DNA of 33,267 bases, taken from positions 1 to 33,267 of the forward strand of contig MNWR01000103.1 in the NCBI GenBank assembly GCA_001872725.1, written 5' to 3'. This document shows, piece by piece, positions 1 to 33,267 of the stretch. Positions within the stretch are counted from its first letter, which is position 1. The number at the start of each line of letters is the position of its first letter. The notes under the pieces are model-generated. The model saw nothing but the letters and a program-made list of their open reading frames with translations, made no database searches and was not told the origin of the DNA. Both the position numbers and the translations under genes were made by a program. This DNA comes from Proteobacteria bacterium CG1_02_64_396. GTDB taxonomy: Bacteria > Pseudomonadota > MNWR01 > CG1-02-64-396.

Positions 1-1186
1 CCTGCATGTCGAGACTACCCTCGATGACCCCCTTCACGTTGCGCATGAAGTAGTAAGAACCGGCCACCGTGGCGGTATTCATGTTGATACCGTCATAGGT
101 GGTCACCCCCTTGAAGTCGCCCGCATTGTCGTAGTTGTACAGCGCCGAGAAGGTCCACTCCTCATTGGCCACCCAGTCGACTCCGGCAAATCCGCCGTAC
201 CAGACCCGGTTTTTGCCGTCGGCCAGGTAGTTGTCCCACTTGTTCCACAGCCCCTGGAAGAACCAGTAAAGCTCGTCGTTGACCTCGCCCGAGGCATCGA
301 GCGCCACCACCGTTTTCTGGGACGAGCCGGTTCCAGCGCTATCGGCCTGCTTGCCGCTGAGCCCGAACACACCGACCTTGGTGGTTCCGTCCTGGAGCCC
401 CACGCGACCCCAGACCATCTTGCTGCTGTTGTTGTCGAAGGTGGCGTCGGAGCGTTTGTAGCCGGTTTGGTCGACGGCGTAGCTGGCGGTGGTGCCGTTG
501 CCGTTGGAGAGTCCCAGGTTCACGGTCAGGGGGCCGACCGCCTTGGTGAAGAAGAGGCCGCGATCATAGGTGATCCCCGCCATGCGGTAGGCGGTGAAAT
601 CCTGGAAGGTCAACCGGGTTTCGCGGGGGAACATCAGGTCGGAGAGCTGGAATTGCCCCGCCATCATCGACACCCCGCTGCCGAACACATCGTCGTGGCT
701 GACCCAGGCATCCTCGATCAAGAAACCGCCGTTGCCACCCTTCTCGGCCATGATGCCGTAGAAGTAATAGGTCATGTGTTCACTCAAGGGGGCGCCCGAG
801 AGCAGCTTGATGAGGTAGGGCGATTGCAGGTCGAACTGGGCGCCGTTGGGGGCAGTGGAGGCGACGTTGTTATCTTGCCGAACCTGGGCGTAGGACTGCG
901 CCCGGATCGCCAGCGGAACCGTCTTCATCAGCGCCAAGCGGTCATCTCCGGTGTCGGTCGCGATGTCCTGCTCCCAACCGGGCAGGCGGTAATTGTTGGC
1001 GCGAAAGTCCTCGCCGAAGGTGTTCAAGCGGGGGAAAGCGGCGTGGCAGGTGGCACAGCTGATCTGGTACTGACGGGCAAAGGCGGGGATCGCCTCGGCT
1101 TCCGGACCCGACCACAGCGACACGGCGGCCACCGGCAGGGCGGCCAGCGCCAGACGGAGAGAGGAACGGGTGGGGGTCGATTGCAT
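1..1186 (-). CDS. Cyc2-like fused monoheme cytochrome c / outer-membrane porin (3' end outside window)
   Basis: The frame opens at ATG 1186 with AGGAG about 8 nt upstream, and runs off the left edge after 395 codons without a stop. A signal peptide (Arg at 7 and 11, then an Ala/Leu-rich core) is followed by IPAFARQYQISCATCHAAF, a single CXXCH heme c site near residue 46, and then RLNTFGEDFR. The remainder alternates polar and aromatic residues (YYFYGIM, ELYWFFQGLW, WTFSALYNYD) as in beta-barrel strands. This layout of one N-terminal heme plus barrel is that of the cytochrome-porin superfamily that includes Cyc2 of Fe(II) oxidisers. The sequence after the heme differs from the Cyc2 proteins I remember, so electron uptake from iron is an inference only. 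It stands alone, transcribed in the same direction as accC but beyond that operon's terminator. Confidence 0.75.
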   Translation of the reverse strand, partial: MQSTPTRSSLRLALAALPVAAVSLWSGPEAEAIPAFARQYQISCATCHAAFPRLNTFGEDFRANNYRLPGWEQDIATDTGDDRLALMKTVPLAIRAQSYAQVRQDNNVASTAPNGAQFDLQSPYLIKLLSGAPLSEHMTYYFYGIMAEKGGNGGFLIEDAWVSHDDVFGSGVSMMAGQFQLSDLMFPRETRLTFQDFTAYRMAGITYDRGLFFTKAVGPLTVNLGLSNGNGTTASYAVDQTGYKRSDATFDNNSSKMVWGRVGLQDGTTKVGVFGLSGKQADSAGTGSSQKTVVALDASGEVNDELYWFFQGLWNKWDNYLADGKNRVWYGGFAGVDWVANEEWTFSALYNYDNAGDFKGVTTYDGINMNTATVAGSYYFMRNVKGVIEGSLDMQ

Positions 1187-1199
1187 GGAGGACTCCTAG

Positions 1200-1275
1200 C
1201 TAGTCGCTTGTGATGACAAGCCGGAGTCCCAACTCGATGGGCGACCCCGGCACAACCGCCCCCCGCGAGGGGGGA
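1200..1275 (-). promoter_or_regulatory. Hairpin-rich 5' leader of the cytochrome-porin gene
   Basis: Read on the minus strand, the leader holds a G/C hairpin near 1259-1274. Next come an imperfect stem (GCCGGGGT pairing ACTCCGGC with one G-T, plus an inner CCCA/TGGG) at 1220-1251 and a perfect stem GCTTGT-CATC-ACAAGC at 1206-1221, ending just before the Shine-Dalgarno. The last two stems share 2 nt, so they cannot both form fully. I do not recognise a known riboswitch class. It may only stabilise the mRNA. Confidence 0.3.
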
Positions 1276-1365
1276 TCGGATGGCCGGAATGCTAGAAAAA
1301 CGGGGATTGGCACCCGATGACAGGGGCGTGAAGAAACACTAACCGGAGGATGAAGGTTCGTTTAG

Positions 1366-1392
1366 AAATCCCGAGTTATGAACTCGGGATTT
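1366..1392 (-). terminator. Intrinsic-type terminator after accC
   Basis: A perfect 12-bp inverted repeat (AAATCCCGAGTT / AACTCGGGATTT) with a 3-nt loop lies 18 nt beyond the accC stop codon. In the minus-strand transcript the stem ends in UUU followed by CUAAAC, so the U-tract is short. Position and stem strength support a terminator for the TPR-aroQ-accB-accC operon. Confidence 0.6.
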
Positions 1393-1410
1393 GCCCCCGC
1401 CGCCACGGGG

Positions 1411-2757
1411 TCAATTGGCCAGGAAGCGCTCCAAGAAATTGATGTCGTACTTGCCGTCTTGAAAATCGCGCGAGCGCATCAAGCGGCGGTGCAACGGCAC
1501 CGTGGTGTGGACCCCTTCGATCACCAGTTCATCCAGGGCCCGGCGCATCCGGGCAATCGCCTCGGCGCGGGTGGGGGCATGGACGATCAGTTTGCCGATC
1601 ATCGAATCGTAGTGGGGGCTGATAACCCTTCCTGAAAAGGTATCGGAATCGAACCGCACGCCGGGACCGCCGGGGGCGTGGAACGAGGTCACCGTGCCGG
1701 GACAGGGGATGAAACGCTCGGGATCCTCGGCGTTGATCCGGCACTCGATGGCGTGGCCATTAACCTTGATTTGATCTTGAGTGAATGACAGGGGCAGCCC
1801 CGCCGCGACTCGGATTTGCTCCTTCACCAGATCGACCCCGGTCACCTCTTCGGTGATGGGGTGTTCGACCTGAATACGGGTGTTCATCTCGATGAAATAG
1901 AAGTTGCCGTCGGGGGTCATCAAGAACTCGAAGGTCCCCGCCCCTTCGTAATTCACCGCATGGCAGGCCGCCACCGCCACCTCGCCCATACGGGCGCGGG
2001 TTTCGGGGGTGACCATCGGGCATGGCGCCTCTTCAAGGATCTTTTGATGACGCCGTTGCAACGAGCAATCGCGCTCGCCCAGGTGGATGACGTTGCCGTG
2101 TTGATCGGCCATCACCTGGATTTCGACGTGGCGGGGCTGTTCGAGGAACTTCTCGATGTAGACCGCCGGGTTGTTGAAGGCCCGCCCCGCCTCGCTCTGG
2201 GCGATCAAAAAGGCGTTCACCAACGATGCCGAGGTGTGGACCACCTTCATGCCTCGTCCTCCGCCGCCCGCCGCCGCCTTGATGATGACCGGGTAGCCGA
2301 TTTCACCCGCCAGACGCAAAGCTTCGGCCTCGGTGGTCACCGCCCCATCCGAGCCGGGCACCACCGGCACCCCCGCCTTCTTCATCGCATCCTTGGCCGA
2401 AACCTTGTCGCCCATGATCCGCATGACGTCGCCCTTGGGGCCGATGAACTTCAACCCCGAAGCGGCAACAACATCGGAAAACTCGGGGTTTTCGGCCAGA
2501 AAACCGTAACCGGGATGAATCGCCTCGGCGTCGGTGATCTCGGCAGCCGCCATCAGGGCGGGAACCGATAGGTAGCTCTGGGGGGATGGGGGGGGGCCGA
2601 TGCAGACCGATTCGTCGGCCATGCGCACGAACATGGAGTCGGTGTCGGCGGTCGAGTGAACCGCCACCGTCTTGATCCCCATCTCGCGGCAGGCGCGAAT
2701 GACGCGGAGGGCGATTTCGCCCCGGTTGGCAATCAGAATTTTGTTAAACACGGGCAC
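1411..2757 (-). CDS. accC: Biotin carboxylase subunit of acetyl-CoA carboxylase
   Basis: AccC carries out ATP- and bicarbonate-dependent carboxylation of the biotin on AccB, the first step of malonyl-CoA formation for fatty-acid synthesis. The 448-aa length matches the family. It opens with [20 protein letters not shown], the N-terminal signature of biotin carboxylases. The Gly-rich ATP-grasp loop [14 protein letters not shown] lies near residue 160, the metal/ATP site [16 protein letters not shown] near 290, and a C-terminal domain with [10 protein letters not shown] follows. It is the last gene of the operon, 57 nt after accB. No residue is obviously missing. Confidence 0.97.
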
Positions 2758-2814
2758 CCTCGAAGGTGGCAGTCGACCGTCTTAAAACTCGGCGGGAGAG
2801 GTGTCGGCAGCGCT

Positions 2815-3276
<462 letters not shown>

Positions 3277-3329
3277 GGGGTACTCCTTCATGAGCGGGTT
3301 TTAGGTGTGGATGGTTCAAAAACGGCGGG

Positions 3330-3782
3330 TCAGCGGCGCAACAAGTGCGCCAATAGACCATCGAGAGCAAGCCGGTAGCTATCGGGGCCGAAGCCGCCGA
3401 TCACACCAACTGCCACATCGGCCAGCAACGACCGATGACGAAACGATTCGCGGGCATAAACATTAGAAAGGTGCAATTCGACAAACGGAATGGCGACCCC
3501 GAGCAGGGCGTCGCGGATGGCCACCGAGGTGTGGGTGTAAGCACCGGCGTTGATGAGGATTCCATCGACCCCCTCGGTGCGCGCCTGGTGGATGCGATCC
3601 ACCAAAGCCCCCTCCCCGTTGGCTTGAAGGTGCAGCAACTGCGCCCCCTGGTCGCCCGCCCGTTGGGTTAGATCGGCCACGATCTGCTCCAGGGTGGCGG
3701 CGCCGTAGATCCCCGGCTCGCGCAGCCCCAGCAGATTGAGGTTGGGGCCGTTGAGCAGCAGGATTTTGGGGGAGGAACTCAC
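3330..3782 (-). CDS. aroQ: Type II 3-dehydroquinate dehydratase
   Basis: This enzyme dehydrates 3-dehydroquinate to 3-dehydroshikimate in the shikimate pathway. The 150-aa size fits the small dodecameric type II class. [12 protein letters not shown] near the N-terminus, Tyr26 in PGIYG (expected catalytic Tyr), [17 protein letters not shown] and [17 protein letters not shown] (expected His and Arg residues) are all present. The start is GTG 3782, which overlaps the stop of the upstream TPR-like gene (GTGA) and has GGGGGAG a few nt upstream, so the two are probably translationally coupled. The frame stays open upstream, but homology begins only here. Confidence 0.95.
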
Positions 3783-4285
3783 GGCGCTCCCCCTTCCCGA
3801 CGCTGGGCCAACGCCTCGGCGGCCCGTTCTAACCGGGAGATCTGATGCAACAAGCGCTGTTTGCGCCCAGAGGATGGGGTGGCGGGGACAGGGGCTGCGG
3901 CGGTCGCCTCGCTTCCCAAAACCTGAAGCACGGTATCGACCACATCGTCCAAATGGCCTGGATCCCAGGTGCGAAAACGGTGGCCCAAACCCTCTTGCAG
4001 CCGCTGGCGCAGCGTCCCCTCTTCCCTTGGACCGGGGCTGGTGCTGACGGTATGCTCCCCCCCGTCTTGATCGAGGATCGACCGCAATTGCCGGATGTAC
4101 GGCAACGCTTCGCCACCGCGCCCCTGACGGGTCAACAGCCGAATCATCCAACGGACGGCCACCGCATCGCCCCCCACCAACTCAAGATGGCGGGTCAGCA
4201 GGGACTCGGCCTCGTCGAACCGACCCTGCCGATAGGCAGTCATGGCTTGGGACAGCAGATCGGATTGGGGGGTGGGATGGGTCAA
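3779..4285 (-). CDS. TPR-like hypothetical protein, first gene of the aroQ-accBC operon
   Basis: I do not recognise this as a named gene. The protein has a helix pair resembling a tetratricopeptide repeat ([21 protein letters not shown], then a second pair around [24 protein letters not shown]), an acidic/polar middle, and a C-terminal basic helix ([17 protein letters not shown]) that could be a short coiled coil. It is soluble and has no signal peptide. The start is uncertain: TTG 4285 keeps the first TPR helix intact, while ATG 4243 would cut it. No good Shine-Dalgarno is seen for either. It overlaps aroQ by 4 nt and is divergent from thiS. Its role, if linked to its operon, cannot be deduced. 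Confidence 0.6.
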
Positions 4286-4393
4286 CTTTGATCCGTTTCT
4301 GATTCGCGGGGGGCTAATTTCGGCGCTTTTATAGCCCGTTTTGCCCCGTTTTGAAATCAATTCCAGCTTTTTTCGAAGGGTATCGTTTCGCTC

Positions 4394-4600
4394 ATGATCT
4401 CCATCATGCTCAACGGCCAATCGCACGACGTGCCCCAGAACACCTCTATTGCCGCCCTGCTTGAAACCCTGAACCTCGCTGGAGGCAAAGGGGTCGCGGT
4501 GGAGCTTAATCTTGAGGTTGTCCCCCGCAGCCAACACGCCGCCACCGTGCTCGAAGTGGGCGACCGGATCGAGGTCGTCAACATGGTGGGGGGGGGCTGA
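4394..4600 (+). CDS. thiS: Sulfur carrier protein ThiS
   Basis: ThiS carries the thiocarboxylate sulfur that ThiG puts into the thiazole of thiamine. The 68-aa ubiquitin-like protein begins MISIMLNGQ and ends in VNMVGGG, with the Gly-Gly tail that is adenylated and thiocarboxylated. The start at 4394 has only a distant GAAGGG upstream. An alternative ATG five codons on would remove the first beta strand. thiG follows after a 74-nt gap, and no thiF, thiH or thiO is in the window. No TPP riboswitch is visible in the 108 nt before it. Confidence 0.93.
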
Positions 4601-4674
4601 TCCCTCCTGATCCAAAACAACGCTCACACCAGAACCCTTGCCCCGATGTGGGCCCAACCATAAGGAGTCGCCCC

Positions 4675-5457
4675 ATGTCCCCATTCTCCGACCCATTGAT
4701 TGTCGGCAGCCACACCTTCACCTCGCGGCTGCTGGTCGGCACCGGCAAATACAAAGACTTCGAGCAGACCAAGGCGGCCATCGAGGCCTCGGGGGCCGAG
4801 ATCGTCACCGTGGCGGTGCGCCGGGTGAACATCACCAATCGCGACGAGCCCAACCTGCTCGAATACCTCGATCCGGCCAAATACACGATTTTGCCCAACA
4901 CCGCCGGGTGTTACACCGCTGAGGAGGCGGTGCGCACCTGCCGGTTGGCCCGTGAGGCGGGGGGCTGGAACCTCATTAAACTTGAGGTTCTGGGCGATCA
5001 AACCACCCTCTTCCCCGACGTGGTGCAGACCCTCAAGGCGGCCGAGATTTTGATCGAGGACGGCTTCGAGATCATGGTCTACACCAACGACGACCCGATT
5101 ATGGCCAAACGCTTCGAAGATATGGGCTGCGTGGCGGTGATGCCGCTGGCCGCCCCCATCGGTTCGGGGCTGGGGATCCGCAACCCGTACAACATCAAGA
5201 TCATCTTGGAGCACGCCAAGGTGCCGATCCTGGTCGACGCCGGGGTGGGAACCGCCTCGGACGCCGCCATCGCCATGGAGCTGGGCTGCGATGGGGTGTT
5301 GATGAACACCGCCATTGCCGGAGCCAAAGATCCGATTTTGATGGCCAGCGCCATGCGCAAGGCGATTGAGGCCGGACGCGAGGCCTACCGGGCCGGGCGC
5401 ATCGGCCGCAAGCTCTACGCCACCGCCTCCTCCCCCCTCGACGGCATGTTTCTGTAA
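4675..5457 (+). CDS. thiG: Thiazole synthase
   Basis: ThiG condenses deoxyxylulose 5-phosphate, ThiS-thiocarboxylate and dehydroglycine to the thiazole phosphate of thiamine. The 260-aa TIM-barrel protein shows [35 protein letters not shown] (Lys102, the expected Schiff-base Lys), [11 protein letters not shown] and [20 protein letters not shown] (phosphate site), all characteristic of ThiG. Start ATG 4675 is chosen because AAGGAG lies 8 nt upstream; an in-frame ATG at 4648 lacks this. It is co-directional with thiS, and def follows 6 nt after its stop. Confidence 0.97.
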
Positions 5458-5463
5458 AAAATC

Positions 5464-5982
5464 ATGGCAATCCGCGAAATCCTCATCTGGCCCGATGACC
5501 GGCTGAAAAAGGTCAGCAAACCCATCGAGAGGGTGGACGACACCCTGCGCAAGGTGGTTAAAGACATGGCCGACACCATGTACGACGCCCCCGGCGTGGG
5601 TTTGGCGGCCCCCCAAGTCGACGTTCACCTGCGCCTGCTCATCACCGACATCGAAGGGGATGAGAAAAACCGCAAGATCAAGGTCATCATCAACCCTGAG
5701 ATCGTCGCCCAATCGGGCAGCCAGACCGATCAAGAGGGGTGCCTGTCGGTCCCTGGGGTCTTCGCCGATGTGGAGCGAGCCGATTGGGTCAAGGTGCGCT
5801 ACCGCGATCTCGACTGGAACCTGATCGAAGAGGAGGCGACCGGCTTGCAGGCCCGTGCCTTCCAGCACGAGATCGACCACCTCGACGGGATTGTCTTCGT
5901 CGAGCTGCTCTCGCCGGTGAAACGACGGATGATCCGCAACAAAATGCTCAAGCTGAAAAAAGAACGGACCCCCCGCCGATGA
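5464..5982 (+). CDS. def: Peptide deformylase
   Basis: Def removes the N-formyl group from nascent proteins. All three metal-site motifs of the 172-aa enzyme are present: GVGLAAPQ (residues 44-51), EGCLSVPG (91-98, with the Cys metal ligand) and QHEIDHLDG (134-142, two His ligands and the catalytic Glu). The C-terminal basic helix (KRRMIRNKMLKLKKE) is usual for type 1 enzymes. Its stop overlaps the start of fmt (ATGA), the classical def-fmt arrangement. It lies only 6 nt after thiG, so the thi and def-fmt genes are probably one transcript here. Confidence 0.97.
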   Translation: MAIREILIWPDDRLKKVSKPIERVDDTLRKVVKDMADTMYDAPGVGLAAPQVDVHLRLLITDIEGDEKNRKIKVIINPEIVAQSGSQTDQEGCLSVPGVFADVERADWVKVRYRDLDWNLIEEEATGLQARAFQHEIDHLDGIVFVELLSPVKRRMIRNKMLKLKKERTPRR

Positions 5983-6920
5983 CTCCCCCCCTACGTGTTG
6001 TTTTCATGGGCACCCCCGATTTTGCCGTCCCCCCCCTGCAAGCGCTGCTCGACGGCCCCGACACGGTGGTGGGGGTGGTGACCCAACCCGACCGACCCAA
6101 GGGTCGCGGCATGAAGCTGGCCCCCCCGCCGGTGAAGGTCGTGGCGCAAGAGGCGAATCTTCCGGTGATTCAATCGGGACGCCTGCGCGACGAGGGGGTC
6201 TTCGAACAATTGCAAGCCTGGGCCCCCGATCTGATCGTGGTGGTCGCCTTCGGCCAGTTGCTGCCCAAAAACGTGCTCGACCTGCCCCGCTTGGGCTGCA
6301 TCAACATCCACGGCTCTTTGCTGCCCCGTTGGCGGGGCGCCGCTCCGATTCACCGGGCGCTGCTGGCGGGCGATGCGATGACCGGGGTGACCACCATGTT
6401 GATGGAGCAGGGGCTCGACACCGGCCCCATGTTGCTCAAGGCGGCCACCGAGATCGCCCCGAGCGACACCACCGGATCGCTCTTTTTGCGCCTGGCCGAC
6501 ATGGGCGCAGGGCTGTTGATGCAAACCATCGAGGGCCTCAAAACCGGGGCGATCGCCCCCGAACCCCAAGACGACGCCTTGGCGACCCACGCCGCCAAGG
6601 TGACCCCCGAGGATGCCAAGATCGACTGGTGCCTGCCCGCCGCCGAAATCGAGCGGCAAATCCGGGCGCTGCAACCCTTCCCGGTCGCGACCACTGCGTT
6701 GGGCGACACGGCCTTGAAGATCCATCAGGGAGAGGTGGGGGATGCCTGCACCGAACAACCAGGGCAGGTGGCCCGGATCGGCGGCTCCGGGATCGAGGTC
6801 TGTTGCGGCGATGGTCATCTGCTGCGGCTGACCCGCCTGCAACGGCCCGGCAAACAGGCGATGGAGGCCGAGGGTTTTTTGAACGGCTTCCCCATCGAGG
6901 CCGGGATGAGGTTGGGGTGA
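5979..6920 (+). CDS. fmt: Methionyl-tRNA formyltransferase
   Basis: Fmt transfers formyl from 10-formyl-THF to initiator Met-tRNA. The 313-aa protein opens with RVVFMGTPDFAVPPLQALL. It contains the catalytic region INIHGSLLPRWRGAAPIHRA (Asn109, His111) and Asp147 in GLDTGPML, followed by the C-terminal OB-fold tRNA-binding domain (IRALQPFPVATTALGD and onward). The start is the ATG overlapping the def stop; the frame is open further upstream inside def but only as a shadow. The gene is complete. Confidence 0.97.
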   Translation: MTPPLRVVFMGTPDFAVPPLQALLDGPDTVVGVVTQPDRPKGRGMKLAPPPVKVVAQEANLPVIQSGRLRDEGVFEQLQAWAPDLIVVVAFGQLLPKNVLDLPRLGCINIHGSLLPRWRGAAPIHRALLAGDAMTGVTTMLMEQGLDTGPMLLKAATEIAPSDTTGSLFLRLADMGAGLLMQTIEGLKTGAIAPEPQDDALATHAAKVTPEDAKIDWCLPAAEIERQIRALQPFPVATTALGDTALKIHQGEVGDACTEQPGQVARIGGSGIEVCCGDGHLLRLTRLQRPGKQAMEAEGFLNGFPIEAGMRLG

Positions 6921-6969
6921 TCGCGGTAACGGTGGCGCCGCCGGTAGGGCTCCACCCTTCCTCCCCTTT

Positions 6970-6996
6970 GGAGGCGATGATCGATTCATCGCCTCC
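6970..6996 (+). terminator. Possible terminator hairpin after fmt
   Basis: A perfect 11-bp inverted repeat (GGAGGCGATGA / TCATCGCCTCC) with a 5-nt loop lies 49 nt after the fmt stop. No U-tract follows, so it could equally be a REP-type palindrome or an RNA-stabilising hairpin. It forms one end of the dispersed repeat module described for 6970-7149. Confidence 0.35.
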
Positions 6997-7149
6997 GAGC
7001 AGCCCAGGGATAGGCTGCCAAAACCAGGAACGTAAGTGACTGATTTTGCATGCACAGCAAAAACCGCGTCGCCTCAGGGCGCCTACTTTTGGTTTTTGCG
7101 AAGCACGCTGATTCAAAGCACGCTGATTCAAGGCAGAACGCCTTGAATC
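6970..7149 (-). repeat. Dispersed intergenic repeat module, inverted relative to the 24.3-kb copies
   Basis: This lies in the 326-bp gene-free stretch between fmt and the Gx-type gene. Read on the minus strand, it has the same order of parts as 24310-24452: a hairpin GATTCAAGGC-GCCTTGAATC (7125-7149, perfect 10-bp stem), the 19-mer GCTTCGCAAAAACCAAAAG (near 7084-7102), a degenerate GTAGGCG palindrome, and a segment like GGCAGCCTATCCCTGGGC (near 7000-7020). Inside it, AGCACGCTGATTCAA occurs twice in tandem (about 7102-7131). No gene is seen here. Confidence 0.6.
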
Positions 7150-7246
7150 GGCGTTTGCCTTTGTATCTTGCAGTGGCGCCCGTTCAAACCGCCCCAGGGT
7201 GGATATGCTGCCCTTATTCGCCCTACTCCACCCCCCACGCCATGCC

Positions 7247-7810
7247 ATGACCCTGTCGATCCTCCACCCCGACGATCCCCGTTTTACCCAGGCCCACTTC
7301 GAGGCTCGGGTGGCGGCGTTGACGGCGTTGGCGGTCATCATTCATGCGGTCGAGGCGATGCTGCCGGGGGCGGGGCCACTGTTTAAACCGGGGCTGGCCA
7401 ACATCGTGGGGCTGGCGGCGCTGTGGCTGCTCGGCTTTCGGGCGGCGCTGCTGGTGACGGTGCTGCGGATTCTGATCGGATCGCTGATCTTGGGCACCTT
7501 CATGAGCCCCACCTTTTTGCTTTCGGCCTCGGGGGGGCTGGCCGCCATGCTCGCCATGGGGCTGATGCACCGCTTCGGCGGGCGGCAGGGGATCTTCGGG
7601 CCGGTGGGGGTTTCCATCGTCGGCGCCATCGCCCACATTTGTGCCCAATTTTCGGTCGCCTACCTGGTGCTGATCCAGCACATGGGGCTGTTCTATCTGT
7701 TGCCGCTGTTGCTGGCCACCTCGCTGGCGACCGGCGTACTCAATGGGGTCATCGCCCACTTCATGCTCACCCGTTTGAATTTAGTGTCTCCCCCGCGAGA
7801 GGCCCGATGA
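7247..7810 (+). CDS. Gx-type membrane protein (heptaprenyl diphosphate synthase component I-like)
   Basis: This is a small integral membrane protein with about five hydrophobic segments and the conserved pattern KPGLANIVGLAALWLLG, then RILIGSLILGTF and SASGGLAAMLAMG. These are typical of the Gx transporter family, often annotated as heptaprenyl diphosphate synthase component I. The fold resembles the substrate-binding subunits of ECF transporters, and the substrate is unknown. The start is not certain: ATG 7247 gives the usual short cytosolic N-terminus, while ATG 7205 and GTG 7199 are in frame but add an atypical extension, and no clear ribosome site helps. Its stop overlaps the start of the TonB-like gene. 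Confidence 0.8.
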   Translation: MTLSILHPDDPRFTQAHFEARVAALTALAVIIHAVEAMLPGAGPLFKPGLANIVGLAALWLLGFRAALLVTVLRILIGSLILGTFMSPTFLLSASGGLAAMLAMGLMHRFGGRQGIFGPVGVSIVGAIAHICAQFSVAYLVLIQHMGLFYLLPLLLATSLATGVLNGVIAHFMLTRLNLVSPPREAR

Positions 7811-8733
7811 ACGTCGGCGGCGTCGCCCTGCCGGGTTTGCCCCACTACCGCTTCGACCGGATCACGGTGGCGCTCGGGATCAGCATCGTCCTGCATGCCA
7901 TCCTGCTGCTGGTGAAGCTGCACATGGACATGCCCCCCGAAAAAGCCCGCCCCCCCATGGAGGTCTCCTTCCTCGAAACCCCGCAGGCCAAGGTTGAAAA
8001 GAAGAGACTGGCCCCCGATGCGATGCACGGCATGCAGAATCAAGAGGCCTTCGCCCCCGAGGTGGCCAAGCAGGCGCAAAGCCAGACCACCGTTGAACAG
8101 AGCCCGGCCAACCAACCGATTCCCCTGCCCCGTACCCCCGACACGCCGCCCCCCCAACCGGCGCTCCCCTCTCGCCCCAACACCCCCCGCTCCCGCCCCC
8201 TGACCGAGGGGGAGATGCCCGAGCCCAAGGTGCAGGGGGAGCAGACCGATCACCCCGACGATCTGGCGCCGCGTACCCAAAAAACCAACCCCGACCAGCC
8301 CCCCTTGATGCTCTTCCCCGATTCGGGAACCCTGGCCCAGATCGACCGGGAAAACCGCATCGCCAGGGTGATCGACGAGCAACACCGGCGTCAGGACACC
8401 GTCTCGATCAACACCCGGGAATTCAAATACGCCAGCTACTTTTCAAAGATGAAAGACAAGGTCGAATACGTCTGGCAGTACCCCGAGGCGGCGCAGCGCC
8501 AGGGGCTGGAGGGACGACTGCTGATTAAGTTTTCGATTGGCAGGACCGGGGAGCTGGTGGGTGTGGAGGTGCTGCGCAGTTCAGGATCGGACGTTCTCGA
8601 CCGAGCCGCCATCGAGGCGCTGCGCAAGGGGGCACCCTATGCACCGCTGCCCGAGGAGTGGGAGCTCGATCAGCTCAACATCACCGCCACCTTCGAGTAC
8701 ATCATGCAGATGTTCGGCATCTCGGTTTACTGA
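7807..8733 (+). CDS. TonB family energy-transducing protein
   Basis: TonB-type proteins pass proton-motive force from ExbBD to outer-membrane receptors. The 308-aa protein has an N-terminal membrane anchor at about residues 19-37 (ALGISIVLHAILLLVKL, with the His found in TonB anchors). A long Pro-rich periplasmic linker (about 95-180) follows, and a C-terminal TonB domain (about 220-305) contains GLEGRLLIKFSIGRTGELV, VLRSSGSDVLDRAAIEAL and APYAPLPEEW. The start at 7807 overlaps the preceding stop (ATGA) and has GAGAGG upstream. No exbB/exbD or receptor is in the window, so its partner is unknown. Confidence 0.88.
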   Translation: MNVGGVALPGLPHYRFDRITVALGISIVLHAILLLVKLHMDMPPEKARPPMEVSFLETPQAKVEKKRLAPDAMHGMQNQEAFAPEVAKQAQSQTTVEQSPANQPIPLPRTPDTPPPQPALPSRPNTPRSRPLTEGEMPEPKVQGEQTDHPDDLAPRTQKTNPDQPPLMLFPDSGTLAQIDRENRIARVIDEQHRRQDTVSINTREFKYASYFSKMKDKVEYVWQYPEAAQRQGLEGRLLIKFSIGRTGELVGVEVLRSSGSDVLDRAAIEALRKGAPYAPLPEEWELDQLNITATFEYIMQMFGISVY

Positions 8734-10067
8734 TGGATGGCGCCCCTATGACGACCGAACTCCCCCATCGCATCGTCATCGTCGGCGGCGGCGCCGGTGG
8801 GCTCGAACTGGCCACCCGACTGGGCGACACCCTGGGCAAGCGGGGCAAGGCCTCGATCACCCTGGTCGACCTATCGCGCACCCATTTATGGAAACCGCTG
8901 CTGCACCAGGTGGCGGCGGGGAGCCTCGACCTGGGGGATCACGAGCTCGACTACCTGGCCCAGGCCCGCTGGCACCACTTCAATTTTCAGCTGGGACGAA
9001 TGGAGGGGCTCGACCGCCAGGCCAAAGAGATCTGGCTGGCGGCCACCTACGACGAAGAGGGGCGGCAGGTATTGCCAAGGCGCGCCATCGCCTTCGATAC
9101 CCTGATTCTGGCGGTCGGCAGCACCACCAACGACTTCGGCACCCCCGGCGCCGCCGAACACGCCATTTCGCTGGATCGCCCCGAGCAGGCCGCCACCTTC
9201 CACCGCCGTTTGGTCAACGCCTGTTTGCGGGCCAACACCCAAACCGAACCGCTGCGTCCCGAGCAGCTGCATGTGGCCATCATCGGCGCTGGAGCCACCG
9301 GGGTGGAGTTGGCCGCCGAGCTGCACAACACCACCCGGGAACTGCTCGCCTACGGTCTGGACCGCATCGACGCCGAGCGGGATATCCGCATCACCATCGT
9401 CGAGGCGGCCGAGCGCATCCTCCCCGCCCTGCCCCCCCGACTATCGCTGGCCGCCGAGGGGCTGCTGCGCCGCTTGGGGGTTCAAGTCATCACCCGCGAT
9501 CCGGTTTCGGCGGTCGACGCCTACGGGATCGACACCGCCTCGGGAGAGCGGGTCGACGCCGAGCTGGTGGTTTGGGCGGCGGGGATCAAGGCCCCCGACT
9601 TCTTGCGCGACATCGCGGGGCTCGAATCCAACCGTTTGGGGCAACTGGTGGTCGCGCCAACCCTACAAACGACCCGCGACCCCGACATCTTCGCGTTGGG
9701 CGACTGCGCCGCCTGCCCCTGGCCCGAACACGGCGGACTGATCCCCCCCCGAGCGCAGGCGGCCCACCAGCAAGCCAGCCATCTGGTCAAGGCGATGCGG
9801 TTGCGGCTGGCGGGACGACCGCTCAAACCCTTTCGCTACCGCGATTTCGGCTCATTGGTGTCGCTGGGAAAATACAGCACGGTGGGCAGTTTGATGGGGG
9901 GACTCAATACCGGGGCGCTCACGGTGGAGGGGCGATTCGCCCTATTGATGTACAAGTCGCTCTATAAGATGCACCTGCTGGCGCTGCACGGGCCGGTGCA
10001 GGTCTTCCTCGACACCCTGGCCCGGATCATCACCCGACGCGGGGAGCCAAGGGTGAAGCTGCATTAA
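8733..10067 (+). CDS. ndh: Type II NADH dehydrogenase (NAD(P)/FAD-dependent oxidoreductase)
   Basis: NDH-2 oxidises NADH and reduces quinone without pumping protons, bound at the inner face of the cytoplasmic membrane. It has the FAD Rossmann motif IVIVGGGAGGLELATRLG at the N-terminus, PLLHQVAAGSLD, the NAD motif VAIIGAGATGVELAAEL near residue 180, and the second FAD motif DIFALGDCAACP near 320. An amphipathic/hydrophobic C-terminus carries the usual quinone/membrane region. The start at 8733 uses TGATG overlap with the TonB-like stop; ATG 8748 is possible. The last 227 bp are duplicated at 11942-12168: this C-terminus may have been supplied by the inserted ATPase/DUF4276 module. Confidence 0.93.
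   Translation: MDGAPMTTELPHRIVIVGGGAGGLELATRLGDTLGKRGKASITLVDLSRTHLWKPLLHQVAAGSLDLGDHELDYLAQARWHHFNFQLGRMEGLDRQAKEIWLAATYDEEGRQVLPRRAIAFDTLILAVGSTTNDFGTPGAAEHAISLDRPEQAATFHRRLVNACLRANTQTEPLRPEQLHVAIIGAGATGVELAAELHNTTRELLAYGLDRIDAERDIRITIVEAAERILPALPPRLSLAAEGLLRRLGVQVITRDPVSAVDAYGIDTASGERVDAELVVWAAGIKAPDFLRDIAGLESNRLGQLVVAPTLQTTRDPDIFALGDCAACPWPEHGGLIPPRAQAAHQQASHLVKAMRLRLAGRPLKPFRYRDFGSLVSLGKYSTVGSLMGGLNTGALTVEGRFALLMYKSLYKMHLLALHGPVQVFLDTLARIITRRGEPRVKLH
9841..10067 (+). repeat. Direct repeat, left copy: 3' end of ndh (att-like)
   Basis: 227 bp at the 3' end of ndh are repeated at 11942-12168. In the first 94 bp the two copies differ at a single base (position 29). In the remaining 133 bp I count about 23 differences, most of them synonymous. 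The two copies bracket the ATPase and DUF4276 genes. Confidence 0.95.
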
Positions 10068-10156
10068 ACCTCACCGGTTGCGCAAAAACTTGAACAAACC
10101 CGGTTTTACGCTTGAATAGCGCCCATCCGACCACCCAACCCAAGGGCGTTGCCACG

Positions 10157-11251
10157 ATGAAACCTGTTTCCTGTTGGAATCAACTGTCGCGATTGAAACT
10201 CGATGGCTACAAGTCGATTGCGGCTTGCAATATCGAGATGGGTCGCTTGAACGTCTTGATCGGCGCCAACGGAGCGGGTAAATCCAACTTCATCGGTTTC
10301 TTTCGGCTGATCGTTCAAATATTGGACCAACAGCTCCAAACAACCGTGGGCGCATCGGGAGGGCCGGACGCCTTGCTCCATTTCGGCAGAAAAACGACCG
10401 AGGCGCTGCGCGCCGAGCTCTATTTCGGCAACAACGGCTACCGCTTCACCCTCGTGCCCACCCAAGACAACCGCATGATGTTCAAGCACGAGGCGTTGTG
10501 GTGGAACGTCACTGGCGAGTATTCCCCGCGTTCCGGCCACTTTGAGTCGTATACCGAAACGATGAGTGCGACCGCGATTTACGACTACGTCGTTCCCACC
10601 ATCCGTAGCTGGCGGCTCTATCACTTCCACGACACCGGCAGCTCGGCCCTCGTCAAACAAATCCACGGCATCAACGACAACGAATATCTGCGCGAGGATG
10701 CCCGCAACCTGGCCGCCTTTTTGTACCGGCTCCAACACCAGCACGAAGAACACTATCAACGCATCGTTAAAACCATCCGTCTGGTCGCCCCCTTCTTCGG
10801 CGATTTCCACCTGCGCCCCACCGTTGCCAATCCTGAGAAAATCCAGTTGGAATGGACCGAAAGGGGGCAAGACGTCCCCTTCACCGCCAGCGCCCTGTCC
10901 GACGGCACTTTGCGTTTCATCTGCCTGGCCACCGTACTGCTGCAACCCGAGGGGTTCATGCCCGCCTCGATTTTGATCGACGAGCCGGAACTGGGCCTTC
11001 ACCCGTTTGCCATTACGGTACTCGGCGGGTTGATGAAGGCGACGTCGCAGCGACATCAACTGATCGTCTCGACCCAATCGGTGGAGTTGGTCGACGAATT
11101 CGAAGCCGACGATCTGATCGTGGTCGACAAAGCGGGGGGCGCTTCGACCTTCACGCGCCCCGACCGGCAAGCCCTTGCTGAATGGCTGAAGGAATACAGT
11201 CTGGGCGAGGTATGGAAGAAGAACCTGCTGGGAGGGAGGCCCGCACGATGA
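10157..11251 (+). CDS. AAA ATPase of the OLD/ABC-type (AAA_21-like), first gene of a two-gene putative defence module
   Basis: The 364-aa protein has an ABC/SMC-type ATPase core. Features are RLKLDGYKSI, the Walker A GANGAGKSN (residues 36-44), an ABC-signature-like SALSDGTLRF, Walker B SILIDEPELGLHP, and the H-loop region LIVSTQSVELVDEF. There is no TOPRIM domain in this chain. ATG 10157 is preferred (AAGGG about 11 nt before); TTG 10112 would add 15 residues. It overlaps the DUF4276 gene by 4 nt. Such ATPases with a separate TOPRIM-like partner are known from anti-phage systems of the OLD/PARIS type, but I cannot name this pair. It sits between the two ndh 3'-end copies and looks more AT-rich than its neighbours, consistent with transfer. 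Confidence 0.85.
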   Translation: MKPVSCWNQLSRLKLDGYKSIAACNIEMGRLNVLIGANGAGKSNFIGFFRLIVQILDQQLQTTVGASGGPDALLHFGRKTTEALRAELYFGNNGYRFTLVPTQDNRMMFKHEALWWNVTGEYSPRSGHFESYTETMSATAIYDYVVPTIRSWRLYHFHDTGSSALVKQIHGINDNEYLREDARNLAAFLYRLQHQHEEHYQRIVKTIRLVAPFFGDFHLRPTVANPEKIQLEWTERGQDVPFTASALSDGTLRFICLATVLLQPEGFMPASILIDEPELGLHPFAITVLGGLMKATSQRHQLIVSTQSVELVDEFEADDLIVVDKAGGASTFTRPDRQALAEWLKEYSLGEVWKKNLLGGRPAR

Positions 11252-11907
11252 CCCGGCTCAAAATTCTGGTCGAGGGGCAAACCGAGGAGACCTTCGTCCG
11301 AGAATTGCTGGTTCCTCACTATGCCCGCATGGGGCTTTACATCTCCCCCATCGTCGCCACAACCAGTCCAAGCCACAGGGGTGGCATCGTCAGTTACGGC
11401 AAGGTTCGCAACCAACTCGTTCGGCTGTGCCGAGAAGATCGCGATGCCTGGATCTCCACCTTCTTCGACCTCTACGCCCTACCCGGCGACTTCCCCGGCA
11501 AGCTGGATCGCGACTATCCCCACCAAGGCTCGGGGGGGCAAAAAGCGGCCTACTTGGAGGGGCGCCTCACCCAAGATTTGGACGAGCGCAACTTCATCCC
11601 CTACCTGATGGTTCACGAATTCGAGGCGCTGCTGTTCGTGGAACCTCAAAGGTTTGGCGACTGGACGGACGATGCCGGTGTTGCTGCGCAATTAACCAGC
11701 CAGGCTCTGAAATTCTCCTCGCCTGAAGAGATCAACGAAGGCGTTCACTCCGCCCCTTCGAAGCGAATTACCCAAGCCATGCCTGGGTACCAAAAACCGA
11801 CCCACGGCCCCCTGATCGCGTGCGATATTGGCCTGGACCCACTACGGCAGTCGTGTCCGCACTTCAGTGCATGGCTTAACCAAATTGAACAACTCGGTTC
11901 GAACTAA
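11248..11907 (+). CDS. DUF4276 family protein (TOPRIM-like candidate effector)
   Basis: The 219-aa protein begins MTRLKILVEGQTEETFVREL. The strand-Glu-Gly motif (Glu9) followed by T-E-E is the hallmark I associate with DUF4276, and it resembles the first Glu of TOPRIM nuclease folds. A second acidic patch is FFDLYALPGDFPG (about residues 75-87), and a third is HEFEALLF (about 127-134), which also recurs in the family. ATG 11248 overlaps the ATPase stop (ATGA), with GGGAGGGAGG just upstream, so synthesis is coupled. By analogy with AriA/AriB of PARIS the ATPase may restrain or activate it. Nuclease activity is an inference. The gene ends 34 nt before the second ndh-tail copy. Confidence 0.8.
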   Translation: MTRLKILVEGQTEETFVRELLVPHYARMGLYISPIVATTSPSHRGGIVSYGKVRNQLVRLCREDRDAWISTFFDLYALPGDFPGKLDRDYPHQGSGGQKAAYLEGRLTQDLDERNFIPYLMVHEFEALLFVEPQRFGDWTDDAGVAAQLTSQALKFSSPEEINEGVHSAPSKRITQAMPGYQKPTHGPLIACDIGLDPLRQSCPHFSAWLNQIEQLGSN

Positions 11908-11941
11908 TACGCCTCGAAATCCCACATCACGGTTATTTTCT

Positions 11942-12168
11942 GCGATTTCGGCTCATTGGTGTCGCTGGGCAAATACAGCACGGTGGGCAGTTTGATGGGG
12001 GGACTCAATACCGGGGCGCTCACGGTGGAGGGGCGCTTTGCCCTGTTGATGTACAAGTCGCTTTACAAAATGCACCTGCTGGCACTGCATGGTCCGGTTC
12101 AGGTTTTTCTCGATACCTTGGCCCGTATGCTGACCCGGCGCAGCGATCCGAGGGTGAAGCTGCATTAA
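11942..12168 (+). pseudogene. Orphan 3' fragment of ndh (right copy of direct repeat)
   Basis: An open stretch of 75 codons encodes the last part of NDH-2 (DFGSLVSLGKYSTVGSLMGG through to PRVKLH, stop TAA). The rest of the gene is absent upstream, and no start context is visible. It differs from the functional ndh tail mainly by silent changes, and by MLTRRSDP in place of IITRRGEP. It is most simply the original 3' end of ndh, displaced when the ATPase/DUF4276 block arrived carrying its own tail. An internal GTG could in principle start a short ORF, but nothing supports expression. Confidence 0.85.
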
Positions 12169-12213
12169 CCCCGTTTTCGGCGCCATCCCGCGCTTGTCGG
12201 CCGAAGGGGCGCC

Positions 12214-14730
12214 ATGACGCCACACCCACCCATTGTTGCCGCCCCGCTTCCCAATGACGCGCCCACGCCGCGCAAAGGGAAGATCCCCCCCTTTGCCATC
12301 GTCGGCATCGGCGCCTCGGCCGGGGGGCTGGAGGCGCTTGAGCTCTTTTTTGCCCATCTACCCGCCGATTGCGGTATGGCCTTCGTGGTGGTTCTGCACC
12401 TGGACCCGACCCACAAAGGGATGATGCCCGAGCTGTTGGGGCGGACGACAACCATGCCGGTGGTGCAGGCCAAGAGCCGAATGAGGGTTCTGCCCAACCA
12501 CGTCTACGTCATCCCCCCCAACCACGACCTCTCCATCCTGCACGACACGCTGCATCTACTCGACCCCAGCGCCCCGCGCGGTCTGCGGCTGCCCATCGAC
12601 TTTTTCTTGCGCACGTTGGCCCAGGATCGGAGCGATCTGGCGGTCGCCATAATCCTGTCGGGCATGGGCTCCGACGGCGCCCAGGGCGTGCGGGTCATCA
12701 AAGAGATGGGGGGACTGGTGTTGGTGCAGGACCCGACCACCGCCAAATTCAACGGCATGCCAAACAGCGCCGTGGCGACCGGCATGGTCGACGTTGTTGC
12801 CCCCATCGAAGCACTACCTCGCCGCTTGCTCGACTGCATGGGCCATCCCTCCAGTTTGTCCCCGCCGTCACCGCCCAACATACGAGGCAAGAGCGAGGCG
12901 CTCGACACGATTTTCATCCTGCTGCGCGCCCACACCGGCCACGATTTTTCGCTCTACAAACAAACCACCGTGCTGCGTCGAATCGAGCGTCGGATGGGGG
13001 TGCATCAGATCGACCGGATCGATCAGTACCTTCGCTTCCTGCGCGAAACCCCCCAAGAACTCACCCTGCTGTTCAAAGAGCTGTTGATCGGGGTGACCAG
13101 CTTCTTTCGCGATCCCCAGGCATGGCTCGATTTGCAAGAACAGGGACTGCCCCTTTTGCTCGATCAAGCCCCCGACGGCGCCACCCTGCGAGGCTGGGTG
13201 GCCGGGTGTTCCAGCGGCGAGGAGGCCTACTCCCTGGCCATCGCCTTTAAAGAGGCTTTGGCGCGGCTTCAGCCCCCCCGCCACCTCAGTCTGCAAATCT
13301 TCGCCACCGACCTAGACCCCGATGCCATCGTCCAAGCCCGGCAAGGGCTCTATCCCGCCCACCTCGTCGCCCACCTCGGCCCGGAGCGACTTAACCGGTT
13401 TTTTGTGGCGGAGGGGGGGGAGTACCGAATTGCCCCCGTCATTCGAGAGATGGTGGTTTTTGCCCAACAAAACCTCATCATGGACCCTCCCTTTACCAAA
13501 CTCGACATTCTGACCTGCCGTAATCTGCTTATTTATCTAGGCGCCCCGCTGCAAAAACGGCTGCTGCCCCTGTTCCACTATTGTCTCAACCCTGGCGGTC
13601 TGCTGTTTCTGGGCAGCGCCGAGACCCTCGGCGGCTTCGAAGATCGGTTCGATCCGCTGTCCCCAAAGTCGCGCCTCTTCCGGCGCAATCGCGCCCCTGC
13701 CGAGGGGGTACCCTTCCCCAGCCGTCTGTTCCCTGCCATGGAGAGCCCAGTGGAAAGTGCCCCACCCTCGATCCCGATCCCCAATCTGCAAGGGGAGGCC
13801 GATCAACTGATATTGCGCCGTTTTGCCCCCGCCGCCGTGTTGGTCAACGGCGATGGGGACATCCTCTACGTCAGCGGTCGTACCGGAAAATACCTAGAAC
13901 CTGCGGCGGGCAAGGCCAACTGGAACCTCTACGCCATGGCCCGTGAGGGGCTGCGCCAGGAGTTGCCCCTGGCGTTGTCTCAGGCGCTGCGCGACGGGTC
14001 GGAGGTTGTGGTGCACGGGATTGGGGTGCACGGTGAAGGGGGGCTGCAAGGGATCGACTTAACCATCACCCCCCTGTCGGAGCCCGGTCCCCTTCAGGGG
14101 ATGGCGATGGTGGTGTTCCACGACATCACCCTCCCCTCACCCTCCGAGGCGGGTCAACCGGGCCGGGCCGACACTGCCCAACCCAGGGAGCTCAAACGGG
14201 CGCTGAGCCAGGCCCACGAAGAGATCCGCGCCCTACGCCGGGCGATGCAATCCGACCGGGAGGAGCTCCGCTCCGCCAACGAGGAGTTGCAAACGGTCAA
14301 CGCCGAGCTGCAAGCCAGGGTGGACGAGCTGTCGTGGGTCAACAACGACATGAAAAACCTGCTCAACAGCACCGACATCGCCACCGTCTTTCTCGATAAC
14401 GACTTAAAAATTCGCCGCTTCACCACCCAGGCGACCAAAATCTTCAAGCTGATCCCCAGCGATGTAGGGCGCGCGTTGGGCGACATCGTCACCACCCTGG
14501 ACTACCCCGGGTTGCAGAAAGAGATCCATGAGGTGCTGCGCACCCTGGTCTTTCACGAAACCCAAATCCCCGCCACTGAGGGGCGTTGGTATGCCGCCCG
14601 GATCATGCCCTACCGTACCCAAGAGAACGTGATTTCCGGGGTGGTGATGACCTTCTCGGACATCAGCAAATCCAAAGCGCTGGAGGCGCAGTTGCGCCAA
14701 AGACCCACCGAGAGGGGGGGTGCGTCATGA
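12214..14730 (+). CDS. CheB-CheR-PAS fusion (chemotaxis-type methylesterase/methyltransferase sensor)
   Basis: The 838-aa protein has an N-terminal CheB methylesterase domain (about residues 27-215). Its full triad is visible: Ser35 in GIGASAGG, His62 in VVLHLDP, Asp154 in SGMGSDG. A CheR methyltransferase domain follows (about 228-490) with HRIE-like IERRMG, the SAM loop GCSSGEEAYSLAI and NLLIYL. A PAS-like region near 525-640, a coiled coil (about 655-710, NEELQTVNAELQARVDELS) and a PAS domain (about 710-830) complete it. There is no receiver, histidine kinase or GGDEF domain, so output is not by a classical kinase. It overlaps the HD-GYP gene by 4 nt. Start ATG 12214 lies 45 nt after the ndh fragment; a good Shine-Dalgarno is not obvious (GAAGGGG). 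Confidence 0.93.
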   Translation: MTPHPPIVAAPLPNDAPTPRKGKIPPFAIVGIGASAGGLEALELFFAHLPADCGMAFVVVLHLDPTHKGMMPELLGRTTTMPVVQAKSRMRVLPNHVYVIPPNHDLSILHDTLHLLDPSAPRGLRLPIDFFLRTLAQDRSDLAVAIILSGMGSDGAQGVRVIKEMGGLVLVQDPTTAKFNGMPNSAVATGMVDVVAPIEALPRRLLDCMGHPSSLSPPSPPNIRGKSEALDTIFILLRAHTGHDFSLYKQTTVLRRIERRMGVHQIDRIDQYLRFLRETPQELTLLFKELLIGVTSFFRDPQAWLDLQEQGLPLLLDQAPDGATLRGWVAGCSSGEEAYSLAIAFKEALARLQPPRHLSLQIFATDLDPDAIVQARQGLYPAHLVAHLGPERLNRFFVAEGGEYRIAPVIREMVVFAQQNLIMDPPFTKLDILTCRNLLIYLGAPLQKRLLPLFHYCLNPGGLLFLGSAETLGGFEDRFDPLSPKSRLFRRNRAPAEGVPFPSRLFPAMESPVESAPPSIPIPNLQGEADQLILRRFAPAAVLVNGDGDILYVSGRTGKYLEPAAGKANWNLYAMAREGLRQELPLALSQALRDGSEVVVHGIGVHGEGGLQGIDLTITPLSEPGPLQGMAMVVFHDITLPSPSEAGQPGRADTAQPRELKRALSQAHEEIRALRRAMQSDREELRSANEELQTVNAELQARVDELSWVNNDMKNLLNSTDIATVFLDNDLKIRRFTTQATKIFKLIPSDVGRALGDIVTTLDYPGLQKEIHEVLRTLVFHETQIPATEGRWYAARIMPYRTQENVISGVVMTFSDISKSKALEAQLRQRPTERGGAS

Positions 14731-17162
14731 GCAAGGATCCCGCGACAACCGAATGTCGACGGCAGGCCGAGGCGCTTCTGCTCCAGAGGCAAGCGGGAAC
14801 GTCGCCCCCTTCCGAGGGGGATGTGCACAAGCTGCTGCACGAACTTCAGGTGCATCAGATCGAACTGGAGATGCAAAACCAAGCGTTGGAACAGGCCAAC
14901 GAAACCGCCCGCTCGGCCCTGGATCGCTACGCCGAACTCTACGACTTTGCCCCCATCGGCTACTTCACCCTCGATCCGGTCGGGGTCATCGCCCAGGGCA
15001 ATCTGGCCGGGGCGGCCCTGTTGCATACCGAGCGGGGGCGACTGGTCGGCCAGCGTTTGGGCAACTTTCTCACCTCTGAGGGACGCGGGCGTTTTGCCGA
15101 CTTTCTGGATCACCTTTTTGCCGTGGCAACCTCATCGCAGTGTGAATTGGCCTTGGAGGGGGGGGGCTGGATCCGCATTGCGGGGCAGGTCGAGGGGTCT
15201 GGTCGGCACTGCCGCACCGTCGTGCAAGAGATCACCGCCGAACGGCAAGCCTCCCTGGCCCTGGCCGCCGAACAAACCCGGCTGCGCACCCTGATCCGCA
15301 CCATCCCCGACCTGGTCTGGCTCAAAGACACCCACGGGGTCTACCTCGACTGCAACCCCGCCTTCGAGCGCTTCTTCGGCGCTCCAGCGGCGCAGATCGT
15401 CGGCAAAACCGACGCCGATTTTGTTGATGCCCATTTGGCTGAAACCTTTCGGCAAAAAGATCTCGACGTCATGCTGGCGGAGGAACCCTGCCGCCTTGAA
15501 GAGTGGATCACCCTGGCCGACAGCGGGGCGCACGTCCTGGTCGAGACGATCAAAACCCCCATGTTGGACAGTGATGGACAGATCTTCGGGGTGTTGGGGA
15601 TCGCCCGGGATATCACCGAGCGGTTCGAAACCCAGCAGAAGCTGGAGCAACAACTGAGGCAGATTGAGGTTGCCGCCCTCGAATGGCGGGAGGTCTTCGA
15701 CGCCCTGCCCGATCCCATCTTTTTACACGACCGCGATCTCAAGATCGTCCGGGCCAACCACGCCTATACCGAGCGGGCCGGTCGCCCCTTCGAGCAGATT
15801 ATGGGTCAGCCCTACTGGCAGATCTTCCCAGCCACGACCGCCCCCAGCGACCATTGCCTCAACCTGGTCGAAAAACAGACCCAAATCGAGACCCCCGACG
15901 GCGCCATCTTCGACAGTCGCTCCTTCCCGGTCTCCGATGCCCAGGGGCAATACCTCTTCTCGGTCCACATTCTTGAAGAAATCACCGAGCGGATTCGGAA
16001 GGAACACATCCTTGCCCGCACCACCCACGCCCTGCGCACCTTAAGCGCCAGCAACCGGTCCTTGATTCACACCCACGACGAAAACCAACTGCTTGACGCC
16101 ATGTGCCGGGCGGCGGTGAAGGAGGGGGGGTATCGGATGGCCTGGGTCGGCATCGTCGGGGGGAAGGGGCAGCCCTGGCCGGTTCCGGTGGCCCACGCCG
16201 GGATCTCCCCCGACGATCTAACGGCGCTGGAGCGGGGATTGATGGAGGGGCGACGGGACGACCGCCCCGCCATGAAGGCGCTGGCCACCGGCAAGACCCA
16301 GATCGAACACAACGTGCCGACCGAAGCTTCGTCGCCGCAGGCGCGCCAAGAGGCGATCCGTCTGGGTTATGCCGCCTGCATCGCCCTGCCGTTGGCCAAC
16401 GACGCCCTCCCTTTCGGGGTGCTCACCTTGTATTCCCAACAGGCGGCCCCCTTCGGCCCCGAAGAGGTCGCCCTGCTCGAAGAGATGGCCGGCGACATGG
16501 CCTTCGGCATCGTCAACCTGCACACCAGCCAGCAGCGGGATCAGGCCCTGCTCGACAACCAGCGTTACCTGTCTCAAATACAAGCCAATTTAGAATCGAC
16601 CATCCAGGCGATTTCAATGACGGTCGAAATGCGCGATCCCTATACGGCGGGGCACCAACGGCGGGTGACCGCGCTGGCTTGCGCCATCGCCGCCGATCTG
16701 GAGCTCGAACCCGAGCAGATCCATGGCCTGCGCATCGGCGCCGTCATCCACGACCTGGGCAAGATTCAGATCCCCGCCGAGATCTTGAGCAAACCGGGCA
16801 AACTCACCGAGTTGGAACGGAGCCTGATTCAGCAACATGCCCAAATCGGCTACAACATCCTCAAGGGGATCGACTTCCCCTGGCCGGTGGCCGACATGGT
16901 GTTGCAGCACCACGAACGGCTCGACGGTTCCGGTTACCCGAACGGTTTAAAGGGGAATCTCATCCTGCTGGAAGCCCGGATCATCGCGGTGGCCGACATC
17001 GTCGAGGCGATGGCCTCCCACCGCCCCTACCGCCCCTCGCTTGGAATCGAGGCGGCGCTGGAGGAGATCGCCCGCCAACGGGAGGATGGGCTGCTCGATC
17101 CCACCGTGGTCGATGTCTGCCTCACCTTGTTTCACGACAAGGGGTTTGTGCTGGGGGATTGA
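14727..17162 (+). CDS. PAS/GAF sensor with HD-GYP c-di-GMP phosphodiesterase domain
   Basis: The 811-aa cytosolic protein has an N-terminal coiled coil (HELQVHQIELEMQNQALEQ) leading into a PAS-like domain (about 70-165). Two more PAS domains lie at about 190-310 and 315-430, and a GAF domain at about 445-605 (GYRMAWVGIV, ACIALPLAN, FGVLTLYSQQ). The HD-GYP domain (about 630-800) has HDLGKIQIP (HD near residue 674) and HHERLDGSGYP (near 728-738), so the metal and GYP residues are intact. HD-GYP enzymes hydrolyse c-di-GMP to pGpG/GMP. Its start overlaps the CheB-CheR-PAS stop (ATGA), which suggests a co-translated pair in which the fusion sensor may act with this phosphodiesterase. Confidence 0.94.
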   Translation: MSKDPATTECRRQAEALLLQRQAGTSPPSEGDVHKLLHELQVHQIELEMQNQALEQANETARSALDRYAELYDFAPIGYFTLDPVGVIAQGNLAGAALLHTERGRLVGQRLGNFLTSEGRGRFADFLDHLFAVATSSQCELALEGGGWIRIAGQVEGSGRHCRTVVQEITAERQASLALAAEQTRLRTLIRTIPDLVWLKDTHGVYLDCNPAFERFFGAPAAQIVGKTDADFVDAHLAETFRQKDLDVMLAEEPCRLEEWITLADSGAHVLVETIKTPMLDSDGQIFGVLGIARDITERFETQQKLEQQLRQIEVAALEWREVFDALPDPIFLHDRDLKIVRANHAYTERAGRPFEQIMGQPYWQIFPATTAPSDHCLNLVEKQTQIETPDGAIFDSRSFPVSDAQGQYLFSVHILEEITERIRKEHILARTTHALRTLSASNRSLIHTHDENQLLDAMCRAAVKEGGYRMAWVGIVGGKGQPWPVPVAHAGISPDDLTALERGLMEGRRDDRPAMKALATGKTQIEHNVPTEASSPQARQEAIRLGYAACIALPLANDALPFGVLTLYSQQAAPFGPEEVALLEEMAGDMAFGIVNLHTSQQRDQALLDNQRYLSQIQANLESTIQAISMTVEMRDPYTAGHQRRVTALACAIAADLELEPEQIHGLRIGAVIHDLGKIQIPAEILSKPGKLTELERSLIQQHAQIGYNILKGIDFPWPVADMVLQHHERLDGSGYPNGLKGNLILLEARIIAVADIVEAMASHRPYRPSLGIEAALEEIARQREDGLLDPTVVDVCLTLFHDKGFVLGD

Positions 17163-17345
17163 GGTTTTGGGGGGGAAGGAGTGGGGTGGGCGGTGGATGC
17201 GCCGCGCTTATCCATCCACAACACAAACGGGGGAACAAACCCTGGGGGGCGTGCCCTTTTGTGCTCTTCGTGAAGCCCCAAAACCAGGCAAACGCCGAAT
17301 ACAAGCCTCCTGCCTTTTTCAGCGACGTTTCGCAAAAATCAAAAG

Positions 17346-17370
17346 CTTCGGCGACGGGGTCGCCTCCTAC
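17346..17370 (-). repeat. REP-like palindrome, second subfamily
   Basis: On the minus strand this reads GTAGGAGGCGACCCCGTCGC then CGAAG: GTAG plus a GGCGAC/GTCGCC stem. The same core recurs at 17809-17834 (loop changed to CTAA) and three times in the 24.3-kb tandem repeat. Confidence 0.75.
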
Positions 17371-17672
17371 GACAGCAGCGCTGGACCGCTCGGAAGCGCC
17401 GATTCAATCAGCGCTTCCCTAGGAGCCCGTCGGACTTACCGGTCCACCACCCCGCCCACCCCGCAGCGTCATCCCCGCGCAGGCAACGTGGTAGGAGCGC
17501 CGCCCTCGGCGCGATGCTCTTTCGGTGAGCGCGGTGGGATCCCCCGGAGACCGGCCCCCTACGCCGGGGATGGGGGCGGTGGGGCAAGCGTGGGGGGCGT
17601 TGCTGCTGCGGCCCTCACCCTAACCCTCTCCCCTGAGGGGCGAGGGGACAGAAAGGCGGCGTGGTTGGCCCC

Positions 17673-17787
17673 GTAGGAGCGCCGCCCTCGGCGCGATGGT
17701 GTCTGAGGCAACGTGGTAGGAGCGCCGCCCCCGGCGCGATGGCGTCTGAGGCAACGTGGTAGGAGCGCCGCCCTCGGCGCGATGGCG
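17673..17787 (+). repeat. Three tandem 43-bp REP units (GTAGGAGCGCCGCC... type)
   Basis: Units begin at 17673, 17716 and 17759, exactly 43 bp apart; the third is truncated. Each starts with GTAG and then GAGCGCCGCCCTCGGCGCGA, an imperfect palindrome, followed by TGGTGTCTGAGGCAACGTG. The middle unit has CCC in place of CCT in the loop. A fourth copy, with the preceding AGGCAACGTG, lies alone at 17481-17516. A conserved GTAG plus hairpin is the layout of REP sequences mobilised by RAYT transposases. Confidence 0.85.
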
Positions 17788-17808
17788 TTCCTTGCAAAAT
17801 CAGCAGAG

Positions 17809-17834
17809 CTTCGGCGACTTAGGTCGCCTCCTAC
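17809..17834 (-). repeat. REP-like palindrome, second subfamily
   Basis: Minus strand GTAGGAGGCGACCTAAGTCG then CCGAAG. The stem GGCGAC/GTCGCC is kept while the loop differs from the copy at 17346. It is followed on the plus strand by the CATCCCTGGGTCGCTCGGAA segment that also occurs in the 24.3-kb units. Confidence 0.7.
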
Positions 17835-17897
17835 GACAGCGCTATTTTGGCATCCCATCCCTGGGTCGCTCGGAAGCGCGATTCAATCAGCGCTTTC

Positions 17898-19466
17898 CTA
17901 GGCCACCTCCACCCGATTACGTCCCCGTTTTTTGGCCTCGTACAAGAAGGCATCGGCCCGCACCAGCACGTCGTCCAGGTCGTCCTTCTCCCTGAACTGG
18001 GCCACCCCCAGGCTGATCGTCACCGCACCCCCTTCGGCGTCCAACGTCGCTGCCGCCACCTCCCCCCGCAACCGCTCGGCCAACAGGGCTGCCGCCTGGG
18101 CGTCGGTGTCGGGCAGCAGCAAGACGAATTCATCCCCCCCCAAACGGCCACACAGATCGTTTTCGCGCAGCGCCGACCGGCAGATTTCGGCCACCCCCTG
18201 CAAAATCCGGTCGCCCGCCAGATGCCCCCCCCGGTCGTTGGCCTCTTTGAATAGATCGATGTCGAACAGCACCAAGCTCAAGGGGGGGTGGTGGCGTTGC
18301 CAGCGACCGACCTCCCTGGCTGCCCCCTCCAGAAACCCCCGACGGTTGACCAACCCGGTCAGGGGATCGGTGGTCGCCTGCATCCGCAACTCCTGCTCGG
18401 CCGCCTTGCGTTCGCTGATGTCGGTCAGGCTGGTCATCAACGCCGGCGCTCCCAGGTGGGTGGTGCCGAAAACCGAGGCCAGCACCGTAAGGATGCGACC
18501 GTCCGCCGTGCGCAGCCGCAGCTCGTAGCCGTTCAGTCGCCCCCCCGAACGCTCCACCGCCTGGATCAACAAGGCCCGTTCCTCGGCGTCGGCATAACAA
18601 TCCAAGGTGCTTTTGCCCAGCACCTCGTCCCGGGATTGACCGGCCAAATCGAGAAAACCTTGGTTCACCTCAAGCACCCGCCCGTCGTTGAAATCCGAGA
18701 GAATCAACGGCACCGGCGCCCCCTGGAACAGGGCCCGAAAGTTGGCCTCGCTCTCCTCCAACAAACGGTGGGTCGCCAAACGCTGCCGCCCCTCCTCGGC
18801 CAAACGTCGATTGGCCTCGTGTAGATCCCGCTTTTGCAAAAACTCCCGGCGCCGATTGAGGTTCAGGCTGTGCAGGATGTAGATGCCGTAGGCCTGCAAG
18901 ACCACGAAGACCAGAACGACGTGGAGCAGCTCGTGCAGGGGGGGGTGTTGCAACCAGCGGTCCTCGGCCAGGAAGGCGACCGAAGCGGTCAGCGCCAGCG
19001 CCACCGTGTAGAGAAAACGGCCCGGCGCCAGCAGCAGGATCGCCAGCAGCACCGCCAGCGCCGTCAGGGCAGCCAGCGAAAACCCCTCCCCCCGCACCGG
19101 CAAAATAGCGAGAAAGCCCCCCACCAGCACCGCCTCCCCCAACACCACCGCCAGATCGAGCCGGACAGGGGTGGCGTTGCGGGCCAGCCAGCGCCCGGCG
19201 CTCCACAATCCAAAAATCATCGAACAGCGGATGAGCAGCGCCACGAAGAAGGGGAGGGTCGCCCCCATGGTGACAAAATCGACCGGAACGAAGGCCACGA
19301 GAATGGCGATGCCGATCCAAATGGCGTGGACCGTCCACCGGGTTTCAAACGCGAGGGAGGCGGCGCGAAACTCGGCCTCCAGCGCCCGGTTTGAAAACTC
19401 GGCGCTCCACCACTCGATGCGGGGTGTATCGTCTTGGTGCACGGGGGCTCCAGGGTGGGTCGTCAT
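17898..19466 (-). CDS. Membrane-bound PAS-GGDEF diguanylate cyclase
   Basis: The 522-aa protein has about six TM helices at residues 45-210, a linker helix (EFLQKRDLHEANRRLAEEG), a PAS domain (about 235-355) and a C-terminal GGDEF domain (about 360-520). The A-site is intact (GRLGGDEF near residue 443), with FDIDLFKEANDRGGHLAGD upstream. An RxxD I-site (REND) lies exactly five residues before GGDEF, so product inhibition is likely. It should make c-di-GMP from two GTP at the inner membrane. The start ATG 19466 overlaps the hrpB stop (ATGA). It is the last gene of the EAL-hrpB-GGDEF operon. Confidence 0.94.
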   Translation of the reverse strand: MTTHPGAPVHQDDTPRIEWWSAEFSNRALEAEFRAASLAFETRWTVHAIWIGIAILVAFVPVDFVTMGATLPFFVALLIRCSMIFGLWSAGRWLARNATPVRLDLAVVLGEAVLVGGFLAILPVRGEGFSLAALTALAVLLAILLLAPGRFLYTVALALTASVAFLAEDRWLQHPPLHELLHVVLVFVVLQAYGIYILHSLNLNRRREFLQKRDLHEANRRLAEEGRQRLATHRLLEESEANFRALFQGAPVPLILSDFNDGRVLEVNQGFLDLAGQSRDEVLGKSTLDCYADAEERALLIQAVERSGGRLNGYELRLRTADGRILTVLASVFGTTHLGAPALMTSLTDISERKAAEQELRMQATTDPLTGLVNRRGFLEGAAREVGRWQRHHPPLSLVLFDIDLFKEANDRGGHLAGDRILQGVAEICRSALRENDLCGRLGGDEFVLLLPDTDAQAAALLAERLRGEVAAATLDAEGGAVTISLGVAQFREKDDLDDVLVRADAFLYEAKKRGRNRVEVA

Positions 19467-22042
19467 GTGCCCGAGGGTTTCGTCCGCCGGGTGGCGGGGG
19501 CGCTCCAGGGATCCTCGGGCCAGGGGTGTTTCGGGTAGCGACCGCGCAGATCCTTGCGTACTTCGCCGTAGCCATGATTCCAGAAACTGGGCAAATCCCG
19601 TGTGACCGCCACAGGACGGCGGGCGGGCGACAGCAGATGGATCGTCACCGCCACCCGCCCCCCCGCCACCGTCGGGGTTTGGCTGGCCCCGAACATCTCT
19701 TGCAGCTTCACCGCCAGTACCACCCCCTCGGCGGTGTAATCCAGGGCGATGCGCGACCCGGAGGGGACGGTGACATGGGTCGGGGCCAGTTCGTCGAGCT
19801 GACGCGCCAGATTCCAGAGGAGCAACCCCCGCAGCGCTTGGTCGAGGTCGATCTTTTTAAGGCGGTCGAGACGGCGCATCCCGGCGCACCAGGGGGCGAG
19901 CCAAACGTCAAGCCCCGCCAGCAGCGCCTCGTCGTCGACCGCAGGCCAGGGGTCGCCCAGCACCCGGTGCAGCAGGTCGAGCCGCCCCCGCAGCCGCTCG
20001 CTGTCGCGGTCCCAGGGTAGGCAGCCCAATCCCACCTCGCGGATGCCGACCATCAGGGCGGCGGCAATCGCCTCGGGGTCGACCTGCCCCTCCCCGCTCA
20101 AGGGGCGCTCTTCTAAAATCAGGCTGCCCAGACGGCGACTCCAGCGGGCGACCACCCCCTGCTGGCGGCTGTCCCAGGCGACCTCCTCCCCCTGCTCGAT
20201 GCGGTCGCCGCAAGCACGCTCCAGCCCCGCCCGGTCGAGCCTTGCCCCCAAGCGGATACGGGCCTGTTTGCGGTTGCCGTCCAGGTCGGCGGCAACGATC
20301 AGCTCGCTCCCCAGCCCCTCGTCCCGCTCGTCGAAAAACCCCTCGCCCCCCCCGGAGAGCCGATAGCGCGTGCGGCTGCCGGGGCGCAGCAGGCCGATGC
20401 GGTCGGGGTAGGCTAGGGCGAGGAGGAGGCCGACATTTTCGGCCAACGGCCTTTGCTTTTCTTCAGCCTCCGCACGTTCTTCGCGTGAAGCGGCTTTGGG
20501 GGGGGCTTCGCTGAGGTCGGCCAACCTCCGCATTTGCCGAGCGCTTTGCACCGCCTTGGCGGCCCGCCCCCGGTCCAGGCCGGGAATCTCGGGGTGGCGT
20601 TCGCTGCGCAGTCGCGGCAGCAGGGCGAGGTGGCGGGTCAGGTCGACCTCGCGGCTGCCGGGCAGCAGCAGCCCCCCCTCCTCCAGCACGGCGGCCAGGT
20701 CGCAGGCCGACGCCCCCAGCCCCAGAAAATCCCCCTTGAGGACCATATGGGCCAAACGGGGATGCAGCGGCAAACGGCTGGCCGCCGCGCCGTGGGGGGT
20801 GATGGCGCCGCTGGGGTCGAGCATTTCAAGCTGGCGCAACAGCTCGCGCGCTTGAGCCACCGCCCCGGCAGAGGGGGGATCGAGCAAGGCCAGATCGGCG
20901 GGGGAGCCGACCCCCCAGCGGGCCAGTTCGAGCATGAAACCGGTCAGATCGGCGCTTTGAATCTCGGGGGTGGCGAAGGGGGGGAGCCCCGCCTGGGCGC
21001 TGGCGTGCCACAGCCGGTAGCAGACCCCCGGCGCCATGCGACCCGCCCGCCCCTGCCGCTGCGCGCTGGCCGCCTGCGACACCGAAACGGTAACCAGCCG
21101 GGTCATGCCGCTGGCGGGGTCGAATCGGGCCTGGCGGGTCAGCCCGGCGTCGATCACCCCCCGCACCCCCTCGATGGTCAGCGAGGTTTCGGCAATCGCG
21201 GTGGCCAGCACCACCTTGCGGATGCCGGGGGGGGCCGGTTCGATGGCCCGTTGCTGCGCCTCGTCGGGGAGAGAGCCGTGCAGCGGCAGCACCTGCACCT
21301 GCTCGGGCAAGCCATCGTGCAGCGCCCGCTGCACGGCGCGGATTTCAGCCATCCCCGGCAGAAACACCAAGAGGCTCCCCGGCTCTTGGGCCAGCGCTCG
21401 GCGCACCGCCGTCGCCGTTGCTCCAGCCAGATCGGGCTTGCCCCAGCGGTCTTGGCCGGGGGGGCCAAGGTAGTGGGTTTCGACCGGGAAGGCGCGCCCC
21501 TGGCTGGTCAACACCGGCGCCCCCCCCATCAGGGCGGCGACCCGGTCGCCGTCCAGGGTCGCCGACATCACCAAAATTCGTAGGTCGGGACGCAGCGCCG
21601 ATTGCGATTCCAGCGCCAGCGCCAGCCCCAGGTCGGCATCGAGGGAGCGTTCGTGGAATTCATCAAAGAGGATGGCGGCCACCCCGCTCAATTCGGGGTC
21701 TTCTTGGATCATCCGGGTCAGGATCGATTCGGTGACCACCTCAATCCGGGTGATCCGGCTCACCTTGGTTTCAAGCCGGATGCGGTAGCCGACCGTCTGG
21801 CCGACCACCTCCCCCAGGGTTTGGGCCATGCGGCGGGCGGCAGCCCGCACCGCCAAGCGGCGCGGTTCGAGCATGAGGATCCTCCCCCCCGCCGCCCAAG
21901 GCTGATCGAGCAGCGCCAGGGGAACCCGGGTCGTCTTGCCCGCGCCGGGGGGGGCTTGCAACACCGCCACGGGGGCGGCGCGCAACACGGCGAGCAGTTC
22001 GGGGAGGAGCGATTCGATGGGCAGGGGGGAATGAGGGCTCAC
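19463..22042 (-). CDS. hrpB: ATP-dependent DEAH-type RNA helicase HrpB
   Basis: The 859-aa length is near that of HrpB. From the chosen start, the helicase core has Walker A QAPPGAGKTTR (29-39), EPRRLAVRAAA (Ia), DEFHERS (127-133; DEFH in place of DEAH as usual in HrpB), SATLDG (III) and QRQGRAGRMAPGVCYRLW (VI). Helicase-associated domains follow, and the HrpB C-terminal domain includes SFWNHGYGEVRKDLRGRYPKHPWPEDP. GTG 22042 is chosen: it overlaps the stop of the EAL gene (GTGA), and homology begins at this point, although the frame is open further upstream. It is unusual in lying between two c-di-GMP genes with 4-nt overlaps on both sides. Confidence 0.95.
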   Translation of the reverse strand: MSPHSPLPIESLLPELLAVLRAAPVAVLQAPPGAGKTTRVPLALLDQPWAAGGRILMLEPRRLAVRAAARRMAQTLGEVVGQTVGYRIRLETKVSRITRIEVVTESILTRMIQEDPELSGVAAILFDEFHERSLDADLGLALALESQSALRPDLRILVMSATLDGDRVAALMGGAPVLTSQGRAFPVETHYLGPPGQDRWGKPDLAGATATAVRRALAQEPGSLLVFLPGMAEIRAVQRALHDGLPEQVQVLPLHGSLPDEAQQRAIEPAPPGIRKVVLATAIAETSLTIEGVRGVIDAGLTRQARFDPASGMTRLVTVSVSQAASAQRQGRAGRMAPGVCYRLWHASAQAGLPPFATPEIQSADLTGFMLELARWGVGSPADLALLDPPSAGAVAQARELLRQLEMLDPSGAITPHGAAASRLPLHPRLAHMVLKGDFLGLGASACDLAAVLEEGGLLLPGSREVDLTRHLALLPRLRSERHPEIPGLDRGRAAKAVQSARQMRRLADLSEAPPKAASREERAEAEEKQRPLAENVGLLLALAYPDRIGLLRPGSRTRYRLSGGGEGFFDERDEGLGSELIVAADLDGNRKQARIRLGARLDRAGLERACGDRIEQGEEVAWDSRQQGVVARWSRRLGSLILEERPLSGEGQVDPEAIAAALMVGIREVGLGCLPWDRDSERLRGRLDLLHRVLGDPWPAVDDEALLAGLDVWLAPWCAGMRRLDRLKKIDLDQALRGLLLWNLARQLDELAPTHVTVPSGSRIALDYTAEGVVLAVKLQEMFGASQTPTVAGGRVAVTIHLLSPARRPVAVTRDLPSFWNHGYGEVRKDLRGRYPKHPWPEDPWSAPATRRTKPSGT

Positions 22043-24234
22043 GAGGGGGTCCGATGTGCGGCGAGCCAGGCCCCGAATGGCTCCTCTTGCAGCGGCTGGG
22101 AATAGAGCACCCCCTGCAAAAACCGGCACCCCTTGCCCAGCAGCCAATCGCGTTGGGGAGCGGTTTCGACCCCCTCGGCGTGGACTTCAAGCCCCAGGGC
22201 CTGCCCCATGGCGACGATGGCGGCCACCAGGGGGCGGTTGGGGTTGTCGCCCTCCAGTTGGGCGGTGAAAGAGCGGTCGATCTTCAAGACATCGAAGGGG
22301 TAGTGGCTCAGGTAGGCCAGGGATGAAAACCCGGTACCAAAGTCGTCGAGTGACAGCCGCACCCCCATCTTCTTAAGGGTGTCGAGCATATTTTTGGCCC
22401 GGACATCGTCTTGAATCAGCAGGCTTTCGGTGATTTCGAGTTCGAGCTGATCGGGGGCGATCCCCGAATGGGCCAGCGCCTGCTCCACCACCTCGATCAG
22501 ATCCTCCGAGGCGAACTGTCCCCCCGAGATGTTCACCGCCACCCGTAGCCCCGTGCCGCCCCCCTCTTGCCAGCGCCGCACCTGTTGGCAGGCCTCCATC
22601 AAGGCCCAGGCCCCCAAAGGGACGATGAGGCCACTCTCTTCGGCCAGCGGGATGAAACGGTCGGGCATCGTCAGCCCCGACGCCCCGTAATTCCAGCGCA
22701 TCAGCGCCTCGGCCCCGACGCAGCGCCCGGCTGCGTCGATCACCGGCTGGTAATGCAGGGCGATCTCCCCCCGCTCCAGCGCAAACCGCAGCCGCTCCCC
22801 CAGGCCGATCCGCTCCAGGGTCTCTTGATCCAAGGTGGCATCAAAGAGGTGAAACTCCCTGCCGCCCCGCTGTTTGACCCGGCGCAGCGCCGCCCCGGCG
22901 TTGCGGATCAAGCTTTCGGCATCGCGACCGTGTTCGGGGGCGACCGCGACCCCGACGCTGACCCCGATGGGGTAGGTGCGCCCCTGCCAGGTCAGGGGAG
23001 GCGCCAGGGCATCGAGGATGCGCTGCGCCAGATGTTCGGGGGCGGGGTGCTCGATCACCGGGCAGACCACCATGAACGCGTCACCGCCGGTACGGGCCAC
23101 CGTGTCGCCCTCGCGCACCACCGCCGACAACCGCTGGGCCACCTGAACGATCAGGGCGTCGCAGCCGGTGTGACCCACCACGTCGAGCATGCGGCGAAAG
23201 CGGTCCAGATCGACCACCATCACCGCCGTGCCGTGCCACTCCCGATGCCCCAGCTCCAGCGCCTGGGTCAACCGATCCAGGGCCAAATTGCGGTTGGGCA
23301 GTTGGGTCAGGGGGTCGTATTGGGCATGCCGCAGGATCTGCCGCTCCAAATCCTTACGCTGGGTGACATCCTCTTGAACCACCACGAAGTGGCTGATGGG
23401 GCCATCCCCCTCGCGGATCGGGGCGACGGTGGTGTGGCCCCAGTAGAGACCGCCCCCCTTGGTCCGCCCCGACAGTTCCCCCCGCCAATCCTCACCCGCG
23501 CAGGCGGTCTGCCACATCGTCTGGAAGTCCCCCTCCCCCGGCTGCGTTTGCAGCGCCTCCAAGCTCTGCCCCCGCAGCTCGTCCGGGCTATAGCCGCTGG
23601 TCATTTCAAAGCGGGGGTTGAGGTATTCGATCTTGCCCTGGGGGTCGGCGATGACCACGGCGCAGGGGCTGAGCTCCACGGCTTTAGAAAACAGCCGCAA
23701 ACGCTGCTCGGCGTCGCGGTGCAGGTTTTGTAGATGTTGCCGCTCCAGCCTTGAGGCGAGCAGGCTGGCGACCACCTCAAGGTAGGCCCGCTGCCCCGCA
23801 TCGGGGATGCGCCCCCCCTCCTGGCCAAAACCGGCGCAGTACAGGGCGCCAAGGGGCCCCTTAGAGGTGCGGACGGGGGTAACCGCGAGGGTACGCAGCC
23901 CCAGGGGGGCGACAAGGTGGGGGTCGATGCGGGGATCGCTGGCGGCATCGGCCACCAGTACCGGTTCATTGGCCGAGAGGGCCGCTTTCAGCAGGGGGAG
24001 GCCACCGATGGGAGGCTGAACGGGCTCGGCGCGGATCGCCTCGGCATACGTTCCGCAGCTACCAAGCCACTCGACCGCGTCGGGGTCGTTCGGGTCGGGC
24101 CGATAGAGCCAGATAGAGGAAAAACCGCACTCCGACGCGATGCCCTGGTGGGCGGCGGCCAGTATGGCATCCAGCCCTTGCGCCCGATCCAACGCGTGGA
24201 TGAGTTCTTGAAGCGTTCGTTGGGGGATTGCCAT
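22039..24234 (-). CDS. GAF-PAS-GGDEF(degenerate)-EAL protein, probable c-di-GMP phosphodiesterase
   Basis: The 731-aa cytosolic protein has GAF (about 1-170), PAS (about 185-305), GGDEF (about 310-470) and EAL (about 485-725) domains. The cyclase motif is GGDAF in place of GGDEF (near residue 383), and the upstream metal/substrate region reads DLDRFRRMLDVVGHTGCD, lacking the usual I-N-D. Cyclase activity is therefore unlikely, and a GTP-sensing role is possible. The EAL domain keeps its key residues: EALMRW, VNISGGQF, LEITES, LDDFGTGFSS, LKIDRSF, AEGVET and LQGVLYSQP. It should cleave c-di-GMP to pGpG. It is first in the operon with hrpB and the GGDEF gene. Start ATG 24234 has AGAAGAG-like purines upstream (CTTCTGGTT on the plus strand). 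Confidence 0.93.
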   Translation of the reverse strand: MAIPQRTLQELIHALDRAQGLDAILAAAHQGIASECGFSSIWLYRPDPNDPDAVEWLGSCGTYAEAIRAEPVQPPIGGLPLLKAALSANEPVLVADAASDPRIDPHLVAPLGLRTLAVTPVRTSKGPLGALYCAGFGQEGGRIPDAGQRAYLEVVASLLASRLERQHLQNLHRDAEQRLRLFSKAVELSPCAVVIADPQGKIEYLNPRFEMTSGYSPDELRGQSLEALQTQPGEGDFQTMWQTACAGEDWRGELSGRTKGGGLYWGHTTVAPIREGDGPISHFVVVQEDVTQRKDLERQILRHAQYDPLTQLPNRNLALDRLTQALELGHREWHGTAVMVVDLDRFRRMLDVVGHTGCDALIVQVAQRLSAVVREGDTVARTGGDAFMVVCPVIEHPAPEHLAQRILDALAPPLTWQGRTYPIGVSVGVAVAPEHGRDAESLIRNAGAALRRVKQRGGREFHLFDATLDQETLERIGLGERLRFALERGEIALHYQPVIDAAGRCVGAEALMRWNYGASGLTMPDRFIPLAEESGLIVPLGAWALMEACQQVRRWQEGGGTGLRVAVNISGGQFASEDLIEVVEQALAHSGIAPDQLELEITESLLIQDDVRAKNMLDTLKKMGVRLSLDDFGTGFSSLAYLSHYPFDVLKIDRSFTAQLEGDNPNRPLVAAIVAMGQALGLEVHAEGVETAPQRDWLLGKGCRFLQGVLYSQPLQEEPFGAWLAAHRTPS

Positions 24235-24309
24235 AACCAGAAGAGACCTTTTGGATCGTCACAAAAAAATCGCCCGCCCCCCGACGGTCGTGCGTGTTCT
24301 TTAAGAAAA

Positions 24310-24342
24310 CGCGGATTCAAGGCATCCTGCCTTGAATCCGCG
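24310..24342. repeat. Perfect 15-bp hairpin upstream of the EAL gene
   Basis: CGCGGATTCAAGGCA - TCC - TGCCTTGAATCCGCG is a perfect 15-bp inverted repeat with a 3-nt loop. It lies 76 nt before the start of the minus-strand EAL gene. A shorter version of the same hairpin (GATTCAAGGC/GCCTTGAATC) is at 7125-7149, in each case next to the 19-mer GCTTCGCAAAAACCAAAAG. Confidence 0.8.
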
Positions 24343-24652
24343 CGCTTCGCAAAAACCAAAAGCAGAGCTTCGGCGACGGGGTCGCCTCCTACGACGGCGC
24401 ACCCTGTTGGCGGCCCATCCCTGGGCGGCCCGGAAGCGCTATTGAATCCGTGCGCTTCGCAAAAACCAAAAGCGGGGCTTCGGCGACGGGGTCGCCTCCT
24501 ACGACAGCGCACTCTGTTGGCGGCCCATCCCTGGGCGGCTCGGAAGCGCTATTGAATCCGTGCGCTTCGCAAAAACCAAAAGCAGAGCTTCGGCGACGGG
24601 GTCGCCTCCTACGACAGTGCACCCTGTTGGCGGCCCATCCCTGGGCGGCCCG
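24342..24652. repeat. 110-bp tandem repeat (2.8 units) carrying REP palindromes
   Basis: Units start at 24342, 24452 and 24562 with a period of exactly 110 bp; the third is cut after about 91 bp. Each unit runs GCTTCGCAAAAACCAAAAG, then the GGCGAC/GTCGCC REP palindrome (24368-24392, 24478-24502, 24588-24612), CCTGTTGGCGGCCCATCCCT (first and third units; second has TCTG), then GGGCGGC and CGGAAGCGCTATTGAATCCG. Units differ at a handful of positions. The rest of the 442-bp spacer (24235-24676) between two minus-strand genes shows no gene. Confidence 0.9.
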
Positions 24653-24676
24653 CCCCCTTGTTGGGCCGTTCACCCT

Positions 24677-26881
24677 CTATGTGGGGCCGATCCGCCCCCG
24701 CCACCACGCCGCCAAGTCGGTTGCTGGCATCGGCGTGGCGAACAGGAACCCCTGCATCAGGGTGCAGCCCCGCTGACGCAACCAATCGCGCTGCGCCTCG
24801 GTTTCGACCCCCTCCCCCACCACCGTCAGCCCCAACGCCCGCCCCATGGCGATGATCGCCCCGACCAACGCCTGGCTTTCACTTTCGTGCAGGTCGCGGA
24901 TGAAGGCCTGGTCGATCTTGAGCTGATCGAAGGGGAAGCGTTTGAGGTACGACAACGACGAATACCCGGTGCCGAAGTCGTCCAGCGCCGCCCGCACCCC
25001 CATTGCCTTCAGGCGGCCCAGCACCGAGCGCACCAGCGGGGCGTCGGTCATCAACAGGGTTTCGGTGATTTCGAGTTCGAGCAGGTCGGGGTCGATGGCG
25101 GCGGCGTTCAAGACCCGCTGCACCGTTTCGGGCAGATTGCCCGCGGCGAACTGGCGCCACGACACGTTGACCGAGACCCGAAAAGGGGGCAGCCCCTGGG
25201 TTTGCCAGACGGCGATGTCGCGACAGGCTTGCTCCAGCGCCCAGGTTCCCAGTGGCAGAATCAAACCGGTCTCTTCGGCCAGGGGGATGAAGCGTTCTGG
25301 CTGAACCGCCCCCAAATCGGGGGAGGTCCAACGCATCAGTGCCTCAGCCCCAACCGGAATCCCCTGGGCATCGACAAGGGGTTGGTAATGCAGGGCGATC
25401 TCCCCCCGCTCCTGGGCATGGCGCAGCAGCCCCTCCATGTCGAGCCGCTCTTTGGCCCGGCGATTCATCTCGGGCTGAAAGAAGCGAATCGTGTTGCCCC
25501 CCTGCTCCTTGGCGCCGTACATGGCGGCGTCGGCGTTGCGCAGCAGGGTGTGGGGATCCAAGCCGTCGGCGGGGGCCAGGGTGATTCCGAGGCTGGCGGT
25601 GACGAAGACCTCCCGCCCCTCGATCAAAAAGGGGCGACCCAGCGCCCGCAGCACCTTGGCGGCAACCCGCTCGGCGGCGGTGGCCTCGTAAACCCCGGAG
25701 AGGATGAGCAGAAATTCATCCCCCCCCAGCCGCGCCACCGTGTCCCCCTCCCACACCGCCTCGCGCAGACACTGGGCCACCTGCACCAGCAGCTCATCGC
25801 CCCGCCCGTGGCCGAGGGTGTCGTTGATGGTTTTGAAGCGATCCAGGTCGAGGATCGCCACCGCGACCCCCCCCTTGTGGCGATGGGCCAGGTTCAGCGC
25901 CTGATCGAGCCGGTCGATGGCGAGCACCCGGTTGGGCAGGTCGGTCAGGGTGTCGAACTGGCTTTGGCGCAGCAGCCGCTCCTCGAAGCTTTTGCGCTCG
26001 GTGATGTCTTCAATCAGCCAAAGCCAGTGACTCAGCGTCCCCCCCTCCCTCCGCACCGGCGACAGGGTGACCGCCCCCCAAACAAACCCGCCCCTCCCCT
26101 TGGTCAAGTGCAACTCCCCCCGCCACTCCACCCCCTGATCGAGGGCCCGACGCACCCCCTTGAGCGCCTCGGGGGCGCTGCGACCCGATTCCCAATCGAG
26201 GGGGCTTTCATCTTCGGCGGGGGCGGTGTGGCCGAGCAGCGTGGCCAGGGGGGGATTAAGGTATTCGACCGAGCCGTCGGCCCCGGCAACGGCGACCGCC
26301 ACCGGGCTTTGCTCCACCGCTTGAAACAACAGCGCCAGACGGGCCTCGCGCTGGGAGCGCTCTTGCAGCAGCCGCACCCGATCCAGGGTGATGGCGATGT
26401 GGCTGGCCACCGCATCGAGAAAGTCGAGTTGCTCCCGGCTGGGCACCATCACCCCCTCGTCGCCGAATGAGCCGGTCCCCAGGGTGCCCAAATTGCGGTC
26501 GAACAACCGGATGGGGACGTTGACGATGGTGCGATTGCCCAGGGCGGCAACGATCTCTTTGTTGGTGCGAGGATCGGTTCGGGCATCCTCGACCAGGACG
26601 ATCCCCTTGCCCGAGACGACCTCCTCCAAAAAGGGATCCCCTTCGATGTGCAAGATCGGCACCTCGGTGGCGATCGCATTGGCGGCGGAGCCCTGAATGG
26701 TGATGAGGGTGTACTGACTGGGGGGGGTGAAAAGGTAGACCCAGGTGGTCTGGTAACCGACCACCTCACGCACCGTATCGCGGGCGGCGGCCAACACGTC
26801 GGCGTAGGTCTCGGCCAATTCGAGCCGCTTGCTCAAGGCGAGCAGGGCGGTGAGCTGGGCTTTGGAGGGGGGTGGGGTCAT
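24677..26881 (-). CDS. GAF-PAS-GGDEF-EAL protein, c-di-GMP cyclase/phosphodiesterase
   Basis: The 734-aa cytosolic protein has GAF (about 5-170), PAS (about 185-300), GGDEF (about 310-475) and EAL (about 490-730) domains. The cyclase site is intact (LDLDRFKTINDTLGHGRGDE and RLGGDEF near residue 387). The I-site RxxD is replaced by WEGD, so no product inhibition is expected there. The EAL site is intact (EALMRW, VNVSWRQF, LEITET, LDDFGTGYSS, LKIDQAF, GEGVET, MQGFLFATP). It is a close relative of the protein at 22039-24234 in domain order and wording. ATG 26881 (MTPPPSKAQ) is where family similarity begins; the frame is open further upstream but overlaps the divergent gene. The Shine-Dalgarno is weak. 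Confidence 0.93.
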   Translation of the reverse strand: MTPPPSKAQLTALLALSKRLELAETYADVLAAARDTVREVVGYQTTWVYLFTPPSQYTLITIQGSAANAIATEVPILHIEGDPFLEEVVSGKGIVLVEDARTDPRTNKEIVAALGNRTIVNVPIRLFDRNLGTLGTGSFGDEGVMVPSREQLDFLDAVASHIAITLDRVRLLQERSQREARLALLFQAVEQSPVAVAVAGADGSVEYLNPPLATLLGHTAPAEDESPLDWESGRSAPEALKGVRRALDQGVEWRGELHLTKGRGGFVWGAVTLSPVRREGGTLSHWLWLIEDITERKSFEERLLRQSQFDTLTDLPNRVLAIDRLDQALNLAHRHKGGVAVAILDLDRFKTINDTLGHGRGDELLVQVAQCLREAVWEGDTVARLGGDEFLLILSGVYEATAAERVAAKVLRALGRPFLIEGREVFVTASLGITLAPADGLDPHTLLRNADAAMYGAKEQGGNTIRFFQPEMNRRAKERLDMEGLLRHAQERGEIALHYQPLVDAQGIPVGAEALMRWTSPDLGAVQPERFIPLAEETGLILPLGTWALEQACRDIAVWQTQGLPPFRVSVNVSWRQFAAGNLPETVQRVLNAAAIDPDLLELEITETLLMTDAPLVRSVLGRLKAMGVRAALDDFGTGYSSLSYLKRFPFDQLKIDQAFIRDLHESESQALVGAIIAMGRALGLTVVGEGVETEAQRDWLRQRGCTLMQGFLFATPMPATDLAAWWRGRIGPT

Positions 26882-26950
26882 GGCGGCAACGCTCGCGGGG
26901 AAGGGGGCCCCTATGTACAAAGGGTGGCCCACCTTGGCCGACAGATGACG

Positions 26951-26968
26951 TTGGCGCCAAACGTTTGG
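26951..26968. promoter_or_regulatory. Overlapping palindromes in the divergent intergenic region
   Basis: TTGGCGCCAA (26951-26960) and CCAAACGTTTGG (26957-26968) are perfect palindromes sharing CCAA. They lie in the 202-bp gap between the divergent GGDEF-EAL gene and the first of the tandem membrane-protein genes, about 70 nt before the former's start and 115 nt before the latter's. This is a candidate operator; no regulator is known. Confidence 0.3.
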
Positions 26969-27083
26969 AACTGCAACCGAAAGGTCGCCGATCCCTTTTG
27001 GAGACGCACCAAGTGTCGACAACCTCGCCCCGATACCGCCACCATGACTGCATGGAATTGTGATCCGGAACCCAGGAGGCTCC

Positions 27084-28952
27084 ATGGAACGTCTGCGCGT
27101 CCCCGCCGCACTTGCCGTCGTCGCGATCGCCCTGTGCGGCTTACTGGTCGCGGCCAGCCTCTGGACCGCCCACGAAATCGCCGCCACCCCCGCCCCCACC
27201 CATGTTGCCGTTACCCCCGAGGGGGAGCTGGCGATCTTGGTGGGCAACCGGCTTTTCATCGGCCGCGAGCAGCTACGCGCCATCGTCGACCTGGCCCCCA
27301 TGGGAGCCGACACCGATCCGGGCGGCATCCATTTTTTACCCAGTGGCGAGCTGCTGTTGCACCAGCGCCAGGCGACCCCCTGGTGGCACCGTTGGCGGCT
27401 GCCTAGCGGCAACAATGTTGCGCCAGGAAACGGCTCCCTGGCCCGCTGCGACCTCCCCGTTCACACCTGTCGAGCCTTTGCCCCCAACGTGGCTCTGCCC
27501 GACGCCCCCTTGTGGTTCGAGAACGATCCACACGACGAAATCCTTTATCTCTCCTCACCCGAGGCCTGGTACATCGCGGCCATCGACGGTACTGGCCACG
27601 TAACGCCCCTACAGGACCAAACCCCTTTCGTCGAGGCGACACTCCATCGCCAAGGGGGAATGCTGCTCGACCCCCATCTCGATACACGTTTCCCCCTCCC
27701 TCTGACCATCGCCGAAGAGGGTGATCCAAGTTTGGAAACCATCCACACACGGCACCACCGGGAGGGAAGCAACGTGATCTGGATTTTGCGTGCAGTCCAG
27801 ACCGATGCAGCCCGGTGGGTGTTGACCAAAGGGGAGGGAATGCGGGGTGGGCCGGTGCTGCGTCTGGAGCGGAATGGGAACCGCCTGAGCATGCTCGAAT
27901 TGCCCCAAAGGAGCGATCCGGTCGATCTGACGCTGTACGACGACCAGATTGTCGTGGTCGATGCCGGTTTGCGCCGGGTCGCACGTTTCGATCTCGATGG
28001 CCATCGGCTTCCCGATCTGAATTGGCCCGAACTCGATGCACGCTTGAGCCAGGCCAGGGAACGGGCCGAGACGCTGAACGAACGGGCTGAAAAGATCCCG
28101 CTGGGATTTGTGGTACTGATGCTGGGGTTGATGGTGTGGGGGGCAAGGCAAGCCACCCATGGTCGGGGCAATGAGGCTTCCACCTCGAACCGGGAAGGAG
28201 CTCCCGCCCCAGGTCGGAACAGGGTGCTCTGGGTCGCGGTGGCCACCCTGGCGGGGCTGGTGGTGGTCGCAGGATTGCTGCTGCTGGCGGTACAGGATCT
28301 GCACATCGAGATCATGAGCCCCCTGGGGGTGGCGATGGGGCTGGTCCTGCTTTTGGGATTGTTGCTCTTCGCCTGGATGACGACGTTGCAAGGCACACCT
28401 TCTCGCCCACCTACCCCAGCCCCACAACAGCCTGCACCTCTACCGGATCTCGACGACCCCAACATTGCGTGGATTCAGACCAATCCGACGGTACAACGGC
28501 TGCGTGAAACCTTACTGGTCACCCTCCTCCTTGCCGCCGCCGGCTTGCCCTGGTTGTGGCGCCATTTCATCGGCGATCCGATGCCGGACGAAACGAATGC
28601 CTTTTTGATGCTGAGTCTCACGGGGGCGTTGATGCCTTTCTTTCTGGGCAACCGGCATCGCCACCGGATTGGCATCAAGGGCAACACGATTCTTCTGGAC
28701 CAAGGAAAAAAAAACGCCGCGTCGCCCTTACGGCAGATCCGTTTCAACGGCTCCTCCATCCAAGTCGACAACCTCCATACCCAACTGGGGCAATACAACG
28801 CCCATGACATCGACCGGCATCTGCGCCCCAAACTCTCCCTGGCCATTTGGGTTCCCTATTGGGAGCTGCAAAAGCTATGGTGGCGCGACGAGGGGCTGTG
28901 GCTGACGGTGGGGTTGATCGTCGTGGTGATCGCGGGAATCAAGTTGATTTGA
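27084..28952 (+). CDS. Propeller/multi-TM membrane protein of unknown family, paralog A
   Basis: Not recognised. The 622-aa protein has an N-terminal TM anchor (about 8-28) and then about 300 residues that look like a periplasmic NHL/SMP-30-type beta-propeller (HVAVTPEGELAILVGNRLF, IHFLPSGELLL, EILYLSSPEA). Cys122 and Cys129 form the CX6C pair shared by its two neighbours. Five hydrophobic segments follow (about 338-358, 382-405, 411-432, 468-490, 503-520). A roughly 80-residue polar module (HRIGIKGNTILLDQG, IDRHLRPKLSL, ELQKLWWRDEG) comes next, then a last TM helix. Counting helices puts the propeller outside and the polar module inside the cell; the module looks like a bacterial PH-type domain (inference). 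The start at 27084 has AGGAGG 6 nt upstream. It is first of a tandem array. Confidence 0.85.
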   Translation: MERLRVPAALAVVAIALCGLLVAASLWTAHEIAATPAPTHVAVTPEGELAILVGNRLFIGREQLRAIVDLAPMGADTDPGGIHFLPSGELLLHQRQATPWWHRWRLPSGNNVAPGNGSLARCDLPVHTCRAFAPNVALPDAPLWFENDPHDEILYLSSPEAWYIAAIDGTGHVTPLQDQTPFVEATLHRQGGMLLDPHLDTRFPLPLTIAEEGDPSLETIHTRHHREGSNVIWILRAVQTDAARWVLTKGEGMRGGPVLRLERNGNRLSMLELPQRSDPVDLTLYDDQIVVVDAGLRRVARFDLDGHRLPDLNWPELDARLSQARERAETLNERAEKIPLGFVVLMLGLMVWGARQATHGRGNEASTSNREGAPAPGRNRVLWVAVATLAGLVVVAGLLLLAVQDLHIEIMSPLGVAMGLVLLLGLLLFAWMTTLQGTPSRPPTPAPQQPAPLPDLDDPNIAWIQTNPTVQRLRETLLVTLLLAAAGLPWLWRHFIGDPMPDETNAFLMLSLTGALMPFFLGNRHRHRIGIKGNTILLDQGKKNAASPLRQIRFNGSSIQVDNLHTQLGQYNAHDIDRHLRPKLSLAIWVPYWELQKLWWRDEGLWLTVGLIVVVIAGIKLI

Positions 28953-28997
28953 ATATTCAAGCGGCCCACCAGCGCCTCTTAAGATCAAGGAGTCATC

Positions 28998-31199
28998 ATG
29001 GATCAAATCAAAGTCACCCCCGCCCTGGCCGCCGTCGTCATCGCCTTTTCGCTGCTGCTCTTCGGCCTGAAGTTCTGGGCCGACGGTGAGGCCTTCGGCA
29101 CCGACGCCCCGACCAACATCGTGGTCACCCCCGCAGGGGATCTGGCGGTGGTGGTGGGGCACGAAATGCTGGTCGGCACCCCCGACAAGGTGGAGACGAT
29201 CTACGACCTGAGCGACTTCGGCGCCCCTTTCGTGTTGGGCGATGTGCGCTTCTTCCCCAATGGCGAACTGCTCATCCGCCAGGGGGAAGACGTGCGCTCG
29301 TTCATGCACAACCTGCGCGCCTACGGGCGGGACGACCACAGGGGAGAGGCCGTCCTCGAAGAGGTCGGGACGTTGGCACGCTGCAATCTGACCACCAAGG
29401 ATTGCCGCCCCGTCGCCCCGAACCTGCGCTTCCCCACCTCCCCCTTTTGGGTCGAGATCGACCCTAAAGACGAAACCCTCTTTGTTTCGGCCCCCGAAGA
29501 GCACCGCATCTTCAAATATGCCCCCGACGGGACGCTGTTGGCGATGCAGGATCGGGGGCTGGCCTTCCCCAACCAGCTGCTGCTGCGCGATGGCAAGCTC
29601 TACAACGCCAACACCAACTACAACGAGATCGCCATCCTCGATCCGTCGACCCAGGGGTTCGGCAAAAAGCTGCAAACGGTGTCGGTCAAAGGGCTGGTCC
29701 CCACGCTGGACGATTTTACCGGGGTGATCTGGACCCTGGGGTTGGCGCCGGTAGGGGATGAATGGTGGGTGCTGGTCAAAGGAGACGGTATGGTGGGGGG
29801 GCCGATCCTGCGCTTCGACCAAGACTGGAAATTCCTCGCCCCCATCGAGCTGCCCGAACGAAGCGACACCATGGCCCTGACAGTATTCGGGGATCGGGTG
29901 GTGGTGGCCGACATCGAGCTGCGTCGGGTGCTGCAATTCCGCCCCGATGGGGCTGCGCTTCCCGATCTTGCCTGGCCGGAGCTGACCGCCCGGCTCAAGG
30001 CGGCCCAGGCGCGTAACGCCTTCTACAACATGGTCGGCAGCAACATCCTCTTTGGTTTTGTGCTGCTCTTTTTGGGGTTGCTGCTCTGGGCCATAAAACA
30101 GAAACGGGCGATGGAGGCAGCGGCGGGGGCAGTGGGAACCGTTGGCCCCCCCCAGCCCATCCCCGCCCTTGCCGAAAAGGTCACCCTTGGGTCCAGCATT
30201 TGGCTGGCTTTGGTGGTCGTGATTGCCTGGATGATCGGGGTTTTGAATCTCATCGGTTTGTTGACGGTTCTGTTTGTGTACTTCCTGATCGATCAATCCA
30301 GCACCATCTTGAACTGGGTGTCCGCTCTTGCTGCCCTTCGAGTCGTTTTCTTCTTTTGGCTTGGTTCCAAAGTGCTCAAGCGGATTGAAAAACGGCAGCA
30401 ACAACCTACCCCCCCTGCGCCCCGTGCCACCATCGAAGACCCTAGGTCTCGGCAAGGGCGCGCTCTGGGCCACTTTGGTCAAAAAGCCCAAGGGTACTTC
30501 CTGGCATTTGCCGTTCTCGGTCTGACCATCTTGGCGGCAACTCGGCTCCCCGATCTGGGGGAAAACGGCCCCTATTTCATCGTGGGGGGGGCCATTGTTT
30601 CCCTGCTCATCTTCTGGATGACCCATCGCAGAAGCCACCACTTGGCGTCCAAAGACCAGACCGCAGCCCACCCCCAACCCGGCACGACCGGTTTTTATTG
30701 GATCGGCATCGAAACTTGGCAAAGGCGCCTGCGTTTCGGCGTCGCAACGGGATTATTTCTGGTATGGGCGTGGATTTGGGCCTGGCTAGGCATCGTCGAG
30801 GTAACCCGTACGACCCCCGTCGGCCACCACGAAATCCCCCTGATGGCTCTGGCCATCTCAACCTTGATTTTTGCCACGCACTTCTTCAAAACCGCCCTCT
30901 ATCGCCTCGGCGTCGGCGACGGCCAGGTGGTCATGCTTCACCCCTGGAACCGCACCTCGGTCGCCGACTTCGACCAAATCATTTTGAGCGATCAGGCGAT
31001 CCAGGTGGGGGACGGCCACATCCACCTGGGGCTCTTCCCCTGGCAAGAGATCGCCCGCCACCTGATGCCCAAAATGGCCCGCGCCAAACGGGTCCCCCAC
31101 CGTGAAATGCGGCGGCTGTGGTGGCGCGACAACGGGGTGGAGGTGATGTTGATGCTCGCCCTGGGGCTGGGCGGATTGCTGCTGTTCGCGGTGTATTGA
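28998..31199 (+). CDS. Propeller/multi-TM membrane protein of unknown family, paralog B
   Basis: The 733-aa protein is clearly related to the genes on either side. It has a TM anchor (about 8-27) and a propeller-like region to about 340 (NIVVTPAGDLAVVVGHEML, VRFFPNGELLIRQ, ETLFVSAPEEHRI, EWWVLVKGDGMVGGPILRF, DLAWPEL), with Cys129/Cys136 as the shared CX6C pair. Then come TM segments near 347-365, 395-420, 430-455, 495-515, 525-540, 575-600 and 610-630. The cytosolic module (YRLGVGDGQVVMLHP, AIQVGDGHIHLGLFPW, IARHLMPKM, HREMRRLWWRDNG) and a last TM finish it. It is longer than paralog A through extra TM helices in the middle. AAGGAG lies upstream of ATG 28998, 45 nt after paralog A. Confidence 0.85.
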   Translation: MDQIKVTPALAAVVIAFSLLLFGLKFWADGEAFGTDAPTNIVVTPAGDLAVVVGHEMLVGTPDKVETIYDLSDFGAPFVLGDVRFFPNGELLIRQGEDVRSFMHNLRAYGRDDHRGEAVLEEVGTLARCNLTTKDCRPVAPNLRFPTSPFWVEIDPKDETLFVSAPEEHRIFKYAPDGTLLAMQDRGLAFPNQLLLRDGKLYNANTNYNEIAILDPSTQGFGKKLQTVSVKGLVPTLDDFTGVIWTLGLAPVGDEWWVLVKGDGMVGGPILRFDQDWKFLAPIELPERSDTMALTVFGDRVVVADIELRRVLQFRPDGAALPDLAWPELTARLKAAQARNAFYNMVGSNILFGFVLLFLGLLLWAIKQKRAMEAAAGAVGTVGPPQPIPALAEKVTLGSSIWLALVVVIAWMIGVLNLIGLLTVLFVYFLIDQSSTILNWVSALAALRVVFFFWLGSKVLKRIEKRQQQPTPPAPRATIEDPRSRQGRALGHFGQKAQGYFLAFAVLGLTILAATRLPDLGENGPYFIVGGAIVSLLIFWMTHRRSHHLASKDQTAAHPQPGTTGFYWIGIETWQRRLRFGVATGLFLVWAWIWAWLGIVEVTRTTPVGHHEIPLMALAISTLIFATHFFKTALYRLGVGDGQVVMLHPWNRTSVADFDQIILSDQAIQVGDGHIHLGLFPWQEIARHLMPKMARAKRVPHREMRRLWWRDNGVEVMLMLALGLGGLLLFAVY

Positions 31200-31200
31200 G

Positions 31201-33243
31201 ATGTCGACAACATTCGTCACCCGAGAGCTGCCATTCTCATCCGGGTTCGGCATAACGGTGGTAATCGTCTGCCTGCTGCTGTTCGGAGCTCCCTTCTGGG
31301 CCAGCGATTCCCTCGACCACACCGCCACCCCGACCCAGGTGATGACCACCCCGGATGGGGCGCTGGCGGTGGTGCTCGGTCACGAGCTGCTGCTCGGCAG
31401 GGATCGGGTCGACACCCTCATCGATCTGGAGGAGCTTGGTCTCTACAGCTCGCCGCCCGGCATGACCTTTTTGCCCGACGGCGATTTACTGGTCCGTCCG
31501 GGAACCGGTTCCATCGCCCGCTGCGACCTGACGAGTCGCGTCTGCCGCCCCGTTGCGGGCAACCTGCCCCTCACCACCGACCCTTGCTGGATCGACCGCG
31601 ACAGCGACGGCACCCTCTACCTCTCCTCCCCCGACGCGGAGCGCATCCTGGCGGTCGATCTCTCCGGGCAATACCGGCGGCTGACCGATCAATCCCCGTT
31701 CGTCCCCCGGCAGTTTCTACTCAAGGAGTGGGGGCTGCTTGACCCTGCAAGCGGCGACTGGACCGCACTCCCTCCGTACCTGAGCACCGGGGCCTTCGCC
31801 TTGCAGCCCCTGCCCAGCGACGGGGGTTCGCGTCCCCTGTGGGTGTTGCAAACGCTCAAGGTGGATGGGGGATGGTGGGTGCTGTTCAAGGGGCGGGACA
31901 AACTCGGGGGGACGATCCTGCGTTTCGACGAAGACTGGAGCCGCCCCAAGGCCATCATCCTCTCCGCCCCGGTGGCGATGACCTTGTTCGAGGGGCGGGT
32001 GGTGGTCGCCGACATCGGCCGCCGTCAGGTGCTGCAATTCCTGCCCAACGGCCACCCCTTGCCCGATCTGGCTTGGCCCGAGTTGCAAGTACGGCAGGCC
32101 GCTGCCGACGACCAATCCGAAAGCCTTCACAAGCTGATCTCGGTACTCCCATTCGGGGTGATCGGGATCGTCATCACCCTGCTGTTCATCGCCCTGGCCT
32201 CGCCCGAATTGCCCAAGGGGTTGTTCGATTCACCCCCTTCGCGATGGGCCCTTGAGGAACAAAGGAACCGGGATGACTCCCAGCTCTTCGTCATCGGTGT
32301 GGTCGCCCTGATTTTCTTCCCTCTCATGCTCTTCCTGCTCACCCGCTTCGTTGTTGTGCCCCCCCCGATTGCCCTTGCCCTGGTCGCCCTGCCCATTTTG
32401 GTGGGGATGGGGGTGCTGCTGTATCGCTACAAGCACGCCCAGAACCCCGCCACTCCCAACCCAGAACCCAACATGGCCCAGGTCTATACCCAGATTCAGG
32501 GCTTCTATTATTCGGCCTTCGGAACAGGGCTGTTGCTGGTGCTGGCGGGGGCGGCGTGGTGGGCGCAGGTATGGCAGGCGATGGCGTGGTTGGGGGCGGG
32601 CGCCGCGTTGCTGCTGGTTCCGACCGTGGCGTTGCGTCTGCGTCTGGGCACCATCGCCGCCGATCTGCCCCCTGTTGCCGTGGAACCCGAAGAACCTACC
32701 GATCCCCGCCTCGCCGATCCATCCATCGTTTGGATCGAATTGCCCCGTTGGGAGCGGGAGATACGGCAGGCGAGCAACGGACTGTATTTCGTCTATTTTT
32801 TTCTGGTCTATCTGATCGCCAAACATGCATTCGGCTTTCGTTGGGGCGACATCCCCGGCATCGAATGGATTCTGTTTTTTGTGCTCATCCCCGCCGCATT
32901 GCTCATCGGCTCCCTCATCGGCGCCCGCCACGACCACCGCATCGGCGTCCGGGGACGCACCGTTTTACTCCACCAAAACGGCACGATAACCGAGGCCCCC
33001 ATCGAACAGGTCTTCAGCAGCGGTCGGGCCATTCTGGTCGGCGATCTGCGTACCCCCTTGGACCTCTACCCCCCCGCGCAGATCGAGCGACACCTCCTTC
33101 CCCTGCTCGCTCGCGCCGCGCCCATCGCCCACCGCGAACTACAAAAACGGTGGTTCAACGAGCAATGGTCCATTTGGCTGCTTATTGGCTTTTGTTGGCT
33201 GGTAGGGATTGTCATGTTCTGGTTGGATGGGGGGATTCAATGA
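31201..33243 (+). CDS. Propeller/multi-TM membrane protein of unknown family, paralog C
   Basis: The 680-aa protein is the third member of the array. It has a TM anchor (about 15-34) and a propeller-like region (QVMTTPDGALAVVLGHELLL, MTFLPDGDLLVRPG, GTLYLSSPDAERILAVD, GWWVLFKGRDKLGGTILRF, DLAWPEL), with Cys108/Cys115 as the shared CX6C pair. TM helices lie near 315-337, 358-380, 384-402, 440-465, 468-480, 528-545 and 558-578. A cytosolic module (HRIGVRGRTVLLHQNG, IERHLLPLL, HRELQKRWF) and a last TM follow. It starts one base after the stop of paralog B, so the two are surely co-transcribed. Its own Shine-Dalgarno is not obvious, which suggests translational coupling. Its stop overlaps a fourth start codon. 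Confidence 0.85.
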   Translation: MSTTFVTRELPFSSGFGITVVIVCLLLFGAPFWASDSLDHTATPTQVMTTPDGALAVVLGHELLLGRDRVDTLIDLEELGLYSSPPGMTFLPDGDLLVRPGTGSIARCDLTSRVCRPVAGNLPLTTDPCWIDRDSDGTLYLSSPDAERILAVDLSGQYRRLTDQSPFVPRQFLLKEWGLLDPASGDWTALPPYLSTGAFALQPLPSDGGSRPLWVLQTLKVDGGWWVLFKGRDKLGGTILRFDEDWSRPKAIILSAPVAMTLFEGRVVVADIGRRQVLQFLPNGHPLPDLAWPELQVRQAAADDQSESLHKLISVLPFGVIGIVITLLFIALASPELPKGLFDSPPSRWALEEQRNRDDSQLFVIGVVALIFFPLMLFLLTRFVVVPPPIALALVALPILVGMGVLLYRYKHAQNPATPNPEPNMAQVYTQIQGFYYSAFGTGLLLVLAGAAWWAQVWQAMAWLGAGAALLLVPTVALRLRLGTIAADLPPVAVEPEEPTDPRLADPSIVWIELPRWEREIRQASNGLYFVYFFLVYLIAKHAFGFRWGDIPGIEWILFFVLIPAALLIGSLIGARHDHRIGVRGRTVLLHQNGTITEAPIEQVFSSGRAILVGDLRTPLDLYPPAQIERHLLPLLARAAPIAHRELQKRWFNEQWSIWLLIGFCWLVGIVMFWLDGGIQ

Positions 33244-33267
33244 GGAAATCCAGCACGACTCCAATCA
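33240..33267 (+). CDS. Start of a fourth gene in the array (partial)
   Basis: ATG 33240-33242 overlaps the stop of paralog C (ATGA) and is followed by open codons MRKSSTTPI up to the window edge. The overlap is the same kind seen between many real genes in this window. Nine residues are too few to tell whether it is another paralog. Confidence 0.45.

Follow-up and report, generated by a model that had tools for sequence, protein, structure and literature searches.

The right end of the DNA analysed here raises the question of what three long, adjacent genes on the same strand encode, and what keeps them side by side. The window, i.e. the whole stretch of 33,267 nt, comprises positions 1-33267 of contig C103 in a genome assembly of 2.94 Mb and 109 contigs. 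A sequence-only reading had described the genes as paralogs that encode membrane proteins of no described family, each with a propeller, a varying number of middle transmembrane (TM) helices and a short PH-like module, and had pointed to a possible fourth copy. The gene sizes and spacings given there agree with the ORF coordinates:

27084..28952, + strand: gene A, 622 aa; TM1, propeller, TM2, two TM hairpins, C-terminal module, last TM (7 TM predicted)
28998..31199, + strand: gene B, 733 aa; part order as in A, three TM hairpins (9 TM; AlphaFold2)
31201..33243, + strand: gene C, 680 aa; part order as in A and B, three TM hairpins (9 TM)
33240..33267, + strand: possible fourth gene; ATG plus 8 codons (MRKSSTTPI), interrupted by a 10-N scaffold gap

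The spacers measure 45 nt (A-B) and 1 nt (B-C), and the stop codon of C overlaps the following ATG (33240) by 4 nt. Strong ribosome-binding sites back the starts of gene A (AGGAGG, 27074-27079) and gene B (AAGGAG, at 28987). Pairwise BLASTP, covering most of each protein, supports the claimed paralogy, with E-values of 2e-64 for A and B (32% identity), 9e-73 for B and C (30%) and 4e-59 for A and C (30%), identities being those of the best local alignment. Among the three proteins the propellers are 37-42% identical and the middle TM parts 23-25%. With a similarity so far above chance, A, B and C are, as judged from these alignments, diverged full-length paralogs, and they are probably duplicates sitting in one operon.

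No intact fourth gene was seen in the array. The right edge of the window is a 10-N scaffold gap rather than the contig end, and beyond it the contig continues into repeat and insertion sequence (IS) ends: the gap is followed by the repeat end CTGTCCAGTTTTTGGGGTCCACTTCA, which occurs 26 times in the assembly, mostly close to contig ends, then by an AT-rich stretch of about 60 nt and the end of an IS66-type element. An 8-bp target duplication, AAATTATG, pairs this IS66-type copy, at the right end of C103, with contig C94, and none of the C94 ORFs inspected resembles the propeller family. The same IS is present on contig C47, where its copy shows the target duplication CAAATGCA, the partner of which was not found. 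The joining of C103 and C47 into one long array was rejected, as the duplication of the C103 element matches C94 and C47 has a different one. A fourth gene of the array, perhaps an interrupted one, may exist; with 28 nt, a gap and IS ends it is unproven. A search of the window against Rfam gave no match.

The order of parts, namely TM1, propeller, TM2, TM hairpins, module and last TM, is one on which hydropathy, AlphaFold and charge concur. Hydropathy with manual assignment yields 7 TM helices for A and for an intact copy on C47, and 9 each for B and C; the nine long helices in the AlphaFold model of B fit its 9 TM, the middle helices being modelled at a pLDDT of about 40-65. The middle helices thus do vary in number, as had been noted, and the differences come in pairs; since the TM number changes by whole hairpins, the module stays on the same side of the membrane. 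An origin of the extra hairpins as duplicates of the core hairpin was rejected, there being no detectable similarity. The propeller loop is net acidic (in B, 32 K/R versus 46 D/E), the module loop of A, B, C and the C47 copy has a basic net charge, and the outer loops of the hairpins are short with few K/R. From this charge distribution the N-terminus is predicted to lie inside, the propeller in the periplasm and the module in the cytosol. One genus (four genomes) carries a highly charged N-terminal extension of 430-490 aa ahead of TM1, which is expected to be cytosolic.

The propellers and a cysteine pair within them map as follows:

27189..28037, + strand: propeller region of gene A (approximate, by alignment to B)
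29103..29972, + strand: predicted six-bladed NHL-type propeller of gene B (AlphaFold2 and Foldseek)
31330..32100, + strand: propeller region of gene C (approximate, by alignment to B)
27447..27470, + strand: C-x6-C pair of gene A (C122, C129; alignment)
29382..29405, + strand: C-x6-C pair of gene B (C129, C136), on adjacent strands of blade 2 (alignment, AlphaFold2)
31519..31542, + strand: C-x6-C pair of gene C (C107, C114; alignment)

The propeller, at first only proposed, is well supported by the AlphaFold2 model of B, computed from a 26-row alignment, in which this region (residues 38-322) has a pLDDT mostly above 90 and, by the DSSP list, divides into six four-stranded groups, of which the last is one strand short. 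In a Foldseek search with the B propeller the top match was the NHL domain of Thin (E 4.7e-10), with virginiamycin B lyase and the Brat NHL domain among the further best matches (NHL domains at E 5e-10 to 1e-8) and the lactonase RPA3624 likewise among the matches. NHL chains in the PDB were also matched by profile search, and the family has a conserved ADTNHH stretch similar to the NHL repeat motif. A viral fold library returned generic propellers only. Pfam NHL (PF01436) did not match A, B or C themselves; it is found at E <= 0.01 in 14 of the 26 family members and, with scores of 31.5 and 22.1 bits, exceeds its gathering cut-off of 20 in the homologs of Gilvimarinus and PL25a. The two cysteines are the sole invariant columns in the alignment of the 26 members, are mostly separated by six residues (by four or five in two members), and recur in eight more homologs outside this alignment. 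Judging by this conservation, the blade-2 cysteine pair is the signature of the family, and C129 and C136 of B may be joined by a disulfide.

The short module that had been called PH-like was located as follows:

28647..28895, + strand: C-terminal module of gene A
30885..31136, + strand: C-terminal module of gene B (AlphaFold2, pLDDT about 90)
32920..33168, + strand: C-terminal module of gene C (modelled alone)

The position of the module, between the final two TM helices, is seen in the AlphaFold model of B; its assignment to the PH fold fared less well. The module of C, modelled alone from 24 sequences, has five strands and two helices (pLDDT 87), whereas the PH fold is a seven-stranded barrel with a C-terminal helix as cap. 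A structural search of the module against the PDB gave nothing at E <= 0.001, its sequence had no match in the PDB, and Pfam PH matched neither A, B and C nor the 26 family members. Among the matches listed, the Avo1 PH domain (PDB 3ulc) had the highest probability (0.75, with TM-score 0.48 and E 0.24). Because this is a single weak match, a PH-like module is no more than a lead from modelling. Taken together, sequence and models make it almost certain that these are inner-membrane proteins composed of TM1, a six-bladed NHL-type propeller, TM2, one to three hairpins, a beta-sheet module and a last TM.

Relatives elsewhere proved to be few. A profile of the paralogs, run against 399 genomes of the phylum, recovered one full-length homolog, in Gilvimarinus agarilyticus; since this species is a member of Pseudomonadota, the genome of the array belongs there as well. 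An initial pattern scan of GTDB, run with the alignment of the paralogs alone, found no relatives, and these emerged there only after the whole-genome profile search had yielded a homolog: with the Gilvimarinus sequence included, the GTDB scan returned 22 loci, from Gilvimarinus, Alcanivorax, Alloalcanivorax, Thioalkalivibrio, Pseudomonas sp., Woeseia, Acidovorax and uncultured lineages. For the last five of the 22 loci the match is confined to parts of the propeller, which leaves about 17 family members. The profile including the Gilvimarinus homolog had matches in 9 of 245 genomes of that organism's order, and a phylum-wide scan with the family profile gave very few. Gammaproteobacterial genomes with a match number 10 of 369, each with a single one, in a count that scored three candidates per genome, so that a second copy would have shown; the search for the array in other genomes thus met single copies only. 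The commonest homolog has 5 TM and one hairpin, hairpin number ranges from 1 to 3, and the Woeseia protein stops shortly past TM2. No relatives were found in IMG/VR by viral scan or among plasmids by tblastn. Gene neighbourhoods are shared among close relatives only, with nothing conserved across lineages. By eye, the neighbours include two divergent Ser/Thr kinase-like genes in one lineage, a hisF-like gene in Alcanivorax, an oxidoreductase-like gene in Gilvimarinus and a GGDEF-EAL-like protein in the genome of the array.

A, B and C contain the parts that define this family, i.e. TM1, a propeller with the blade-2 cysteine pair, TM2, a hairpin, a G-led beta module and a TM, and they match the family profile, of which all three were part, at E 4.5e-144 or lower. 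Searches of A, B and C against Pfam gave nothing above cut-off, and against NCBIfam only scores far under the curated cut-offs; among the 26 members NCBIfam gave a single weak ScyF match, in one member. PADLOC anti-phage models matched neither A, B and C nor the one Gilvimarinus homolog searched, and a literature search found no report of such a family. The whole architecture is covered by no curated Pfam or NCBIfam model, and to that extent the view that no described family has it holds; since the family exists elsewhere as a single-copy gene, the array is not the only place where this architecture occurs. On the basis of these profile matches, A, B and C belong to an uncatalogued family that is single-gene in scattered Gammaproteobacteria.

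Known systems share parts of this anatomy. NHL propellers such as those of Thin, Brat, TRIM2/3 and TRIM71 have the fold and the NHL repeat motif in common with the family, but they are soluble and eukaryotic, whereas the family's propeller lies between TM1 and TM2; in comparison with Thin- and Brat-type domains the family adds TM hairpins, the beta module, the last TM and the blade-2 cysteine pair. PknD, a bacterial Ser/Thr kinase with an extracellular NHL-type sensor propeller, resembles the family in its membrane-anchored, non-cytosolic propeller and could serve as a working analogy for a sensor, although the family has no kinase domain, places its propeller N-terminally and has several TMs. 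The PDB entries 7djm and 7djj ('quenching protein'), which we take to be the lumenal domains of SOQ1, contain a fold-similar propeller in a non-cytosolic compartment. SOQ1 carries a thioredoxin-like domain, and no such domain was found in the family.

What might such a protein do? NHL propellers are protein or ligand binders, and for this reason, together with the predicted topology and the absence of a conserved enzyme-type glutamate, we tentatively read the family as membrane receptors or scaffolds, a reading that, taken whole with the anatomy, we hold with less than even confidence. The propeller, probably held together by a blade-2 disulfide, would serve in the periplasm for docking or for binding a ligand, and the membrane part would couple it to the cytosolic module. 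No cytosolic output domain of known kind was found. We count against a receptor that no conserved neighbourhood points to a pathway or signalling partner, that the module has no significant structural match, and that the middle TM model is of low confidence.

Why this genome has several copies is a separate matter. Besides the array, contig C47 carries an intact 631-aa copy, a 263-aa C-terminal fragment adjoining the IS66-type element mentioned above, and a short C-terminal remnant 60% identical to B, while contig C81 carries a divergent single copy. Maximum-likelihood analysis unites A, B, C and the C47 copy in a single clade (support 94/91), next to which the C81 copy branches on a long branch (support 90/97). 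The array is therefore a lineage-specific expansion, and a multiplied gene was seen in this genome only. Ten propeller columns are invariant in 17 single-copy relatives; eight of them are kept in B, six in A, four in C, four in the C47 copy and six in the C81 copy. Position 192 is N in all 17 relatives and in B, whereas A has L there, C has R and the C47 copy has Q; D290, invariant in the single-copy relatives compared, is still present in A and B but has disappeared from C and from the C47 copy. In the FPN stretch PN is retained by B alone among the four (PL in A, PR in C, VQ in the C47 copy). This pattern fits a divergence of A and C away from the ancestral role, in which new function and relaxed constraint can be read equally well.

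One explanation is that A, B and C form an obligate hetero-oligomeric inner-membrane complex, with B as ligand-binding and A and C as structural or regulatory subunits. The close, co-directional packing, the residues at 192 and 290, and the module and cysteine pair retained in all copies would suit it; we nevertheless consider it rather doubtful, as relatives are single-gene, which implies that the ancestral protein works without paralogs, and as copies exist off the array too (C47, C81). Unlikely as well is a mostly neutral tandem duplication, partly decaying and with no division of labour. The earlier suggestion that the copies are not simply redundant holds insofar as A, C and the C47 copy lost invariant residues of which B keeps most, but the truncated copies and the remnant, which speak against every copy being retained as a subunit, mean that part of the expansion decayed, and the IS ends just past the possible fourth gene, like the fragment beside the IS66-type element, favour neutrality. 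Against it, A, B and C have stayed open over 622-733 codons although they now share only about 30% identity, and in each of them the cysteine pair, the hairpins, the module and the final TM are intact.

A membrane-anchored hydrolase or lyase of the SMP-30, lactonase or virginiamycin B lyase type is improbable. These propellers resemble the family's at the level of fold, as the Foldseek matches indicate, and lack the membrane architecture. Pfam SGL (PF08450) matches 5 of the 26 members weakly (best E 9.1e-06; homolog scores of 11.8-11.9 bits versus a cut-off of 26.3) and did not match A, B or C. The SMP-30 metal site is Glu-Asn-Asp and requires the glutamate; the single-copy members compared share N192 and D290 without exception, but none of their glutamates is conserved at >=70%, and the top structural match and the ADTNHH stretch are of NHL type. 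Membership in SGL/SMP-30/gluconolactonase was accordingly rejected. A transporter or lipid-handling machine, with the variable hairpins as path and the propeller as accessory, is very improbable, for besides the hairpin number of 1-3 it has in its favour that two members match MFS_1 weakly and one matches ABC2, whereas MFS_1 stays under the cut-off where one is shown (19.5 versus 33.4 bits), the commonest form has only 5 TM and one hairpin, and the extra hairpins have no detectable similarity between paralogs.

Returning to the receptor or scaffold reading, B, which holds most of the ancestral propeller positions, might have A and C as specialised partners, or these could be receptors for other ligands. 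That the array is a hetero-oligomeric receptor of three diverged propeller paralogs, one with the ancestral binding face, and with differing hairpin numbers, seems to us rather doubtful; if true, it would be a receptor complex that arose through tandem duplication of an uncatalogued single-gene family. The family itself is one of membrane proteins, defined by a clear signature, thinly spread in Gammaproteobacteria and not covered whole by Pfam or NCBIfam. Its function can be tested in the named strains that carry one copy (Gilvimarinus, Alcanivorax, Thioalkalivibrio), and the diverged copies of the array form a natural series from which the constrained parts can be read.

The membrane-protein family formed by genes A, B and C is represented by a second cluster in the same genome, on contig C47 (locus L009), which consists of one intact copy together with a C-terminal fragment and a C-terminal remnant; a divergent single copy is located on contig C81 (locus L010):

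L009 8391-10286, minus strand: intact family copy, 631 aa
L009 10309-11100, minus strand: C-terminal family fragment, 263 aa, adjoining an IS66-type element
L009 about 8170-8349, minus strand: C-terminal family remnant, 60% identity to gene B
L010 5549-7198, plus strand: divergent single copy, 549 aa, with one TM hairpin

The copy on C81 is directly preceded by a 364-aa membrane ORF, which has no Pfam match. Contig C47 additionally carries two putative, mutually similar lipoproteins of ~225 aa each (L009 275-967 and 2925-3596, both plus strand).

Outside this genome, family proteins with an N-terminal extension were found in one genus (L063-L066), and a shorter homolog in another family of the phylum (L111):

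L063 8327-11224, minus strand: family protein with extension
L064 8216-11317, minus strand: the same
L065 7049-10045, plus strand: the same
L066 6749-9808, plus strand: the same
L111 1102-2118, minus strand: shorter homolog, propeller with RC-x6-C

The extension comprises 430-490 highly charged, coiled-coil-like residues, of which the first 75 are conserved; no Pfam match within it was obtained for the two proteins of this genus that were scanned. By eye, an HD-GYP-like protein adjoins the homolog at L111. In the window, two mutually adjoining genes on the strand opposite to gene A were likewise assigned by eye:

22039-24234, minus strand: GAF/PAS-GGDEF-EAL-like protein
24677-27415, minus strand: GAF/PAS-GGDEF-EAL-like protein, start uncertain

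Past the window end, an IS66-type element begins on the same contig:

C103 from about 33382 (locus L031 from about 6383): IS66-type element

It also occurs on contigs C94, C47, C52, C15, C80, C82, C1 and C38. Its right end was encountered eight times, mostly at contig ends, and five left/right pairs could be matched via 8-bp target duplications. Near the end of C94 lies an integron-type integrase-like ORF, recognized by eye (L058 121-1140, plus strand). At 26 sites genome-wide, mostly near contig ends, there is a repeat end of 26 nt that looks similar to the terminus of an IS3-type element; it is probably a main cause of the assembly breaks.
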